Origin: Chryseobacterium sp. 7
Lineage (GTDB): Bacteria > Bacteroidota > Bacteroidia > Flavobacteriales > Weeksellaceae
Reading direction: 5' to 3'
NCBI RefSeq assembly: GCF_003663845.1
Contig: NZ_RCCA01000001.1
Coordinates: 4,464,001-4,528,000 of the forward strand
DNA length: 64,000 nt
The position numbers and the translations under genes are program-made. The notes beneath the pieces were generated by a model. It was not told the DNA's origin. It saw only the letters and a program-made list of their open reading frames with translations, and searched no databases. Numbering within the stretch: position 1 is the first letter of the stretch; the number at the start of each line of letters is the position of its first letter. Shown one piece after another: positions 1 through 64,000 of this stretch.

Positions 1-1175
1 AAATCTTTTTCGTTATTCTGAAGAGAAAGTGATTCCGGTCTGTTTTCTTCCACTTCGATGTCTTCAATATCTTCATAACTGTCATCAGGAGTGGAGATAA
101 TGGTAGGTGTCTGCACTACGGGTGCATCGTTATTATTTTCAAAATAGACTAAAGATCCAGTATTTACCTGCGGCTGAGCTTCAGGGGTATAAATCCTGTT
201 GATCAGGTTTTTCTCATGGTTGCTCAGATCTGCTGTTCCCCTGTTTTTAATCAATTCCGAAGTTAACGATTTTAAATCATTAATATCATTCCTCATATCG
301 AACAGAATTTTATACATGATCTCTCTTTCGCTTCCGAAATCGTTCTGCTTAGGAGCACTTTGGTTATTGACAACCATTGGCAGGTGAGTTTCCATAGGAA
401 TATACTCGGCAAGTTTCTCTGCAGTGATATTTCTGTTTCTTTCCACCACGGTCATCTGCTCTACCAGGTTTCTTAATTGGCGGATGTTACCCGGGAAAGA
501 ATAACTTTCTATGTAATGAACTGCACTCTGCTCAAGCTCAAGCTCAGGCATTCTGTACTTTTCTGCGAAGTCTATGGCAAACTTTCTGAACAGCAAATGG
601 ATGTCTCCTTTTCTTTCTCTCAAAGGCGGCATATCTATCTGAACGGTATTCAGACGATAATATAAATCCTCACGGAACCTTCCGTCATGGATGGCCTTCA
701 TCATATTAACGTTTGTAGCGGCTACAATTCTCACGTTGGTTTTCTGTACCTGCGAAGAACCCACTTTCATGAATTCACCGCTTTCCAGCACCCTTAAAAG
801 ACGAACCTGCGTCTGTAGTGGCAGTTCTCCCACCTCATCCAAAAATATAGTTCCACCGTCAGCTACTTCAAAATATCCTTTTCTTGTTGCTGTAGCTCCT
901 GTAAAGGCTCCTTTTTCGTGTCCGAATAACTCAGAATCTATGGTTCCTTCCGGAATAGCTCCACAGTTTACTACGATGTATGGCTGGTGTTTTCTTTTGG
1001 ATTCTGAATGGATGATTTTCGGAATAAATTCTTTTCCTACCCCACTCTCTCCTATCACCAATACCGAAATATCTGTAGGTGCTACCTGAATAGATTTTTC
1101 CAGGGCCCGGTTGAGTGCCGGAAAGTTTCCGATAATTCCGAAACGGTTTTTTATGTTTTGTAACTCGTTGCTCAT
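1..1175 (-). CDS. Sigma-54-dependent transcriptional regulator (3' end beyond window)
   Basis: The minus-strand frame opens at ATG 1173-1175 and stays open to base 1, so the C-terminus is missing. No receiver or other sensory domain precedes the AAA+ module; the protein begins about 25 residues before it. Visible motifs are a Walker A loop (GESGVGKE), the sigma-54 contact loop GAFTGA, a Walker B (GGTIFLDEVGELP) and an arginine-finger region (FREDLYYRLNTVQ). After the ATPase comes a long, acidic low-complexity stretch; the usual Fis-type HTH would lie outside the window. Members of this family use ATP to open RNA polymerase-sigma-54 promoters. The target genes cannot be told from the sequence. 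The family call is very secure. Confidence 0.93.
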   Translation of the reverse strand, partial: MSNELQNIKNRFGIIGNFPALNRALEKSIQVAPTDISVLVIGESGVGKEFIPKIIHSESKRKHQPYIVVNCGAIPEGTIDSELFGHEKGAFTGATATRKGYFEVADGGTIFLDEVGELPLQTQVRLLRVLESGEFMKVGSSQVQKTNVRIVAATNVNMMKAIHDGRFREDLYYRLNTVQIDMPPLRERKGDIHLLFRKFAIDFAEKYRMPELELEQSAVHYIESYSFPGNIRQLRNLVEQMTVVERNRNITAEKLAEYIPMETHLPMVVNNQSAPKQNDFGSEREIMYKILFDMRNDINDLKSLTSELIKNRGTADLSNHEKNLINRIYTPEAQPQVNTGSLVYFENNNDAPVVQTPTIISTPDDSYEDIEDIEVEENRPESLSLQNNEKD

Positions 1176-1211
1176 AAGTAAATTTTTGATTATTGATTTA
1201 ATGTTACTCTT

Positions 1212-2015
1212 CTACAGTGCTTCAATCTCTTTTCTGTAGACTTTGTTGAAGTGATGAGTGTAGACATCTTTCATGGTCTTTCCTTCATCATACGTTTGCA
1301 GGGCTAACATTTTTAAATCTAAATAATCTTTGTTTCTGATCTTAGAAACTTTACTTTTAAAGTATATATTCTCAGCAAAATTGTACTCTTTGCTTTGTTT
1401 TTCAAAATTTTCCAGGGCTTTGTCATATCTTCCCAGCTCGAAATAGGTCACCCCAAGCTGGTAATGATCAAACATTCCCTTCACATAACCTCTGGTATTC
1501 AGAAGGCTTTCTATAATCCCAGCGGCTTTTTCTTTCTGTCCTAAAGCGCTGTAGGACATAGCTCTTACTACGTCCAGATTATAGTCCCCGTTCTGAGACC
1601 TTCCTAAGTCTCCGGGCTCATATTTTTTTAAACTTTCTAAATCCTGAATAGCCCCTTTATAGTCTCTTAAAAACTGAAACTTCGTCCAGCCTCTGTAGCC
1701 AAGATGCATTTGGGGATTTAAAGCAACTGCTTTATCAATTAAAATTTTCCAGGTTACAAAATCTCCGTTTTTAAGATATGGAACGGCTTTTTCCATATAC
1801 GCATGGGAGAAATCAGGACATAGTTCAATGGCTTTATCAAAGCCTTCCTGAGATTCTGCATAGCCTTGTAAATCTGAAGCCCAGTTGTATAACTCACACG
1901 CTTTTTTGCAGTTCTCACCCTCTACTGCATTACAGTTAACCTGTGCAATAGTATTGGTGTAAACGATAAGTAACAAAAAGCTAAGGTAATACCTCTGAAA
2001 CTTTTCCATTTTCAA
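1212..2015 (-). CDS. Exported tetratricopeptide-repeat protein
   Basis: 267 residues with a hydrophobic N-terminal export signal (YYLSFLLLIVYTNTIAQ). The rest is helical with TPR-like units: paired aromatic/alanine patterns such as FSHAYMEKAVPYLKNGD and YDKALENFEKQSKEYNFAE. TPR domains are protein-binding scaffolds; no enzymatic motif is seen. The start lies 35 bp inside the 3' end of the upstream gene (1981-2499), which suggests translational coupling. A second Met two codons later (2009) is an equally possible start. It probably works in the periplasm with its neighbour; its partner is unknown. Confidence 0.8.
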   Translation of the reverse strand: MKMEKFQRYYLSFLLLIVYTNTIAQVNCNAVEGENCKKACELYNWASDLQGYAESQEGFDKAIELCPDFSHAYMEKAVPYLKNGDFVTWKILIDKAVALNPQMHLGYRGWTKFQFLRDYKGAIQDLESLKKYEPGDLGRSQNGDYNLDVVRAMSYSALGQKEKAAGIIESLLNTRGYVKGMFDHYQLGVTYFELGRYDKALENFEKQSKEYNFAENIYFKSKVSKIRNKDYLDLKMLALQTYDEGKTMKDVYTHHFNKVYRKEIEAL

Positions 2016-2499
2016 TTTTATAGGTTAAATACTGGTAGTAATCTACTTGTAAACCTTTTATCTCTTTCGGCATCCAGCCATCGAGTGATTTTGTAAACTT
2101 CAGTATCTTATTTTCTAATTCTTCACCCAGTACAGTATCTTTCAGATCCGGGCTCATATGCTGTAATCTGAAGAGGCCTGTCTTTCCTTCACAATTTACT
2201 AAAAATCTTACGGTAATATAACCGTTGATCTTCTTTTCAGAATATATATTTTCTTTTTTAAGTTTTTCAGTGATCGCAATCTTTTCGCCTTTGTAGCTAA
2301 ATTCCTTTGCACCCTGATAATACTGAAAGCTGAAATGTCCCCATTGTTTTGAGCCACATCTTTTAAAATCAGCATCATCCAGTGTTTTATCAAATTCGAT
2401 ATCTCCTACTGTGGCAGGGTATTTTTTTACATTCTTTTCTGTCTGACAGGATACCAGAGCAAATGAAAGCATTGCAAAAAGATAAACCGCTTTAATCAC
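1981..2499 (-). CDS. Lipoprotein of unknown function, possibly TonB-C-like
   Basis: 172 residues beginning with a lipoprotein signal peptide ending in a lipobox (FALVSC, Cys18). The central part (GYITVRFLVNCEGKTGLFRL) and the C-terminal KSLDGWMPKEIKG segment resemble the C-terminal domain seen in many small Bacteroidota energy-transducer-like proteins: a beta strand with a D/NxxGK turn, then a W-x-P motif. This likeness is inference from pattern only. It is co-directional with miaB (6-bp gap) and overlaps the downstream TPR gene by 35 bp, so the three probably share a transcript. Confidence 0.72.
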   Translation of the reverse strand: MIKAVYLFAMLSFALVSCQTEKNVKKYPATVGDIEFDKTLDDADFKRCGSKQWGHFSFQYYQGAKEFSYKGEKIAITEKLKKENIYSEKKINGYITVRFLVNCEGKTGLFRLQHMSPDLKDTVLGEELENKILKFTKSLDGWMPKEIKGLQVDYYQYLTYKIENGKVSEVLP

Positions 2500-2505
2500 T
2501 TTATT

Positions 2506-3951
2506 TTATTCTGCTGTTCTCCCTAAAAGTGTGCCTTGTGTATTGTCATGTACAAAAACGTTCACAATGTCACCTATGTTCTGCCCTTCCAGTTTATCAA
2601 AGACACATACGGCATTCTGTGAGTTTCTTCCTTTCCATTGGTTTTTGTTCTTCTTGGAAATTCCTTCAATCAGAACCTCGTGTACTCTTCCGACATAAGA
2701 TTTCATTCTTTGGTTTGAAAGTTCTCCTTGAAGCGCAATCACCTCAGCAAGACGTCTCTGTTTCACATCAGCCGGAATATTGTCTTCCATTTTCTTGTGA
2801 GCCGGAGTTCCAGGTCTCTCTGAGTAAGCAAACATATATCCGTAGTCATATTCCACTTCTCTCATCAAGCTTAGGGTATCCTGGTGATCTTCTTCAGATT
2901 CATTACAGAATCCTACAATCATATCCTGAGAAAAGGCAACTTCCGGAACAATTTCCTTCGCTTTTTTAATCAGATCAAGATATTCTTCTCGGGTATGTTG
3001 TCTGTTCATCGCTTCAAGCATATTATTGCTTCCGCTTTGTATAGGAAGGTGTACATATTTACAGATGTTGTGATGTTTTGCCATCATTCTGAATACATCC
3101 AGACTCATATCCTGCGGATTTGAGGTAGAGAATCTGATTCTTAGCTCCGGAACGGCTTTAGCCACTAAATCAAGAAGCTGAGCAAAGTTTACTGCTGTTG
3201 CTTTCTGCATTTCAGAAGCTTTGGCAAAATCTTTTTTAGGACCTCCTCCATACCAAAGGTAAGAATCTACGTTTTGTCCTAAAAGAGTAATTTCTTTATA
3301 TCCGTTATTGGCAAGGTCTTTACATTCGTCTATAATAGAATGTGGATCACGGCTTCTTTCTCTTCCTCTTGTAAAAGGAACTACACAGAATGTACACATG
3401 TTATCACAACCCCTGGTAATGGTAACAAAAGCTGTAACTCCGTTTCCTCCCAGACGAACAGGATTAATATCTGCATAGGTTTCTTCTTTGGAAAGAATTA
3501 CGTTGATAGCATCTCTTCCATCATCGGTTTCTTTTAAAAGATTCGGCAGGTCTCTATAAGCATCCGGACCTACAACAAGATCCACCAGTTGTTCTTCTTC
3601 TAAGAATTTGGTTTTCAATCTTTCCGCCATACATCCCAGAACTCCTACCGTCATATTCGGTTTCTCTTTTTTGAGATTTTTGAACTGAGAAAGACGCATT
3701 CTTACGGTCTGTTCAGCTTTTTCACGGATGGAACATGTATTTAAAAGAATAAGGTCTGCTTCTTCTACTTTCATGGTTGTATTATATCCCTGTTCATTAA
3801 GGATAGATGCAACAATCTCAGAGTCAGAGAAATTCATCTGACAACCATAGCTTTCTAAAAACAGTTTTTTAGAATTCTCCGGTCTTTCTGCAATAGCAAA
3901 AGCTTCGCCCTGTTTTGTTTCGTCTATATATTTTTCCTGCACGATAATCAA
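2506..3951 (-). CDS. miaB: tRNA-2-methylthio-N6-dimethylallyladenosine synthase MiaB
   Basis: 481 residues, a normal length. The N-terminal UPF0004 domain carries the three cysteines of the auxiliary 4Fe-4S cluster (C37 in ESYGCQMNFSD, C73 in NTCSIREKAE, C107 in GVLGCMAE). The radical-SAM cluster motif CxxxCxxC is at C182, C186 and C189 (GCDNMCTFC), and a TRAM-like RNA-binding domain closes the protein. It adds the 2-methylthio group to i6A37 of tRNAs reading UNN codons. The next enzyme for the same base, MiaE, is encoded at 44133-44711. A related paralogue (MtaB/RimO) is less likely because the family-specific SYGCQMN signature is present. Confidence 0.97.
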   Translation of the reverse strand: MIIVQEKYIDETKQGEAFAIAERPENSKKLFLESYGCQMNFSDSEIVASILNEQGYNTTMKVEEADLILLNTCSIREKAEQTVRMRLSQFKNLKKEKPNMTVGVLGCMAERLKTKFLEEEQLVDLVVGPDAYRDLPNLLKETDDGRDAINVILSKEETYADINPVRLGGNGVTAFVTITRGCDNMCTFCVVPFTRGRERSRDPHSIIDECKDLANNGYKEITLLGQNVDSYLWYGGGPKKDFAKASEMQKATAVNFAQLLDLVAKAVPELRIRFSTSNPQDMSLDVFRMMAKHHNICKYVHLPIQSGSNNMLEAMNRQHTREEYLDLIKKAKEIVPEVAFSQDMIVGFCNESEEDHQDTLSLMREVEYDYGYMFAYSERPGTPAHKKMEDNIPADVKQRRLAEVIALQGELSNQRMKSYVGRVHEVLIEGISKKNKNQWKGRNSQNAVCVFDKLEGQNIGDIVNVFVHDNTQGTLLGRTAE

Positions 3952-4073
3952 TTTAAGGTCCGCAATTTTAAATTACGAATAAATAAGTCTGCAAAGATAC
4001 AAAATATTGTGACAGAATGTCAGCGCTATTATTTTAACAAAATCATAAATTAAAAAAGTAATGGAACTATTTT

Positions 4074-4496
4074 TTAATCATGATCATAGGTATTGTTATC
4101 AAACCTGATTTTCATGATGGTTTTATAATCAACAGGTACTCCATTTTTAGTGGCAGGTGTCCATTTTCCTTTCACCTTTTTAGCAGCATACTTCATATCA
4201 TCAATAAAAGTTTCGCTGTTTTTGAATTTAGGGAGCACATCTACTTTATCTATTTTACCTTTCTGATCAATATTAAATATAAAAGTTACTTCTCCTTTGA
4301 TGGCATATAACGCGACATCAACATAGGCATACACCATTTTCAGGAATTCTTTTCTAAAGGCATCTTCACCTCCCGGAAATTCTGCTTTTTTAAAATCTGC
4401 ATCATTCTGATATTGATATTGAATAGCAGCTGTCTGTTGTGAGAAACCTTTGAAACTGATCAACAGTAAAGGTAAAATTAAAAGATATTTTTTCAT
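4074..4496 (-). CDS. Small secreted TonB C-terminal-domain-like protein
   Basis: 140 residues with a signal peptide (LLILPLLLISFKGFSQ). The mature part has the layout of Bacteroidota TonB-C-like proteins: FPGGEDAFRKEF near the start, a GEVTFIFNIDQKGKIDKVDV strand-turn-strand, and KGKWTPATKNGVPVDYK near the end. No membrane anchor other than the signal is seen, so it cannot act as a classical TonB by itself. It is followed by a paralogue with the same motif order at 4501-4983, with only 4 bp between the two genes, pointing to tandem duplication and co-transcription. Confidence 0.8.
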   Translation of the reverse strand: MKKYLLILPLLLISFKGFSQQTAAIQYQYQNDADFKKAEFPGGEDAFRKEFLKMVYAYVDVALYAIKGEVTFIFNIDQKGKIDKVDVLPKFKNSETFIDDMKYAAKKVKGKWTPATKNGVPVDYKTIMKIRFDNNTYDHD

Positions 4497-4500
4497 GGTA

Positions 4501-4983
4501 TTAGTCGATATCTACGGATACTGAAGAGAAGTTCATTTTAACTTTGATTTGTGAAGCCACAGGTTGTCCGTTACAGGAAGCGGGAGTCCAGTTTTTCTTT
4601 ATTCTTCTCACCACATATTGCATATCATCAAAAAAGACTTCACTGTTTTGTACTTTAGGCATTCCTTTCACATCTATCACTTTTCCTTTAGCATCAAGCA
4701 CTAAGGTAAATGTAAAATCACCTGTAAGGGCATAGAAATCTGAATTCAGATAAGCATACATATACTTGTTCAGGATGGTTTTATAAGCAGCAACCCCACC
4801 TTCATAAGATGCTGGTTTAAAATCATTACATTTTAAGGCAACCTGCATAAAGGGTTCTTTGATGTCTATTTTCAGAACATTTTTATTGCTTTCTCTTATA
4901 AAAGAGTCATCACGGTCCTCCTGATCCTGCGCGAATGAAAAATTCATTACACATAAGGCTAAAAATAAGAATATCGTTCTCAT
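4501..4983 (-). CDS. Small secreted TonB C-terminal-domain-like protein, paralogue
   Basis: I place the start at ATG 4981-4983, which begins a good signal peptide (MRTIFLFLALCVMNFSFAQ). A longer frame starting at 5058 only adds an unlikely hydrophobic leader. The mature protein repeats the pattern of its downstream neighbour: ASYEGGVAAYKTIL, GDFTFTLVLDAKGKVIDV and KKNWTPASCNGQPVASQ. The pair therefore arose by duplication. A role in the periplasm is inferred from export; the actual function is unknown. Confidence 0.8.
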   Translation of the reverse strand: MRTIFLFLALCVMNFSFAQDQEDRDDSFIRESNKNVLKIDIKEPFMQVALKCNDFKPASYEGGVAAYKTILNKYMYAYLNSDFYALTGDFTFTLVLDAKGKVIDVKGMPKVQNSEVFFDDMQYVVRRIKKNWTPASCNGQPVASQIKVKMNFSSVSVDID

Positions 4984-5119
4984 AGCTTTGTTTACTAATA
5001 ATGAACAAAGGTAAATATTTAGCCCATTTATAGAAAAGAAAAACTTCACACAAAGCATGAAGTTTTTAAATATTGATTCTGTATTTCAGATATACACTGA
5101 AAATTGTTCACTTTTTGTC

Positions 5120-6853
5120 TTATAACAAGCCCTTAATATGCTTGTAATTTGTCTTTACAGTTTCAAAAACCTCATCCATTTTGCCACCGAGCATCAGCTG
5201 CGTCATAGACTTTGTCATTCCCATAATCTGATCAAATTCAATTTTGGGAGGAAGAGCCAGTGCATTAGGATTGGTAAAGATATTCAGAAGATAAGGGCCG
5301 TTGTGATCTAAACATTCTTTGATAGCAGCTTCCACATCTTCCGGCAGATGTACATTCTTTCCTGGATATCCCATCGCGTGTGCTACCATTGCAAAATCCG
5401 GATTAATCATATCTGTTTCGTTGTCGGGCATTCCGCCTACTTCCATTTCCAGTTTTACCATTCCCAGCGTTCTGTTGTTGAATACAATTAGTTTTATTGG
5501 TAATTTATACTGAAAAATAGTAGCCATATCACCTAACAACATAGATAAACCTCCGTCTCCGCACAAAGCAATCACCTGTTTTTCCGGATGAGCCAGAGCA
5601 GCCCCGATAGCCATTGGCATTGCATTCGCCATTGATCCGTGGTTAAATGATCCCAGCATTTTTCTTTCTCCTGTTCCTGTAATAAAACGAGCTCCCCAAA
5701 CACAGCACATTCCGGTATCTACCGTAAAAATAGCGTCATGTTTAGCAAGTTTGTCTAAAGTATGGGCAACATATTCCGGCTGGATAGCGTTCTCTTTTCC
5801 AAAATCCTTTACGTACTCCAGCTGACCTTCTTTTACTTTATCATAAAACGCAAGCTGTTCATTCAGAAAGTGGACATCAGTTTTTTCTTCCAATAAAGGC
5901 AGCAATGCTTTAATGGTTTCTTTGACATCTCCTGCAAGCCCCAGTTCCAGTTTTGCTCTTCTTCCCAATCTTTCAGGACTTTCATCAATCTGAACTATTT
6001 TATTTTTTACAGGCATGAATTTTTGATAAGGAAAATCTGTCCCCAAAAGAATCACAAGATCTGCTTCGTGCATAGCGTGATAAGCGGAAGGAAACCCTAG
6101 TAGCCCAGTAAGCCCCACTTCATTGGGATTATTAGGCTGAATAGCCATTTTCCCACGGAATGAATATCCTACAGGTGCTTTCAAGAGATTGGATAAGGTT
6201 ATTACCTCATCACGGGCTTCAGCAGCACCTATTCCGCAATATAAAGTTACCTTTTTACTTGTATTAATTAATTCGGATAAATTTTTCAGCTCGTTATCTG
6301 AAGGTCTTATAACAGGGTTTGTTTTAAAGATTTGAGTGGAAGTAGAACCTTCTTCTGCATCCAGTTCTGAAACATCTCCCGGAAGGCCTATGACAGCAAC
6401 TCCTTTTTTGGAAATAGCATGTTGAATAGCCGTCTGAACAGTTCTCTGCACCTGTTCCGGCCTTGTAATCATCTGGTTATAGTAACTGCAGTCATCAAAA
6501 AGCTTTATTGTATTGGTTTCCTGAAAGTAATCCATTCCCATTTCATCACTGGGAATGGTGGAAGCAATTACCAACATGGGAACATGGGAGCGGTGAGCCT
6601 CGTAAACTCCATTGATCAAATGAACATGTCCAGGACCGCAACTTCCGGCACATACTGCCAAACCATCAAGCTCCGCTTCGGCTGCCGCTGCATACGCTCC
6701 TACTTCTTCGTGCCTTACATGAATCCACTGGATGCTGCTTTTTTTAACCGCTATATTCAGATGATTGAGACTGTCGCCTGTTACTGCATAAATTCTTTTC
6801 ACATTGGCATTTTCGAGCATTTCAACAATCTGCTCTGCTATGTTTTTGGCCAT
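5120..6853 (-). CDS. poxB: Pyruvate dehydrogenase (quinone) / pyruvate oxidase PoxB
   Basis: 577 residues with the three-domain layout of thiamine-diphosphate enzymes. The N-terminal Pyr domain has the conserved catalytic Glu in VRHEEVGAYAAAAEAE and the GSCGPGHVHLINGVYEAHR segment typical of PoxB. The C-terminal PP domain has the ThDP/Mg motif (GDGGLSMLLGDMATIFQ, then NNRTLG). PoxB decarboxylates pyruvate to acetate and CO2 and passes electrons to membrane quinone through FAD. The Bacteroidota electron acceptor would be menaquinone, and menD is also in this window (60141-61811). Acetolactate synthase is the main alternative, but the PoxB-type N-terminus and the C-terminal tail argue against it. 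Confidence 0.92.
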   Translation of the reverse strand: MAKNIAEQIVEMLENANVKRIYAVTGDSLNHLNIAVKKSSIQWIHVRHEEVGAYAAAAEAELDGLAVCAGSCGPGHVHLINGVYEAHRSHVPMLVIASTIPSDEMGMDYFQETNTIKLFDDCSYYNQMITRPEQVQRTVQTAIQHAISKKGVAVIGLPGDVSELDAEEGSTSTQIFKTNPVIRPSDNELKNLSELINTSKKVTLYCGIGAAEARDEVITLSNLLKAPVGYSFRGKMAIQPNNPNEVGLTGLLGFPSAYHAMHEADLVILLGTDFPYQKFMPVKNKIVQIDESPERLGRRAKLELGLAGDVKETIKALLPLLEEKTDVHFLNEQLAFYDKVKEGQLEYVKDFGKENAIQPEYVAHTLDKLAKHDAIFTVDTGMCCVWGARFITGTGERKMLGSFNHGSMANAMPMAIGAALAHPEKQVIALCGDGGLSMLLGDMATIFQYKLPIKLIVFNNRTLGMVKLEMEVGGMPDNETDMINPDFAMVAHAMGYPGKNVHLPEDVEAAIKECLDHNGPYLLNIFTNPNALALPPKIEFDQIMGMTKSMTQLMLGGKMDEVFETVKTNYKHIKGLL

Positions 6854-7005
6854 AATTACTTTGTTTTGGTTGATTTTAAGTGAAAATAGGATTAAAAAAG
6901 GATAATAATTTTCCTATTTCTATCAAATTTAGCTAATAAAATTGGAACCTCCATCCGGATTCAATGTTAAAAACTGGTAATTTAATTTTAAGTTTTTTCC
7001 TATTT

Positions 7006-7038
7006 AAACCTCACAGGTTTTGTAAACCTGTGAGGTTT
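7006..7038. repeat. Perfect 15-bp inverted repeat with 3-nt loop
   Basis: Arms AAACCTCACAGGTTT (7006-7020) and its exact reverse complement (7024-7038) surround TGT. It lies between the 3' end of lysA and the 5' end of poxB. It could be a second terminator or a REP-like dispersed palindrome. Confidence 0.85.
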
Positions 7039-7061
7039 AGCACATGAATAAACTAACTCAA

Positions 7062-7093
7062 GAACAAAACAGCCACCCAAAAAGGTGGCTGTT
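7062..7093 (-). terminator. Rho-independent terminator of lysA
   Basis: Ten-bp stem AACAGCCACC / GGTGGCTGTT (7068-7077 with 7084-7093). Read on the minus strand it is followed by GTTTTGTT, 20 bp downstream of the lysA stop. Confidence 0.85.
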
Positions 7094-7112
7094 ATTATAA
7101 TATGCTCAAGAT

Positions 7113-8315
7113 TTACATAACTACTTCGATCTGATTTCTCAACAGATCTTCAAATTCGTCTCTCTTACGGATCAAATGTGCTTTTCCGTCTAAGAATAAT
7201 ACTTCAGCCGGTTTTAATCTTGAATTAAAGTTGGAACTCATTTCAAAACCATAAGCTCCTGCATTGTGGAAAGCAAGAATGTCTCCTTCTCTTACTTCAT
7301 TCAGTTTTCTATCCCAAGCGAAGGTATCTGTTTCACAGATATTTCCTACTACTGTATAAATTCTTTCCGCTCCTTTTGGATTGGATAAGTTCTCAATCAT
7401 ATGATAAGAATCGTAGAACATTGGACGGATCAAATGATTAAATCCGGAATTCACTCCAACAAAAACAGTAGCCGTTGTTTGCTTAATTACGTTAGCTTTC
7501 ACCAATAGATATCCGCTTTTCCCTACTAAGAATTTCCCCGGTTCAAACCATAATTCAAATTTTTTTCCTGTAGATTTTGAAAACTCAGAAATTACTTTTT
7601 CTACCTTTTTACCTAATGTTCTCACATCAGTTTCCTCTTCGCTATCCTGATAAGGAATTTTGAAACCACTTCCCATATCCAGATATTTCAGGTTCGGGAA
7701 ATGTTCAGAAAGGTCCAGCATGATTTCCAAAGCCTGAAGAAATACATCCGGATCTTTGATCTCACTACCTGTATGCATGTGAAGTCCTTCCACATTCAGG
7801 TTTGTACTTTTCATTACTCTTTCGATGTGACGAACCTGGTGAATGGAAATACCGAATTTGCTATCGATATGTCCTGTTGAAATTTTATAGTTCCCTCCGG
7901 CAAAAATATGCGGGTTAATTCTTACTAAAATCGGATAGGTATCTCCGTATTTATTCCCGAACTGCTCAAGAATAGAAATGTTATCAATGTTTATATGAAC
8001 TCCGAAAGTCATTGCTTCCTCTATTTCAGCAAGATCAACACAGTTGGGAGTAAACAATATCTTTTCCTTTGGAAACCCTGCCTTTAGTCCCAGTTTCACT
8101 TCATTAATGGATACACAATCCAGAGAAGCGCCCAGATTCTTGACATACTTAAGGATATTGATGTTGGTCAACGCCTTCGCTGCATAGAAGAACTTTGTAT
8201 GTTTTAAAAAAGAAGATGTAAGTTTTTCGTATTGAACTTTGATGGATTCTGCATCATAAACATACACCGGGGTGCCAAACTCATTGGCAATCTTTAATAA
8301 TTCTTTTGAATTCAT
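7113..8315 (-). CDS. lysA: Diaminopimelate decarboxylase
   Basis: 400 residues, fold-type III PLP enzyme. The PLP-binding lysine is K47 in FFYAAKALTNINILKY. Other family motifs are HTGSEI, the phosphate-binding GSGFKIPYQ, EPGKFLV and the C-terminal NAGAYGFEMSSNFN. It decarboxylates meso-diaminopimelate to L-lysine, the last step of lysine synthesis. The gene is monocistronic, with a terminator at 7062-7093. A leader peptide and a terminator-like hairpin lie directly upstream (8332-8469), suggesting control by transcription attenuation. Confidence 0.96.
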   Translation of the reverse strand: MNSKELLKIANEFGTPVYVYDAESIKVQYEKLTSSFLKHTKFFYAAKALTNINILKYVKNLGASLDCVSINEVKLGLKAGFPKEKILFTPNCVDLAEIEEAMTFGVHINIDNISILEQFGNKYGDTYPILVRINPHIFAGGNYKISTGHIDSKFGISIHQVRHIERVMKSTNLNVEGLHMHTGSEIKDPDVFLQALEIMLDLSEHFPNLKYLDMGSGFKIPYQDSEEETDVRTLGKKVEKVISEFSKSTGKKFELWFEPGKFLVGKSGYLLVKANVIKQTTATVFVGVNSGFNHLIRPMFYDSYHMIENLSNPKGAERIYTVVGNICETDTFAWDRKLNEVREGDILAFHNAGAYGFEMSSNFNSRLKPAEVLFLDGKAHLIRKRDEFEDLLRNQIEVVM

Positions 8316-8331
8316 AATTTCATTTTAACAT

Positions 8332-8365
8332 AAAAAAAGGCAGATTCTTATAAAAAGAGCCTGCC
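8332..8365 (-). promoter_or_regulatory. Terminator-like hairpin in the lysA leader (candidate attenuator)
   Basis: On the minus strand, GGCAG and TCTT pair with AAGA and CTGCC (plus-strand 8339-8343/8361-8365 and 8346-8349/8355-8358) and are followed at once by seven T. It ends 16 bp before the lysA ATG, so as an intrinsic terminator it would stop transcription ahead of the gene. Confidence 0.65.
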
Positions 8366-8397
8366 GCATTGATTATTTTTTATGCAAGACAACTCTT

Positions 8398-8469
8398 TTA
8401 AATATTCCAAACCTTAGAGAACCTTACAGCTCCCTTTTTTCCAGTTTTAATTTGTTTAAAATTTTGCAT
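8398..8469 (-). CDS. Lysine-rich leader peptide upstream of lysA
   Basis: A 23-codon frame, MQNFKQIKTGKKGAVRFSKV followed by WNI and a stop, with five Lys codons, lies 32 bp before the terminator-like hairpin. Its position matches ribosome-mediated attenuation, in which scarce Lys-tRNA would stall the ribosome and free the gene. The frame, the lysine content and the hairpin are seen; the regulatory role is inferred. AAA is common in an AT-rich genome, so lysine enrichment alone is weak evidence. Confidence 0.5.
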   Translation of the reverse strand: MQNFKQIKTGKKGAVRFSKVWNI

Positions 8470-8575
8470 TGCTTCTATTTATTTTTTACAAAAATACTAT
8501 TTATTTTTTATTTTTCGAAAATTGATTTGAAAAGCACCTTCTTTCCGGTTCACTTATAAAGTGCTAATTCCTATA

Positions 8576-9799
8576 TCATTTCGGCAGCGGCAGTGTTTCA
8601 AAATCGCTGCGAAGGAGTGCCAATTGCAATTCATTATTCAGATCTGTGGAAGATAAGGGAAGGTCTATTTTTAATTTAGCAAGCTTACTCATCGTCTGGA
8701 TCTGCGTAAATAATTCGTAGAAACCGAAGGAAACTACTTTTCCGTTTTCGATGATTAAAAATAATTTTTCACCTAATTTTCTTCCCTGCCCCAGCCATAA
8801 TTCATTTCTTTTTCTGAATTCAATTTTCTGTTTCAGTACGGAAAAATCTTTAAATTCTTCCTGGGAGCCAATAAACTGAACCGCTTTTGTTCCCTGCGTA
8901 AATGATCTGAATTTTAAAACTGGTTTTTCGGTTTTATTAAGCGTATTTTTCTCAACCACATATTTATTATTCCTGAAATATAAGCCGAAAGGTAAAACTT
9001 CTTTCTTTTTGACATTCTTAGAATTAAGAATCAGTTTGGCAATAATATCTGTTCCGGTAAGCTCAAAATTAATCTGCTCAACATCTTTCTGAATCTTTTC
9101 CCATTTTTTTGATTTGGAATTGAATACTTTTTTGGAAAATTTATTGATATCCTGAACATAATCCGAGAACATGATACGTCCTGCTTCATCCTGAAAATAG
9201 ACAAATCCCTTATCATTTGGAAGATCCTGCGTAAGTTCTTTGATCTTGTTGATGTAGGTTTTTGCATTGGATTCATCATGCTGCTTCTGAATGATTTCAT
9301 TTTCAATATCTTTTGAGATCAAAAGCTTGAAAAGCTCTAATGTAGCTCTTGCATCACCCTCAGCCCTGTGATGATTGGTTAAAGGAATTCCTAACGACCT
9401 CACCAATTTTCCCAAAGAATAACTTACCTCATCAGGAATCAGTTTTTTCGCCAACGGAATTGTATCTAAAGTATTGATTTTGAATTCATAACCAAGCCTT
9501 TTAAATGATTGGCGAAGCATTCTGTAATCAAAGTCAATATTATGACCTACCAATGTTGTATTTTGAGTTATTTCGATAACTCTTTTGGCAATTTCGTGAA
9601 ATTTCGGAGCAGTTTTGACCATTTTTGGGGTAATACTGGTCAGTTTCTGCACAAAAGGAGTAATATCACCTTCGGGATTTACAAGGGATATAAACTGATC
9701 CGTAATTTTCTGACCGTCATATCTGTAGATGGCGATATCTATAATGCATTCATTTCTATAACCTGCACCATTACTTTCTATATCTATAATTGAATACAT
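8576..9799 (-). CDS. DnaQ-type 3'-5' exonuclease with C-terminal GIY-YIG-like region
   Basis: I take the start at ATG 9797-9799 (MYSIIDIESNGAGYRNE), which places the catalytic DIE motif at the normal position; an upstream ATG at 9859 adds 20 unstructured residues. The DEDDh exonuclease set is present: D and E in YSIIDIES, D in LVGHNIDFDYRM, and H and D in NHHRAEGDARATLELF. The second half (GFVYFQDEAGRIMFSDYVQDI) looks like a degenerate GIY-YIG domain, as in the DnaQ-UvrC-like fusions common in Bacteroidota. The expected role is DNA repair or trimming; the substrate is not deducible. Confidence 0.88.
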   Translation of the reverse strand: MYSIIDIESNGAGYRNECIIDIAIYRYDGQKITDQFISLVNPEGDITPFVQKLTSITPKMVKTAPKFHEIAKRVIEITQNTTLVGHNIDFDYRMLRQSFKRLGYEFKINTLDTIPLAKKLIPDEVSYSLGKLVRSLGIPLTNHHRAEGDARATLELFKLLISKDIENEIIQKQHDESNAKTYINKIKELTQDLPNDKGFVYFQDEAGRIMFSDYVQDINKFSKKVFNSKSKKWEKIQKDVEQINFELTGTDIIAKLILNSKNVKKKEVLPFGLYFRNNKYVVEKNTLNKTEKPVLKFRSFTQGTKAVQFIGSQEEFKDFSVLKQKIEFRKRNELWLGQGRKLGEKLFLIIENGKVVSFGFYELFTQIQTMSKLAKLKIDLPLSSTDLNNELQLALLRSDFETLPLPK

Positions 9800-9950
9800 T
9801 GAATCTGTGTTAACTGCTGTTTTGTCATTTGTATGTAAAACCGATGTCTTATTCCCCAATAAAATCCGGTTTTATTTTTTACTGCTATGTAAAGATAACC
9901 TGCTAAAATAACAAAAAATATGTCAGAATATAGCAGATTATCCTTCAAAA

Positions 9951-11477
9951 TTATCTTCTTCTGCCTCCCAGACCAAACATTCCCAGGATTGCTTTTGCTC
10001 CCTCTCTCATCAATGTATTGGTAAAAGTACGGCCTGCTTTACTCTGTAACACCTGTTCAAACATTCCCGGCTCTTCTTTTACCGGTTTTGTTTTTTGAGT
10101 TGGGGCTGGATTTTGTGCGGCCTGTTCCATTCTGTTGGTCAGCATCTCATAGGCAGATTCTCTGTCAATTGCCTGCTCATATTTTGCAACAAGTGCTGAT
10201 CTTGAAGTAAGATCTGAGATTTCTGCTTCACTTAACACATCCATTCTTGATTCCGGAGAGATCAGATAAGTGTGTACCAGAGGGGTAGGAATTCCTTTTT
10301 CATCCAGAGCTGTCACAAATGCTTCTCCAATTCCCAAATTCTGGATCAGGCTGGAAGCATTGTAATATTCTGTAGTAGGATAGTTTTCAACGGCTTTGGT
10401 AATTTCTTTTTTATCTTTTGCCGTGAAACCTCTTAACGCATGCTGTATTTTTAATCCTAACTGGGAAAGCACATTTTCTGGAACATCACCAGGGATCTGG
10501 GTAATAAAATAGATTCCCACTCCTTTGGAACGGATTAGTTTTACCATGGTTTCGATCTGTGAAAGAAGAGCTTTGGATGCTTCATCAAAAATCAAATGGG
10601 CTTCATCTATAAACAGCACCAACTTTGGTTTCCCACTATCTCCTTCTTCCGGAAACGTCATATAAATTTCAGCAAAAAGCGAAAGCATGAAGGTTGAGAA
10701 GAGCTGTGGCTTATTCTGAATATCTGCTACTCTTAAAATATTTACAACGCCTTTTCCGTCTCTTGTTTCCAGTAAATCCTGAACGTCAAAACTTAATTCT
10801 CCGAAGAAACCCGCTGCCCCCTGCTGTTCCAGAGCAACAATAGATCTTAAAATTGTTCCAAGAGATGCTGATGCAATAGATCCGTAATTAGCAGCCAGTT
10901 CTGCTTTTCCTTGTGCATTATCCGTAACGTACTGCAGTACTTTCTTCAAATCATTAAGGTCAATCAATGGAAGCCCTTTATCATCACAGTATTTGAAGAC
11001 AATAGACATGATGCTTTGCTGAGTATCATTCAATTCAAGGATCTTGCTTAATAAAACAGGTCCGAATTCCGTAACGGTAGCTCTCAATTTCACTCCCTCC
11101 CCTCCGGAAATACTCATCAATTCCACCGGAAAACCCTGCGGGTTATAAGGGAGCTGTGTCTTCGCGTATCTTTCTTCAATAATGGGATTCATCTCCCCTG
11201 CTTCGGCAATTCCGGAGAAATCTCCTTTAATATCCAGGACCAGAGAGGGAATTCCGGCATGTGAAAGCTGTTCTGCAAAAACCTGTAATGTTTTTGTTTT
11301 ACCTGTTCCTGTAGCTCCGGCAATAAGACCGTGACGGTTAATTGTTTTCAGGGGAATGGTTACGTTTACCTCTGTTACCACTTCACCATCCAACATTCCT
11401 TTTCCCAGTATAATATGTTCTCCTTTTGGAGTGTATCTCGTGTTTAGTTCTTCAATAAATTGTGTTTTGTCTGCCAT
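9951..11477 (-). CDS. HerA/DUF853-family ATPase (YjgR-like)
   Basis: 508 residues. The FtsK/HerA-like ATPase core has Walker A GATGTGKT near residue 56, Walker B LVLFIDEAHLIF around residue 290, and a sensor-like IYFITQIPGDVPE. The C-terminus is a charged, low-complexity tail ending FGLGGRRR. Related HerA proteins are hexameric DNA-translocating ATPases, but no NurA partner is next to it. The YjgR subgroup is of unknown cellular function. The gene is monocistronic. Confidence 0.9.
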   Translation of the reverse strand: MADKTQFIEELNTRYTPKGEHIILGKGMLDGEVVTEVNVTIPLKTINRHGLIAGATGTGKTKTLQVFAEQLSHAGIPSLVLDIKGDFSGIAEAGEMNPIIEERYAKTQLPYNPQGFPVELMSISGGEGVKLRATVTEFGPVLLSKILELNDTQQSIMSIVFKYCDDKGLPLIDLNDLKKVLQYVTDNAQGKAELAANYGSIASASLGTILRSIVALEQQGAAGFFGELSFDVQDLLETRDGKGVVNILRVADIQNKPQLFSTFMLSLFAEIYMTFPEEGDSGKPKLVLFIDEAHLIFDEASKALLSQIETMVKLIRSKGVGIYFITQIPGDVPENVLSQLGLKIQHALRGFTAKDKKEITKAVENYPTTEYYNASSLIQNLGIGEAFVTALDEKGIPTPLVHTYLISPESRMDVLSEAEISDLTSRSALVAKYEQAIDRESAYEMLTNRMEQAAQNPAPTQKTKPVKEEPGMFEQVLQSKAGRTFTNTLMREGAKAILGMFGLGGRRR

Positions 11478-11810
11478 TTGATCGCTTTTTTAAACTTATA
11501 AATATAAAATTTTTTGTAAAACATTTAAATATATTTTCTGATGAACATCTCTTTACTACCTCGGAAAATAAAATTCTTACCTGCCTAAGCAAATTTTAAA
11601 CCACGACCATTAACAAACTTCTTCCATTATAAACATGATATAAAACAGCATTTCCTTATTGTCTCTATATAAGGCATTCTTTTTGCTGAAAAGAAACCGA
11701 TACTAAACGTTCGTTTAACAAAGTATTGAAAGAAACTATCAATGGAATTTAACATTTCATTTAGAATCTATCTAATACTTCGTATCTTTAACTCATTAAA
11801 AAAAGACCCA
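11478..11810 (+). promoter_or_regulatory. Intergenic region between divergent genes with a candidate promoter at 11783
   Basis: About 330 bp between the ATPase and the MBL/rhodanese gene. TATCTTTA at 11783-11790 fits the flavobacterial -7 consensus TAnnTTTG except for the last base and lies 21 bp before the plus-strand start codon. Nothing else is recognised. Confidence 0.5.
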
Positions 11811-13220
11811 ATGAAAATTGAACAAATATATACGGGCTGTCTGGCTCAGGGTGCCTATTATATTGTATCAGAGAATGAAGCAGTGATTATAGATCCTTTA
11901 AGAGAAGTAAAACCTTACCTGGATCGTCTGGAAAAAGACAATGTCACTTTAAAATATATTTTTGAAACTCATTTCCATGCCGATTTCGTATCAGGGCATT
12001 TGGATTTAAGTAAGAAAACAGGTGCTCCAATTGTTTACGGACCTACTGCCGCTCCTGAATTTGATGCTATCATTGCTGAAGATAATCAGATTTTTGAGAT
12101 TGGAAAAGTAAAAATAAAGGTAATGCACACTCCCGGACACACTATGGAAAGCAGCACTTACCTTTTAATAGATGAAAATGGTGTTGAAACTGCCATTTTT
12201 ACAGGTGACACACTATTTTTAGGAGATGTAGGAAGGCCGGATCTTGCACAGAAAGCTACAAATCTTACTCAGGAAGACCTTGCGGGAATTCTGTATGACA
12301 GCCTTCAAAACAAAATCATGCCATTGGATGACAGCATTACAGTTTATCCAGCCCATGGTGCCGGATCTGCTTGCGGAAAAAACATGCAGAAAGAAACTGT
12401 TGATATTTTAGGAAACCAAAAGAAGACAAACTACGCTCTTAATCAGCCAGATAAAGCATCTTTTATCAGAGAGGTTCTGGATGGTTTAACTGCTCCGCCG
12501 AAATATTTCGGAATGAATGTCGCACTTAATAAAGGTGGCTATGAAAGTCTGGATGTAGTAATGAACAAGGGGTTACAACCTGTTGCACCGGAAGATTTCG
12601 AGGCTTTGGCAGAAGAAACAGGAGCATTAATTTTAGATACAAGAGGTGCAGCCGACTTCCATAAAGGATTTGTCCCAAATGCTATCAATATAGGACTGAA
12701 AGGAGATTTCGCCCCTTGGGTAGGAACACTTATCGTAGATGTAAAACATCCTTTATTACTGGTAACTGACGAAGGTACCGAAGAGGAAGTTATCACCAGG
12801 CTAAGCAGAGTCGGTTTTGATAATGTGATAGGATATCTGAAAGGAAGTTTTGAAGCATGGAAAAATGCCGGTATGGAAACTGACGAGGTTAAAAGAATTA
12901 CTCCGGCTGAATTTGCAGAGCAGTTTACAGAAGAAGCAAAGGTAATTGATGTAAGAAAACTGACAGAATATTCCGCGGAACACATTGATAATGCTTATAA
13001 CAAGCCATTGGACACGATCAGTGACTGGGTCCGTACGATTGATGATTCTGAGCACTTCTTTTTACACTGTGCAGGCGGATACAGAAGTATGATTGCCGCA
13101 AGCGTCCTTAATTCACACGGAATCAGGAATTTTACTGAAATAGAAGGCGGGTTTAATGGAATTAAAAAAACAGAAAAATTCCCCACTACAGATTTTGTAT
13201 GTCAATCTAAAACATCTTAA
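11811..13220 (+). CDS. Metallo-beta-lactamase-fold hydrolase with two rhodanese domains
   Basis: I choose ATG 11811 (MKIEQIYTGCLAQGAYYIVS), the canonical N-terminus; a frame from 11742 adds 23 unlikely residues. Residues 1-230 form the MBL domain with the metal motif HFHADFVSGH and later HTPGH, GDTLFLGD and PAHG. Two rhodanese domains follow. The first (LILDTRGAADFHKGF) lacks a visible active-site cysteine; the second keeps it in HCAGGYRS. Such proteins are persulfide dioxygenase-like and are linked to sulfide or persulfide handling. The thioredoxin gene 19 bp downstream supports a role in thiol/sulfur redox chemistry. Confidence 0.92.
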   Translation: MKIEQIYTGCLAQGAYYIVSENEAVIIDPLREVKPYLDRLEKDNVTLKYIFETHFHADFVSGHLDLSKKTGAPIVYGPTAAPEFDAIIAEDNQIFEIGKVKIKVMHTPGHTMESSTYLLIDENGVETAIFTGDTLFLGDVGRPDLAQKATNLTQEDLAGILYDSLQNKIMPLDDSITVYPAHGAGSACGKNMQKETVDILGNQKKTNYALNQPDKASFIREVLDGLTAPPKYFGMNVALNKGGYESLDVVMNKGLQPVAPEDFEALAEETGALILDTRGAADFHKGFVPNAINIGLKGDFAPWVGTLIVDVKHPLLLVTDEGTEEEVITRLSRVGFDNVIGYLKGSFEAWKNAGMETDEVKRITPAEFAEQFTEEAKVIDVRKLTEYSAEHIDNAYNKPLDTISDWVRTIDDSEHFFLHCAGGYRSMIAASVLNSHGIRNFTEIEGGFNGIKKTEKFPTTDFVCQSKTS

Positions 13221-13239
13221 GATCATAAAAAGCTAAACT

Positions 13240-13539
13240 ATGTCACAAAAATTTCAGGAAATCATTGATTCCGAAAGACCTGTACTGATTGCCTTTTTCG
13301 CTACATGGTGCCAGCCCTGTAAAGTACAGTCATCAGTATTAAATACGGTAAAGGAAAATATTGGTGAAGGAGCCAGAATCATCAAGGTAGATGTAGACCA
13401 ATATCCCGCACTGGCAGCTCAATACGGAGTGCGCGGAGTTCCTACGCTGGCAATTTTCAAAAAAGGAGAAATGCTATGGAAAGAAAGTGGTGTTCATGAT
13501 GTGAATACCCTCACACAACTTTTACAACAATATGCTTAA
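13240..13539 (+). CDS. Thioredoxin-family protein
   Basis: 99 residues with the redox-active site WCQPC in FFATWCQPCKVQS, the cis-proline loop (GVRGVPTLAIF) and a normal thioredoxin length. No signal peptide, so cytoplasmic. It follows the rhodanese gene by 19 bp and is followed by a terminator, so the two form an operon. It may reduce persulfide or disulfide intermediates made by its partner (inference from context). Confidence 0.93.
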   Translation: MSQKFQEIIDSERPVLIAFFATWCQPCKVQSSVLNTVKENIGEGARIIKVDVDQYPALAAQYGVRGVPTLAIFKKGEMLWKESGVHDVNTLTQLLQQYA

Positions 13540-13566
13540 AACTGTGATTTTTCACAGTTTTTTTTT
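13538..13566 (+). terminator. Rho-independent terminator of the rhodanese-thioredoxin operon
   Basis: Stem AAAACTGTGA / TCACAGTTTT (13538-13547 with 13552-13561) with a TTTT loop and a following T run. Confidence 0.9.
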
Positions 13567-13570
13567 ATAA

Positions 13571-13665
13571 TTCCCACATATCGCACAGATTTTCACAGAT
13601 GATTATGCTTATTTTTCTTTGTATAGAACTTAAAAATCTGTGAAGATCTGCGAAATCTGTGGGAA
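13571..13665. repeat. Long imperfect inverted repeat (~95 bp)
   Basis: Outer arms TTCCCACA and TGTGGGAA enclose further complementary blocks built on CACAGAT/ATCTGTG on both sides. The unit stands between two genes and is followed by the convergent amidase gene. It looks like a dispersed REP-type palindrome. Confidence 0.75.
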
Positions 13666-13669
13666 AATT

Positions 13670-14422
13670 CTAAAATTCAATAGAAAAAGAATCTCTGTCA
13701 TTTAAAAACTGGAAATGGCTTCTAAAATCTTTCAATTCTTCCATATATAGTTCTGCAGATACAAGATTTCCTTGTTTTTGAGAAATTTCTTTTCCATCCG
13801 CAAAAAAACAGTGTGAGCTTTCCTGATAAAACAGATCATTTCCATCGGTCCCAATTCTGTTTAAACCAAATACAAAAGATAAATTTTCAATGGCTCTGGC
13901 TTTCAACAGATGTTCCCAGGCTCCTACCCTTTTCTCAGGCCAGTTGGCAACATACAAAACAGCATCATAGTCATCATTATTTCTTGCGAAAACAGGAAAA
14001 CGAAGATCATAGCACACCTGAAGGAGGAAGCGTATTCCTTTATATTCAACAATTATTCTGTCTTTTCCAGGCGTATACACTTTATCTTCTCCTGAAAAGG
14101 AAAACAAGTGTCTTTTGTCATAAAAAGAGGTTGCACCATCCAGCTGCACAAAATACATTCTGTTATAAAAATTTCCATTCTGCTCTACAGGAGCACTTCC
14201 ACAGAATGCTGCATTTTTCTCTTTTGAAATCTTTTTTAAAAATTCCAGAGACTCATTATTTCTGTCTGAGACTTCAGAAGCATCCATACAGAAACCCGTT
14301 GAAAACATTTCGGGAAGAAGAAATATGTCTGCCTCTACATTTTGCAGTTCGTTTTCTATGAGTTTAAAATTCTCATTCTTATTTTTCCAGATGATATCTA
14401 AATTAAGCCCTACCACTTTCAT
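13670..14422 (-). CDS. Nitrilase-superfamily omega-amidase
   Basis: 250 residues with the Glu-Lys-Cys triad of carbon-nitrogen hydrolases: Glu in LLPEMFSTGF, Lys in FYDKRHLFSFSGE and Cys in LQVCYDLRFPVFAR. The LFSFSGE and CYDLRFP contexts are those of YafV/NIT2-like omega-amidases, which hydrolyse alpha-ketoglutaramate or alpha-ketosuccinamate. This could serve methionine salvage or glutamine transaminase by-products. No signal peptide. A glutamine-hydrolysing or formamidase role is not excluded. Confidence 0.88.
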   Translation of the reverse strand: MKVVGLNLDIIWKNKNENFKLIENELQNVEADIFLLPEMFSTGFCMDASEVSDRNNESLEFLKKISKEKNAAFCGSAPVEQNGNFYNRMYFVQLDGATSFYDKRHLFSFSGEDKVYTPGKDRIIVEYKGIRFLLQVCYDLRFPVFARNNDDYDAVLYVANWPEKRVGAWEHLLKARAIENLSFVFGLNRIGTDGNDLFYQESSHCFFADGKEISQKQGNLVSAELYMEELKDFRSHFQFLNDRDSFSIEF

Positions 14423-14644
14423 CTTTTATTCTTTTTAAATTATTTCAAATGTGAAGTATAAAAATACAGCTTTTATGATTACAAAAAGAGAATTAAGCAG
14501 CTTAAAAATAGGTATCACCCGCAAAAATCAGCCTTTATTTCTTAATAATTTATTAAAGTCAGGCATTTTTACAGCCCGTGTATTCTTTCGGTTTCATTTT
14601 TGATAGAGATATCTTTTATTAATATCCTTAAAAATTAGAAATTT

Positions 14645-15085
14645 ATGAAGAAATTGTTTTTTATGGTGATGATCTGCTTTTTTGGTGCTATGGCGAATGC
14701 TCAGGCCTGGACAGGAAAAGGAGATCAGAAAATACAACTGGGGCTGAGTGCCTGGGGATATGGAACCGGAATAACGGGAACTTATGACTATGGACTCAAT
14801 CAACTTATTTCCGTAGGAGCCGGGATTAATGGCTACTTTGACAATTATAAAAACAACGATAAGGATAATCGTGTTTTTGTTTTCGGGAGACTGAACTTTC
14901 ACTTACAGGAAGCTTTAAATTTACCTGCCAAATGGGACATTTACCCTGGAGTAGACCTTGGAGTGCTTGGAAAAGACTTCGGAGTGGGCGCTCACATAGG
15001 AGCTCGGTATTTCTTCACAGAGAAAATAGGCGTATTCGCAGAAGTTGGTAATAATGGCAGCCTTGGAGTTTCTTTCAATTTATAA
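14645..15085 (+). CDS. Outer-membrane beta-barrel-like protein, DUF6646 type
   Basis: 146 residues. Signal peptide to about residue 19 (MVMICFFGAMANAQ). The mature part alternates polar and non-polar residues in repeated glycine-rich strands (GLSAWGYGTGITGTYDYGL, GAHIGARYFF) and ends in a terminal Leu after VSFN, as small outer-membrane barrels do. Function unknown. A terminator follows at once, and the gene is not part of an operon with rseP. Confidence 0.78.
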   Translation: MKKLFFMVMICFFGAMANAQAWTGKGDQKIQLGLSAWGYGTGITGTYDYGLNQLISVGAGINGYFDNYKNNDKDNRVFVFGRLNFHLQEALNLPAKWDIYPGVDLGVLGKDFGVGAHIGARYFFTEKIGVFAEVGNNGSLGVSFNL

Positions 15086-15107
15086 TCAAATCGTCTTTAA
15101 ATATGAC

Positions 15108-15136
15108 AAAGCTTCTCGTTTCGGGGAGCTTTTTTA
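15108..15136 (+). terminator. Rho-independent terminator
   Basis: AAAGCT..CTC pairs with GGG..AGCTTT around a CGTTTCG-type loop and ends in six T, 23 bp after the preceding stop. Confidence 0.8.
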
Positions 15137-15137
15137 T

Positions 15138-15167
15138 TTGGCATAGTTTTGATAATTGTTACCTTTG
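15138..15167 (+). promoter_or_regulatory. Flavobacterial promoter of rseP
   Basis: TACCTTTG (15160-15167) matches the -7 consensus TAnnTTTG; TTG at 15138-15140 lies 19 bp upstream as a -33 element. The start codon is 25 bp downstream. Confidence 0.75.
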
Positions 15168-15191
15168 CAAATTAAAATCTAAAATTTATTA

Positions 15192-16682
15192 ATGGAAATA
15201 GCAATCAAACTTTTTCAGTTCATTCTGAGCATCTCTATACTTGTGCTTCTTCATGAGCTTGGGCATTTTTTACCGGCAATATGGTTCAAGACCAGAGCAG
15301 AGAAGTTTTTCCTGTTTTTTGATCCTTATTTCTCCATATTCTCTATGAAGAAAATTAACGGAAAATGGCAGTACAAGTTTTTATCCAAGAATCTGCCGGA
15401 TTCTGAAGTAATAGAGGTAAACGGAAAGAAAGAAGAAGTTCCTATCGATATATCAAAACTTCCGGACAACGACTGGAGAAAACATCCTGAACAAACGAAA
15501 TATGGTATCGGATGGCTTCCTTTCGGAGGGTATGTGAAAATTGCAGGAATGGTGGATGAAAGCATGGATACTGCCCAAATGAAAAAACCGGCAGAACCAT
15601 GGGAATTCAGATCAAAACCGGCTTGGCAGAGACTTATTATTATGTTAGGAGGGGTTACAGTTAACTTTTTCCTTGCATGGTTAATCTACAGCTGCCTGTC
15701 TTTCTTTAACGGAGAAACGTATACGGATATTACGAAATTCAAAAATGGTATTGAAGCTACTTCTGCCGGCAAGAAAATGGGATTCCAGAATGGTGACAAA
15801 ATCATCAGTGTAGACGGAAAACCTGCAGAAAGACTTGAAAATACTTCAATCAATATTCTTTTAGGAGACAACGTTACTGTAAACAGAAACGGGCAGGAAG
15901 TTACTTTCCCTGTAAATGCAGATGGTGTAGCAGATGTTCTTAAACAGAGAGAAGCAAAACTGTATATCACACCAAGAGTTTCTATGGTTATTGATTCATT
16001 GGCAACTCCTTCTTCTCAGGCATCTGGTCTTGCGAAAGGAGATAAAATTGTAGGAATCAATGGTAAGAAAGCAGCGTTCTTTGATGAAGTAAGTGCTCTT
16101 TTAAGTGAAAATAAAGGAAAAACAATTTCTGTAGACGTTGAAAGAAACGAGGCTGTCCAGACATTGCCAGCGGTTTCTGTTGATAAAAACGGTAAATTAG
16201 GTATTGCAATTGATACAAAGAGCATCGCTAAAGATATTGTAACGAATAAGAAATATTCTTTCGGTGAAGCTATTCCAAGAGGGTTTACAAGAACGATTGA
16301 AGCTTTAACAACACAGGTTAAGCAGTTCAAAATCATGTTCAACTCTAAAGTTCAAGGATATAAAAATGTAGGAGGTCCTATTGCCATTGTAAAGAATATG
16401 CCTGTAGATAAAGATGCGGATGGAAGCGTTAAGATCAATTGGGTTGCTTTCTGGAGCTTTACAGCAATGTTTTCCGTATGGCTGGCATTCCTGAACCTTA
16501 TTCCGATTCCGGGACTTGATGGTGGGCACGTTTTATTTACTTTATATGAAATGATTGTAGGAAAACCAGTTCCGCAAAAAGTTTTGGAAAACGCACAGAT
16601 GATTGGAGTTATCTTCCTGTTAGGATTGATGTTACTGATCTTTGGAAGCGACATCTTTAAAGTATTTATGGGTAAATTATAA
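15192..16682 (+). CDS. rseP: Site-2 intramembrane zinc protease RseP
   Basis: 496 residues, somewhat longer than the enterobacterial protein. Zinc-binding HELGH at residues 21-25 within the first membrane segment, two PDZ domains in the middle (residues about 210-350), and the second conserved motif NLIPIPGLDGGH near the end followed by a final membrane helix. It cleaves anti-sigma factors and leftover signal peptides within the inner membrane. It is preceded by a clear promoter and followed by tRNA-Asn. Confidence 0.95.
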   Translation: MEIAIKLFQFILSISILVLLHELGHFLPAIWFKTRAEKFFLFFDPYFSIFSMKKINGKWQYKFLSKNLPDSEVIEVNGKKEEVPIDISKLPDNDWRKHPEQTKYGIGWLPFGGYVKIAGMVDESMDTAQMKKPAEPWEFRSKPAWQRLIIMLGGVTVNFFLAWLIYSCLSFFNGETYTDITKFKNGIEATSAGKKMGFQNGDKIISVDGKPAERLENTSINILLGDNVTVNRNGQEVTFPVNADGVADVLKQREAKLYITPRVSMVIDSLATPSSQASGLAKGDKIVGINGKKAAFFDEVSALLSENKGKTISVDVERNEAVQTLPAVSVDKNGKLGIAIDTKSIAKDIVTNKKYSFGEAIPRGFTRTIEALTTQVKQFKIMFNSKVQGYKNVGGPIAIVKNMPVDKDADGSVKINWVAFWSFTAMFSVWLAFLNLIPIPGLDGGHVLFTLYEMIVGKPVPQKVLENAQMIGVIFLLGLMLLIFGSDIFKVFMGKL

Positions 16683-16708
16683 TTTTTCCGAAATTTTTCT
16701 TAAAAATA

Positions 16709-16740
16709 TTTGTAGGGTATAAATATTCGTCCTATATTTG
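16709..16740 (+). promoter_or_regulatory. Promoter of tRNA-Asn
   Basis: TTTG (16709-16712), 20 bp, TATATTTG (16733-16740): an exact flavobacterial -33/-7 pair. The mature tRNA begins 23 bp downstream. Confidence 0.85.
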
Positions 16741-16762
16741 CACCACTTAAAACAAAGGACAT

Positions 16763-16839
16763 TCCTCCTTAGCTCAGTTGGTTAGAGCATCTGACTGTTA
16801 ATCAGAGGGTCGCTGGTTCGAGCCCAGCAGGAGGAGCCA
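16763..16839 (+). tRNA. tRNA-Asn (anticodon GTT), CCA encoded
   Basis: Acceptor arms TCCTCCT (16763-16769) and AGGAGGA (16829-16835) pair fully. The D arm is AGCTCAGTTGGTTAGAGC, the anticodon arm TCTGACTGTTAATCAGA has GTT at its centre, and the T arm contains GGTTCGAGCCC. The discriminator is G and CCA is encoded at 16837-16839. Its 3' 46 bp are repeated at 37318-37363, marking it as the integration site of the adjacent island. The copy here is complete and should be functional. Confidence 0.97.
16794..16839. repeat. Left attachment-site repeat within tRNA-Asn
   Basis: 46 bp identical to 37318-37363, from the anticodon stem to the encoded CCA. The sequences diverge right before and right after, which defines the attachment core. 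Confidence 0.95.
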
Positions 16840-16848
16840 CTGAATATC

Positions 16849-16880
16849 AAGCACTTGCAGTAATGTAGGTGCTTTTGTTT
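16849..16880 (+). terminator. Island-supplied terminator behind tRNA-Asn
   Basis: AAGCACTT pairs with AGGTGCTT (one G-T pair), then TTGTTTTTT follows. It lies inside the island's left end and replaces the tRNA's own terminator, which is now at 37363-37396. Confidence 0.6.
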
Positions 16881-16888
16881 TTTACATG

Positions 16889-16913
16889 GGTCACGGTACA
16901 GGTCAAGTTTCAA
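16889..16913. promoter_or_regulatory. GGTCAA-type direct repeats at the left island end (candidate integrase arm sites)
   Basis: GGTCACGG at 16889 and GGTCAAGTT at 16901, spaced 12 bp. The same motif in the same orientation recurs three times at the right end (37181-37215). Arm-type binding sites of tyrosine recombinases look like this; the function is inferred. Confidence 0.5.
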
Positions 16914-16931
16914 AGTAAATAAAAGTCAATT

Positions 16932-17456
16932 TTACGCTCGGAAATAATGTCCGTTACTCTCAAAATAGTCAAACATTATGCTTCTTGCCGTAGCTTCCCA
17001 ATCGATTATAACCCAATTAGGAATATTAAACGTATCATCTTCATATAAATACTGTACAAAATCTTCATCGCTTCCAAACTCACCGTAGTAAAAATTGTTT
17101 ACGTATTCATATAGGCTCTGGAAGTCTAGTTTGCCTAAGTTATCCAAACACGCTTCGTAAACTTCAACATCATTTCCAGAATCATTGATCTGTTCAAGTA
17201 CATCGTAAATATCTTTTGATATATGGCATTCACTCAATAATCCCAGCTTTTCCAGAATCGGACAGTCATAATCTTGGAATATAAATTCAGGATCATCTTC
17301 ATCACTATGAAGCTCCCGCATTGCTTTTAAAAGATCTTCATAATCAGAATAGTCTGAAAGATTTAGCCATTTGCCGTAAAGGCTTCCGTTATTATACTTG
17401 GCATACGTGCCACAATAGATACTAGCAGTATCAAGACAATTTGTTAACTTTGTCAT
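16932..17456 (-). CDS. ardA: Antirestriction protein ArdA
   Basis: 174 residues, counted from ATG 17454-17456. A longer frame from 17561 adds 35 residues unlike the family. Landmarks: GTYAKYNNGSLYGKWLNLSD near the start, LHSDEDDPEFIFQDYD in the middle and the end motif FDYFESNGHYFR. It is very acidic (long Asp/Glu-rich runs). ArdA is an elongated DNA mimic that occupies type I restriction-modification enzymes, protecting DNA that has just entered a cell. It is a typical cargo gene of conjugative and mobilisable elements, which supports transfer as the source of this island. It is intact, unlike several neighbours. Confidence 0.93.
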   Translation of the reverse strand: MTKLTNCLDTASIYCGTYAKYNNGSLYGKWLNLSDYSDYEDLLKAMRELHSDEDDPEFIFQDYDCPILEKLGLLSECHISKDIYDVLEQINDSGNDVEVYEACLDNLGKLDFQSLYEYVNNFYYGEFGSDEDFVQYLYEDDTFNIPNWVIIDWEATARSIMFDYFESNGHYFRA

Positions 17457-18039
17457 GTTGATAAGTTTTAAGTCAGATTTAAAATTTATTGATGTCGCCT
17501 TGTCGTGCTCCAACACTTCAAGGCATTTTTGTTTTATATCGAACCTTGTACACAAACACACAAGGCTGTTTTAGTAGTAAAGAACAAAGTAAAGATACGT
17601 AAAAAACACGATAACCACCAGTTTTTCAAGTGCTTTTTACTCAAAATATCAATGCTTTTTGGATGGCTTAAAAACTTTTTAATCACTCCAAGCACAGACT
17701 CCATACAAACAACTGTCAAAAAACCTAAACTCTTTGATAGGGGGCAGGCAAAAAAAGTCCGACAACCCTCGCCAAAATTCTATCAGTACCCTTTGTCCCG
17801 ATGCCTATATAAAATTTTTGAGATTGGGTATAGGGGGGGTGCATTTTTACATGAAAATTTGACGGGTGGTGTAAATAGTAGACCAAGTATTATACATTTT
17901 CCCGAAACTCCGCAGACAAAACCACCACTCCACGCAAAACACCACAAACCGTTTACCACAGTTTCCCGAAATATTGGTTTAGGATTGTTAGAAGTGTGTT
18001 AGAGAGAGATTAATTAAGAGATAAAGTATAGTATATATT

Positions 18040-18156
18040 GGTACTATGTAGCAGAAACTCTGAAAAAACCTCTGTTTATAGCAGTTTGCAGAGATTATGA
18101 GTAAGATTTTGCAGTTTGGTTTTGGGGTAAATAGCTAGATATATATTGACAAAATT
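18040..18156. repeat. Island repeat R2, copy 1
   Basis: Shares GCAGAAACTCT, TCTGTTTATAGCAGTTTGCAG-like, GAGATTAT, TTTTGGGGTAAAT and TATATATT..CAAAATT blocks, in the same order, with 18356-18496. CTCTG/CAGAG can pair within it. Confidence 0.7.
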
Positions 18157-18180
18157 ACGTCCAGAAAGCTTTAACAGTGT

Positions 18181-18288
18181 GAAAAAAAAAAAAATGTTTA
18201 AATCAGGCTTCAGAAATTCAGTTCTTCATAATCCTCCGAAAAACTGAAAAACTGAAAAACTGAATCTTAAAAACAAATCTTTTTTATA
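18181..18288. repeat. Extended hairpin repeat, copy A
   Basis: About 100 bp: an A run, ATGTTTAAATCAG, a TTCAG..CTGAA core with GAAAAACTGAAAAACTG, then AAAACAAATC and a T run. Outer and inner arms are complementary. Copies B (19581), C (32181) and D (32644) have the same orientation. Copy A has an extra AAAAACTG unit. Confidence 0.85.
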
Positions 18289-18355
18289 ATCCTAGGTCTT
18301 ATCCGTAAGTCTGCATACAAACAATTACCAATTGAGAACATAGTAGTGTGACATA

Positions 18356-18496
18356 TGCAGAAACTCTCAAAAACACATATGTTTATGGCAGTTTACAGAG
18401 ATTATATATACCGTAAAAACCAAAAATAAGAAGTTAGTACTGGAGGAGTCTCTCGTTTTTTTTGGGGTAAATTGAGCGGTATATATTAGCAAAATT
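18356..18496. repeat. Island repeat R2, copy 2
   Basis: Second copy of the unit at 18040-18156, about 25 bp longer owing to an insertion before TTTTTTGGGGTAAAT. Ends in TATATATTAGCAAAATTC. Confidence 0.7.
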
Positions 18497-18677
18497 CATA
18501 AACTAAAAATCTTTTTCTTTAATCCCCGCCACAAAACCGTCCACACCGTCTACTATACCTTTGAAGATATCTCAGATATCAAAAGCATTTATTAAATATA
18601 ACCAAGTACACATTGGGAAAACATAATATACTTGACAATTTAAAATATTTTTATTTACGGAAAACATAATAAACCGT

Positions 18678-18753
18678 ATATTTGAGCAGAAATAATTTTT
18701 TTTCAAAACCAGTGCGTTTTAGGTCTCTCGATACTTATTGAGGGGCTTTTTTA
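18678..18753 (+). ncRNA. Candidate small RNA with own promoter and terminator
   Basis: TATATTTG (18678-18685) is an exact -7 element. Some 40 bp later a 7-bp stem GTCTCTC / GAGGGGC (18724-18730 with 18741-18747, two G-T pairs) and six T form an intrinsic terminator. No open frame fits between them, so a transcript of roughly 60 nt is expected. The -33 element is poor. Expression and role are unknown. Confidence 0.45.
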
Positions 18754-19104
18754 TTCCGCCACAGTATATCCCTTTACAGAAAAACTACTTCACCGCCCAC
18801 ACACAATACCGCTGCCTATCATAAAAAATATTCTGCGCTCCACTCGCTCACACTCGTCACGTCAGCCACCCGAATAACTACTGCTTCCATATTTCAGCTA
18901 CCTACTACTAACTGTCTACCACCTGCATACAGAGACCGCATACCAGCATACCGTATTACTATATACCATTATATGATAGTGAAAACCCCGCAAACACCCT
19001 CTGTCAGGCTGATAGCGGATTTCGCAGGTTCCTGCTTTAAACAGAACATACAACCAAGACGAACAGAGATGTTGTATAAAGATCTTGTCAGCATTACCCC
19101 ACAC

Positions 19105-19560
19105 AACCACAAAATAGAGATAGTCAAAATTTGATACCTTCACGGAGCTACACAGGCATATTTGCCCCAGCAACCTTACAAATCACAAATAAAGACGTTT
19201 TAAGATATTTTAATAGTTTTTGAGAGTGTTCAGCACAAAACAGAGATGGCGTACGGGAAAATTAAGTAACATTAACCACCCGCTTACATTTAAAAACGAA
19301 AATAAGAGCGTTTTAAAGTACTTTTATAACTTTCGAGGGTATTGTGCTACAAAATGGAGATAATCGAAATTTGACACCTTTATGAGGTTATAGAAGGACA
19401 TCAAGCAGCATTCACTGTTCCTTAAACTCACAAAACGTAAATAAAAACATTTTTAAGACTTTTATAGCAGTTTGACAGCAATACACTACAGAGCAAAGAT
19501 AATGGAAATTTAACGCCTTTACATACTTGTATGAGGACGTTCGCTCATAGCACGTAATAC
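19105..19560. repeat. Degenerate tandem repeats of ~115-140 bp
   Basis: A block like CAAAATAGAGATAATCGAAA appears near 19110, 19235, 19349 and 19490. Between these, a block like AATAAAAACGTTTTAAGA, then TTTTATAG and GAGAGTGTT, appears near 19185, 19297 and 19438. The units have decayed to different degrees. Confidence 0.6.
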
Positions 19561-19580
19561 ATTTCTAAATTAAAGCATCA

Positions 19581-19679
19581 TTGAAAAAAAATGTTTAAAT
19601 CAGGGTTCAGAAATTCATTTTTTCGGATTCGTGCTATGAAAAACTGAAAAACTGAATCGTAAAAACAAATCTTTTTTTG
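19581..19679. repeat. Extended hairpin repeat, copy B
   Basis: Same layout as copy A, but the left inner arm is altered (TTCATTTTTTCGGATTCGTG), so the inner stem is weaker than in copies A, C and D. Confidence 0.85.
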
Positions 19680-19838
19680 AACCCAATATAATCATACCCT
19701 ATAAGTAAGTAGCTTTATAATAGTATTATAATGGGTACTTTTTACTACTGCCCTACTGTGGTACAGAATTTACATAAAATCTTCTTAAAAGCATCCATAT
19801 TGATTCTAAAAAACTGTCAAACAGAACAATAATACGTT

Positions 19839-19914
19839 CCTGCATTCACCATTATATTTCCACGTAAAAACAAACTGTCACATAATTACAAAAATTCTTA
19901 TATTAGCACCTCAA
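19839..19914 (+). promoter_or_regulatory. Duplicated leader/promoter segment, copy 1
   Basis: About 75 bp almost identical to 21031-21111, from TCACCATTATATTTCCACGT to CTTATATTAGCACCTCAA. TATATTAG may be a variant -7 element. It lies 74 bp before the start codon at 19988. Confidence 0.75.
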
Positions 19915-19987
19915 GTTTACTCAGCAACGACTACTCAGTTCAATTAAGACGTATAGACGAGTTAGAAGCAAGCTAAAACACCAGAAA

Positions 19988-20977
19988 ATGTCATTAATAA
20001 TCGCTAGAAATACTCAATCTGACTTCATTATCTCATCGGACACTAAAATTTCTGTAGCAGCTAATTCTCCCAATAACGAAAAACAAACCACATATTTTAA
20101 TAAAAATTCACAAAGACTAGAGATGAGGATACCTCCTATTGAAGGTTGTCTAAAATCAGTACTTGTTTCCCCTATTGTATGTATATGTTACGCAGGAGAT
20201 GTTGAAAATGCTAGAATTTTAATTAAAAATTTTGTCGCTATTACTAAGATTCAATACTTAGATGCCATTACAGAGGAACAATTAAAGTGCATAGAATCTT
20301 TTTTTGAAACAAATACGCCAGAAAATGTTGATATAATTTTAGCAATTTCATTCAATAAATTGCCAGTTTTACATGAGATAAAATCAGGAAAGCTTAACAA
20401 ACAAATTCAAGTTTCACACATTGGAGATGAGAGTGTTTTCTCAGATTTTCAATATTTTTTTAATGAGACACATAAAAGTCAAGAAAATTTACTTTTAAGA
20501 CACTCTTTTTCATTTGACGACATGATAGCACAACAAAGTTCTATAAACTCTTCTGTTGGAGATTTTGTTGTTGAAGTGCTATTCAATTCTGAACATTCAA
20601 TGTTTTATTATAATCAAAAATTTAAGGGATATGATTTATTTAATCCAATTGTAGGCTTTATAGCTAATGAGGCACAAACGACTAGCGAAGAAACAACAAT
20701 CAATGGTAAACATATTGAGTCTTACTTAATCTCTGATACTTTTGAACCAGCTTTTGGGATATACTTTGGAACAACATTTGGATTATTTTATCATCCAATT
20801 AAAATGTTGGAAAGAAACGATTCATTGCAAGGAATAAAAATCAACTGTTCAAACATTGACGATTTTATTCAAAAAGTTTTTGATGAATATGATATTTGGC
20901 TTTATGGGTTGGGATTTGAAAATGGTATGTTAGTAGAGAAATTAACTAGGGGACAAATTTCGCGAAACAAAAAATAG
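19988..20977 (+). CDS. Unknown protein with a proteasome-beta-like (Ntn-hydrolase) N-terminus
   Basis: 329 residues, no signal peptide. I do not recognise it by name. After removal of Met the chain begins Ser-Leu-Ile-Ile. Counting Ser as residue 1, the motif FIISSDTK puts Asp at residue 17, the spacing of Thr1 and Asp17 in proteasome beta subunits. The next blocks (SPIVCICYAGDVENARILI, VDIILAISFNKLPVLHEI, SHIGDESVFSDF) follow the strand/helix order of that fold. A Lys33 counterpart is unclear; Lys31 or Lys38 are the nearest. The fold is my inference from pattern. The gene stands alone behind the first copy of a duplicated leader and is intact. Confidence 0.6.
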   Translation: MSLIIARNTQSDFIISSDTKISVAANSPNNEKQTTYFNKNSQRLEMRIPPIEGCLKSVLVSPIVCICYAGDVENARILIKNFVAITKIQYLDAITEEQLKCIESFFETNTPENVDIILAISFNKLPVLHEIKSGKLNKQIQVSHIGDESVFSDFQYFFNETHKSQENLLLRHSFSFDDMIAQQSSINSSVGDFVVEVLFNSEHSMFYYNQKFKGYDLFNPIVGFIANEAQTTSEETTINGKHIESYLISDTFEPAFGIYFGTTFGLFYHPIKMLERNDSLQGIKINCSNIDDFIQKVFDEYDIWLYGLGFENGMLVEKLTRGQISRNKK

Positions 20978-21030
20978 TCAGCTGCTAACAGAGATTGAAT
21001 AAGATTTCAGCAGACAGGACAATCACACAC

Positions 21031-21111
21031 TCCTACACTCACCATTATATTTCCACGTAAAAAAACATAAACTGTCACATAATTACAAAAATTCTTATAT
21101 TAGCACCTCAA
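21031..21111 (+). promoter_or_regulatory. Duplicated leader/promoter segment, copy 2
   Basis: Near-identical to 19839-19914, with a 4-5-bp insertion after CACGTAAAA. It lies 53 bp after the preceding gene's stop and drives into the structured stretch 21176-21264. Confidence 0.75.
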
Positions 21112-21175
21112 ATTTTATCGAAAACGAAAAAGCGTTAATAATTATTCTGCTAATAGGAATCTGGTAAATTCAAAA

Positions 21176-21264
21176 GTAGTGCAGAATGGTGAGTTGAACG
21201 CTCACGTCCTTATTATACGGGACGTGGGTTTCTCTTGCTTGCACTACAAGGCTTACCAGAGCCT
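21176..21264 (+). ncRNA. Candidate structured RNA
   Basis: GTAGTGCA (21176-21183) pairs exactly with TGCACTAC (21240-21247). Inside is a 9-bp hairpin around CACGTCC / GGACGTG (21203-21209 with 21220-21226), and outside follows AGGCT / AGCCT (21249-21253 with 21260-21264). It lies between the duplicated promoter segment and the next gene, so it may be a 5' leader or a free RNA. No known family is recognised. Confidence 0.45.
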
Positions 21265-21358
21265 CTATTAGTAAGTAAGAATTACGAGCCTGCGTCCTTT
21301 TTCTATTATACACCCTCAATAAATTACACTTTTAGGCTCGGAGTGATACAACATCACA

Positions 21359-21760
21359 ATGAAAAAACTTTTATTATCAGCAGTACTGGTACTACTAAGC
21401 ACATTATGCTTTTCCCAAAACTACTATTTCTCACACAGAAAAGAAAGTATTAAGTACACGGACAGTTACGGACAAACTCAATACAAAGCCATTGCAGACC
21501 AAACCTCTAACTATAAGTTTTATTTTGAACTGTCAGCTGACGGAAGAGGAACACAGCTTTTTACAGTTTATAACAATGGCCAGGAAGCCTATTGGGCAGC
21601 TGAAATAAAAAAATCAGGATATAAAGAGGTTTCAGGAAAGATTTTTAAACAATCCCTGTACTACAACACCAGTTCTAAAGAGAATGTCTATGTGTTCGTT
21701 TCTCAGGATTACAAAAAAATCATTGTGATGTCAAATGATGGAATAGCAGAATATTACTAG
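21359..21760 (+). CDS. Small exported protein of unknown function
   Basis: 133 residues. Signal peptide MKKLLLSAVLVLLSTLCFSQ, then a Tyr-rich mature part (QNYYFSHRKESIKY; IAEYY at the end) likely to be beta-structured. No domain recognised. It starts the run of exported proteins that continues to the RHS genes, and the next gene begins 1 bp after its stop. An overlapping frame at 21235 lacks protein-like character. Confidence 0.75.
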   Translation: MKKLLLSAVLVLLSTLCFSQNYYFSHRKESIKYTDSYGQTQYKAIADQTSNYKFYFELSADGRGTQLFTVYNNGQEAYWAAEIKKSGYKEVSGKIFKQSLYYNTSSKENVYVFVSQDYKKIIVMSNDGIAEYY

Positions 21761-21761
21761 T

Positions 21762-22825
21762 ATGGAAAAGAAAACTATTCAGGTTTACCGCAACATCCCT
21801 AAATCGATAATGATAGGTTTTGCATTAGCTTTTGTAACAGTATTTGCAGTCCAACATTTCAGTACATTCTCATATATCCCAAATACCAGTAATCTACCTG
21901 ATTATACTTCCGATGGGAAATAATTGTAAGCCAGGAATATGACACCCGCACAACGCCTGTTGGTGTATTATACCAGACGACACCATTTGGAACAAAGATA
22001 GATTTACCCACAAACGGAATGATGTGCAGTGAGTTATTGTATGATTCTGAGTTTAAGAGATACTCTAATAAAGTTGTGTTGTATGCAAAAGCTGTATTTG
22101 CCGACTACAAATACCTCCTGCTATTTTGGTTAGCATACATGCTTATCGTCCTGTTTTTCAAAAGATACCGATTAAAAGTTTTGATACTCACCCTCCCAAT
22201 CACTTTGATAAATTGCGAAAACAAGATTGTACAGGAAAAAACTCCAACAACAACAGCAATACAAGCCGATACATCCATTCAGTATACCCCACCGACTGTA
22301 AGCCTGCCTGACCCACAAACAATTCAAAAAAGATACTCTTTTGTGGTTTTTGAAGGGGACGCTTTCTTTTCGCACGAAGGGCAAAAGATAGTAGTTACAG
22401 GAATATTTGAAACGGATGCATTTATCAGCAAAGACAAAGAATACCAGCTCATAGACCAAGCACAACAAAAAGCTATGATAAATCTAGAACTAAAAAACGT
22501 TGAAAAAAGATATATTCTCAGTTTTGACAGTTACGCAGAAGCCAGTCAAAAAAGAGAAGCCTTACTGGGTATCAATCAAAACAACCGAAGTGAAACAACA
22601 GCTAATGAGGGAGAGCAGCCATATCAGGAATATATTGTAATTCAACCCAGAGCATATTTTCACCAAAAACCAAATCAGAACAGCAGAAAAGATACGTATT
22701 TACCGTATGGAGCAAAAGTATTTGTATCAAATGAAACCCAATATTTTGCATACACCACCTTCACAAATACTGATGGGGTAATAAGTAAAGGCTGGATTCT
22801 TAAAACAGACATTGAAATATATTAA
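21762..22825 (+). pseudogene. Frameshifted membrane protein with C-terminal SH3-like domain
   Basis: The first frame (21762-21923) encodes 53 residues with a membrane helix (MIGFALAFVTVFAVQHF) and stops just after GGG at 21915-21917. One more base there joins it to the frame reading GEIIVSQEYDTRTTPVGVLY, then NGMMCSE, to 22825; the whole would be about 354 residues. Next come a second membrane helix (YLLLFWLAYMLIVLFF), a lipobox-like stretch (LTLPITLINC) and a C-terminal bacterial SH3-like part (RAYFHQKPNQNSRKDTYL...GWILKTDI). A separate lipoprotein fused to the membrane part is possible. A single-base loss in a G run, genuine or a sequencing error, is the simplest reading. Confidence 0.75.
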
Positions 22826-22835
22826 ACTCTATATT

Positions 22836-23272
22836 ATGAAAAAACATTTATTACAAGCATTATCGCTAATAGCTACATTATTAATTACAAGTTGCTCGGG
22901 CAACAATGATGATGATAACAACACCACGACCAATCAACAGCCACCTGCAACAACCCAATATTTCCATCCCCAACATGGATTCAGGGAACTTGGGGCGTAA
23001 CAAATGGGACAACCTCAAACAAACTGTATAAGTTTACATCAAATGATGTTATTACAATTACAGGTACATCAGAACTAAGTTTGACAGGAACAATCAAAGC
23101 ACATCCTTATGGTGGAAGTGTAGATGAAAGTATTAACAGCACTACGCAGTATAACTTTACGTTAAAATATAACATGTCACCAACAACACAGAATTTTGAG
23201 TTCAGGAAAATATCAGCAACTCAGATTCAGTGGAAAAGCTATGGAACTTGGTTTGATTTGGTAAAGATGTAA
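22836..23272 (+). pseudogene. Frameshifted lipoprotein
   Basis: ATG 22836 begins a lipoprotein signal (LSLIATLLITSC) followed by an Asp/Asn/Thr-rich linker. The frame fails after TTT 22961-22963. One extra T gives FPSPTWIQGTWGVTNGTTSN, and the same frame runs to the stop at 23272, giving about 145 residues. The restored WIQGTW start and the end ATQIQWKSYGTWFDLVKM suggest a lipocalin-like small barrel. Expected on the outer membrane or the periplasmic face. Confidence 0.75.
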
Positions 23273-23446
23273 CACCTACCAACAGCCTTGTGTCTTTGTA
23301 TACAAGGCTTCTGTAAACACCGATGAAAAGAGGGGCTGACAAAAAACCTCGAAGATAATACCATAGTACTATAAATATCTATACTTATTATTACACTACT
23401 CCCAAATCCATCCAAACCCACTAATCGGGAAAATTCAGAGATAACA

Positions 23447-23518
23447 CGTCAAGTTTTGACGCTTTGACTGTATATCTTTGAAAACAAATAAAGATCAATA
23501 ATAATATCTTTATATTTG
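23447..23518 (+). promoter_or_regulatory. Promoter and palindrome ahead of the RHS operon
   Basis: CGTCAA-GTT-TTGACG (23447-23461) is a perfect 6-bp-arm palindrome. TATCTTTG (23473-23480) and TATATTTG (23511-23518) both fit the -7 consensus; the second is 28 bp before the ATG. Confidence 0.6.
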
Positions 23519-23546
23519 CGCAATTTTTAACATAAAACAACAAAGG

Positions 23547-25082
23547 ATGACAAAACTGTACCTTAGTGCATGTATAATATGCACCTCCCTCACAATGTCC
23601 GCCCAGCAGACACTCTGGCAACGGGACATCAAATCCAGTTCGCAGGATTTTTTAAGCCAGATTACAACAACAATTGACGGCCAGTACCTGATCACAGGAA
23701 GCTCCATACAGCCACCAAGAGCAGGAAGTAAGCAGAACAACGGCTACGATTTTCACTTGATCAAATTGAATCAGCAGGGAAACCAAATCTGGGAAAAGTA
23801 CTTCTCTGGAAACAATCACGACTACCTATCTTCAACTGTCACGACCCAGGATGGTGGTTTTTTGATTTCAGGCACGTCATATTCAAACAAGGGACTGGAT
23901 AAAAAGGACGATTCTAAAGGCAGTTCAGACGTTTGGCTCATTAGAATTAATGAATTTGGAGACGAGCTATGGCAAAAAACTATTGGAACTTTAGCAGATG
24001 AAGAAGCAAGAGCTGTAATTCAGACTACAGATCAGGGATTCTTTGTAGCTGGCAACGTGCAAAACTCTCCTAAAGGCTACGGTTCGAAAGATGTACTTGT
24101 CATTAGATTAGATAAAGACGGAAAAGAACTCTCCCAATTTATTTTTGGATCGAAAGGATTAGACCAGGTCGAGAAGATGATCCCTACACGGGATGGAGGA
24201 GCATTACTCGGAATATACTCCAGAAGCGGTATCGGTGGCACAAAGAAAACAGAAAACTACGGGGAAGGAGATTACTGGATTGTCAAGCTCTCAAAAGATG
24301 GAAAAGTAGAATGGGAGAAGAACTTTGGAGGAAAAGGTGATGATCATATAAGAACACTTGCGTTAACAGCAACGGGTTACATTATCGGTGGAGAATCCAG
24401 ATCAGAAAGATCAGGCAATAAAACCGAAGGAATAGAAGAAGGAACTGATTTATGGGTTATTGCTTTAGATCAAAACGGGAATGAAGGGTTCCAGAAGTCT
24501 TACAGCTTTGGAAACAGGGATATTCTGATGGGAATGAGTGTGATTCAGTCTTCGGATGATAAGTCTATAAAAGGCGTATTATTAGGTGGCTATACGCAGG
24601 CTGAAGGCAGGATAAAAGCCGATGACGAGACGTTTTGGCTATTGTACATTGATCAGCTAGGGAACGAATCATGGAAAAAACATGTCAAAGGTGAATCCAG
24701 ACAAAAAGAAGAAAGGTTATCTGACCTGAAGCTTAACCGTGACGGATCAATCGTAATTGCAGGAACGAGCGCAGAAGAGCTGGGAAAAGAAAACTGGAAG
24801 ATTGTAAAGCTTGGAGATAAGCAGGTAGGTGATCTGATTGAAAAGTATGATATCAAGATCTATCCGAACCCAGTCTCTGATTATGCTTACGTAGAAATAG
24901 GCTTTGATTTTAAGGATGCTGATATTCTATTATATGATATGTCCGGAAGACAGCTTCAAAATCTTACAACCAAAAACAGAGTCACCAAGTTAAACACCCA
25001 GGCACTCATTCAGGGTGCCTATCTGGTGACTATCAAAACTGATACTAATAAAACGGCTAGTGCCAAACTCATAAAGAAATAA
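23547..25082 (+). CDS. T9SS type A sorting-domain protein with propeller-like repeats
   Basis: 511 residues. A signal peptide ends near SAQQ. About seven repeats of the form T-x-DGGxLIxGTS followed by DxWLIRINEFGDELWQKTIG-like segments suggest a beta-propeller. The last ~75 residues (YDIKIYPNPVSDYAYVEI ... LIQGAYLVTIKTDTNKTASAKLIKK) are a classical type A C-terminal sorting signal for the type IX secretion system, so it should be placed on the cell surface or released. It lies 5 bp before the first RHS gene and probably shares its transcript. It could bind or present the RHS products (inference). Confidence 0.9.
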   Translation: MTKLYLSACIICTSLTMSAQQTLWQRDIKSSSQDFLSQITTTIDGQYLITGSSIQPPRAGSKQNNGYDFHLIKLNQQGNQIWEKYFSGNNHDYLSSTVTTQDGGFLISGTSYSNKGLDKKDDSKGSSDVWLIRINEFGDELWQKTIGTLADEEARAVIQTTDQGFFVAGNVQNSPKGYGSKDVLVIRLDKDGKELSQFIFGSKGLDQVEKMIPTRDGGALLGIYSRSGIGGTKKTENYGEGDYWIVKLSKDGKVEWEKNFGGKGDDHIRTLALTATGYIIGGESRSERSGNKTEGIEEGTDLWVIALDQNGNEGFQKSYSFGNRDILMGMSVIQSSDDKSIKGVLLGGYTQAEGRIKADDETFWLLYIDQLGNESWKKHVKGESRQKEERLSDLKLNRDGSIVIAGTSAEELGKENWKIVKLGDKQVGDLIEKYDIKIYPNPVSDYAYVEIGFDFKDADILLYDMSGRQLQNLTTKNRVTKLNTQALIQGAYLVTIKTDTNKTASAKLIKK

Positions 25083-25087
25083 ACAAG

Positions 25088-27886
25088 ATGAAAAAAACAA
25101 TCATTTCACTGGCAATTCTTATTGCTGGTATGGGGCAGCTTTATGCCCAGCAAGAAGTGAATTTCGGAGATTTTCCCAAACCAGTACCTTCCGTTTCTTC
25201 CCTTGCTACCTATGCCAATACTCCTGTTTCCAATGCCACAGGGCTTTCTGATGTTTCATTTTCTTTGTTGGGATTACCCACTTATAATAGCGGAGTGAGC
25301 TTAAATGTGGGATTATCTTACAACCCTATGAATGCTTCTGAAAATGAACCAGCGAGTCAGGTTGGTAATGGTTGGTCGTTATTTGCAGGAGGTGTTATTT
25401 CCAGAAGTATTGTTGGAGATGTTGACGAAATGTATGATAATGCCAGTGTAAGCGGTTATGAAAAAAATAATTTTGATGATATTTACTACTATAGTTTACC
25501 TGGAGCTTCAGGAAAATTAAGATTTAAAAGAAATATACAAAACAATACTTTTGAACTCGTTAATTTATCTTCAAATAAGGTTAGAATCAATTATGTGCCG
25601 GAAAGCAATAATGCAACGCTTATTATAAAATCATTTACAATAACAGACACGAAGGGAATACAATATATCTTTAATGATTACAGCAGAAGTAATCAGAATC
25701 CTGATTCTAATGCACGTGGAGGGAGAATTTATAAATCAGCCTTCTTTTTAACACAAATAAAAGATGCTAATAATATTGAACTGGCTAATTTTTCTTATCA
25801 GAAAGATATAAAATATAAGACCAATGGAACTACCCTTTTATATGAAACCTGCAAGCTAAAAACGATTACTTCTCCGGGATATGGAAAGATAGAGTTTGAT
25901 AACGTGTATGAGCCTTCAATGGAAGGTACAATGAATGACCCTTATAAAGTAGATAAAATCATTTTAAAAGATAATTATAACCATGTTATTTCGGGATATG
26001 CCTTTGAATATATTAATGCTTATAAAAGAACATTAAACAAACTGAAAAAGCTGAATAGAAATTCGATAGGAACAGAGACTACAGAATTTACATATAGTAA
26101 TGTTTCTTATGGTGAGCCTTCATATCCTGGAATCAATTTAGCAGTTCTATGTCCAAGCTATGGTAATGCATTACCTGGTAATATCGAAGTTTTAAAAAAG
26201 GTGATCAATCCTTCTGGAGGAGTCGTTGAATATAATTTCGAGCCACATCAGATGTATTTTAACAGAGCGGATCCAAATTATCTTAACACTATTATGGATG
26301 GTGATAATTATGCAGATCCTGCAGTTCAGTATCTGGAACCAACAAAGGATATAATATATAATACCAATCAGGCAACTGACTATTCGTTTACAGTGTCAGG
26401 AACCAAACCAAGAAAAATATTTATAGCATTTGGTTATGACGAATTATTTACACCCCCTTTATATTGGGATACCAATACTCCTCCATATGTCGACTATTAT
26501 GTTACTAATAATAATGGCGAACAGTTTTTTGGAACAACATGTGGGGCTAATACAATTACAAGAGAGTTTAGTTTAGCCCCGGGAAATTATAAACTAAGAG
26601 TAACAGGTTCTGGTGGAAGAGGCTTAGCTCATATATTTCAAATTGCTCACCTTCCGCTTCCACTTAAAAATTCTACTCAAATTGGGGGAGTAAGAATTGC
26701 GAGTATAAAATACTACAACAGTAAAACAGATGCTACTCCTACAAAAACCACCAAGTTCGAGTATAATAGTTTTTCAGACAGCAATGCTTCTTCTGGATAT
26801 GCTTATTTTCCTGAAATAGATCAAAATGCCAATACTTATTTACTTTATAAAAATGTTAAAGTCACCAATGACAATGACAGTAACGGATATATAAAATACT
26901 ATTATAAGACACCTGATGATTATCCCCAGGAACCATATACAGTGAATGGAGCCAGTAAAATGTATTGGCCATATTATGCTTTTACAAGTGGAGGGCTATT
27001 AGACAAAAAAGAAGTCTATAATTCCCAGAATAAACTACTGGTTTTAGAGAAAAGTGAATATACATTTGCTGATATTCCGGGAGCTTCGGACTATAATCCT
27101 TTTGAGGATGTGTATTCTAAATTAGGATGGCTGAAGAAAACGGTGAATACATCGATTTCTTATTTTGATAACGGACAAAGTATAGAAGAGAAATTGGAAA
27201 CCAATTTCAATGCATTCAATTTTGGCGTAGCATCTACTAAAAATATAGTAGACGGGAATACCGTAGAACAATTCTATACCTATCCTGAAACGGGATATGC
27301 CAACCTTTCTAACGCTCATATTTTAGACGCTCCTGTTCTAGCGGAAGAAAAAAATGACGGAAAAACAGTGTCCAAAGCGGAGACAAAATATGATAATGCA
27401 GGCAGTACGTTACCTACTTCGGTGCTGGCTACTAACCTAAGTGACGGAACGACAAAAACAACAATGAAATTTGATCTCTATGACGAAAAAGGAAACCTCC
27501 TGCAATTAACGTCTTCCGTAGGCATCCCTACAGCTATTGTGTATGGATATGACAAAACACAGCCTATTGCCAGGATAGAAGGAGCAACATATGCACAGGT
27601 AACTCCTTATATTCAGGCTATTGTAGATGCTTCCAATGCAGATGCTCAAAACCCGGCTAATGAGCAGGCACTACTTACAGCACTGGATAATTTCAGAAAA
27701 ACAGCAGCATTGAAGGACTTCCAGATCACCACCACCACCTATGATCCTCTCATAGGAACCACCACCACTACTCCACCTAATGGAATCAGGGTAATCTATA
27801 AGTATGACGCTAATAACAGGTTACAGAAAATAGTGGATATGAATGGGGTAACGCTGAAAGAATACCAATACAACTACAAAAACTAA
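25088..27886 (+). CDS. RHS-repeat-type exported protein (first RHS protein)
   Basis: 932 residues, with signal peptide [20 protein letters not shown]. The N-terminal half ([20 protein letters not shown], then [15 protein letters not shown]) is the region found at the front of Bacteroidota RHS/SpvB-like proteins. The C-terminus shows YD-type repeats ([35 protein letters not shown], ending [10 protein letters not shown]). There is no toxin tip, and the protein is intact. It is followed after 5 bp by a second RHS gene. In TcB/TcC-like systems two RHS halves form a shell around a toxin; a split shell made of this and the next protein is a plausible model but unproven. Confidence 0.88.
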
Positions 27887-27891
27887 ACACA

Positions 27892-30800
27892 ATGAAAAAA
27901 ATAACGCTACTCCTAAATTTGTTTGTGGTTGGCTTTACTTATGCACAGACCAACCTTACACAGACAGAAAATTATATTTATGAGAAAACCTGTTTAACAG
28001 AAGACTGTTCCAAAAAAACAGAAACCGTACAATATCTTGACGGGCTGGGAAGAGTGAAGCAGAATATCGCTGTAAAAGCAACACCCTCAGGAAAAGATAT
28101 TGCTGTTCCTGTGGAATATGACACCTATGGAAGACAGGTAAAAAGCTACCTTCCTGTTCCGCAGTCAGGGACACAGAATGGAGCTTTATATGCAGACCCG
28201 CTTTCTAATGCTTCTTCTCTTTACGGAAATGAAAAAATCTATGCTGAAAAAGTACTGGAATCGTCTCCTTTGGGAAGATCATTACAGCAAAAACAGGTCG
28301 GGAACGACTGGTCTGGACATCCCGTACAGTTTTCATATGATGCCAATACCTCAGCAGATGCGGTAAAAAAATATAGTGTAGTTACAAGCTGGATAGAGGG
28401 ACGAACCAACAGCGAGTTGAGTCTTTCAGGAACCTACGCTGAAAACACGTTATATAAATCTACGGTTACAGATGAAGACGGTAATATAACCACCCAATTT
28501 AAAAATAAGAAAGGACAGACCATCTTAACCAGAAAAAAAGACGGAGTCCAGAATGCAGATACGTACTATATTTACAACGAATATGGCGGACTGGCTTATA
28601 CCCTTCCTCCATTAGCTTCAGCTTCTGCATTAACCCTAGATATGGTAGATAATTTATGCTACCAGTACCGGTATGATGGCTGGAACAGACTCGTGGAAAA
28701 GAAAATTCCAGGAAAAGGCTGGGAGTTTATGGTGTATGACAAGCGGACAGAATGATTCTATCCCAGGATGCGAATCTAAGGAAAACTTTCGACTGGATCA
28801 TCTATAAATACGATGTGTTGGGAAGACCTATTTATACAGGAATCGTAAAGTCTAATAATAGTAGGATCGGGATGCAGAATCAGATCCTTGGGGGAGCTGT
28901 CCTTGAAGGAAGGGATAATACCCCTCTGACAGCAAATGGAATGCCTTATTATTATACCAATATGAATTGGGGGCTCAATACGCTTTTGTCTGTTACGTAT
29001 TATGATTCTTATCCTCAGCAGTATGGCTTTAATCCCCCTGTACCTTCAAGTATTATGGGGCAAACTGTACTGACAGACACCCCTACCACAGATGGAAAGA
29101 GTACAAAAGGACTTCCTGTACTCAGCCTTGTAAAGAATATTGAAGATGATGGCTGGACAAAAACCTATACCTATTATGACAGAAAAGGAAGAGTGATTGG
29201 AGCTCATTCTATTAATCATTTAGGCGGATATTCCAAAACAGAATTATTACTTGACTTTGCTGGTATGATACAACAAAGTAAAGTGCTGCACAAAAGACTG
29301 GCAACAGATCCAGAAAAAGTAATCACACAGACTTTTACCTATGATCACCAGAACAGATTGTTGGTGCATAAACACCAAATTGATTCTAATCCAGAAGAAA
29401 TTTTGGTACAGAATGAATACAATGAGCTTTCACAGCTGAAAAACAAAAAACTTGGGGGAACCAATCCTTCCCAGCCATTACAGAGCATTGACTATACTTA
29501 TAATATCAGGGGATGGAATACTAAGATCAATGATCCTTCCAATCTGAACGGTAAACTGTTTGGATATGAAATGAAATATTCCAGTCCGGTAAACTCCAAT
29601 GTAGCTCCTGGAAAATTCTCAGGAATAATCACAGAAGTAGACTGGAAAAATGCTTCCGAAGATATACTGAAAAGGTATAATTACAGTTATGACGGGCTAA
29701 GCAGGCTAAAGGATGCTGTCTATTCTGAACCTAATGCTACGGTTCCCTTTAACAATTATTACAATGAGCACCTTACTTATGATCTGGGAGGAAACATCAA
29801 GACCCTAAAAAGAAATGCCTTCCCTGTGAACGGAAGTACAGCCACACAGGCAGATGACTTGGTATATGATTATACTGGAAATCAATTGACTAAAGTAACC
29901 GAAAATGCATTGAATGATTCAGGGTATGAAGGCGGAAATAATCTTATTACCTATGATCAGAACGGGAACATGAAAGATATGCTGGATAAAGGAATCAAAT
30001 CCATCCAATACAATTATCTGAACCTTTCCACTGAGTACACTGTTCAGCAGTCAGACGGATTTGGGCTGACGCTGAACAGCAGGATGAACTATCTTTACCG
30101 TGCAGACGGAACCAAACTGCGTAAAACCTATTCCAGTGCACCCCCAAGAGGATCTACCACCACCCGTATTACAGACTATCTGGATGGCTTCCAGTACACC
30201 TACAACGAAGGAGGCGGAATATGTCTTGAATGCAGAACGGAAAGTGCCTTTGAACAGCAGGCTTATAGAAATGCATCATTTGTATTTCCTGGAAATCCAA
30301 CCCCAGAATGGAAGCTGGATTTTGTTTCCACAGCAGCAGGATATTACAGTTTCACAGAAAACCGCTATATTTACCAGTACATAGACCACCTTGGAAATGC
30401 CAGGGTAAGTTTTGCAAAAAACAGCGAAGGTGCTCCTGAAATTATAGATACCAACAATTATTATCCTTTTGGACTGAACCATATTTCAAATTCGTTCAGC
30501 AATTCAGGTTTTGGAAGCTTCTACAGTTATAAATATAATGGCAAAGAACTTCAGGAAACAGGATTGTTTGACTACGGATGGAGACAGTATATGCCTGATC
30601 TTGGAAGATGGAACGGAATAGACCAGTTGGCAGAAGCCTATACCTCGACCAGTCCTTTTGCGTATGTTGCTAACAACCCTGTTTTAATGAGAGATCCTGA
30701 TGGAAGATGGATGGATGATTCAGGGCATATTACCGATACATCAGGCCAGACCTATGGTTTTCTTGGTGCATCATTTAAACCTAAATATGCTACCAATTTT

Positions 30801-31442
30801 CTTGGAATAAATCCTGGAGACGGTGGCGGTGGAAGTGGAAAAGTAGATTACTCTTTATTAGATGGACTTCGAAGTGAATGGGAAAAAAGAGGAATTTATT
30901 CAACTATTTCAAAGAACGGATATCTAACTTATTGGATGGCAGGAGAAGAAGGAGATGCTAATACATCAGAAGAAATGGTAGCTAATATGTTTAAAATTGC
31001 CGATGGTTTGCAAAATAGTCTTATCGATAATTCGTTCAACTGGATTCAAGGTAATCCAATTAAAGTATCACAATTTGCAGGAATGATACAGGCAGGTTCC
31101 ACAGTAGCAGAAAAAGGACTATCAAACTGGAATGGTGCTTCAAATATTACAAAAAGTCGTATTTTTGCAGAAATCATAAGTACAAAACTACCTTTTTCTG
31201 CTAAAGCATTGGGAACTGCTTCAACAGTTTTAAAAGGGTTAGGAACAACTGTTGGTATTGTTGGTTTAACAAATACAGCTTATCAATATAGCCAGGGTAA
31301 AATCTCAGGTACTAGAGCTGTTGTTGATGGATTGATGGGAGTTGCAGGCTTTTTTCCTGCTACAGCTTGGGTATCGGTAGGCTATTTTGCCATAACGGCA
31401 CTTTATGAAACATATGGTAACGATGGTAAACCCCTATTTTAA
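27892..31442 (+). CDS. DUF6443/RHS protein with variable C-terminal toxin-like tip, frameshifted
   Basis: Two frames, 27892-28755 and 28752-31442, form one gene. The first frame ends in VYDKRTE; adding one base near 28744 gives [17 protein letters not shown], the normal RHS sequence. The whole would be about 1183 residues. Signal peptide at the start, DUF6443 region ([20 protein letters not shown]), many YD repeats, then the RHS core end ([45 protein letters not shown]) at about residue 945. After a Gly-rich linker (GDGGGGSG) comes a ~215-residue tip with two hydrophobic helices, compatible with a membrane-active toxin. The break lies upstream of the tip, so the tip would not be exported unless the frameshift is an error. 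Confidence 0.85.
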
Positions 31443-31443
31443 A

Positions 31444-31860
31444 ATGATTAGATTTATAAGATTGCTTTTTTATCATATTTATACTTTTTATTATAGAAAA
31501 GAAGGAAAGTCATATTCAAAATATACAACTTTTGGAGTCTTTTTAGTTTTAATTTCTGTTTTAGCAACAACAATCTATGATTTGGTTTACCAATATTATG
31601 ATATTAACTACACTACACTTTCCGGAAAGGCATACGTGATTGCTTGTGTTGTTATCGGTATCATTAGCGCTTCCTATCTTTATAAAGAAGGCTTTGAGGA
31701 TTTTAATGAAAATTATGACTATAATAAAAAGTACTATTATTATTTTTTTATTATAGTACTCTTTACTCTTGGTTTATTTATTTATAAGGCTAATATCAGT
31801 AGAGAAAGAATTTTCAAGCAAAGAGAAATGCATAAAACATCTGTTGAAATGAAAAAATAA
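31444..31860 (+). CDS. Small multi-pass membrane protein, candidate immunity protein
   Basis: The start at ATG 31444 lies 1 bp after the RHS stop; a longer frame from 31405 would overlap the toxin gene. It has 138 residues with three or four membrane helices (FGVFLVLISVLATTIYDLV, AYVIACVVIGIISASYLY, YYYYFFIIVLFTLGLFIY). The position directly behind an RHS tip is that of immunity genes, and a membrane protein fits a membrane-acting tip. No family is recognised; the role is inferred from context only. Confidence 0.65.
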   Translation: MIRFIRLLFYHIYTFYYRKEGKSYSKYTTFGVFLVLISVLATTIYDLVYQYYDINYTTLSGKAYVIACVVIGIISASYLYKEGFEDFNENYDYNKKYYYYFFIIVLFTLGLFIYKANISRERIFKQREMHKTSVEMKK

Positions 31861-31865
31861 AATGA

Positions 31866-31994
31866 CTTGATATTAAGGTTATTATTGTGGAGACAGGTAA
31901 TGTTCCAAACAATTTGGTAATAAATTAGGGCATTGGATTTCATGCTCTAACTTTGATCACTCCACGAAAATGGTTTGAGATATTTGATAATTAA
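31866..31994 (+). pseudogene. Remnant reading frame, possible orphan RHS tip
   Basis: One frame with a single in-frame TAG (31926-31928) reads LDIKVIIVETGNVPNNLVIN, then GIGFHALTLITPRKWFEIFD. The composition is protein-like on both sides of the stop, and the frame ends 1 bp before a terminator. RHS loci often keep scraps of displaced C-terminal tips here; that is the inferred origin. Confidence 0.35.
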
Positions 31995-31995
31995 G

Positions 31996-32030
31996 AAACA
32001 GGCAATCTATTATGGTTGCCTGTTTTATTT
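31996..32030 (+). terminator. Rho-independent terminator of the RHS operon
   Basis: Perfect 10-bp stem AAACAGGCAA / TTGCCTGTTT (31996-32005 with 32016-32025) and TATTTTT. Confidence 0.9.
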
Positions 32031-32180
32031 TTACTGCTGAATATAAGTTATTTTTGCCCATTAGATAGTACTATGTAGTTTAATTCAAATAAACATATCG
32101 GTTAGAGTAAGATCTGTAAAATGTGAGATGTGAGATGTGATTATTCCATAACAGCAAAAACATTAATATGTGTTGAGGTT

Positions 32181-32280
32181 GTTTGAAAAAAAATATGTTT
32201 AAAATGAGCTTCAGAAATTCAGTTTTTCATAACACACTGAAAAACTGAAAAACTGAATCGTAAAAACAAATCTTTTTTTT
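32181..32280. repeat. Extended hairpin repeat, copy C
   Basis: TTCAGTTTTTC and GAAAAACTGAA form the inner stem; A and T runs close the outside. It lies 11 bp behind the stop of the minus-strand gene 32292-32633 and could end its transcript (T run on both strands). Confidence 0.88.
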
Positions 32281-32291
32281 CATACTTACAA

Positions 32292-32633
32292 CTAATTCAA
32301 ATAAACATACCCAATTCTATCTTTCCATTTTGACAGTGCTTTATCTACAATGTGAATATCCGAAAGATCTTTTTTACAGAGATTCCATACAGGATCATTT
32401 TCACGATCTAAAAACTGTAGTAAGAATATTTCTACCTGTAAAGGCTGTATCTCATACTCCGGGTTAATATCTACTTCAAGCCAGCCGTCAAACTTACTAT
32501 AGATCTCTCCTAGTACTGAACCATCTGTTTTGTCGTATAATACAATAACATAATCAGATTCAATCTCAAAGCCGATCTCATTTTCAAAATCCTGTACCGT
32601 CTTTCTGTTGATGATATATTTTTCTCTAATCAT
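32292..32633 (-). CDS. Unknown 113-residue protein between two hairpin repeats
   Basis: Soluble, acidic, no signal peptide; not recognised. FENEIGFEIESDYVIVLYDK and GEIYSKFDGWLEVDI suggest a mixed alpha/beta fold, and KALSKWKDRIGYVYLN ends it. It is intact and flanked at 11 bp on each side by hairpin repeats C and D, like a cassette. A small antidefence or immunity protein would fit its size and place, but nothing in the sequence proves this. Confidence 0.65.
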   Translation of the reverse strand: MIREKYIINRKTVQDFENEIGFEIESDYVIVLYDKTDGSVLGEIYSKFDGWLEVDINPEYEIQPLQVEIFLLQFLDRENDPVWNLCKKDLSDIHIVDKALSKWKDRIGYVYLN

Positions 32634-32643
32634 ATTTATATCT

Positions 32644-32742
32644 GTTTGAAAAAAAAATGTTTAAATCAGGGTTCAGAAATTCAGTTTTTCATAACACCCC
32701 GAAAAACTGAAAAACTGAATCGTAAAAACAAATCTTTTTTTT
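32644..32742. repeat. Extended hairpin repeat, copy D
   Basis: The clearest copy: TTCAGTTTTTC-ATAACACCCC-GAAAAACTGAA inside, TGTTT/AAACA and A/T runs outside. Its right end overlaps the restored stop codon of the primase gene (32741-32743). Confidence 0.88.
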
Positions 32743-34140
32743 AGAAAGGCAAAAAATCATCAATATTATCTGATTGAGCGGAAGCCATACCAAAACAAAT
32801 AGAGCCATTACTCGCTCTGGATTTTTCAAATTTTTTGTTTTCCAGTTTTTTGAAAATTTATTTTTTCCCAACGGCTTATAACCGTCATCCTGACAAAACT
32901 GCTTATAGTCTTTATACAGGTCGGATAAATGAACTTTGTTTGTATCCGATGCCGTATAGTTAAATTCATCTATAAACAAATTAACCTTATCAGACTGCCA
33001 TTTAAACTCACCTATTGCATTATTGACTTTTTCGCTATGGTAAATCTTCTGTTTTTAACAATTCTATCAAGCCCCTGTAAAAGCCAGTTGAAAACTCCTG
33101 CTAATTCATTTGCAATTATTTTTTTAGACAAATCAATATCTTTTTCTTCTTCGCTGATTTGAACTTCAAAAGGAATAATAATCCATCTTCTGAAAAAGGC
33201 ATCTGTAAGCTCAATTTCACTAGGAAGTTCATTGGCGTTGATGATAAATCTGACGGTATTATGCAAAGTAAAGCTTCTGCCATACGGCTCTCTTGCCTGT
33301 AACGGCTCACCACTAACTAACGCTTTAAAAGTATCGGGGTTTACATCAGTTCCTTTTTCACTGCTGTAATTAAGCAATACATCCGTCAATTTCGCTCTGT
33401 TGTACTCGCTTGAAAATGCCCCTAGCGTATATTGTAAGACATTCTCTCTGCCAAGCAAAGCGCATATTATATCAAAAAATACACTTTTCCCGTTTTGCCC
33501 CGAACCCGTAAGCATCAACATTTTTTCAAGATTCAGTTTGGTAAAAATATACCCGGCAAATTCCTGTAATATCATCTGACTTTCTTTATCAGGTAAAACT
33601 TTGTCCAGATAACCGTTAAACATCGGACAAGTGGCTGTCTCATCATAGCAAAACGGGAGCTGATAGGTCATAAAATCCGCTGAATCGAAGTCACGAAGCG
33701 TCCACGAGTCATTTTCAAATTCAAAAGTCCCATTCTGTAGATTGATTATCATTTTATTTTCATCAGGGACTGGCTGTGATAAATGGCAGTCGGTCAAAAA
33801 CTGCTTTAATAGTTTGTCTTTGAACTCATAATGAGCAGCATCATAATCAGGGCAACCCATTTTAGCGGCACATTTACCTAAAAAGTCTTTTAAATCGTCT
33901 TTATCCAGCTGTTTACAGTACTGTCCATTATAGATATAAGTATAATCAAAGCTTTTGCATAAGCTCCATTGATTAGCCTTTGCAACCTCGCTCAGGTTTT
34001 TATTATACCTACAAAAGATGTTTTTGTTTATGTTCTCGTTTTCGGGTAAGTTCAAAAACGTCTGAAATCTACGACATGATTTCATTCAATAATTTTTCTA
34101 AAATCTCATGTTGAGATTGTACTGGTTTTTCTTTGTTCAT
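32741..34140 (-). pseudogene. P4-type phage/plasmid primase-helicase, frameshifted
   Basis: The main frame (34085 down to 33012, 357 residues) has the DUF5906/P4 helicase core: Walker A GSGQNGKSVFF, then LTDVLLNYSSEKGTDVN and VRFIINANELPSEIELTDAFFRRW. It breaks at a five-T run (33028-33032, plus strand). One more base gives AKKVNNAIGEFKW and continues through FIDEFNYTASDTNKVHLSDL. A second loss in a six-T run (32846-32851) again shifts the frame; restored, the C-terminus reads SRASNGSICFGMASAQSD, then NIDDFLPF. Upstream, ATG 34140 begins 23 codons (MNKEKPVQSQHEILEKLLNE) in another frame that may be the true start. Such proteins start replication of satellite phages and islands. Confidence 0.8.
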
Positions 34141-34340
34141 TTTTTTCTTTGTTTTCTTAAAAAAAGACATAGCAAGGGCTATACACGGCTGTTTTTGCAA
34201 TGTCTTTGGTTTATTTCTTTAAATTTTTAGTTGATTCTTCAGGTGTCTATAAGGCTTTTACAGTATGCGCACGGCATGGTGTGTGGTGTAGTAGCAAAGA
34301 TTCTGCTTTCCCAGCCTTGTACACCAGTGCATAAGGTTTA
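34141..34340. other. Intergenic stretch with a distal inverted repeat
   Basis: AAAGACAT (from about 34165) and ATGTCTTT (34200-34207) could pair around some 27 nt. This may be the terminator of the HTH gene or a regulatory fold ahead of the primase gene. No other content is recognised. Confidence 0.4.
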
Positions 34341-34679
34341 TTATGCTGCTTTTTTACCTTTTTTTGAGAAATAATCATCTACCTGATTCTGAAAATCATT
34401 GAAATTATTTCTTTTATGTTTTGTCATCCATTCCAACAGTTCCAGTCTTTTAAAGTAAAGTTTCCCATTACCAGAAGATGAATAAATGGGTAAATCTGTT
34501 CCGACACTGCTGAGTTTATGAAGATAACTTACCTTATAACCCGTGAGTACGGCAGCTTCGTTTACGTCCAGTACTTCTTTGTTCAGAATCGTTGACATTC
34601 GGACTGTTTCTTTCAGTTCTTTGAGTTCACCTGCAATGCTCATTAGCATTTCTTTAAATTCTTGTAAAATTTTTACCAT
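34341..34679 (-). CDS. Helix-turn-helix protein, possible excisionase
   Basis: 112 residues. The N-terminal half is a helix (FKEMLMSIAGELKELKETV). The middle is a MerR/Xis-like winged HTH of the type written as helix-turn-helix domain 17: LDVNEAAVLTGYKVSYLHKL, then SSGNGKLYFKRLELLEWM. The end is basic (FSKKGKKAA). Bacteroidota islands usually carry such a gene between integrase and primase; it may control excision or replication genes. It is intact. ATGs further in (after 10-12 residues) are possible alternative starts. Confidence 0.85.
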   Translation of the reverse strand: MVKILQEFKEMLMSIAGELKELKETVRMSTILNKEVLDVNEAAVLTGYKVSYLHKLSSVGTDLPIYSSSGNGKLYFKRLELLEWMTKHKRNNFNDFQNQVDDYFSKKGKKAA

Positions 34680-34779
34680 ATTTCTTTTTTTATTATCCAG
34701 CTTCGTTGCTGAATCTGTTTACAAAGCTATGGCGGGAAATGCGGAACAATCGAGGAATAAAGCATTCCGCAAAAAACAA

Positions 34780-34802
34780 AAACTCCCTGTAAAAAGGAGT
34801 TT
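34780..34802 (-). terminator. Rho-independent terminator behind the 374-residue gene
   Basis: Stem AAACTCC / GGAGTTT; on the minus strand it is followed by TTGTTTTTT. It lies 30 bp after the stop at 34832. Confidence 0.8.
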
Positions 34803-34831
34803 CAAGAACTATGTGTTAAATTTATGCGGAA

Positions 34832-35956
34832 TTACTGTGGAATGGCTTTGAGGTTTTCGACAATTTCAGCAATTGCTTGTTCTTTTGTTGGTGGTCTATA
34901 GCCCGTTTTCACCTCGCTAATTATCTTGCTGATGTCGTTTGGTTTTTTGGTTTTCGGGTTCCGGGAATCACCATTAGTCTGAAGCTCGAATCTGTCTGCC
35001 CAAAACTTATTAAAAAACGTAGCGCCCTGATAATCTTCCTTAAAGAACTCTCGTAGCGACCCAATCAAACACCCTATATCACGCTGATTCTTACCATGTA
35101 GCACTATACGAGTTTCAGGAACAGTATCTACAAAAAAATGCTGTAAAAATATTTCTTTCGTACAGGATTCATCGATAAATCCTTTTGCATCAAGATTATA
35201 ATGCAATTTTTCGATAAAATCAAACTTCAATCCAAAAACCGTTTGTCGTACAGCATTAAACGAAGGAGTCGGAACTGTTGAAACTGCAAAATTTGAAAAA
35301 CCAAGATATTGAGAAAATTCATTTTCTATCATTGTCAGAACTTGCTGGTATAACAAATTTATTTTTTCGGTGAACAAATAAACATCATCTTTAGTTTCTG
35401 AGTTTGTATGTAAAAACTCGTTATTATATATGATGGATTCCTGTAATTTATTGATAATGTCGTTGAAAACTTTATTCTTGCTGATTGGGTCAATTTCTAA
35501 ATCATCTATGAGGTTTTTAAATAACTCGTAGCAGTCTATCATTAAATCATTCTGTGAGATACTGTATGAAAATGGCTCAATCTCATATATTGGTAAGTCT
35601 ACACACCATTCATTTATTTTTTGTTCTATATCATCCGCAGAATCATTAAAAGTATTTGGAAATTCAGCCAGCAATGATTGTTGCCAGTCAAAATCCTCAA
35701 ATTCTCCTCTTGTTCCAATGACTTTGATATCCTGATTTAGTTCTTTAATTATATTATTAAGAACAATAATTTTTCCATTATCATTTAGATTTTCGTACTT
35801 TAGATTGTACTGTTCGGGGATGAAATCTTTAATATATCCGTATTCCAGATATAAATTTTGCTCAATTAGGTTTTTAATACCTTCAAAACCCCCTTTTCCA
35901 ATCTCACGCATTATTTTGTCGTAAGATTTGATATCACATGTGCTAATATTTTTCAT
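34832..35956 (-). CDS. Unknown 374-residue island core protein
   Basis: Soluble, no signal peptide. It begins directly behind the integrase stop (no gap), so both are co-transcribed. The first 200 residues are helix-rich and acidic; the C-terminal region has KEIFLQHFFVDTVPETRIVL, then HGKNQRDIGCLIGSLREFF and a basic tail (NPKTKKPNDISKIISEVK). Its place (integrase, this, HTH, primase) is usual for RteC-like or other core proteins of Bacteroidota elements, but I do not recognise the family. The C-terminal HGKNQRDIG part may be a DNA-binding module (inference). Confidence 0.75.
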   Translation of the reverse strand: MKNISTCDIKSYDKIMREIGKGGFEGIKNLIEQNLYLEYGYIKDFIPEQYNLKYENLNDNGKIIVLNNIIKELNQDIKVIGTRGEFEDFDWQQSLLAEFPNTFNDSADDIEQKINEWCVDLPIYEIEPFSYSISQNDLMIDCYELFKNLIDDLEIDPISKNKVFNDIINKLQESIIYNNEFLHTNSETKDDVYLFTEKINLLYQQVLTMIENEFSQYLGFSNFAVSTVPTPSFNAVRQTVFGLKFDFIEKLHYNLDAKGFIDESCTKEIFLQHFFVDTVPETRIVLHGKNQRDIGCLIGSLREFFKEDYQGATFFNKFWADRFELQTNGDSRNPKTKKPNDISKIISEVKTGYRPPTKEQAIAEIVENLKAIPQ

Positions 35957-37179
35957 TTATGCTAATTTACTGAAAGCATCGTCTACAATATCATTCTCAA
36001 AATCTTTCAGGTAGGAGTTTGTGACAGCAACAGAGGAATGCCCCATAATCTGACTGATTACATCGGCTGAAACATTATTGAATTTTAAATGTGTAGCAAA
36101 GGAATGACGGCTTACATAGCTAGTCAAAGATTCGTCAATTCCTGTTTGCTCTGCTATGAATTTCAGATTGATGTTAAAGATTTTTAAACACCGTCTGTAT
36201 CTTCCAAACAGTTGTTTTTCTGTAAGGTCGTTCTTTAGGATAACAGGAAAGATATATTTTACCGGTTCTGGTTTTACATAGCTTCTGTAATACTCTAGTA
36301 TCTCTAGTGCTTCTGCTCGTAAAGGAACGTTAAAATCCCGACCTGTTTTGCTTCTCGTATAATACAGACGGTTATCTTTTATGTTATCCCATTCTAAAAA
36401 TGCCATATCTTTAAAGTTCATTCCGCCAACGTAGTAAGAAAACAGAAACATTTTATAGGTATTGGTGTATTTTGGAAATTCTCCACAATCAAAAGTTTTG
36501 AACATGGCAAACTGCTCTTCGCTCAATGCTATTTTTCTAGCTTTTTGTTTTAACTGTTTCTGAATACTGTAACTTTTAAACGGATAATGTTCTTTTTTTG
36601 CATAGCCTGAATTGATTGCAAAGTTGTACAATGTCCGTAAATCAATCATTTTTATTTTGATACTGGAGTTTTTGCAGGTTTTAGCCAAAAAAGTTTCGTA
36701 TCTGACCAGATATTCAAAATCAATATCTTTAAATCTAAGGTCTTTGTTTTTCTCAAATTTGAAAAGAGAAGTCATGGAATCTTTAATTGTTTTTGCATAG
36801 TTAAAATTACCTGCTTCATTCAATGTATCAATTCTCTGCTGAAATAAATCTTTTACAGAAATAGACTTTATTTTGTTGTCTTCGGTGTAGTTCCTGAATC
36901 TCGTATCAATATCACTCAAAGTATAATCTACCTCCTCTGCTTCCAAATCAACAATAACCTCATGAAGACGGGTATCTAGTTTTTCAGAGATTCGTTAATT
37001 TCACGGGCTTTGCCGTGAGAAGATTTCACTTTCTTGTTTTTGGTGTCCCATTGGTTCTCCTGTACAGAAAACGGTGTAGTAATCACTTTAGATTTAGTTC
37101 CGTGATAAATTTTAAAAATGATGGGTAGGCTTCCGTCTGCTTTAGGTTTGTTGCGGAGCATGAGTTGTATTGTTGCCAT
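35957..37179 (-). pseudogene. int: Tyrosine recombinase (integrase), frameshifted
   Basis: ATG 37179 starts a 67-codon frame (MATIQLMLRNKPKADGSLPI) that is the N-terminal arm-binding domain of Bacteroidota integrases. It stops at 36976 directly after a five-A run (plus-strand T run 36980-36984). One more A gives SLKKLDTRLHEVIVDLEAEE and joins the rest, for about 407 residues, the normal length. The catalytic domain is complete: Arg in FLFSYYVGGMNFKDM, TRSKTGRDFNVPL, then SYVSRHSFATHLKF (H-x-x-R reversed layout, RHS), GHSSVAVTNSYLKDF with the Tyr nucleophile. It inserts and excises the island at tRNA-Asn. If the loss is genuine, the enzyme is inactive or lacks arm binding. Confidence 0.88.
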
Positions 37180-37180
37180 A

Positions 37181-37216
37181 GGTCAAGTTACAGGTCAAGT
37201 TGAAAGGTCAAAATTA
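37181..37216. promoter_or_regulatory. GGTCAA direct repeats at the right island end and int -7 element
   Basis: GGTCAAGTT at 37181 and 37193 and GGTCAAAATT at 37206, spaced 12-13 bp. On the minus strand TAATTTTG (37216 to 37209) is a -7 match that overlaps the third repeat, so binding here could also repress int. Confidence 0.55.
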
Positions 37217-37317
37217 GTAAAAAGATGTCAATAGAAAAAATGTTTATAGTTTATAAACACCATAAATCCAGTATATTTGTAAACAAAAGTAAAACAAAGA
37301 AAATACCGTGACCACTT

Positions 37318-37363
37318 ACTGTTAATCAGAGGGTCGCTGGTTCGAGCCCAGCAGGAGGAGCCA
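37318..37363. repeat. Right attachment-site repeat
   Basis: 46 bp identical to the tRNA-Asn 3' end (16794-16839). The tRNA 5' half is missing here, so it is not a tRNA gene. Confidence 0.95.
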
Positions 37364-37396
37364 AAAAAGACTTACATTTCTGTAAGTCTTTTTTTA
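37363..37396 (+). terminator. Displaced original terminator of tRNA-Asn
   Basis: Perfect 14-bp stem AAAAAAGACTTACA / TGTAAGTCTTTTTT with TTTC loop, directly behind the repeated CCA. It is the chromosomal sequence that followed the tRNA before insertion. Confidence 0.85.
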
Positions 37397-37522
37397 TTTC
37401 TGAATCATAAAGAAATAATCCAGGAATGCTACTCTTTTCATTGCTTATTAATCCTCTGATTCTTATTCATTAAGCATTAAAATTTCTCATCCAATTTTAA
37501 TGAATGCGTATATAATTTTCGC

Positions 37523-37530
37523 TACATTTG
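37523..37530 (+). promoter_or_regulatory. -7 promoter element of the DUF5686 gene
   Basis: TACATTTG, an exact TAnnTTTG match, about 100 bp before the chosen start codon. Confidence 0.6.
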
Positions 37531-37626
37531 CCGTTTTATACTATAGAATAAAAATATTTTATTTTTTTACCTATTTTTTTAATAAACTGCATGCTTTTTG
37601 TTTATGCTAATTGCCTGAAGAAACGA

Positions 37627-40158
37627 ATGATGTTAAACAATAACTCCCAAAAACACTATCTTTTATTTTTTTTTCTGATTCTCTCCAGTTCCGTATGTGC
37701 TCAAAACCGGGTCAGCGGTAGGATAGTTGACGAAAAAAGCAATAAGGAGCTCAATAATGTTGATATTTTTATCAACAATGATAAAACACCTTCCCTGACG
37801 ACCACTTCAGGAAGCTTCGCTATACAGTCAGACAGCATCATTCATCAGTTAAAATTTTCCAGAAAAAGCTATACTACGGAAACGCTTGACATTACTCCCG
37901 AAAATGCTGAGAATATTTTTGTGCAGCTATCACAGGCTAAAGTAAGTGACATCCAGGAAATTGTCCTTCAAAGCGGTAAGACAAAATACAAGAATAAGAA
38001 AGAAAACCCCGCTTATGCCATTATGCAGAAAGTATGGGCACATAAAAGAAATAACGGACTAGAAAAATTCGATACTTATTCCTACAAAGAATATGAAAAG
38101 ACCCAGTTTGATCTTAATAACATAGACAGCACGTTTATGAAGAAAAAGATTTTCAATAAACTGGATTTCATTTTCGATTATGCTGATTCTACAGCAAGCG
38201 GAAGATTGGGGCTTCCCATTTTCCTGAATGAGGCCGTTTATGAAAATTATGGTAAAAACAAACCCGACAAGGACAGCAAAAGAACTTTAGTTGCTCAAAA
38301 AACATCTGGTTTTCAGGACAATCAGGTTATTACCGTTTCTGCTAAAAACTTATACCGTGATATTAACATCTATGATAACACTCTGAATTATTTCGATATC
38401 GGTTTTCAAAGCCCTGTAGGAAGTGATGGTTTCAGCACTTATGATTACAGTTTGATGGATACTATTACTATTCGTGGCGAAAAGGCCTTCCAGATCAGGT
38501 ACCAGCCTAAAAGAAAAGACATCCTTGCATTCCAGGGAAATCTCTATATAGATACTGATACGTATGCCGTTTTAGGCGCAACATTAAAATCAACACAGAA
38601 AATAAATGTTAACTTCGTCAACAGTGTCTATACCCAAGTGGAATATGACAACCCTGATGATCAAACATTCCTTCCTAAAAAACTGGTTACCGAGTTTGAG
38701 ATGAGTCCTTTCTCAAAGAAAAAGGGATCAAAAAGTATCATCGCCAAAAGATCGGTAGATTATTCCGATTATCAGTTCAACAAACCTCTTGATCCGAAAG
38801 TATTCAAACGTACCGAAGAAGAATACGAGGACAAGTTTACCAATAAAGACGATGCATATTGGGTAAAAGCCAGACCTGACACACTATCCAAATCAGAGCA
38901 GGGAGTTTATAACATGCTTGACCAGCTTCAGCAGACCCCAAAATTCAACCGAATGGTAAAACTGTTTGAAACACTCGGTTCACGCTATTATAATGCATTT
39001 AAAGGAATTGATATAGGTCCTATATTTTCAATCTACGGAAGAAATGAGGTAGAAGGCGACAGAATAAGATTAGGAGCAAGAACTTATTTCGGATTGAATG
39101 ATACCTGGAGAGCTCAGTTTTATACCGCTTACGGTTTTAAAGATCAACAGTTTAAATATGGTGTAGAAGCAAGATATATGTTCAATAAGCTTAACCGCTT
39201 TATGATTGGGGCTGCAACCAGCAGAGATATCGTTCAGCTTGGCGGGCAGCTTACCTCCGGAGACGGGGTTACTCCACAATCTTCATCTACCAGTACCTTT
39301 TTTGCAAGAGGAGAAAATATTTCTTTAAGCTCTGTAAACAAAACAAGCGTTTTTGCAGCTATTGAACCCTGGAAAAACTTTCAGATAAGAGTAGACGGGG
39401 TAATGCAGAGTATTCACTCCGCTATTCCGGAGAAATTCAACCTGATGTATTATAAGGATGGACAGCTGAGAAAAACAGTGAATGATTCCCACGTTACCAT
39501 CAGCTTAATTGCAAAACCGGGAGCTAAATTCTCACAAACCGGAATTGACCGTTATCAGGCCCGAAACCTGGCTCCTACTATCGTTTTAAGATATACAAGA
39601 GGTATTGAAGGATTATTTAATGCAGATTTCAACTATGATAAGCTGCAGTTTATGCTTAATAAGCCATTCCTGATTGGAAGCATGGGTAAATTAGTGGTTA
39701 ATCTTGAAGCAGGGAAGAATTTCAGTACGGTTCCTTTGGCATTGCAGAATATTATTCCCGCCAACCTTTCCTATGGTTTGGTTCCGAATACATTTTCCCA
39801 GCTTAACTATTACGAATTTGTAGCCGATGCATATGCTACACTTCAGCTGGAGCATCATTTTAACGGAAAAATACTTTCTTATATTCCTTTGATTAAAAAA
39901 CTAAAGCTTAGAGAGGTTGCATTCATCAGAGGAGCTTATGGTACATTAAGTGATGCTTCCAAGGCAATTAATGTGGAAGGATTCAGATATTCTGCACCAA
40001 GTGATCAGATCTACTTTGAATACGGATTCGGTATTGAAAATATAGGAATCGGAAATCTTAGAATTTTCAGGGTTGATTTCAACTGGAGAGGAAATTATCT
40101 GGATAGACCGGATATCTCAAAATTCGGAGTTAAGGCAGGATTCCAGGTAGGATTCTAA
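37627..40158 (+). CDS. DUF5686-family outer-membrane protein with carboxypeptidase-regulatory-like domain
   Basis: I prefer the start at ATG 37627 (MMLNNNSQKHYLLFFFLI), giving a normal signal peptide ending SSVCAQ; the frame is open from an ATG at 37591. Residues about 30-110 are a CarboxypepD-reg-like domain (VSGRIVDEKSNKELNNVDIF). The rest matches DUF5686: NPAYAIMQKVWAHKRNNGLE early on, and a C-terminal barrel ending VKAGFQVGF with terminal Phe. The family is found only in Bacteroidota and lies in the outer membrane; function not established. It is the first backbone gene beyond the island. Confidence 0.9.
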   Translation: MMLNNNSQKHYLLFFFLILSSSVCAQNRVSGRIVDEKSNKELNNVDIFINNDKTPSLTTTSGSFAIQSDSIIHQLKFSRKSYTTETLDITPENAENIFVQLSQAKVSDIQEIVLQSGKTKYKNKKENPAYAIMQKVWAHKRNNGLEKFDTYSYKEYEKTQFDLNNIDSTFMKKKIFNKLDFIFDYADSTASGRLGLPIFLNEAVYENYGKNKPDKDSKRTLVAQKTSGFQDNQVITVSAKNLYRDINIYDNTLNYFDIGFQSPVGSDGFSTYDYSLMDTITIRGEKAFQIRYQPKRKDILAFQGNLYIDTDTYAVLGATLKSTQKINVNFVNSVYTQVEYDNPDDQTFLPKKLVTEFEMSPFSKKKGSKSIIAKRSVDYSDYQFNKPLDPKVFKRTEEEYEDKFTNKDDAYWVKARPDTLSKSEQGVYNMLDQLQQTPKFNRMVKLFETLGSRYYNAFKGIDIGPIFSIYGRNEVEGDRIRLGARTYFGLNDTWRAQFYTAYGFKDQQFKYGVEARYMFNKLNRFMIGAATSRDIVQLGGQLTSGDGVTPQSSSTSTFFARGENISLSSVNKTSVFAAIEPWKNFQIRVDGVMQSIHSAIPEKFNLMYYKDGQLRKTVNDSHVTISLIAKPGAKFSQTGIDRYQARNLAPTIVLRYTRGIEGLFNADFNYDKLQFMLNKPFLIGSMGKLVVNLEAGKNFSTVPLALQNIIPANLSYGLVPNTFSQLNYYEFVADAYATLQLEHHFNGKILSYIPLIKKLKLREVAFIRGAYGTLSDASKAINVEGFRYSAPSDQIYFEYGFGIENIGIGNLRIFRVDFNWRGNYLDRPDISKFGVKAGFQVGF

Positions 40159-40178
40159 AAAATATAAACTAAAACAGG

Positions 40179-40210
40179 TTCGGCGGCTTCTTTGAAGCCG
40201 CCGAATTTTT
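40179..40210 (+). terminator. Rho-independent terminator
   Basis: Perfect 12-bp stem TTCGGCGGCTTC / GAAGCCGCCGAA with a TTT loop and TTTTTATTTT. It has the same GGCGGC core as the terminator behind uvrB (55576). Confidence 0.92.
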
Positions 40211-40238
40211 ATTTTTCAGCTTTATAAATCAGGTACTG

Positions 40239-40403
40239 TTAAAAGCATTCGCATCCTTCTACATCAAGCAGACAGCGCATTTTCTGTTCCTTTGTCAGTC
40301 CACAAAATACATTACATGATGTAATAGGTTTTGACGGACACCACACTTCACCTCCGTTAATACTTCTCAGACTGTTCTTTGTTAATTTTCTTAAATTTTT
40401 CAT
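40239..40403 (-). CDS. GG-leader cysteine-rich peptide 1 (bacteriocin-like precursor)
   Basis: 54 residues: leader MKNLRKLTKNSLRSINGG, then a 36-residue core with six Cys (EVWCPSKPITSC, NVFCG, MRC, CEC). The basic leader ending in Gly-Gly is the type cut and exported by C39-peptidase ABC transporters and is often labelled bacteriocin-like in Chryseobacterium. No transporter or modification enzyme lies nearby. A second, related precursor sits upstream at 40553-40720. Whether it is antimicrobial or a signal cannot be told. Confidence 0.8.
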   Translation of the reverse strand: MKNLRKLTKNSLRSINGGEVWCPSKPITSCNVFCGLTKEQKMRCLLDVEGCECF

Positions 40404-40552
40404 GATTATAGTTAGCTTTATTTTATTACGGACAAATATATAAATATTTCACTACTACAAGATATTATTTAGCTTTTTTAACTTAAAATAAAAACTGAAC
40501 ATATCTAAATATTCAGTTTTATATGAAATCTCAAAGAAATCTAAGGTTTCTA

Positions 40553-40720
40553 TTATTCAAAGCATTCTGTACAAGGCTGAGAAAGCATACAGTGTGATTT
40601 CTGCCATGGAGACCATCTGCACCACTCATCACAGGACTGAAACATAGAAGGACAGGCCGCTGCCACTCCTCCGGTTACTTCTTTTAAATTCTTTCTGCTT
40701 AATTTTCTTACGTTTTTCAT
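40553..40720 (-). CDS. GG-leader cysteine-rich peptide 2
   Basis: 55 residues: leader MKNVRKLSRKNLKEVTGG, then a core with six Cys and three Trp-containing turns (CPSMFQSCDEWCRWSPWQ, HCMLSQPCTECFE). The leader is clearly homologous to that of the peptide at 40239-40403, while the core differs; only the Cys number and general spacing are kept. About 150 bp separates the two genes, which probably have separate promoters. Confidence 0.8.
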   Translation of the reverse strand: MKNVRKLSRKNLKEVTGGVAAACPSMFQSCDEWCRWSPWQKSHCMLSQPCTECFE

Positions 40721-40848
40721 AGTTATTTTGTTTTAATATCGGCCTACTCTGTATGCTTTTCGGCTTTCGCAACTGATTCATAATTGAACAGTAAACAAAT
40801 ATAAATATATTTCACAAAGAAATGAATAAATCTAAATTAAAGAATAAA

Positions 40849-40874
40849 AAAACCTCAGCAAAAACTGAGGTTTT
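40849..40874 (-). terminator. Terminator of the rplU-rpmA operon
   Basis: Stem AAAACCTCAG / CTGAGGTTTT; on the minus strand it ends in a T run, 23 bp behind the rpmA stop. Confidence 0.88.
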
Positions 40875-40896
40875 AATTTTTATAAAACGCTTTTAA

Positions 40897-41154
40897 TTAT
40901 GCGTTTGGTTCTACAGATACGAAAGATCTGTTGTTTGCTTTCTTTCTGAAAACAACTTTACCATCTACTAATGCAAACAAAGTGTGGTCTTTACCGATTC
41001 CCACGTTATCACCTGGGTGGTGCTGAGTACCTCTTTGTCTAACAATAATATTTCCGGCAATAGCTGCTTGTCCTCCGAAAATCTTCACACCTAATCTTTT
41101 AGAGTGAGACTCTCTACCGTTCTTGGAACTACCGACTCCTTTCTTGTGTGCCAT
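40897..41154 (-). CDS. rpmA: 50S ribosomal protein L27
   Basis: 85 residues, normal length. [20 protein letters not shown] and the block [20 protein letters not shown] are diagnostic. There is no N-terminal extension needing cleavage, unlike in Firmicutes. It is part of the large subunit near the peptidyl-transferase centre. It lies 12 bp behind rplU, as is usual in most bacteria. Confidence 0.98.
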
Positions 41155-41166
41155 TTTATTACTGGA

Positions 41167-41745
41167 TTATTTATTAAGTGCTTTAAATTGATCAATATTC
41201 TTGATGATAGCAGCATCTACTTCTTCATGTGTAAGAATATTTTTTTCTAATTCCACTTTAACTGCTTTACCTAAAGTAATTAAAGTTTCTCTGTTCTCTT
41301 TAGACTGAGACAAGTTGTTTTTCTTTAAGTGGTAGTTCAACTCGTGATCTTCACCAAAGTTAACAGTTGCGTTGTCTGAAAGAACTTCACCTTTCACAGT
41401 TTCTTTTTTAGCAGTAGCTTTTTTAGCTCCACCTTCAAAACCAGTAATACCAGTGATTACGATTTGAGTTAAAGATTGTCTGTGACCGTTTTTCACTTTG
41501 TAACCTTTTCTTCTTTTCTTTTTGAAAACGATTACTTTATCAGCTTTAACGTGGTCAAGGATCTCTGCTTCTACAGTGATTCCGTTTACAGCTGGGGCGC
41601 CAACAGTGATTGAACCGTTTACAGTAAGAAGAACTTTATCGAAAGAAACTTTTCCTCCTTTATCTCCTTTTAAACGGTTTACAAACAACTTCTGGTCTTG
41701 CTCAACTTTGTATTGAAGCCCTGCTATTTCTACAATTGCAAACAT
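41167..41745 (-). CDS. rplU: 50S ribosomal protein L21 with long C-terminal extension
   Basis: 192 residues. The first ~103 are a normal L21: MFAIVEIAGLQYKVEQDQ at the start and KKKRRKGYKVKNGHRQ, TQIVITGI near the end. Then follow a Lys/Ala-rich linker (GGAKKATAKKETVKG) and a helical tail (KENRETLITLGKAVKVELEK, then NILTHEEVDAAIIKNID) with no counterpart in E. coli L21. It leads the rplU-rpmA operon. The tail's role is unknown. Confidence 0.96.
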   Translation of the reverse strand: MFAIVEIAGLQYKVEQDQKLFVNRLKGDKGGKVSFDKVLLTVNGSITVGAPAVNGITVEAEILDHVKADKVIVFKKKRRKGYKVKNGHRQSLTQIVITGITGFEGGAKKATAKKETVKGEVLSDNATVNFGEDHELNYHLKKNNLSQSKENRETLITLGKAVKVELEKNILTHEEVDAAIIKNIDQFKALNK

Positions 41746-41929
41746 TGTTTATAAATTTTTAGTTATTTCGAGGTGCAAATATACATATAAATTTCTAATT
41801 AGCTTACAATCAAAGCAATGTTTTTTCAAATAAAATCCTATTCACTATGTTTTGAATAATTTTTTGCAATAATGTACTCACACTTAAGAGATAATTTATT
41901 ACCTTCGTTTTACCAAATTGAATTTATAT

Positions 41930-42817
41930 ATGAAAAGAAACTTTAATCTCTGCTTATTAGCAGGTGCCATTGCTGTTACATCCCTTACAGCATGTAGTGA
42001 AGACCAAATGGACAACAGTGTTCAACCTCAGCAGGAAACACTTAATGCCAAAATTGACCAACCTGGAGATCTTGAAAAAAACTGCTCTTATGTAGACAAC
42101 AACTGGAGCAACAGTTCTGTTTTAGTGACCGGACTTCAAAACTCCACAGACACCAATTTTATGAATGCACAAATGACTAAAATTGCAAGCATGTGGGGAA
42201 GAAGCAACCCTCTTCTGCGATTTGTGAATGATCCTAGCAATTTTAATTCCACCTATAATGCCATCTCATATGGTAATGGAAGAATTTATTACGGGTATGC
42301 GATCTATTATGATGCAAAGGCAAAAGGCGGTGATATTGTGAACGCAATGATCCTTGCTCATGAGTATGGACATCAGCTGCAGTATATTTTCGGGCTTCCT
42401 TCAGTAAGCGAAAATACAGCAAGACCCAACGAGCTTGAAGCAGACGGATTCGCAGGATACTATCTGAGAAGACCAAACGGTTACAACAAAACCAATTTCT
42501 CTGAAATTGCAGCCGCTTACGAGTTTGCGCAAAGCATTGGAGATTATCAGACCACTAATCCCGGACACCACGGAACACCTGCACAGAGAAGATCTGCAGT
42601 TCGTTTAGGATTCCTTTTAGGACAGTACGACCTTAACGCTTCAAATTTCGATTACAACTTCTTCTATTATTATCAGGGAGTATTAAACGGAACTTATAAG
42701 ATGGCTAAGAACAAAGTAAATCCTGAAATTGACGCCTACATGAGCCAATATATTGATGAGCTGAGAAAAATTCAGTCTGGAGAAATTTCTGCAGAAGAGT
42801 TTAAACATCTTCAATAA
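41930..42817 (+). CDS. Zinc-metallopeptidase lipoprotein
   Basis: I choose the start MKRNFNLCLLAGAIAVTS at 41930, which gives a lipoprotein signal ending in SLTAC. Four more codons upstream are also open. The zinc site is HEYGHQLQYIFG (HExxH) with a downstream Glu/Asp in ELEADGFAGYYL, as in neutral zinc metallopeptidases of the YpfJ/M78-like group. The protein is anchored in the membrane by lipid and probably faces the periplasm or the outside. The substrate is unknown. The promoter element TACCTTCG lies about 30 bp upstream. Confidence 0.87.
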   Translation: MKRNFNLCLLAGAIAVTSLTACSEDQMDNSVQPQQETLNAKIDQPGDLEKNCSYVDNNWSNSSVLVTGLQNSTDTNFMNAQMTKIASMWGRSNPLLRFVNDPSNFNSTYNAISYGNGRIYYGYAIYYDAKAKGGDIVNAMILAHEYGHQLQYIFGLPSVSENTARPNELEADGFAGYYLRRPNGYNKTNFSEIAAAYEFAQSIGDYQTTNPGHHGTPAQRRSAVRLGFLLGQYDLNASNFDYNFFYYYQGVLNGTYKMAKNKVNPEIDAYMSQYIDELRKIQSGEISAEEFKHLQ

Positions 42818-42847
42818 AAAAGAACATTCATTTTTAGCATATTTAAG

Positions 42848-42880
42848 AAAGGAGGCGGGCAGTATGTACCGCCCCTTTTT
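42848..42880 (+). terminator. Rho-independent terminator
   Basis: AAAGG-GGCGG pairs with CCGCC-CCTTT around a GCAGTATGTA-type loop, with a T run. Confidence 0.8.
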
Positions 42881-42969
42881 TATTTAGGATCAGGCAGACC
42901 ATTTATATTTTATCAAATCAATTTCTTTGTATTTTTGAAAACATAAAAAAGAATATTCAAATAACAATA

Positions 42970-44058
42970 ATGAACAGAGATCTCTACATTGATTTCGCCA
43001 AAGGACTGGCCACACTTTCCATCATATTTATCCATACAGCTTTCTGGTCTGGACAGTTTTACATTCCCGCTGAAGTAAGAGTTTTCTCTCTTGTTTTTGA
43101 TGTCGCTCTCTTTTATGCACTCAGTGGTATTACTTCCGGAGCCAATATTGAAAAAACATTGTACCGTCTTCTGAAGCTGCAGATCACTTATATGATTTTT
43201 GTAACCTTCCTGTTCTTTTTAGATTACTTCTTTAAAGTATTCGGACTCACCTTCTTTTCCATGGAATGGCTCCAGAGTTTTTATTCAACATTTGGATCTA
43301 AATATTCTACTACCAGCATTTCAACCTATCCTCAATGGGAAAACCTGGGAAACTGGTATCTTCATCAGTACACCAACGCTGATACTTTCCCGGTGGTAAT
43401 GGGAAGTTTCTGGTACCTTAAAGTCTATTATATTCTTACTATTTTCGGAGTGCTTATCTTAAGATTTTTCCCAAGACATATTAATTGGTTCATTGGACTT
43501 TGCATTGCTTTAACTCTATTATTCAACATCTTCCCGGAATATTATCCGGCAGGACAGGTGGGGTATGTTGCTTTTTATCTTGCGGTATTTTTAATCGGTC
43601 ACACAATGCGAGGAAAAAAGATTCCCACCAAAGTAATTCCTGTATTATATGGACTTGTAGGAGCTGCGCTTATATGGATGTTCTGGTATTACGGAGGAGA
43701 TATCTTTTATAAAATCAATAAAAATAAATTCCCGCCGAAAGTCCCTTACATCATCTGGGCGCTATTCTCTTTGGTAACCTTATTCGTTCTTTATAACCGA
43801 TTGAAAATCACAAAAGAAAACTTCATCACTTATATTGGAAAGAATGCCATATTCTTCTACTTTGCACAGGGAATCAGTTCTTCACTGGTTTATTTTCTGG
43901 TTGTTCCATTAAAAGAAAATATGCCGTGGTGGCTGCTGATGGTCATTATCTATGGGATTAATATCGTGCTAGCCTTCATTATTTCTGCAGGATTGAAAAA
44001 GGTAGATACTTCAGGCTGGAAGATTCTGGAATTCCTAAGAAGAAAGACCGCATCTTAG
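42970..44058 (+). CDS. Acyltransferase-3-family membrane protein
   Basis: 362 residues, about ten membrane helices. It begins RDLYIDFAKGLATLSIIFIH, the R-x-x-x-x-D-x-x-K-G-x motif and His of the acyltransferase-3 (OafA/WecH/NolL) family. Such proteins move acetyl or other acyl groups onto sugars of surface polysaccharides or on cell-wall parts. The neighbours are unrelated, so the acceptor is open. Confidence 0.87.
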   Translation: MNRDLYIDFAKGLATLSIIFIHTAFWSGQFYIPAEVRVFSLVFDVALFYALSGITSGANIEKTLYRLLKLQITYMIFVTFLFFLDYFFKVFGLTFFSMEWLQSFYSTFGSKYSTTSISTYPQWENLGNWYLHQYTNADTFPVVMGSFWYLKVYYILTIFGVLILRFFPRHINWFIGLCIALTLLFNIFPEYYPAGQVGYVAFYLAVFLIGHTMRGKKIPTKVIPVLYGLVGAALIWMFWYYGGDIFYKINKNKFPPKVPYIIWALFSLVTLFVLYNRLKITKENFITYIGKNAIFFYFAQGISSSLVYFLVVPLKENMPWWLLMVIIYGINIVLAFIISAGLKKVDTSGWKILEFLRRKTAS

Positions 44059-44132
44059 CACTTTAATGATCAAATTGAAATAAAGTCACATTTCTTACCT
44101 CAATTTGTTTAAATTTACAAAAATTTTACAAC

Positions 44133-44711
44133 ATGTTTAAGTTGAAACTACCCACCGATCCAAGGTGGGCAAATATTGCAGAAGGAAACATTGGAGAAAT
44201 TTTAACGGATCATGCCTGGTGCGAGCAAAAAGCTGCTACCAATGCCATAGGACTAATTACAATGCTTCCGGAATATCCTGAGATTGTGACCGAACTTCTT
44301 GCCATTGCACAGGAAGAACTGGATCACTTCAACCAGGTTCACGAGATCATTAAGAAAAGAGGTTTTACTTTTGGAAGAGCAAGAAAGGATGATTATGTGA
44401 ATGAACTGGCTAAGTTTATCATACAGGGAACAAGAGAAGACCTCATCGTAGACAAAATGCTTTTTGCTGCCATGATTGAAGCCAGAAGCTGTGAAAGATT
44501 CAAGGTTCTTACCGAAAACATCAAAGACGAAGAACTTAAAGTTTTCTACAAAGAACTTATGATTTCCGAAGCTAATCATTACACTACTTTTATAGGATTT
44601 GCAAGACAGCTGGGAGATCCGGAAAAAGTAAACAAACGCTGGGAAGAATGGCTAGAATATGAGGCCAATATTATTAAATCCTACGGAAATAAAGAAACCA
44701 TACACGGTTAA
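44133..44711 (+). CDS. miaE: tRNA-(ms2io6A)-hydroxylase MiaE
   Basis: 192 residues with ferritin-like diiron ligands: QEELDHFNQVHEI (E-x-x-H), EARSCERFKVL and SEANHYTTF (E-x-x-H). MiaE hydroxylates the prenyl group of ms2i6A37 in tRNA with O2, acting after MiaB, which is encoded at 2506-3951. No signal peptide. The conserved MLPEYPEIVTELLAIAQEEL block supports the call. Confidence 0.93.
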   Translation: MFKLKLPTDPRWANIAEGNIGEILTDHAWCEQKAATNAIGLITMLPEYPEIVTELLAIAQEELDHFNQVHEIIKKRGFTFGRARKDDYVNELAKFIIQGTREDLIVDKMLFAAMIEARSCERFKVLTENIKDEELKVFYKELMISEANHYTTFIGFARQLGDPEKVNKRWEEWLEYEANIIKSYGNKETIHG

Positions 44712-44744
44712 AATAAAATAGTAAAGAATATAGATTAATTTACC

Positions 44745-45362
44745 TTGAAGAAGCCAAGCTTTGAAAATATCGCCAACTTATTCCTGAAAAACTTTTTCCA
44801 GGGATTGGTTATCATTGGACCTATTGGCCTTACCATTTTTGTGATCTGGTATATTGTAAGTGCAATTGACAATCTTGTTCCCTCACTTGCCAAGCAGATT
44901 CCGGGGCTTGTTTTTGTATCTATTATTCTGTTTACCGCTATTTTAGGATATCTGGGAAATAAATTCGTGGTTGGAAGATTCTTTTTCGACACGATGGACA
45001 GCTTACTGGAGAAAACTCCGGGGGTAAAACATATTTACACCCCCACAAAAGACGTAATGTCTTCATTTGTGGGCGACAAGAAAAAATTCAACGATCCTGT
45101 ATGGGTAAAAACCAATGAGAATCCGGAAATCTGGAGAATCGGCTTTTTAACTCAAAAAGAAATGTCGGACGTTGACAAGCATAATTACGTTGCGGTATAT
45201 CTTCCCCACTCGTACGCCATCTCGGGCTGGGTAATTGTTACTGAAGAAAAAAACATCAAACCTGTAGTGGGAATGACAGCGGCTTCTGCCATGAAGTTTG
45301 CAGTAAGCGGCGGTGTAGCCGGATTCCATTCTGATGAAAATATATTTAAGGCTCCGGAATAA
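44745..45362 (+). CDS. DUF502-family membrane protein, TTG start
   Basis: 205 residues. Translation must begin at TTG 44745: an in-frame TAA lies 9 bp upstream and the next Met is about 85 codons in, beyond both membrane helices. Two N-terminal helices (GLVIIGPIGLTIFVIWYIV, FVSIILFTAILGYLG) precede the conserved DUF502 parts (YTPTKDVMSSFVGDKKKF; IGFLTQKEM; PHSYAISGWVIVTEEKNI). Function unknown. Confidence 0.88.
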   Translation: MKKPSFENIANLFLKNFFQGLVIIGPIGLTIFVIWYIVSAIDNLVPSLAKQIPGLVFVSIILFTAILGYLGNKFVVGRFFFDTMDSLLEKTPGVKHIYTPTKDVMSSFVGDKKKFNDPVWVKTNENPEIWRIGFLTQKEMSDVDKHNYVAVYLPHSYAISGWVIVTEEKNIKPVVGMTAASAMKFAVSGGVAGFHSDENIFKAPE

Positions 45363-45455
45363 TCCCCTTTTCCGTCTTAATTATACATTGATGAATTTTG
45401 AAAAATTATTTTCAAGCACATTTTCTTTACAAACAATTTAAAACATACTTAACTC

Positions 45456-46832
45456 ATGAATTTACCGTACGCGGAACCTTTCCGCATTAAAATGGTGGAA
45501 GAAATCTATCAATCCACCAGAGAAGAAAGAGAGCAATGGCTTAAAGAAGCTAATTATAACCTTTTCAACTTAAGATCTTCGCATGTTTATATCGACCTGC
45601 TTACCGATTCCGGAACCGGAGCAATGTCTGACAGGCAATGGTCTGCTTTGATGACCGGAGACGAAAGCTATGCCGGATCACGTTCTTTCGAGCAATTACA
45701 GCAAACCGTTGAAAGAATTACAGGATTTAAATATTTATTGCCAACACATCAGGGAAGAGCTGCAGAAAATGTTCTTTTCTCAGTACTGGTAAAAGAAGGT
45801 GACGTAGTTCCGGGGAACTCACATTTTGACACCACAAAAGGACACATCGAAATCAGAAAGGCACATGCTATTGACTGTACAATAGACGAAGCTTTTGATA
45901 TTAATGATCTTCATCCTTTCAAAGGAAATATCAACCTTGAAAAACTGGAAGAAGTTTATAAAAGCCATCCTAAAGAAAATATCCCTTTCTGTTTAATTAC
46001 CATTACCTGTAACTCTTCAGGAGGACAGCCCGTTTCTTTGGAAAATATGAAAGCTGTAAAAGCTCTTTCTGATCAATATGGAATCCCTGTATTTTTCGAT
46101 TCTGCCAGATTTGCAGAGAATGCTTACTTTATCAAAAAAAGAGAAGCCGGACAGGAAAACAGAAGCATTAAAGAGATCTGCAAAGAGATTTTCTCTTACG
46201 GAGACGGAATGACAATGAGTTCTAAAAAAGATGGTTTAGTAAACATTGGTGGATTCATTGCGTTAAATAACGAAGAAGTTTTCAGAAAAGCATCCAACTT
46301 TACCATCATTTATGAAGGATTCATTACTTACGGAGGAATGGCCGGCAGAGACATGGCTGCACTGGCAGTAGGTCTTGACGAAGCTACTGAATTTGCCTAT
46401 CTTGAAAGCAGAATTTCTCAGGTAGAATATCTTGGAAATAAACTGATTGAATATGGAATCCCTGTTCAGAAACCGATCGGGGGACACGCTGTATTCATTG
46501 ACTCTTTAAACTTCCTTCCAAATGTTTCCCGTGAAGAATATCCGGCGCAGACATTAGGATTGGAAATTTACAAAGAGGCAGGAATCAGAACTGTAGAAAT
46601 CGGGACTTTACTGGCAGACAGAGATCCTGCTACAAGAGAAAACCGATACCCGAAATTAGAATTGGTACGTTTGGCCATTCCTAGAAGAACCTACACCAAT
46701 AACCACATGGATTATATTGCTGCTGCTATTAAAAACGTATATGAAAGACGTGACGAAATAGCAAAAGGATATAAGATCACCTGGGAACCGGAAATCTTAA
46801 GACACTTTACTGTTCAGCTTGAAAAAGCTTAA
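45456..46832 (+). CDS. tnaA: Tryptophanase
   Basis: 458 residues, beta-eliminating fold-type I PLP lyase; the PLP Lys is K257 in MTMSSKKDGLVNIGG. Tryptophanase is favoured over tyrosine phenol-lyase by two positions: Asp125 in HFDTTKGH, where phenol-lyases have Thr, and Ile382 in RTVEIGTLL, where phenol-lyases have the substrate-binding Arg381. It splits tryptophan into indole, pyruvate and ammonia, consistent with an indole-positive flavobacterium. No tnaC-like leader or Trp permease is seen. A strong terminator follows. Confidence 0.92.
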   Translation: MNLPYAEPFRIKMVEEIYQSTREEREQWLKEANYNLFNLRSSHVYIDLLTDSGTGAMSDRQWSALMTGDESYAGSRSFEQLQQTVERITGFKYLLPTHQGRAAENVLFSVLVKEGDVVPGNSHFDTTKGHIEIRKAHAIDCTIDEAFDINDLHPFKGNINLEKLEEVYKSHPKENIPFCLITITCNSSGGQPVSLENMKAVKALSDQYGIPVFFDSARFAENAYFIKKREAGQENRSIKEICKEIFSYGDGMTMSSKKDGLVNIGGFIALNNEEVFRKASNFTIIYEGFITYGGMAGRDMAALAVGLDEATEFAYLESRISQVEYLGNKLIEYGIPVQKPIGGHAVFIDSLNFLPNVSREEYPAQTLGLEIYKEAGIRTVEIGTLLADRDPATRENRYPKLELVRLAIPRRTYTNNHMDYIAAAIKNVYERRDEIAKGYKITWEPEILRHFTVQLEKA

Positions 46833-46836
46833 TCAT

Positions 46837-46863
46837 AAAACCGGAATTTTTTCCGGTTTTTTT
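46837..46863 (+). terminator. Terminator of tnaA
   Basis: Perfect 10-bp stem AAAACCGGAA / TTCCGGTTTT with TTTT loop and extra T. Confidence 0.93.
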
Positions 46864-47056
46864 ATGCATTAAAGTTTAGAAATTCATGATAAAAAACAAT
46901 CCTATCTTTTCACGTAACGAACTTAAAACCATTTAAGTATTACAAATAAATATATTTTATAGATAAACATAAATCAATCATATTTTTTTATCATAAAGTA
47001 TGTATTATGTTTTTCATTCTATTTTTTACAAAACTCAAATCAAATTAATTCATTTT

Positions 47057-47089
47057 TTGAAATAGTGAATGTTTTTAATTTTAATTTTG
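47057..47089 (+). promoter_or_regulatory. Promoter of the monooxygenase-aminotransferase operon
   Basis: TTG (47057-47059), 22 bp, TAATTTTG (47082-47089), 64 bp before the start codon. The rest of the ~320-bp gap after tnaA is AT-rich without other signals. Confidence 0.65.
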
Positions 47090-47152
47090 TATCCATCTAA
47101 AGGAGATAAAAAATACTTAAAAAACCAACCTGAAAAACACGTTATTCCGAAA

Positions 47153-48229
47153 ATGAAGAAAATTGCTGTCGTGGGCGCCGGTATTTCCGGCTTAAGCATG
47201 GCGAATTACTTAGAAAAATACAAGATTGATTATCACATTTACGAAAGGAGAAACAAGAAAGATCTGGCAGGCCATGGCTTTCTCATTCCGAAAGAAGGAA
47301 TGGATTATCTTTATCAAATCATCGACCCTGATCTCCTTCTCAAAAATGGAAATTTTTTAAAGAAGTATACCCAATATTCCCATACAGGAAAGATTCTGGC
47401 AGAAAAGAATCTGGACTATGTTTTTGCTATTTCAAGACATTCATTAATTGATCTGTTAGCACAAAACATTTCTCCGGAAAAGATCACCTACGAAGAAACC
47501 ATCATTCCCGATGAGCAGCAGAGCGGAAAACTAAAACTTTCCAATGGAACTGAGATAGATGCAGACATCGCTGTGATCTCTGATGGTTCCAGAAGCAGAA
47601 TCAGAAAACACCTTTTTGAGAATGAAATCATGAATATGGTAAGGGAAAGCGAAGTAGTGAACATCATTCAAAATAAAGAAATCGCACATACTATTGAAAA
47701 CGATTTTATGAAGTTTCATCATGAAGATGGCGGTCTCACTTTCGGGATTCTTAAGCTTTCTGATGATACAATTCTCTGGTATTCGCAGTTTGACAACCAA
47801 AAATACATGATCAATGAATGTTCACCAGAGAACTTAAGGAAATACATGCTTGAAGTTTTTGAACACTGGTATCCTTTAGTTCCGCAAATCATAGAAAAAT
47901 CAGACTATAAAAATGTACATTTATGGAATGTTTATGAACTGGAACAACTGAATCCATTTTATAAAGATAACTTCGTATTCATAGGAGATGCAGCCCATCC
48001 GTTAATTCCATTTACAAGCCAGGGGGTTACCTCAGCACTGAAAGATTCATTCTCATTAACGAAATATTTAGTTGAAGAAGACACTACACAACAGGCATTC
48101 GGTAAATATGAGATCGAGAGAAAACCTGAAATAGAAGTTCACATTCAGAATGGAAGAACATTACTTAACCAGTTTCTACTTCCACTCAATCAACAAACAG
48201 AAAATATTATCCCCATATCCTATAAATAA
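47153..48229 (+). CDS. FAD-dependent aromatic-type monooxygenase
   Basis: 358 residues from ATG 47153 (MKKIAVVGAGISGLSM); a frame from 47069 would add 28 residues before the FAD fold. It has the flavoprotein hydroxylase set: GAGISG (ADP binding), the DG motif VISDGSRSRIRKHL and the GD motif FIGDAAHPLIPFTSQG. The NAD(P)H-dependent insertion of one O atom into an aromatic or similar substrate is expected. The next gene (PLP enzyme) begins 2 bp after its stop, so they act together. The substrate is unknown; indole, made by the neighbour tnaA, is one guess. Confidence 0.87.
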   Translation: MKKIAVVGAGISGLSMANYLEKYKIDYHIYERRNKKDLAGHGFLIPKEGMDYLYQIIDPDLLLKNGNFLKKYTQYSHTGKILAEKNLDYVFAISRHSLIDLLAQNISPEKITYEETIIPDEQQSGKLKLSNGTEIDADIAVISDGSRSRIRKHLFENEIMNMVRESEVVNIIQNKEIAHTIENDFMKFHHEDGGLTFGILKLSDDTILWYSQFDNQKYMINECSPENLRKYMLEVFEHWYPLVPQIIEKSDYKNVHLWNVYELEQLNPFYKDNFVFIGDAAHPLIPFTSQGVTSALKDSFSLTKYLVEEDTTQQAFGKYEIERKPEIEVHIQNGRTLLNQFLLPLNQQTENIIPISYK

Positions 48230-48231
48230 AT

Positions 48232-49395
48232 ATGTTCACCAATAACGATATCAACTTTGAAGCACTGAAAAGAAAAGCCTACAACGGAAGATGGGCAACA
48301 CTGGAAGACGGAATTATCCCTCTTACGGCCGCTGATCCGGATTTCAGAACTGCACCTGAAATAGAACAGGGCATTATTGAATACCTGAAAGACGGCTACC
48401 TCAGCTATGGCCCATTCTCAGGACTTCCCGAGTTTAAGAAAAGTGTTGCAGATCATTTTAATCAGGAAAAACATGGAAGTTTCATTCCTGAAAATGTTCT
48501 GGCTGTCAATAGTGCCGCCCAGGGAATGTTCCTGATTGCATCGTATGTCCTCCAGCCCGGTGATGAAGCCATCATTCTGGATCCTGTAGATTTTCTTTTT
48601 AAAAAATCCGTAGAGACTGCAGGTGGAAAAGTAATGCTATGCCCTGTTGATACAACAACGGGAGAAATTGATTTTGAAAAAATGGTTTCCTTAATCAATC
48701 CCAAAACCAAACTTATAAGCATCTGCAATCCGCACAATCCGCTTGGAAAGGTTTACTCCAAAGAAGTTTTGATAAAAGTATCAGAAATAGCATCGGCTCA
48801 TAATCTTTGGGTGATGAGTGATGAAATCTGGAGTGATATTATTTATGACCAAAAAGAGTTTTACACTTATTCTTCTGTTTCAGAGAAGGCGAAGAGAAAA
48901 AGTTTTACCGTGTATGGCTTTTCAAAATCATTTGGAATAGCGGGGTTGAGAATTGGCGCAGTACTGTGTAATGATCAGGAAATTCTTGAAGATTTTACAG
49001 AAAAATCTAATTTCAACTCCACCATAGAAGGCGTTTCTACTTTGTCACAGATTGCCGGAAGTGTAGCGCTGGAAAAGGCTAAGCCTTGGTATAAAGAGTT
49101 TCTAGCTCATTTGCAGAATAACAGAGACCTTACTTTTAGGTTATTAAACCGTTCAGAAATTGTAACACCCAACCTCCCTGAAGCCACTTTTGTGCTGTTT
49201 CCAAAGATTGAAAACGGAATGACTAGTGATGAATTTGCTCAGCATGTCCTAAAACAAGGAAAGGTAGCGATTGTACCGGGTTCGGAAAGATGGTTCGGAA
49301 AAGGAGCTGAAGGACATATCAGAATTTGCTTTTCTACTTCGCAGGAAATTTTAGAAGAAGGAATTAACCGACTCATTACAAGTTTTTTGCATTAA
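48232..49395 (+). CDS. PLP-dependent aminotransferase, class I/II
   Basis: 387 residues. The PLP Lys is in YGFSKSFGIAGLRIGAV (S-K-x-x-G-x-x-G-x-R-x-G). Other marks: NPHNPLGKVYSKEVL and MSDEIWSDIIYD, and the C-terminal GHIRICFST with the carboxylate-binding Arg. The N-terminus WATLEDGIIPLTAADPDFRT is like that of MalY/PatB C-S lyases, so a beta-lyase activity is a real alternative to amino transfer. It forms an operon with the monooxygenase. Confidence 0.86.
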   Translation: MFTNNDINFEALKRKAYNGRWATLEDGIIPLTAADPDFRTAPEIEQGIIEYLKDGYLSYGPFSGLPEFKKSVADHFNQEKHGSFIPENVLAVNSAAQGMFLIASYVLQPGDEAIILDPVDFLFKKSVETAGGKVMLCPVDTTTGEIDFEKMVSLINPKTKLISICNPHNPLGKVYSKEVLIKVSEIASAHNLWVMSDEIWSDIIYDQKEFYTYSSVSEKAKRKSFTVYGFSKSFGIAGLRIGAVLCNDQEILEDFTEKSNFNSTIEGVSTLSQIAGSVALEKAKPWYKEFLAHLQNNRDLTFRLLNRSEIVTPNLPEATFVLFPKIENGMTSDEFAQHVLKQGKVAIVPGSERWFGKGAEGHIRICFSTSQEILEEGINRLITSFLH

Positions 49396-49551
49396 TATTT
49401 TTCATTGAATTTGAAAATTAAATTATTATTTTTCTCAAATAAGTGAAATTTAAATAAAAATTAAGACATTCATAACAAATATTTTATTTTACTATTGATT
49501 TAAAAACAAATATTGATAATTTTGATCGAATTACTGCTTAAGATTATCATT

Positions 49552-51990
49552 ATGAGAATAAAATACATCAGCATTTTTTTCCTTGGAGCTACTACCCTAG
49601 CCTATGCCCAGCAGGTAAAGGACACTTTGAAAGAATCAAAGATTGACGAAGTAGCCATTACCGGAAGCCGAAACAAAAAAAGAACAGTTGTAAATACACC
49701 CGTTCCTATTGATATTATAGACATTAAACAGGTAAGCCAGTCAACTGGGCAGGTGGAGATCAACCAGCTCTTACAGTTTTCTGCACCCTCTTTCAATTCC
49801 AATAAACAATCAGGATCTGATGGTGCTGATGCCGTGGATCCGGCCACTTTAAGAGGTCTCGGTCCCGACCAGACTTTACTTTTATTAAATGGAAAAAGAT
49901 ATCACCAGTCCTCACTGATCAACCTTTTTGGAACCAAAGGAAGAGGAAACACCGGATATGATATGAATACGATCCCGATTGGTGCCATAAAAAGAGTGGA
50001 AGTACTTCGTGACGGAGCTTCTGCCCAATATGGCTCGGATGCTATCGCCGGGGTAATAAATGTTATTTTGAATGACAGAAATAAAGGTTTTGAAGGAAAT
50101 TTATTCACAGGTATGAATCTTTTTAAAAGCCCGGGGAACAATGATGTGGTTTCTGACCACAAAATAGATGGTACCACCTTTGATTTCAGTGGAAATTTAG
50201 GTACTACAATAGGTTCAAAAGGAGGTTTCGGAAATTTCACTGTAGAATTTATCAACAAAGATTATGCAATTCGAAATGCCAACCCTGATATTTACAATGA
50301 TCCGGCTCCGGCTCCAAGACAGCGTTTCGGAGATGCTAAAGCGCAAAATATCTACTTTTTCGGAAACATTGAACTTCCCTTGTCAGATGGATTGAAATTC
50401 TATTCCCGCCAAGGTTTTTCGCACAGAAATACCAAAGCTTACGCATGGACCAGATCAGCGGATGCAGATGGAAATATTCCAGAAGTTTACCCTACAGGAT
50501 TTAACCCGATTGAAGATACCAGCATTACAGATTTCACATTTGATAATGGCTTAAAATTCAAGGTTGCTGACTGGGATGTAGATGTTTACAATGCTTTTGG
50601 CAACAACAGATTTACTTACCAGATAGATAATACCATTAACGCTACTCTAGGTGTAAAATCTCCTACAAGCTTTAATGCGGGAGGACATTCCCTGCTGCAG
50701 AACACAACTGGTTTCAATGCTGTGAAACAGTTCAAAGTACTGGAGGGACTTAACGTTGCTTTCGGATCAGAATTCAGATATGAGAAATTTGACATCATCA
50801 AAGGAGAAGAAGCTTCTTACACCATGTATGATGTGAATGGAAATCCTGTAACTCCAAACACACCTCCGAATTTACTTGTTACCAACCCTTTAAGCGGTAA
50901 TGTAAGACCGGGCGGCTCGCAAGGATTCCCTGGTTATTCCACAGATACCGGAAAGAGCAGAAATAACTTTGCGGCCTATGTAGATACTGAACTTGACATT
51001 ACTAAAAACTGGATGGTAAGTGTGGCTGGAAGATTTGAAAATTATAATGATTTCGGAAGTACCCTGAATGGTAAGTTTGCGACAAGATATGCTATTACTC
51101 CTCAGTTTGCCTTCAGAGGTTCCGTTTCTACAGGATTCAGAGCACCTTCTCTGGCTCAGAAATATTACAGCCAGCAGTTTACCAACTTTCAGGGTGGTCA
51201 GTTGGTTACTATTCAGCTAGCTTCTAATGACAGCAAGTTGGCAAACAGTCTTGGAATTCCTCAATTGAAACAGGAAACCTCATTAAACGGAAGTGCCGGA
51301 TTTACATTTAACACAGGAAAATTCACTGCAACCATAGATGGATATTATATTCGTGTGAAAGACAGAATTGTTCTTACCGGATATTTTGCACAAGCAGATT
51401 TGCCGGCAGAGGTTCAGGCAGAAAATCCATTTATTGACCAGGTACAGTTTTTCTCCAATGCTATAGATACCAAAACAAAAGGGGTTGATCTTATTTTAAG
51501 CTATAGTGAAAATTTAGGTTCAGGAAAATTGACTGCTACTTTAGCAGGAAATTATAATGATATGCAAATCACAAAAGTGAATACATCAGAACAGCTGGCC
51601 GGAAAAGAAGATATTTACCTGAGCGCAAGGGAGAAAGCATTTATCCTTGCTTCTGCACCTAAAACAAAAGTGAATTTAAATATTAACTATAAAATCAATA
51701 AGTTTAATGTAAACCTGCAGATGGTAAGATTTGATAAAGTAACCTTAATTGGCTATGACAATGCAGAGCAGGTTTATAATCCAAAAGTAACAACCGATCT
51801 TTCTTTTGGTTATGAATTCTGCAAAAACCTGAATCTGACTTTAGGAAGTAAAAACTTATTCAACAGATATCCTACTTTACAGACTACTCAGGTGACCAGT
51901 GGAAATACGGAATCCGGAGGTATTTTTGATCCTGTACAAATGGGATTTGCAGGAAGACAGGTTTTCGCCAGACTTAATTTTAAATTTTAA
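49552..51990 (+). CDS. TonB-dependent outer-membrane receptor
   Basis: 812 residues from ATG 49552 (MRIKYISIFFLGATTLAYAQ); an earlier start at 49513 gives a poor signal. A plug domain follows (GSRNKKRTVVNTPVPIDII; LRGLGPDQTLLLLNGKRYH; VLRDGASAQYGSDAIAGVI), then a 22-strand barrel ending in FARLNFKF. It lacks the SusC-type N-terminal CarboxypepD-reg domain and has no SusD partner, so it resembles iron or small-molecule receptors. The promoter TAATTTTG is near 49516. It may import the substrate of the preceding two enzymes (context only). Confidence 0.93.
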   Translation: MRIKYISIFFLGATTLAYAQQVKDTLKESKIDEVAITGSRNKKRTVVNTPVPIDIIDIKQVSQSTGQVEINQLLQFSAPSFNSNKQSGSDGADAVDPATLRGLGPDQTLLLLNGKRYHQSSLINLFGTKGRGNTGYDMNTIPIGAIKRVEVLRDGASAQYGSDAIAGVINVILNDRNKGFEGNLFTGMNLFKSPGNNDVVSDHKIDGTTFDFSGNLGTTIGSKGGFGNFTVEFINKDYAIRNANPDIYNDPAPAPRQRFGDAKAQNIYFFGNIELPLSDGLKFYSRQGFSHRNTKAYAWTRSADADGNIPEVYPTGFNPIEDTSITDFTFDNGLKFKVADWDVDVYNAFGNNRFTYQIDNTINATLGVKSPTSFNAGGHSLLQNTTGFNAVKQFKVLEGLNVAFGSEFRYEKFDIIKGEEASYTMYDVNGNPVTPNTPPNLLVTNPLSGNVRPGGSQGFPGYSTDTGKSRNNFAAYVDTELDITKNWMVSVAGRFENYNDFGSTLNGKFATRYAITPQFAFRGSVSTGFRAPSLAQKYYSQQFTNFQGGQLVTIQLASNDSKLANSLGIPQLKQETSLNGSAGFTFNTGKFTATIDGYYIRVKDRIVLTGYFAQADLPAEVQAENPFIDQVQFFSNAIDTKTKGVDLILSYSENLGSGKLTATLAGNYNDMQITKVNTSEQLAGKEDIYLSAREKAFILASAPKTKVNLNINYKINKFNVNLQMVRFDKVTLIGYDNAEQVYNPKVTTDLSFGYEFCKNLNLTLGSKNLFNRYPTLQTTQVTSGNTESGGIFDPVQMGFAGRQVFARLNFKF

Positions 51991-52002
51991 AAGAATAAAA
52001 GG

Positions 52003-52122
52003 AAACTGTATCAAAAATTAATCATTTCACCTTTGTCATTCTGACGAAGGAAGAATCTCATTAATAAGATAAGATTCTTCACTACATTTCATTTCGTTCA
52101 GAATAACATTTTGATACAGTTT
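52003..52122. repeat. Long inverted repeat between convergent genes (~120 bp)
   Basis: Outer arms AAACTGTATCAAAA and TTTTGATACAGTTT pair exactly; inside, CATTCTGACGAAGGAAGAATC-type sequence pairs imperfectly with GATTCTTC..CGTTCAGAAT. T runs at both ends make it a two-way terminator, and the CATTCTGA..GAAGAATCT core is a dispersed repeat type in Bacteroidota. Confidence 0.85.
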
Positions 52123-52126
52123 TTTC

Positions 52127-53344
52127 CTATTTTTTCGAGATTTTATACAGCTTACCGCTGTCTGTTACCGCATACAGATTCCCATCCATACCGTTCAGTA
52201 CATCGCGGAAGCGTTCTTTCTGATCTGCAAGAAGACGCTCTTCACCCACAACTTTATTATCTTTCATAACAATTCTGCCAATATGCTCACCACTGAGGCA
52301 TCCGATAATCAGATTTCCTTTCCACTCATCAATATTTCCGGTATAAAAAGTAATTCCGCTTGGTGAGATCACAGGATCCCAATAGTATACTGGCTGTTCG
52401 GTTCCTTCTTTTTGGGTAATTCCTTTTCCTACTTTATCTCCGGAGTATTCAATTCCATAGGTTACATCACCCCATCCGTAATTTTTTCCCGGCTGGATCA
52501 GATTGATTTCATCACCACCTCTTGGCCCCATTTCTACATCCCACAGATTACCATTAGGATCTATTGCCATTCCTTGAGGGTTTCGGACACCATAAGCATA
52601 TATTTCAGGTTTATAGCCAGATTTTCCGATGAAAGGATTTCCGGGAGCAGGCTTACCGTCTTTTGTAATCTTTAAAATTTTTCCGAGATAATTATCTGTT
52701 TTCTGGGCATATACTCTGGTTACTTTATCTGATCTTTCTCCAGTGCTGACAAATAAATGCTCATCTTTATCAAATGCCAAACGGCTTCCATAGTGCTTAT
52801 CACCATAATAAGAAGGTTCTGCACGGAAAATAACTTTTACTTCTGAAATATTTTTAAGATCTGCTGATAGTTTCCCTTTTGCCACGGAGGTTAAGTTTCC
52901 TTTTCCAAATGGTTCTGAAAAGCTGAAGTAAATCGTATTATTAGTTTTAAAATCAGGATCAAGGGCTACATCCAGCATTCCTCCCTGTCCTTTTGAATCC
53001 ACTTTCGGAAAGCCTTCTATTTTAGACACCTGTTTTCCATCTGTTGAAACAACATTCATATGCCCTTTCTTATCTGTGATGAGAAATCTTCCGTCCGGTA
53101 AATTGATAATTCCCCAGGGTCTTCCTAAATCTTTATTCAATATTTCCACGTTATAGGCTGTTGCTGTCTTCACCGCCTTGATTCTTGTCTGTCCTTTAAA
53201 GGCTGGCTTATAGTCAGAGTTGGGATTTTCCATCTCTACACTACCATCGTTTCCGGTCTTTTGTGCATTGGCATGATTCTCTTTACATGAGGATAAAAAA
53301 AGAAAAAGGCTTATTACAGGAATGTAAAATTGATTGATTTTCAT
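52127..53344 (-). CDS. PQQ-dependent aldose sugar dehydrogenase-like lipoprotein
   Basis: 405 residues. Lipoprotein signal SLFLFLSSC. The six-bladed propeller of the soluble-GDH/YliI family shows GRPWGIINLPDGRFLITDKK, GGMLDVALDPDF, HYGSRLAFDKDEHLFVSTGE (catalytic His region) and GVRNPQGMAIDPNGNLWDVE, GPRGGDEINLI. It oxidises aldoses with the cofactor PQQ in the periplasm. No PQQ synthesis gene is in the window; many Bacteroidota take PQQ from outside. Confidence 0.9.
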   Translation of the reverse strand: MKINQFYIPVISLFLFLSSCKENHANAQKTGNDGSVEMENPNSDYKPAFKGQTRIKAVKTATAYNVEILNKDLGRPWGIINLPDGRFLITDKKGHMNVVSTDGKQVSKIEGFPKVDSKGQGGMLDVALDPDFKTNNTIYFSFSEPFGKGNLTSVAKGKLSADLKNISEVKVIFRAEPSYYGDKHYGSRLAFDKDEHLFVSTGERSDKVTRVYAQKTDNYLGKILKITKDGKPAPGNPFIGKSGYKPEIYAYGVRNPQGMAIDPNGNLWDVEMGPRGGDEINLIQPGKNYGWGDVTYGIEYSGDKVGKGITQKEGTEQPVYYWDPVISPSGITFYTGNIDEWKGNLIIGCLSGEHIGRIVMKDNKVVGEERLLADQKERFRDVLNGMDGNLYAVTDSGKLYKISKK

Positions 53345-53546
53345 AGCATTATGATTAGGTGATTCTATGCTAAGAATGGAAAAATAATGCCATAAAATCT
53401 GGTCTGAAAATAATATTCCTTAAAAATAAATAAAAAATTATCCTGAAAAAAGATAAATAATCCTTTCTCAACGCTTACAATGTGTTAAAATTTTATTATC
53501 AAAATATTCATCTCCAAAACATTATACGGCCTAATAATTTCTTTCG

Positions 53547-53554
53547 TATTTTTG
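53547..53554 (+). promoter_or_regulatory. -7 promoter element of uvrB
   Basis: TATTTTTG, exact TAnnTTTG match, 18 bp before the ATG at 53573. Confidence 0.65.
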
Positions 53555-53572
53555 TTATATACATTCTTTTCT

Positions 53573-55564
53573 ATGGATTTTAAGCTTCAATCAGAATATA
53601 AACCTACCGGAGATCAGCCTCAAGCTATTGAAAAACTTACCGAAGGAATAGAGATCGGTGAGAAATATCAAACGCTTCTCGGGGTTACAGGTTCCGGAAA
53701 AACCTTTACCGTTGCGAATGTTGTAAAAAATGTACAACGCCCAACTTTAGTACTGGCCCACAATAAAACTCTTGCTGCACAGCTTTTTATGGAGTTCAAA
53801 GAGTTCTTTCCGGAAAATGCCGTAGAATACTTTGTCAGCTACTATGATTACTACCAGCCTGAAGCTTATATTGCTACAACAGGAACTTATATTGAAAAAG
53901 ATCTGAGCATTAATGAAGAAGTAGAGAAACTACGTCTTTCCGCTACCGCCAGTCTTCTTTCAGGAAGGAGAGATGTTTTAATTGTAGCTTCTGTTTCCTG
54001 TATTTATGGTATCGGGAATCCAACGGAATTTCACAAATCATTAATTTCTATAGCCATTGGTGAAAAAGTAACGAGAACGGCACTTCTTCATTCATTAGTT
54101 AATGCACTGTATGCCAGAACACTCAACGAGTTCCAGAGAGGTACATTCCGTGTGAAAGGAGATGTGATTGATGTTTTCCCGGCTTACACTGATAATGCGA
54201 TCAGAATTCAGTTTTTCGGAGATGAAATTGAAAAAATACAAAGTTTTGATCCCGTTACAGGAAATGTAGAAGATAATTTTGATCAGATACAAATTTATCC
54301 CGCCAATCTTTTTGTGACATCAAAAGAGACTTTGAATGGTGCCATTAAAGATATTCAGGATGACATGGTAAAACAGGTTGATTTCTTTAGCTCTGTTGGG
54401 AAGCCATTAGAAGCAAAACGTCTTCAGGAAAGAACAGAGCTGGATCTTGAAATGATCAAAGAACTGGGCTATTGCTCAGGAATTGAGAACTATTCAAGAT
54501 ATCTGGACGGCCGTCTTCCGGGAACAAGACCTTTCTGTCTGATCGATTATTTCCCTAAAGATTTCTTGATGGTTATTGACGAAAGCCACGTTACCGTTCC
54601 ACAGGTTCATGCCATGTACGGCGGTGACCGAAGCAGAAAAGAGGCATTGGTGGAATATGGGTTCAGACTTCCGGCTGCGATGGATAACAGACCTCTAAAG
54701 TTTGAAGAGTTTGAAGCTATTCAGAATCAGGTTATTTATGTTTCTGCAACGCCTGCAGATTATGAACTGGAAAAAACAGGTGGGGCTTATATTGAACAGA
54801 TTATCCGACCTACAGGACTTCTTGATCCGATTATTGAGGTGAGACCTTCTTTAAATCAAATTGATGACCTGATGGAAGAAATTCAGAAAAGAGCTGATGC
54901 AGATGAAAGAGTTCTTGTGACTACTTTAACCAAGAAAATGGCAGAAGAACTTACGAAATACTTCACAAAATTCGGGATCAGAACAAGATATATTCACTCA
55001 GATGTAGAAACGCTGGAACGTATACAGATTATGCAGGATCTTCGTTTAGGGCTTTTTGATGTATTAATTGGGGTTAATTTATTGAGAGAAGGTCTGGATT
55101 TACCTGAGGTTTCTTTAGTTGCTATTCTGGATGCTGACAAAGAAGGGATGCTGAGAAGCAGAAGATCTATGATACAAACCGTAGGACGTGCCGCAAGGAA
55201 TGTGAACGGAAAAGCGATCATGTATGCAGACAAAATCACCAAATCTATGCAGGCTACTTTGGATGAAACCGAATACCGCCGTGCTAAGCAAATGCAATAC
55301 AATGAGGAGCATGGTCTGAAACCAACCGCTTTGAATAAAAAGATTTCTGAAAATCTTGTGGGAAGAAGCAAAGACTTCCCTGACGAAAAATATACCCAAA
55401 AAGAAATCCTTCAGAAAGTGGCTGAAACAAAAGCTACTTATGCCACTGAAGATATCGAGAAAATGATAGAGCAAAAGCAAAAAGAAATGGAAGCTGCTGC
55501 TAAAAATCTAGATTTCATTAAAGCTGCTAAGCTAAGAGATGAGATTTTAGCTTTGAAAGCTTAA
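53573..55564 (+). CDS. uvrB: Excinuclease ABC subunit B
   Basis: 663 residues from ATG 53573 ([20 protein letters not shown]); an ATG at 53552 would add seven residues and overlap the promoter. Walker [11 protein letters not shown], the beta-hairpin region [20 protein letters not shown], helicase motifs ([29 protein letters not shown]) and the C-terminal UVR domain ([20 protein letters not shown]) are all there. UvrB verifies DNA damage and holds UvrC in nucleotide-excision repair. The gene stands alone. Confidence 0.98.
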
Positions 55565-55575
55565 TATGATATAAA

Positions 55576-55612
55576 AAAGTTTCGGCGGCATCTTCGATGC
55601 CGCCGAAACTTT
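55576..55612. terminator. Bidirectional terminator between uvrB and the DUF3820 gene
   Basis: Perfect 17-bp arms around TTC with core GGCGGCATC/GATGCCGCC and AAAGTTT/AAACTTT ends, serving both convergent genes. Confidence 0.92.
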
Positions 55613-55640
55613 ATACTGTGAGATCAGTTTATTTTAATTT

Positions 55641-55877
55641 TTACAATCCGTTTCTTACCGCTGCCCTGATAGGAGTCAAAAGATCCATCAGTCCATTTAA
55701 TTTGATTTCATACACTGTTGAAAGCTGCATCCCCAGTTTTCCCTTTGGCATTCCGTTTTTATTGAACCATTCAAGATAGCTGATCGGAAGATCAATCAGA
55801 ATCGTTCCTTCATATTTCCCGAAGGGCATTTTCATGACACAGATTTCTTTTAATATTTCAGGGTTGAGTCCTTCCAC
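55641..55877 (-). CDS. DUF3820-family protein
   Basis: 78 residues. The pattern MPFGKYEGTILIDLPISYLE, then WFNKNGMPKGKLG, is typical of DUF3820. It is a small soluble protein without known function; some relatives are called quorum-sensing-regulated virulence factors on weak grounds. It follows the AI-2E gene by 11 bp and is probably co-transcribed. Confidence 0.88.
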   Translation of the reverse strand: MEGLNPEILKEICVMKMPFGKYEGTILIDLPISYLEWFNKNGMPKGKLGMQLSTVYEIKLNGLMDLLTPIRAAVRNGL

Positions 55878-55888
55878 GTTGTATATAA

Positions 55889-56965
55889 TTAAATTAATTT
55901 TTCCTTGATATCATCCTGACCGGGCAATTCAAGATCCGGAGGGGTATCTTCATCTGAAAATTCATTCCTGTACACCTGAACCAAAAGTAAGGTCAGAGAG
56001 ATCAGAATAGGCCCGAAAATAAGCCCCATAAAGCCAAACAGATTCATCCCCATGATAATTCCGAATACGGTATTCAGCGGGTGAATGTTTTCCAGTTTCT
56101 TTAAAAGGGTAAAACGAAGAAGATTATCCGTAAGGCCAACAACTACAAGACAGTAAATCGCCAGACCTACACCCTGTCCGGTATTTCCTTCTGCAATCAT
56201 AAAAATACATACCGGAACATACACAATTGCAGTTCCTACAACCGGAATTACCGAAGCAGCAGCCGTTAATGCAAAAAGCAAAACAGCTCCCGGTGCTCCA
56301 AAAATAAGATAACCGATAAGGGCTACAATACCCTGCCCTACAGCAACAACCGGAATCCCAATAGCATTTGCCATGATCAGTTTTCTCATTTTATCGCCAA
56401 TCAAAGAAATGTTGGATCTCTTCAACGGTGCGGAAGAAGTCAGAATCTTTTCGAAGAGCCTTGGTCTTTCCAGCATAAAATAAAGAATAAAATACATAGA
56501 CATCACTACTGTAAGCGTATTGAATGTACCACTGACTGCAGATGTAGAAAACTTTCCTACATTGTCTTTCAGTTTTGCCATATTTTCTTTGCTCAGAATA
56601 TCGAATCCTGTTTTAGAGAAAATATAAGAATGAATTTTGTCCAGGAAAACATTGAACTTAGCCATGTAAGCCTGTGCATTTCCCAGTTTGTCAATAATCA
56701 GATCAGCAATAAAATAGATCGGAAGAATAAGCACAATAAGACTTGCAAACATTAATGCAAAAGCGGCCAGTGAAGGTTTCCATTTTTTTTCTTCCTGCAG
56801 ATAAAAATTATATTTCCTGCAGACTACATAAATGGTAATCGCTCCCAGAACCGAAGGAATAAACAATGCAAGATTAAAACAGATTAATCCTGCCAAGATC
56901 AGAATAATGGCCAGCAACGACATCTGTTTGATTGCAACACTGCTTATTTGTTTGTCCTTATTCAT
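55889..56965 (-). CDS. AI-2E-family transporter
   Basis: 358 residues, about seven or eight membrane helices in the usual pattern: two pairs at the N-terminus, a periplasmic helix block (KFNVFLDKIHSYIFSKTGFD), and the C-terminal group VPVVGTAIVY-like (ASVIPVVGTAIVYVPVCIFM) and FGIIMGMNLFGFMGLIFGP. Members export AI-2 or act as Na+/H+ antiporters; substrate not deducible. The acidic C-terminal tail is cytoplasmic. Confidence 0.9.
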   Translation of the reverse strand: MNKDKQISSVAIKQMSLLAIILILAGLICFNLALFIPSVLGAITIYVVCRKYNFYLQEEKKWKPSLAAFALMFASLIVLILPIYFIADLIIDKLGNAQAYMAKFNVFLDKIHSYIFSKTGFDILSKENMAKLKDNVGKFSTSAVSGTFNTLTVVMSMYFILYFMLERPRLFEKILTSSAPLKRSNISLIGDKMRKLIMANAIGIPVVAVGQGIVALIGYLIFGAPGAVLLFALTAAASVIPVVGTAIVYVPVCIFMIAEGNTGQGVGLAIYCLVVVGLTDNLLRFTLLKKLENIHPLNTVFGIIMGMNLFGFMGLIFGPILISLTLLLVQVYRNEFSDEDTPPDLELPGQDDIKEKLI

Positions 56966-56978
56966 TATTTATATTTTT

Positions 56979-57707
56979 TTATTTACTGTACATAATTTGT
57001 CTTGGTTTTCCTAAGAAAGCACAATACGTAGAGTACATTACGATCATAATAAAAGGAGCCGTTAAGATCACTCCTATTCCGCAAAGAATAACCCCTGCTA
57101 TAGAGATCAGAAATCCTAAAAATCCTGTTAATAAGAAGATTCCATAGTTTTCTTTAGCAACATTGAATGATTTCCCTAAAGCATCTGTAGCCGAAGCATT
57201 TTCAAATAACAAAATTGGATATCCTAATAAAAGAAAAGGATACACAAAAATAATAGGAAGAACACACAATGCAAGAGCTATGGAAGAAATAATTCCGGAA
57301 AGAAGACTGTAGATCAAAATATTTACAAAATTCTGACGGTAACCAATAAAAAGGTCAGAAAACTCAATTGGAGTTTTCGTGTTGTATTTGTTCACCATGT
57401 AAATTAATCCTACATACAATGGAGATAATAGAAGTCCGAAAAGACTGGAAGCTCCCATATACAAAGGAAGTCCCGGAGCGCTCCAATAATTAAAATCGCC
57501 TCCTGAAGATTTCATCTCCTCCATCATAGAAGCAGAATCAAATCCTGTAAGCATCTGAATAACAGACCCTCCAATCAGGTAAATAATCATAGCGACGATT
57601 CCGTAACCGAAAACGCCCTTGTACATTTCAAAAGCATGAGAAATAATAGACCCCGTATCTCTGTTAGGCACAGAGCCTTGCTGATCAAATTCGTTAAATT
57701 CAGACAT
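56979..57707 (-). CDS. Multi-pass membrane protein of unknown function
   Basis: 242 residues with five or six membrane helices, typical of a DUF975/GPDPase-membrane-like protein: SHAFEMYKGVFGYGIVAMII, PIEFSDLFIGYRQNF, and FGIILLTGFLGFLIS-like segments near the end. It is followed after 13 bp by the AI-2E gene and preceded by a related gene (57781-58521), so the cluster probably acts at the inner membrane. No catalytic motif. Confidence 0.75.
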   Translation of the reverse strand: MSEFNEFDQQGSVPNRDTGSIISHAFEMYKGVFGYGIVAMIIYLIGGSVIQMLTGFDSASMMEEMKSSGGDFNYWSAPGLPLYMGASSLFGLLLSPLYVGLIYMVNKYNTKTPIEFSDLFIGYRQNFVNILIYSLLSGIISSIALALCVLPIIFVYPFLLLGYPILLFENASATDALGKSFNVAKENYGIFLLTGFLGFLISIAGVILCGIGVILTAPFIMIVMYSTYCAFLGKPRQIMYSK

Positions 57708-57780
57708 AGTTTAAATATTTAATGATTTTACCAAATTTAGTTTTTTTTAGCAAAAGAAAACATTAAACATGAATGAAATT

Positions 57781-58521
57781 TCAACTTTTCTCCGAAAAAA
57801 CCGTTTTATAAAGGGAGTAAATCATGGCATTCCAAAAAGGGAATGTAAACAATCCTCCTATAAAAAACAGGGCAAAACCTAAATACTTAAATATAAAAGC
57901 AACGATCACACATACCGTTATTTCCAGAAAATACATCCTGAGTGCTTTAAAATTAAGGGAAATTGATTCAAAAATCCTTTTATTGGTAAAGAACATCAAT
58001 GGAGCTACAAACACAGTTATTATCACCCAAACAATTCCAAGAATAATAGTCTGGGCAGCATTGACATAGATGAAAAACCAGAAAATATAATATCCTATGT
58101 ACTTAAAAAAGTTAAGTCCGTTATATCCTACCAGTAAATCGCCCAGCTCAAGCTTTTCCTTAAGATCAATCTTTCTGTAAATCTGATAAAAACCAATATT
58201 AAGAGGATAAAGAAAAATCATAGTCCCCACAATCATCAGAGAAAAATTCTGAAATTCCGGAGTAGAAACCATTTTAGTATACTGCGTGGCATAAGCCTGC
58301 ATTCCATCTTTAAGGTACTTGCTGGTTTCCATATACTGGCTAAAAATATTATATTTCAGATCTGCGGCAAAAAACACCGTCAGGAAAATTCCAAAATAAA
58401 AAATTGAAAACATCAACTGAAAAACGAGTGTTTTATTCCAATAAAAAAATGCCTGCTTCAATATAAAATCTAGTCCCGGTTTCTGAGGATATTTGTTCTG
58501 CATCATAAAAAATTTATGCAA
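57781..58521 (-). CDS. Multi-pass membrane protein of unknown function, related to the next gene
   Basis: 246 residues with five membrane helices. It has the same general layout as the 242-residue neighbour: a KQAFFYWNKTLVFQLMFSIF start, a LGDLLVGYNGLNFFKYIGYY block in the place of FSDLFIGYRQNFVNI, and helix pairs at the C-terminus. The two probably arose from one ancestor. It lies close to, and divergent from, the pabB gene (29 bp). Confidence 0.72.
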   Translation of the reverse strand: MHKFFMMQNKYPQKPGLDFILKQAFFYWNKTLVFQLMFSIFYFGIFLTVFFAADLKYNIFSQYMETSKYLKDGMQAYATQYTKMVSTPEFQNFSLMIVGTMIFLYPLNIGFYQIYRKIDLKEKLELGDLLVGYNGLNFFKYIGYYIFWFFIYVNAAQTIILGIVWVIITVFVAPLMFFTNKRIFESISLNFKALRMYFLEITVCVIVAFIFKYLGFALFFIGGLFTFPFWNAMIYSLYKTVFSEKS

Positions 58522-58550
58522 AAGTAAACATCAATAAGTATTTTTGCAGA

Positions 58551-59528
58551 ATGTTTTCAGTGAATCATCAAAAATTTATGGAAATGGATGAACTTTCTCT
58601 TCAGAAGGTTCCCTATTTTTTCGTCATCGACTTTCTCTCGGAGAACGTTGAAATATACAAAGAAAATGAAATTGAAAAAGAAGGTTTAACTATTGATTTC
58701 CAATTATTTTCAAACACAAAAGAAACACAAGCACTAGACAAAAAAGTAGTGTGGAAATCATTTCCTGAAACATTGGAAAGCTTTCAGGTTGGTTTTGACA
58801 AAGTTCAGGAAAATATTCATCTAGGAAATTCTTATTTAGTAAATTATACTAGAAAGACAAAAATAGAGACCAATTTAACCTTAGAAGAAATTTTTTATCA
58901 CTCAAATGCGAAGTATAAATTATTTTATAAAGATTTTTTTGTATTTTTTTCTCCTGAAACTTTTGTAAAAATCATTGACGGAAAAATTTTAACCTATCCT
59001 ATGAAGGGTACCATTGATGCTTCTATTGAAAATGCAGCAGAAATTCTGAAGAACGACAAAAAAGAAAAGGCAGAGCATTACACCGTAGTAGATCTGCTCC
59101 GGAATGATCTGAGCATGGTGGCAGATGATGTAAAAGTGGATCAGTTCCAGCATATTGACTTCATCAAAACCCAGCAGAAGGATCTGTACGCAATGAGTTC
59201 TGAGATTTCAGGAATGATAAAACCTGAATTTGGCGGAAAAGTAGGAAGTATTATGCAAAAACTGCTTCCTGCGGGCTCTATTTTAGGAGCTCCCAAACCT
59301 AAAACACTGGAAATCATTCTGGATGCGGAGGGATATGACAGAGGATATTACACTGGAGTTTGCGGCTGGTTCGACGGCCAGAATGTAGACAGCTGTGTAA
59401 TGATACGCTTTATTGAAAAAGAAGGAGATCAACTTTATTTCAAAAGCGGAGGCGGTATAACGCACATGAGTAAATTAGAAGACGAGTATCAGGAAATGAA
59501 AAATAAAATCTATGTCCCAATTCATTGA
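58551..59528 (+). CDS. pabB: Aminodeoxychorismate synthase component I
   Basis: 325 residues, shorter than E. coli PabB because the N-terminal non-catalytic region is reduced; this is usual in Bacteroidota. Chorismate-binding motifs: LTYPMKGTIDAS, EHYTVVDLLRNDLSMV, GSILGAPKPKTLEIIL, YTGVCGWFDG and SGGGITHMSKLEDEYQEM. It aminates chorismate to 4-amino-4-deoxychorismate for folate. No PabA subunit is next to it. The 3' end overlaps the next gene by 17 bp (translational coupling). Confidence 0.9.
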   Translation: MFSVNHQKFMEMDELSLQKVPYFFVIDFLSENVEIYKENEIEKEGLTIDFQLFSNTKETQALDKKVVWKSFPETLESFQVGFDKVQENIHLGNSYLVNYTRKTKIETNLTLEEIFYHSNAKYKLFYKDFFVFFSPETFVKIIDGKILTYPMKGTIDASIENAAEILKNDKKEKAEHYTVVDLLRNDLSMVADDVKVDQFQHIDFIKTQQKDLYAMSSEISGMIKPEFGGKVGSIMQKLLPAGSILGAPKPKTLEIILDAEGYDRGYYTGVCGWFDGQNVDSCVMIRFIEKEGDQLYFKSGGGITHMSKLEDEYQEMKNKIYVPIH

Positions 59529-60138
59529 AAGCATTAAAGTAGAAGATCAGGAGATTTTTCTATTGGATCTACATCAGAAACGTGTCAATCAAACATTTTC
59601 CCATTTCGGGAAGGAAGACTCTATTGATCTGGCCAAGATCTATAAAAATCTGCAGCATGATGAAGATGGTCTTTTCAAACTGAGAATTGCCTATGACCTT
59701 GATAAAAGAATCAGGACGCAGATGATTCCTTATGCAATTCCTGAAATACAGGATTTCAAGCTGGTGGAAAATAACAGTTTTGATTATTCATTCAAGTTCG
59801 AAGATCGTAAGGAACTGGATAAAATGAAGATGAAAGCGAAAGCTGAAGAAATTATCATTGTTAAAAACAATCATATCACAGATACCTCTTTCTCCAACCT
59901 CTTGTTTTTAAAAGGGAAAGACTGGTTTACACCTTCCACTTATCTGTTGAACGGTGTCCAGAGACAGCACCTTTTAAAGCAAAAAAAGATCAAAGAAACG
60001 GAGATCACTTTACAAAACATAAAGCAATTCACCCATTTCCAGATCATTAATGCGTTGAATGATTTTGATGATATGTTTATCTATCCTATCGACAGAATTA
60101 TCAATCTGCCGGGGAATGAAGAATATCTTGACCTTTAG
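59512..60138 (+). CDS. Aminotransferase class IV, probable 4-amino-4-deoxychorismate lyase
   Basis: 208 residues, somewhat short. VNQTFSHFG and the Arg-rich strand KLRIAYDLDKRIRTQ begin the fold; the PLP Lys is probably in FKFEDRKEL; HITDTSFSNLLFLKG and NGVQRQHLL match the class IV signature (usually T-E-x-S-x-x-N; here T-D-T-S-x-x-N). The overlap with pabB supports a role in p-aminobenzoate formation. An unrelated branched-chain role is unlikely because of length and context. Confidence 0.85.
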   Translation: MSQFIESIKVEDQEIFLLDLHQKRVNQTFSHFGKEDSIDLAKIYKNLQHDEDGLFKLRIAYDLDKRIRTQMIPYAIPEIQDFKLVENNSFDYSFKFEDRKELDKMKMKAKAEEIIIVKNNHITDTSFSNLLFLKGKDWFTPSTYLLNGVQRQHLLKQKKIKETEITLQNIKQFTHFQIINALNDFDDMFIYPIDRIINLPGNEEYLDL

Positions 60139-60140
60139 GC

Positions 60141-61811
60141 TTATTTCATAAACTCAAAATACGACTTCAGCACGTCTGCGCTATTTTTCCCGTAAGTATT
60201 TACTTCCAGGATTTTTGGCTGTGCGTCTGGCTTAAAGAAATTCTCAAGAACTCTGTCCAAAGTAATCTCATCTTCTACTCTGATGTAGGAGAATCCGAAG
60301 TGTTTTGCCAGGGATTCTGCATTCTTACGGTGTTTTGTAGCAATAAATTCATCAAGCGTATTCGGGTTGGCATTTCCAGGTCCCGGAATAATTTTAAAGA
60401 TATTTCCTTCACCGTTATTAAAGATCATAATTCTTACAAACGGCGGAATATATTGATTCCAAAGTCCATTGATATCATAAAAGAAACTTAAATCTCCTGT
60501 AATCAACAAAGTAGGATTTTCATTTTTGATGGCAAACCCCATTGCTGTAGATGTAGATCCATCAATACCGCTGGTTCCTCTGTTGCAATACATTTTTCTC
60601 TTCCCGAAATCAAAAAGCTGTGCATATCTGATCCCTGAAGAGTTACTGAAATGAATATTATAGTTTTCCGGAATGGTTTGCGAAGCTTTATTGAAGAAAT
60701 AAAAATCTGAGAATTCAATGGTATTCAAAAACAGCTCGTGTTTAGCATCTTTTTTATCCCTTAAAACATCCCACAGGTTAAAATAAGGTCTAGGCTCCAG
60801 ATTGATAAATTTCAACAGTTTTGAGAAGAAAACCTCCGGTTTCACTTCTATTTTTTCTGTCAATGAGAAATACGTATCAGGCTGCCACACTTCATCGAGA
60901 TGCCAGTGCTGCTTCGGGCGGGCACTTCTCAGGAACTGTTTTACTTTTTTGGAAACCACATTCTGCCCTACCGTAATTAACAGGTCAGGAGCATATGTTT
61001 TATAATCCTCTTCCGTAAAATTGAAAATATAACGGTCTATATGCTTGAAAAACTTTTCATGATTCAAATTTGAATTCGCTTCACTCAATACTACCACAGA
61101 ATGGTTTTTTACCAATTGAGTTAACTGGTTTTCAAGTTCCGGACTGTAGTCTCTGGTTCCCACCAACAGCAAAATTCTTTGTGAGGTATGCCATTCCGCA
61201 ATCAGATTGGATGGAATTTCATATTCTTTATGCTTGATTGTTTTCTCTACGGTTGGGAAAGTAGGAAGCTCTGATACCAATTCATACAATGGTTCCTCCA
61301 AAGGAATATTGATATGCACCGGCCCTTGTTTTTCAAAACAAAGTTCAATTGCTTTTTTAATGATATCGAAATTAATATCTTCTGCATTTTCCTTACTGTC
61401 TTCCAAAAGCTGAAAATCACCATAGGAATGCTGATGAAAAACATCCTTCTGCCTGATCGTCTGCCCATCGAATATATCTACAAAATCAGTAGGTCGGTCT
61501 GCCGTCAGTATCAAAAGCGGAACATTCTGATAAAATGCTTCTGTAACCGCTGGGTAGTAATTCACCACCGCTGATCCGCTGGTACAGGTAACCGCCACCG
61601 GCTTTTTCTCACTTTTTGCCATACCCATTGCCACGAAAGCTGCACTTCTTTCGTCTACAATGCTGTAACAGTTGAAACGATCTACCTCTGAAAAATGAAT
61701 GGCCAAAGGAGCATTTCTTGACCCCGGAGAAATTACGATATCTGCAATTCCGTACTGCTGAAGAAGATGTGCAAGTATTTGGATACTTCTCTTAGAAGAA
61801 TATTTTTTCAT
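60141..61811 (-). CDS. menD: SEPHCHC synthase MenD (menaquinone synthesis)
   Basis: 556 residues, ThDP enzyme. The N-terminal part shows VISPGSRNAPLAIHF and the catalytic Glu in SIVDERSAAFVAMGMAK, then TSGSAVVNYYPAVTEA; the PP domain has GDLSFFYDINGLW and NNGEGNIFKIIPG. It joins isochorismate and 2-oxoglutarate in the first committed step of menaquinone synthesis. It is convergent to the pabC-like gene (2-bp gap) and divergent from the oxygenase gene. No other men gene is in the window. Confidence 0.95.
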   Translation of the reverse strand: MKKYSSKRSIQILAHLLQQYGIADIVISPGSRNAPLAIHFSEVDRFNCYSIVDERSAAFVAMGMAKSEKKPVAVTCTSGSAVVNYYPAVTEAFYQNVPLLILTADRPTDFVDIFDGQTIRQKDVFHQHSYGDFQLLEDSKENAEDINFDIIKKAIELCFEKQGPVHINIPLEEPLYELVSELPTFPTVEKTIKHKEYEIPSNLIAEWHTSQRILLLVGTRDYSPELENQLTQLVKNHSVVVLSEANSNLNHEKFFKHIDRYIFNFTEEDYKTYAPDLLITVGQNVVSKKVKQFLRSARPKQHWHLDEVWQPDTYFSLTEKIEVKPEVFFSKLLKFINLEPRPYFNLWDVLRDKKDAKHELFLNTIEFSDFYFFNKASQTIPENYNIHFSNSSGIRYAQLFDFGKRKMYCNRGTSGIDGSTSTAMGFAIKNENPTLLITGDLSFFYDINGLWNQYIPPFVRIMIFNNGEGNIFKIIPGPGNANPNTLDEFIATKHRKNAESLAKHFGFSYIRVEDEITLDRVLENFFKPDAQPKILEVNTYGKNSADVLKSYFEFMK

Positions 61812-61867
61812 ACAGCAAATTTAACTTATAAATAATGATTTTAAAATCATTTAAATTAAAAAAAATG

Positions 61868-61875
61868 TAATTTTG
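61868..61875 (+). promoter_or_regulatory. -7 promoter element of the 2OG oxygenase gene
   Basis: TAATTTTG, exact match to TAnnTTTG, 20 bp before the ATG. Confidence 0.6.
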
Positions 61876-61895
61876 CTATTCGTAAATTTCTAAAA

Positions 61896-62846
61896 ATGGA
61901 TAAAATACCTAGTGTAGACCTGCGTGATTTCCTTTCGGACAACCCGGAACGCAAACAGAAATTTGTAAATGAAATCGGAAAAGCTTATGAAGAAATTGGT
62001 TTTGTAGCCTTAAAAGGCCATTTTCTTGATGACAACCTGGTAGATGATTTGTATGGAGAGGTAAAAAACTTTTTTGACCAACCAGTGGAAACGAAACAGA
62101 AGTATGAGATTCCAGGAATTGGTGGCCAGAGAGGTTATGTAGGATTCGGTAAAGAAACTGCAAAAGGTTTCAAAAAAGGAGACTTAAAAGAATTTTGGCA
62201 TTTCGGGCAGTATCTGTCTGATGATTCAAAATACAAAACTGAGTATCCGGACAATGTAATCGTTGATGAACTTCCAAAATTCAACGAGGTAGGTAAAGAA
62301 GCCTTCCAAATGCTTGAAAAAACAGGACAGTATGTTCTAAGAGCTTTAGCATTACATCTTGGTTTAAATGAATTTTATTTTGATGACAAAATCGCAGAAG
62401 GAAATTCTATTCTAAGACCCATTCACTACCCGCCAATTACTGAAGAACCGGATGATGCGGTAAGAGCAGCAGCTCATGGGGATATCAACCTTATCACTCT
62501 TTTAATGGGAGCACAAGGGAAAGGTCTTCAGGTTCAGAACCATAACGGAGAGTGGATAGATGCTATTGCAGAACCAGATGAACTGATGATCAACGTTGGA
62601 GATATGCTTTCAAGACATACCAACAACAAATTGAAATCTACCATCCACAGAGTAGTGAACCCGCCAAGAGAGATGTGGAGTACTTCAAGATATTCAATTC
62701 CTTTCTTTATGCATCCCATCAGTGCAATGTCTTTAAATGCACTTGATAACTGTGTAGATGAAAACAATCCAAAACTATACGAAGACACTACTGCCGGAGA
62801 ATTCCTGCATGAAAGATTAATCGAATTAGGATTGATTAAAAAATAA
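61896..62846 (+). CDS. 2-oxoglutarate/Fe(II) oxygenase, isopenicillin-N-synthase-like
   Basis: 316 residues. DIOX_N start (PSVDLRDFLSDNPERKQKF), then the double-stranded beta-helix with iron ligands: His and Asp in AAHGDINLITLLMG (H-x-D) and His in STIHRVVNPP; Arg in RYSIPFFMHP binds 2-oxoglutarate. The family hydroxylates or ring-closes many small molecules, so the substrate is open. It stands alone, with its own promoter and a terminator. Confidence 0.9.
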   Translation: MDKIPSVDLRDFLSDNPERKQKFVNEIGKAYEEIGFVALKGHFLDDNLVDDLYGEVKNFFDQPVETKQKYEIPGIGGQRGYVGFGKETAKGFKKGDLKEFWHFGQYLSDDSKYKTEYPDNVIVDELPKFNEVGKEAFQMLEKTGQYVLRALALHLGLNEFYFDDKIAEGNSILRPIHYPPITEEPDDAVRAAAHGDINLITLLMGAQGKGLQVQNHNGEWIDAIAEPDELMINVGDMLSRHTNNKLKSTIHRVVNPPREMWSTSRYSIPFFMHPISAMSLNALDNCVDENNPKLYEDTTAGEFLHERLIELGLIKK

Positions 62847-62847
62847 A

Positions 62848-62886
62848 AAAAGAAGGGCTGCCTCAGTGTTGAGACAGCCCTCTTTA
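62848..62886 (+). terminator. Rho-independent terminator of the oxygenase gene
   Basis: AGGGCTG-C-CTCA and TGAG-A-CAGCCCT pair around GTGT, with TCTTTATT behind and an A run in front. Confidence 0.9.
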
Positions 62887-62938
62887 TTGTAATCTTTGTC
62901 TCGTCCTAACATATCGTTACAACTAAAAAAGTAATGTT

Positions 62939-63370
62939 ATGGAACAATTTAATAATCAGTATGTAAAGCGTAGTCAAAAAGATTACAGTTTATCCTTTAA
63001 ACTAGCCGTAGTGGGTGAAGTAGAAAGTGGTTCGATTGGAAATCGGGCAGCAATGCGCAAATATGGTATCCAGGGACATGGTACTATTACCGAATGGCGT
63101 AGAAAATATGGTAACTTTGATCTGGATAACCGTTCACAAAGTAAAGCTATGCAAACCCCGGAACAAAAAATCAGAGAACTTGAAGAGAAGCTAAAACGTT
63201 TGGAGCACCAGAATCGATTCTTAGAGAACCGCTTAGTAAAATCTGAAGATAAAGCTTCTATTCTGGATAAGCTGATTGATTTAGCCGAAGAAGAATACCT
63301 GATTCAGGTAAGAAAAAACTTCTCTCCCGATCAATCCAATATATCAGCAAAGAAAACAAAAAAGCGATAA
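62939..63370 (+). CDS. IS3-family transposase OrfA
   Basis: 143 residues. The N-terminal HTH (KDYSLSFKLAVVGEVESGSI, then AAMRKYGIQGHGTITEWRRK) binds the IS ends; a leucine-zipper coiled coil follows (KIRELEEKLKRLEHQNRFLE). It ends in KKTKKR at the site A-AAA-AAG (63358-63364), where a -1 shift would make the OrfAB transposase. OrfA alone often acts as a repressor. Confidence 0.92.
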   Translation: MEQFNNQYVKRSQKDYSLSFKLAVVGEVESGSIGNRAAMRKYGIQGHGTITEWRRKYGNFDLDNRSQSKAMQTPEQKIRELEEKLKRLEHQNRFLENRLVKSEDKASILDKLIDLAEEEYLIQVRKNFSPDQSNISAKKTKKR

Positions 63371-64000
63371 GCTATCTTTGCGGATTGGTCGGGATTAGCC
63401 GACAGCGCTATTATCGAAGCTTCTGGATTACAGAAAGCAAAAGAGCCAAAGCTGATCAGGTGATTCAGCTTGTCAATAGCTTACGGGTGATGATGCCTCG
63501 TCTGGGCACAAGAAAGCTCTATCATATGCTGGAACCCTCGTTACAGTCCTTACATGTAGGCAGAGATAAGCTTTTCCGTATATTGAAAGCTAATGATATG
63601 CTTATAAAGCCTAAAAGAAACTACCGGATAACCACTGATTCCCATCATCGATTCAGAAAACATAAAAATCTGATAGAAGACATGCTGCTGGAACACCCTG
63701 AACAGGTATGGGTTTCGGATATCACTTATATTGGGGGTAGAGACCGTAATTGTTATCTGTCTTTGGTCACTGATGCTTATTCTAAAAAGATAATGGGATA
63801 TGATGTTTCTAATAGTCTGGCAGCTCAGGGGGCTCTTAGTGCATTGAATATGGCTATAAAGCAGAGAATGTATAAGGAAAGCTTAATTCATCATTCTGAC
63901 AGGGGTTTTCAGTATTGTAGTATGGATTATCAGAAAATACTGAAAAAGAAAAACATTAGTCCTTCAATGACCGAGAGTTACGATCCTTATGCAAATGCAA
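63364..64000 (+). CDS. IS3-family transposase OrfB (DDE catalytic part), partial
   Basis: Read in the -1 frame relative to OrfA. It has the HTH_21-like part (PRLGTRKLYHMLEPSL) and the rve integrase core: first Asp in VWVSDITYIGG, second in LIHHSDRGFQYCS; the last Glu, which normally follows DPYANA, lies just beyond base 64000. The frame is open to the window end, so the element appears intact so far. Confidence 0.92.

Follow-up and report, generated by a model that had tools for sequence, protein, structure and literature searches.

The window, a 64,000-nucleotide stretch of DNA from Chryseobacterium sp. 7, carries a gene for a 329-residue protein with the predicted characteristics of a proteasome-like N-terminal-nucleophile (Ntn) hydrolase. 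The gene lies between two direct repeats in a segment that differs from the corresponding segment of a paralogous region elsewhere in the genome (L058). Features are given below; conservation counts are from an alignment of 15 sequences, with the window protein included.

16932..17561, minus strand: ArdA antirestriction gene (Pfam ArdA, 6.5e-18; related second copy in L058)
19818..19930, plus strand: left direct repeat, which includes TATATTAGCACC (19899) as a putative promoter
19903..21035, no strand: cassette slot, where the two paralogous loci are dissimilar (from alignment of the two loci)
19988..20977, plus strand: predicted proteasome-like Ntn hydrolase gene (329-aa ORF, homologues, conserved residues, fold of an approximately 30% identical homologue)
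19991..19993, plus strand: codon for Ser2, predicted N-terminal nucleophile once Met is gone (Thr or Ser in 15/15 homologues; residue 2 of the model of homologue L015 falls on residue 1 of a proteasome beta chain)
20039..20041, plus strand: codon for Asp18, corresponding to proteasome Asp17 (invariant, 15/15)
20153..20155, plus strand: codon for Lys56, corresponding to proteasome Lys33 by spacing and alignment (invariant, 15/15)
20195..20197, plus strand: codon for Gly70, corresponding to proteasome Gly47 of the oxyanion hole (14/15 homologues)
20630..20974, plus strand: C-terminal region of approximately 100 residues past the predicted beta-subunit domain (boundary approximate, transferred by alignment with L015)
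21011..21127, plus strand: right direct repeat, approximately 87% identical to the left repeat
21359..21760, plus strand: gene for a 133-aa secreted-like protein at the slot's right flank (91% identity to the L058 copy)

Homologues of the window protein

Searches of the window protein against Pfam, NCBIfam, PADLOC, PHROGs and PDB sequences gave nothing credible, and the Proteasome model PF00227 matched neither the window protein at E values up to 10 nor anything else in the whole genome. A clear copy was present in only one of 320 genomes of the host's family, this being the window gene itself. Weak matches in other genomes of the family, which contained internal stops or covered short ranges, were judged to be due to chance, as was a match to a phytoene-desaturase-like ORF (L017). 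The first relative was found as a distant match (23% identity, E 3.4e-10) in a single other genome of the Flavobacteriales, and served as the entry point to the rest of the family. Profile and pattern searches added more Flavobacteriaceae, a Nitrospira (L030), a Rhodococcus plasmid (L031) and another Bacteroidota family (L038). Outside the Flavobacteriales the family is thus limited to these last three sources among the sequences found, and its distribution is sparse. The viral and phage collections contained no homologue at the sequence level.

In five relatives dN/dS ranged from 0.07 to 0.19, values which indicate selection for a working protein in these relatives. The gene also decays in some genomes: copies broken by early stops or frameshifts were found at three of 13 loci (L021, L023 and L029 (L046)). 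Such broken copies are common among accessory genes.

The N-terminus and the predicted catalytic residues

The open reading frame starts with an ATG and its product begins Met-Ser-Leu. Upstream of this ATG the frame stays open for 27 more codons without an ATG, GTG or TTG, and Met-Ser is therefore the only plausible N-terminus. The motif Met-[Thr/Ser]-Leu is common to all 15 aligned sequences, with residue 2 being Thr in 13 of them and Ser in two, the window protein and the Nitrospira homologue. The first-pass annotation of this DNA had proposed that removal of Met would leave Ser as residue 1 and Asp as residue 17, and these were found as Ser2 and Asp18 when numbered from Met. Gly70 is contained in CYAGDVENARILI (residues 67–79) and lies 14 positions after Lys56, a spacing equal to that between Lys33 and Gly47 of the proteasome beta subunit. 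The catalytic set of the proteasome-like family within the Ntn hydrolase clan, consisting of Thr/Ser1, Asp17, Lys33 and Gly47 (PMC8665760), thus has its predicted counterparts in the window protein.

These residues bear on whether the protein could be a catalytically dead Ntn-fold protein put to a binding or regulatory use, for which the proteasome alpha subunits provide a precedent (PMC8665760). In the distant homologue L038, Ser17, Lys20 and the counterpart of Gly70 have been lost, a decay of the motif which suggests that inactive members may exist. The window protein, however, keeps the full set of Ser2, Asp18, Lys56 and Gly70, and the Thr/Ser, Asp and Lys positions are invariant across the alignment; a dead enzyme is improbable here.

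Predicted fold and the C-terminal region

A single-sequence AlphaFold2 model of the window protein had a pLDDT of 31 and was not confident, so the fold of this protein was assigned by homology. The homologue L015, approximately 30% identical to the window protein, was modelled at full length by AlphaFold2 with 14 aligned sequences, the plasmid row L031 being left out, and yielded a pLDDT of 87.6 and a pTM of 0.85. The predicted elements of this model are ordered as four strands, a helix-helix pair, strands, a second helix-helix pair, and strands. The best match of this model in the PDB was a Thermoplasma beta subunit (6bdf_1; Z 19.4, 3.1 Å over 179 residues), with residues 2–190 of the model superposing on residues 1–198 of the chain, and Anbu (5nyw_B) matched with a Z of 18.4. 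All 1000 of the 1000 PDB chains that were re-aligned gave a Z of at least 8, the matches listed being proteasome subunits and Anbu. The viral structures matched by the model included phage proteins with HslV-like and proteasome-like annotations.

The family profile aligned to HslV by hhalign with a score of 33.4 (E about 3e-4), a score reached by none of 200 column shuffles, the best of which scored 23.2, and the reversed profile scored 17.6. The sequence alone thus likewise supports homology to HslV. In the L015 model a beta-subunit core with helices H1–H4 is present, and by homology the same core is predicted for the window protein. The proteasome-beta-like Ntn-hydrolase fold originally suggested for this gene is accordingly upheld by the L015 model, its PDB matches, the conserved catalytic set and the similarity to the HslV profile.

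The structure matches stop at approximately residue 191 of the 288 residues of L015, and the last 97 residues are uncovered in the listed matches. This C-terminal region of about 100 residues is conserved in most homologues, contains several of the best-conserved positions, and is a mixture of strand and helix in the L015 model.

The predicted hydrolase gene occupies a variable cassette slot

The region from 16932 to 24000 of the window is duplicated in the genome, the second copy being found at C1:3571000-3579000 (L058) with approximately 72–90% identity in the aligned blocks. Both copies contain ArdA, repeat-rich intergenic DNA, the slot, and the 133-aa gene with the genes that follow it. 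The flanks of the slot are 90% identical on the left (19482–19902 with L058 2694–3118) and 95% identical on the right (21036–21384 with L058 4356–4700). The hydrolase gene is the single-gene content of the window slot. The slot of L058 (3119–4355) contains a gene for a 201-aa protein that has two hydrophobic segments and is unrelated to the hydrolase, together with a 62-aa ORF, and it is because the paralogous copy carries an unrelated protein that we consider the cargo of the slot to be variable. The direct repeats that bracket the window slot are approximately 115 bp in length and contain the promoter-like TATATTAGCACC, and related repeats are found at L058; recombination between such repeats would be a plausible route of cargo exchange. 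The gene had been described as part of a mobile island with ArdA nearby. The ArdA gene is indeed there, and the island holds in substance, the slot content differing between the two paralogous loci, with the island narrowed to a cassette slot.

Several other features of the region were observed. The 201-aa cargo protein (L058 3455–4060) has a Cys-containing C-terminus and by eye a SLATT-type look, with no Pfam match. Approximately 2 kb of the window at 18000–19900 is without a convincing gene and is rich in direct repeats that are also present in L058. A hairpin of 11 pairs with a T-rich tail is located at 21200–21229, between the slot and the 133-aa gene, and has a closely similar counterpart in L058. 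Farther to the right, at 23547–31442, a secretion-system sorting domain protein precedes RHS-repeat and DUF6443 proteins, and this may be a polymorphic toxin locus.

The rarity of the gene and its position in the slot can be set against a housekeeping-style ring protease whose substrates would be unfolded or damaged proteins, the role suggested for BPH and the uncapped proteasome. Such a role would be consistent with the shared core fold and with the lack of any PF00227 match in the genome. A housekeeping enzyme would not be expected to have so patchy a distribution (one clear copy in 320 family genomes), to reside in a variable slot, or to carry the extra C-terminal region, and no unfoldase was recognised nearby. 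We consider this role quite improbable.

Neighbouring genes in other genomes and the question of defence

The Nitrospira homologue has a UG14 defence-type reverse transcriptase (L030 6348–7886; PADLOC 5.9e-198) encoded 115 bp upstream of it. This link occurred once among the loci read. The plasmid reverse transcriptase matches were distant, at about 26–27% among the matches listed, and no ORF the size of a reverse transcriptase lies beside the window gene. Genes of DNA methyltransferase and HsdM-like type were noted by eye near the homologues L044 and L024. No recurrent neighbour or partner gene was found across the homologue loci. A conserved membrane-protein partner was considered and rejected as not convincing, an immediately downstream neighbour with at least two transmembrane segments being present at three of 13 loci compared to 20 of 120 background ORFs. 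At L019, what appears by eye to be a group II intron-type reverse transcriptase (6624–7886) also ends 115 bp before the homologue; the equal gap in L019 and L030 is probably a coincidence.

These contexts are pertinent to an anti-phage or anti-plasmid effector that would act alone or with a sensor such as the UG14 reverse transcriptase, its cleavage activating or destroying a target during infection. The nearby ArdA, the reverse transcriptase of the Nitrospira locus, the two-transmembrane protein that is the other cargo of the slot, the methyltransferase and HsdM-like genes, and the patchy distribution of the family are each consistent with such an effector. On the other side, the window protein has no PADLOC match, the reverse transcriptase link was seen once among the loci read, no partner gene is conserved, and the papers on defence proteins that were searched do not name the family; the literature on Ntn hydrolases in defence likewise yielded nothing specific. 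A role in defence or host control, for which the argument is one of genomic context, is thus conceivable but less likely than not, and the effector just described is to be regarded as equally tentative. A new class of immune effector, in which a single-gene proteasome-like Ser/Thr-nucleophile protease with a C-terminal sensing or targeting region would be a swappable cargo, sometimes coupled to a reverse transcriptase, and would cleave one viral or host protein upon infection, seems unlikely.

Proposed mechanism

The window gene probably encodes a stand-alone, propeptide-less, serine-type Ntn hydrolase of the proteasome-like kind, carried as slot cargo. The rarity of the gene, its patchy distribution, its isolation and its place as cargo of the slot favour a conflict role that would involve one specific cut or ligation. 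Met1 would be removed by the host methionine aminopeptidase, freeing Ser2; as a rule this enzyme removes Met when a small residue such as Ser follows. A propeptide is absent from proteasome-like homologues apart from the beta subunits and HslV (PMC8665760), and this absence, together with the published Thr/Ser1-Asp17-Lys33-Gly47 set, leads to a catalytic model in which the catalytic centre would consist of Ser1, Asp17 and Lys56 (the counterpart of Lys33), with Gly70 providing the oxyanion hole. The choice of substrate, or assembly, would probably be set by the C-terminal region of about 100 residues and the long loop after strand 2. The enzyme would most probably make a narrow, specific cut in a protein, or ligate it as connectase does, the target plausibly being a protein of a phage or another mobile element.

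Comparison with known systems

The predicted protein shares its core fold with the 20S proteasome beta subunit (Z up to 19.4), and the catalytic residues of the two are in register, but it has 329 residues compared to about 200 and Ser in place of Thr. A 20S proteasome also needs alpha and beta subunits in one genome, and this genome has no PF00227 match. With HslV there is detectable profile similarity and a Thr/Ser at residue 2 straight after Met; HslV, however, is a subunit of approximately 175 residues encoded with HslU, whereas the window protein is far longer and PF00227-negative and the ORFs adjacent to its gene are not HslU. Anbu has the same core fold as the L015 model (Z 18.4), but its C-terminus is a coiled-coil helix (PMC8665760) compared to the mixed strand and helix of the L015 C-terminal region. 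Connectase shows that a stand-alone proteasome-like enzyme with insertions close to its active site can be specific, but is an archaeal protein ligase without H1–H2, both of which are predicted in the L015 model. As for the UG14 system, the adjacent reverse transcriptase is a feature of the Nitrospira locus and not of the window gene.

The closest comparison is with the 22 uncharacterised proteasome-like subfamilies, PMI, DAH, WPH, FC and others, which Fuchs, Alva and Lupas (2021) obtained by sequence mining, some of them in Bacteroidetes and some with C-terminal domains (PMC8665760). Proteasome-like homologues of obscure function are therefore already a known kind. The family described here resembles them in being stand-alone and without a propeptide, in its Thr/Ser1-Asp17-Lys33-Gly47 residues and beta-subunit core, and in its sparse distribution and likewise obscure function; it is unlike them, when compared by description, in its long conserved C-terminal region and traceable slot. 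It is either a further proteasome-like subfamily or a member of one of the 22. What is added is a family identified without any library model, a conserved C-terminal region, and the slot and reverse transcriptase contexts. Were the role defensive, the proteasome fold would be added to the proteases already known from bacterial immunity. Genomic context hinting at function was found for none of the 22 families (PMC8665760); in contrast, the present family offers a slot that varies between two loci and one member beside a defence-type reverse transcriptase, contexts that make the role of stand-alone proteasome-like proteins directly testable.
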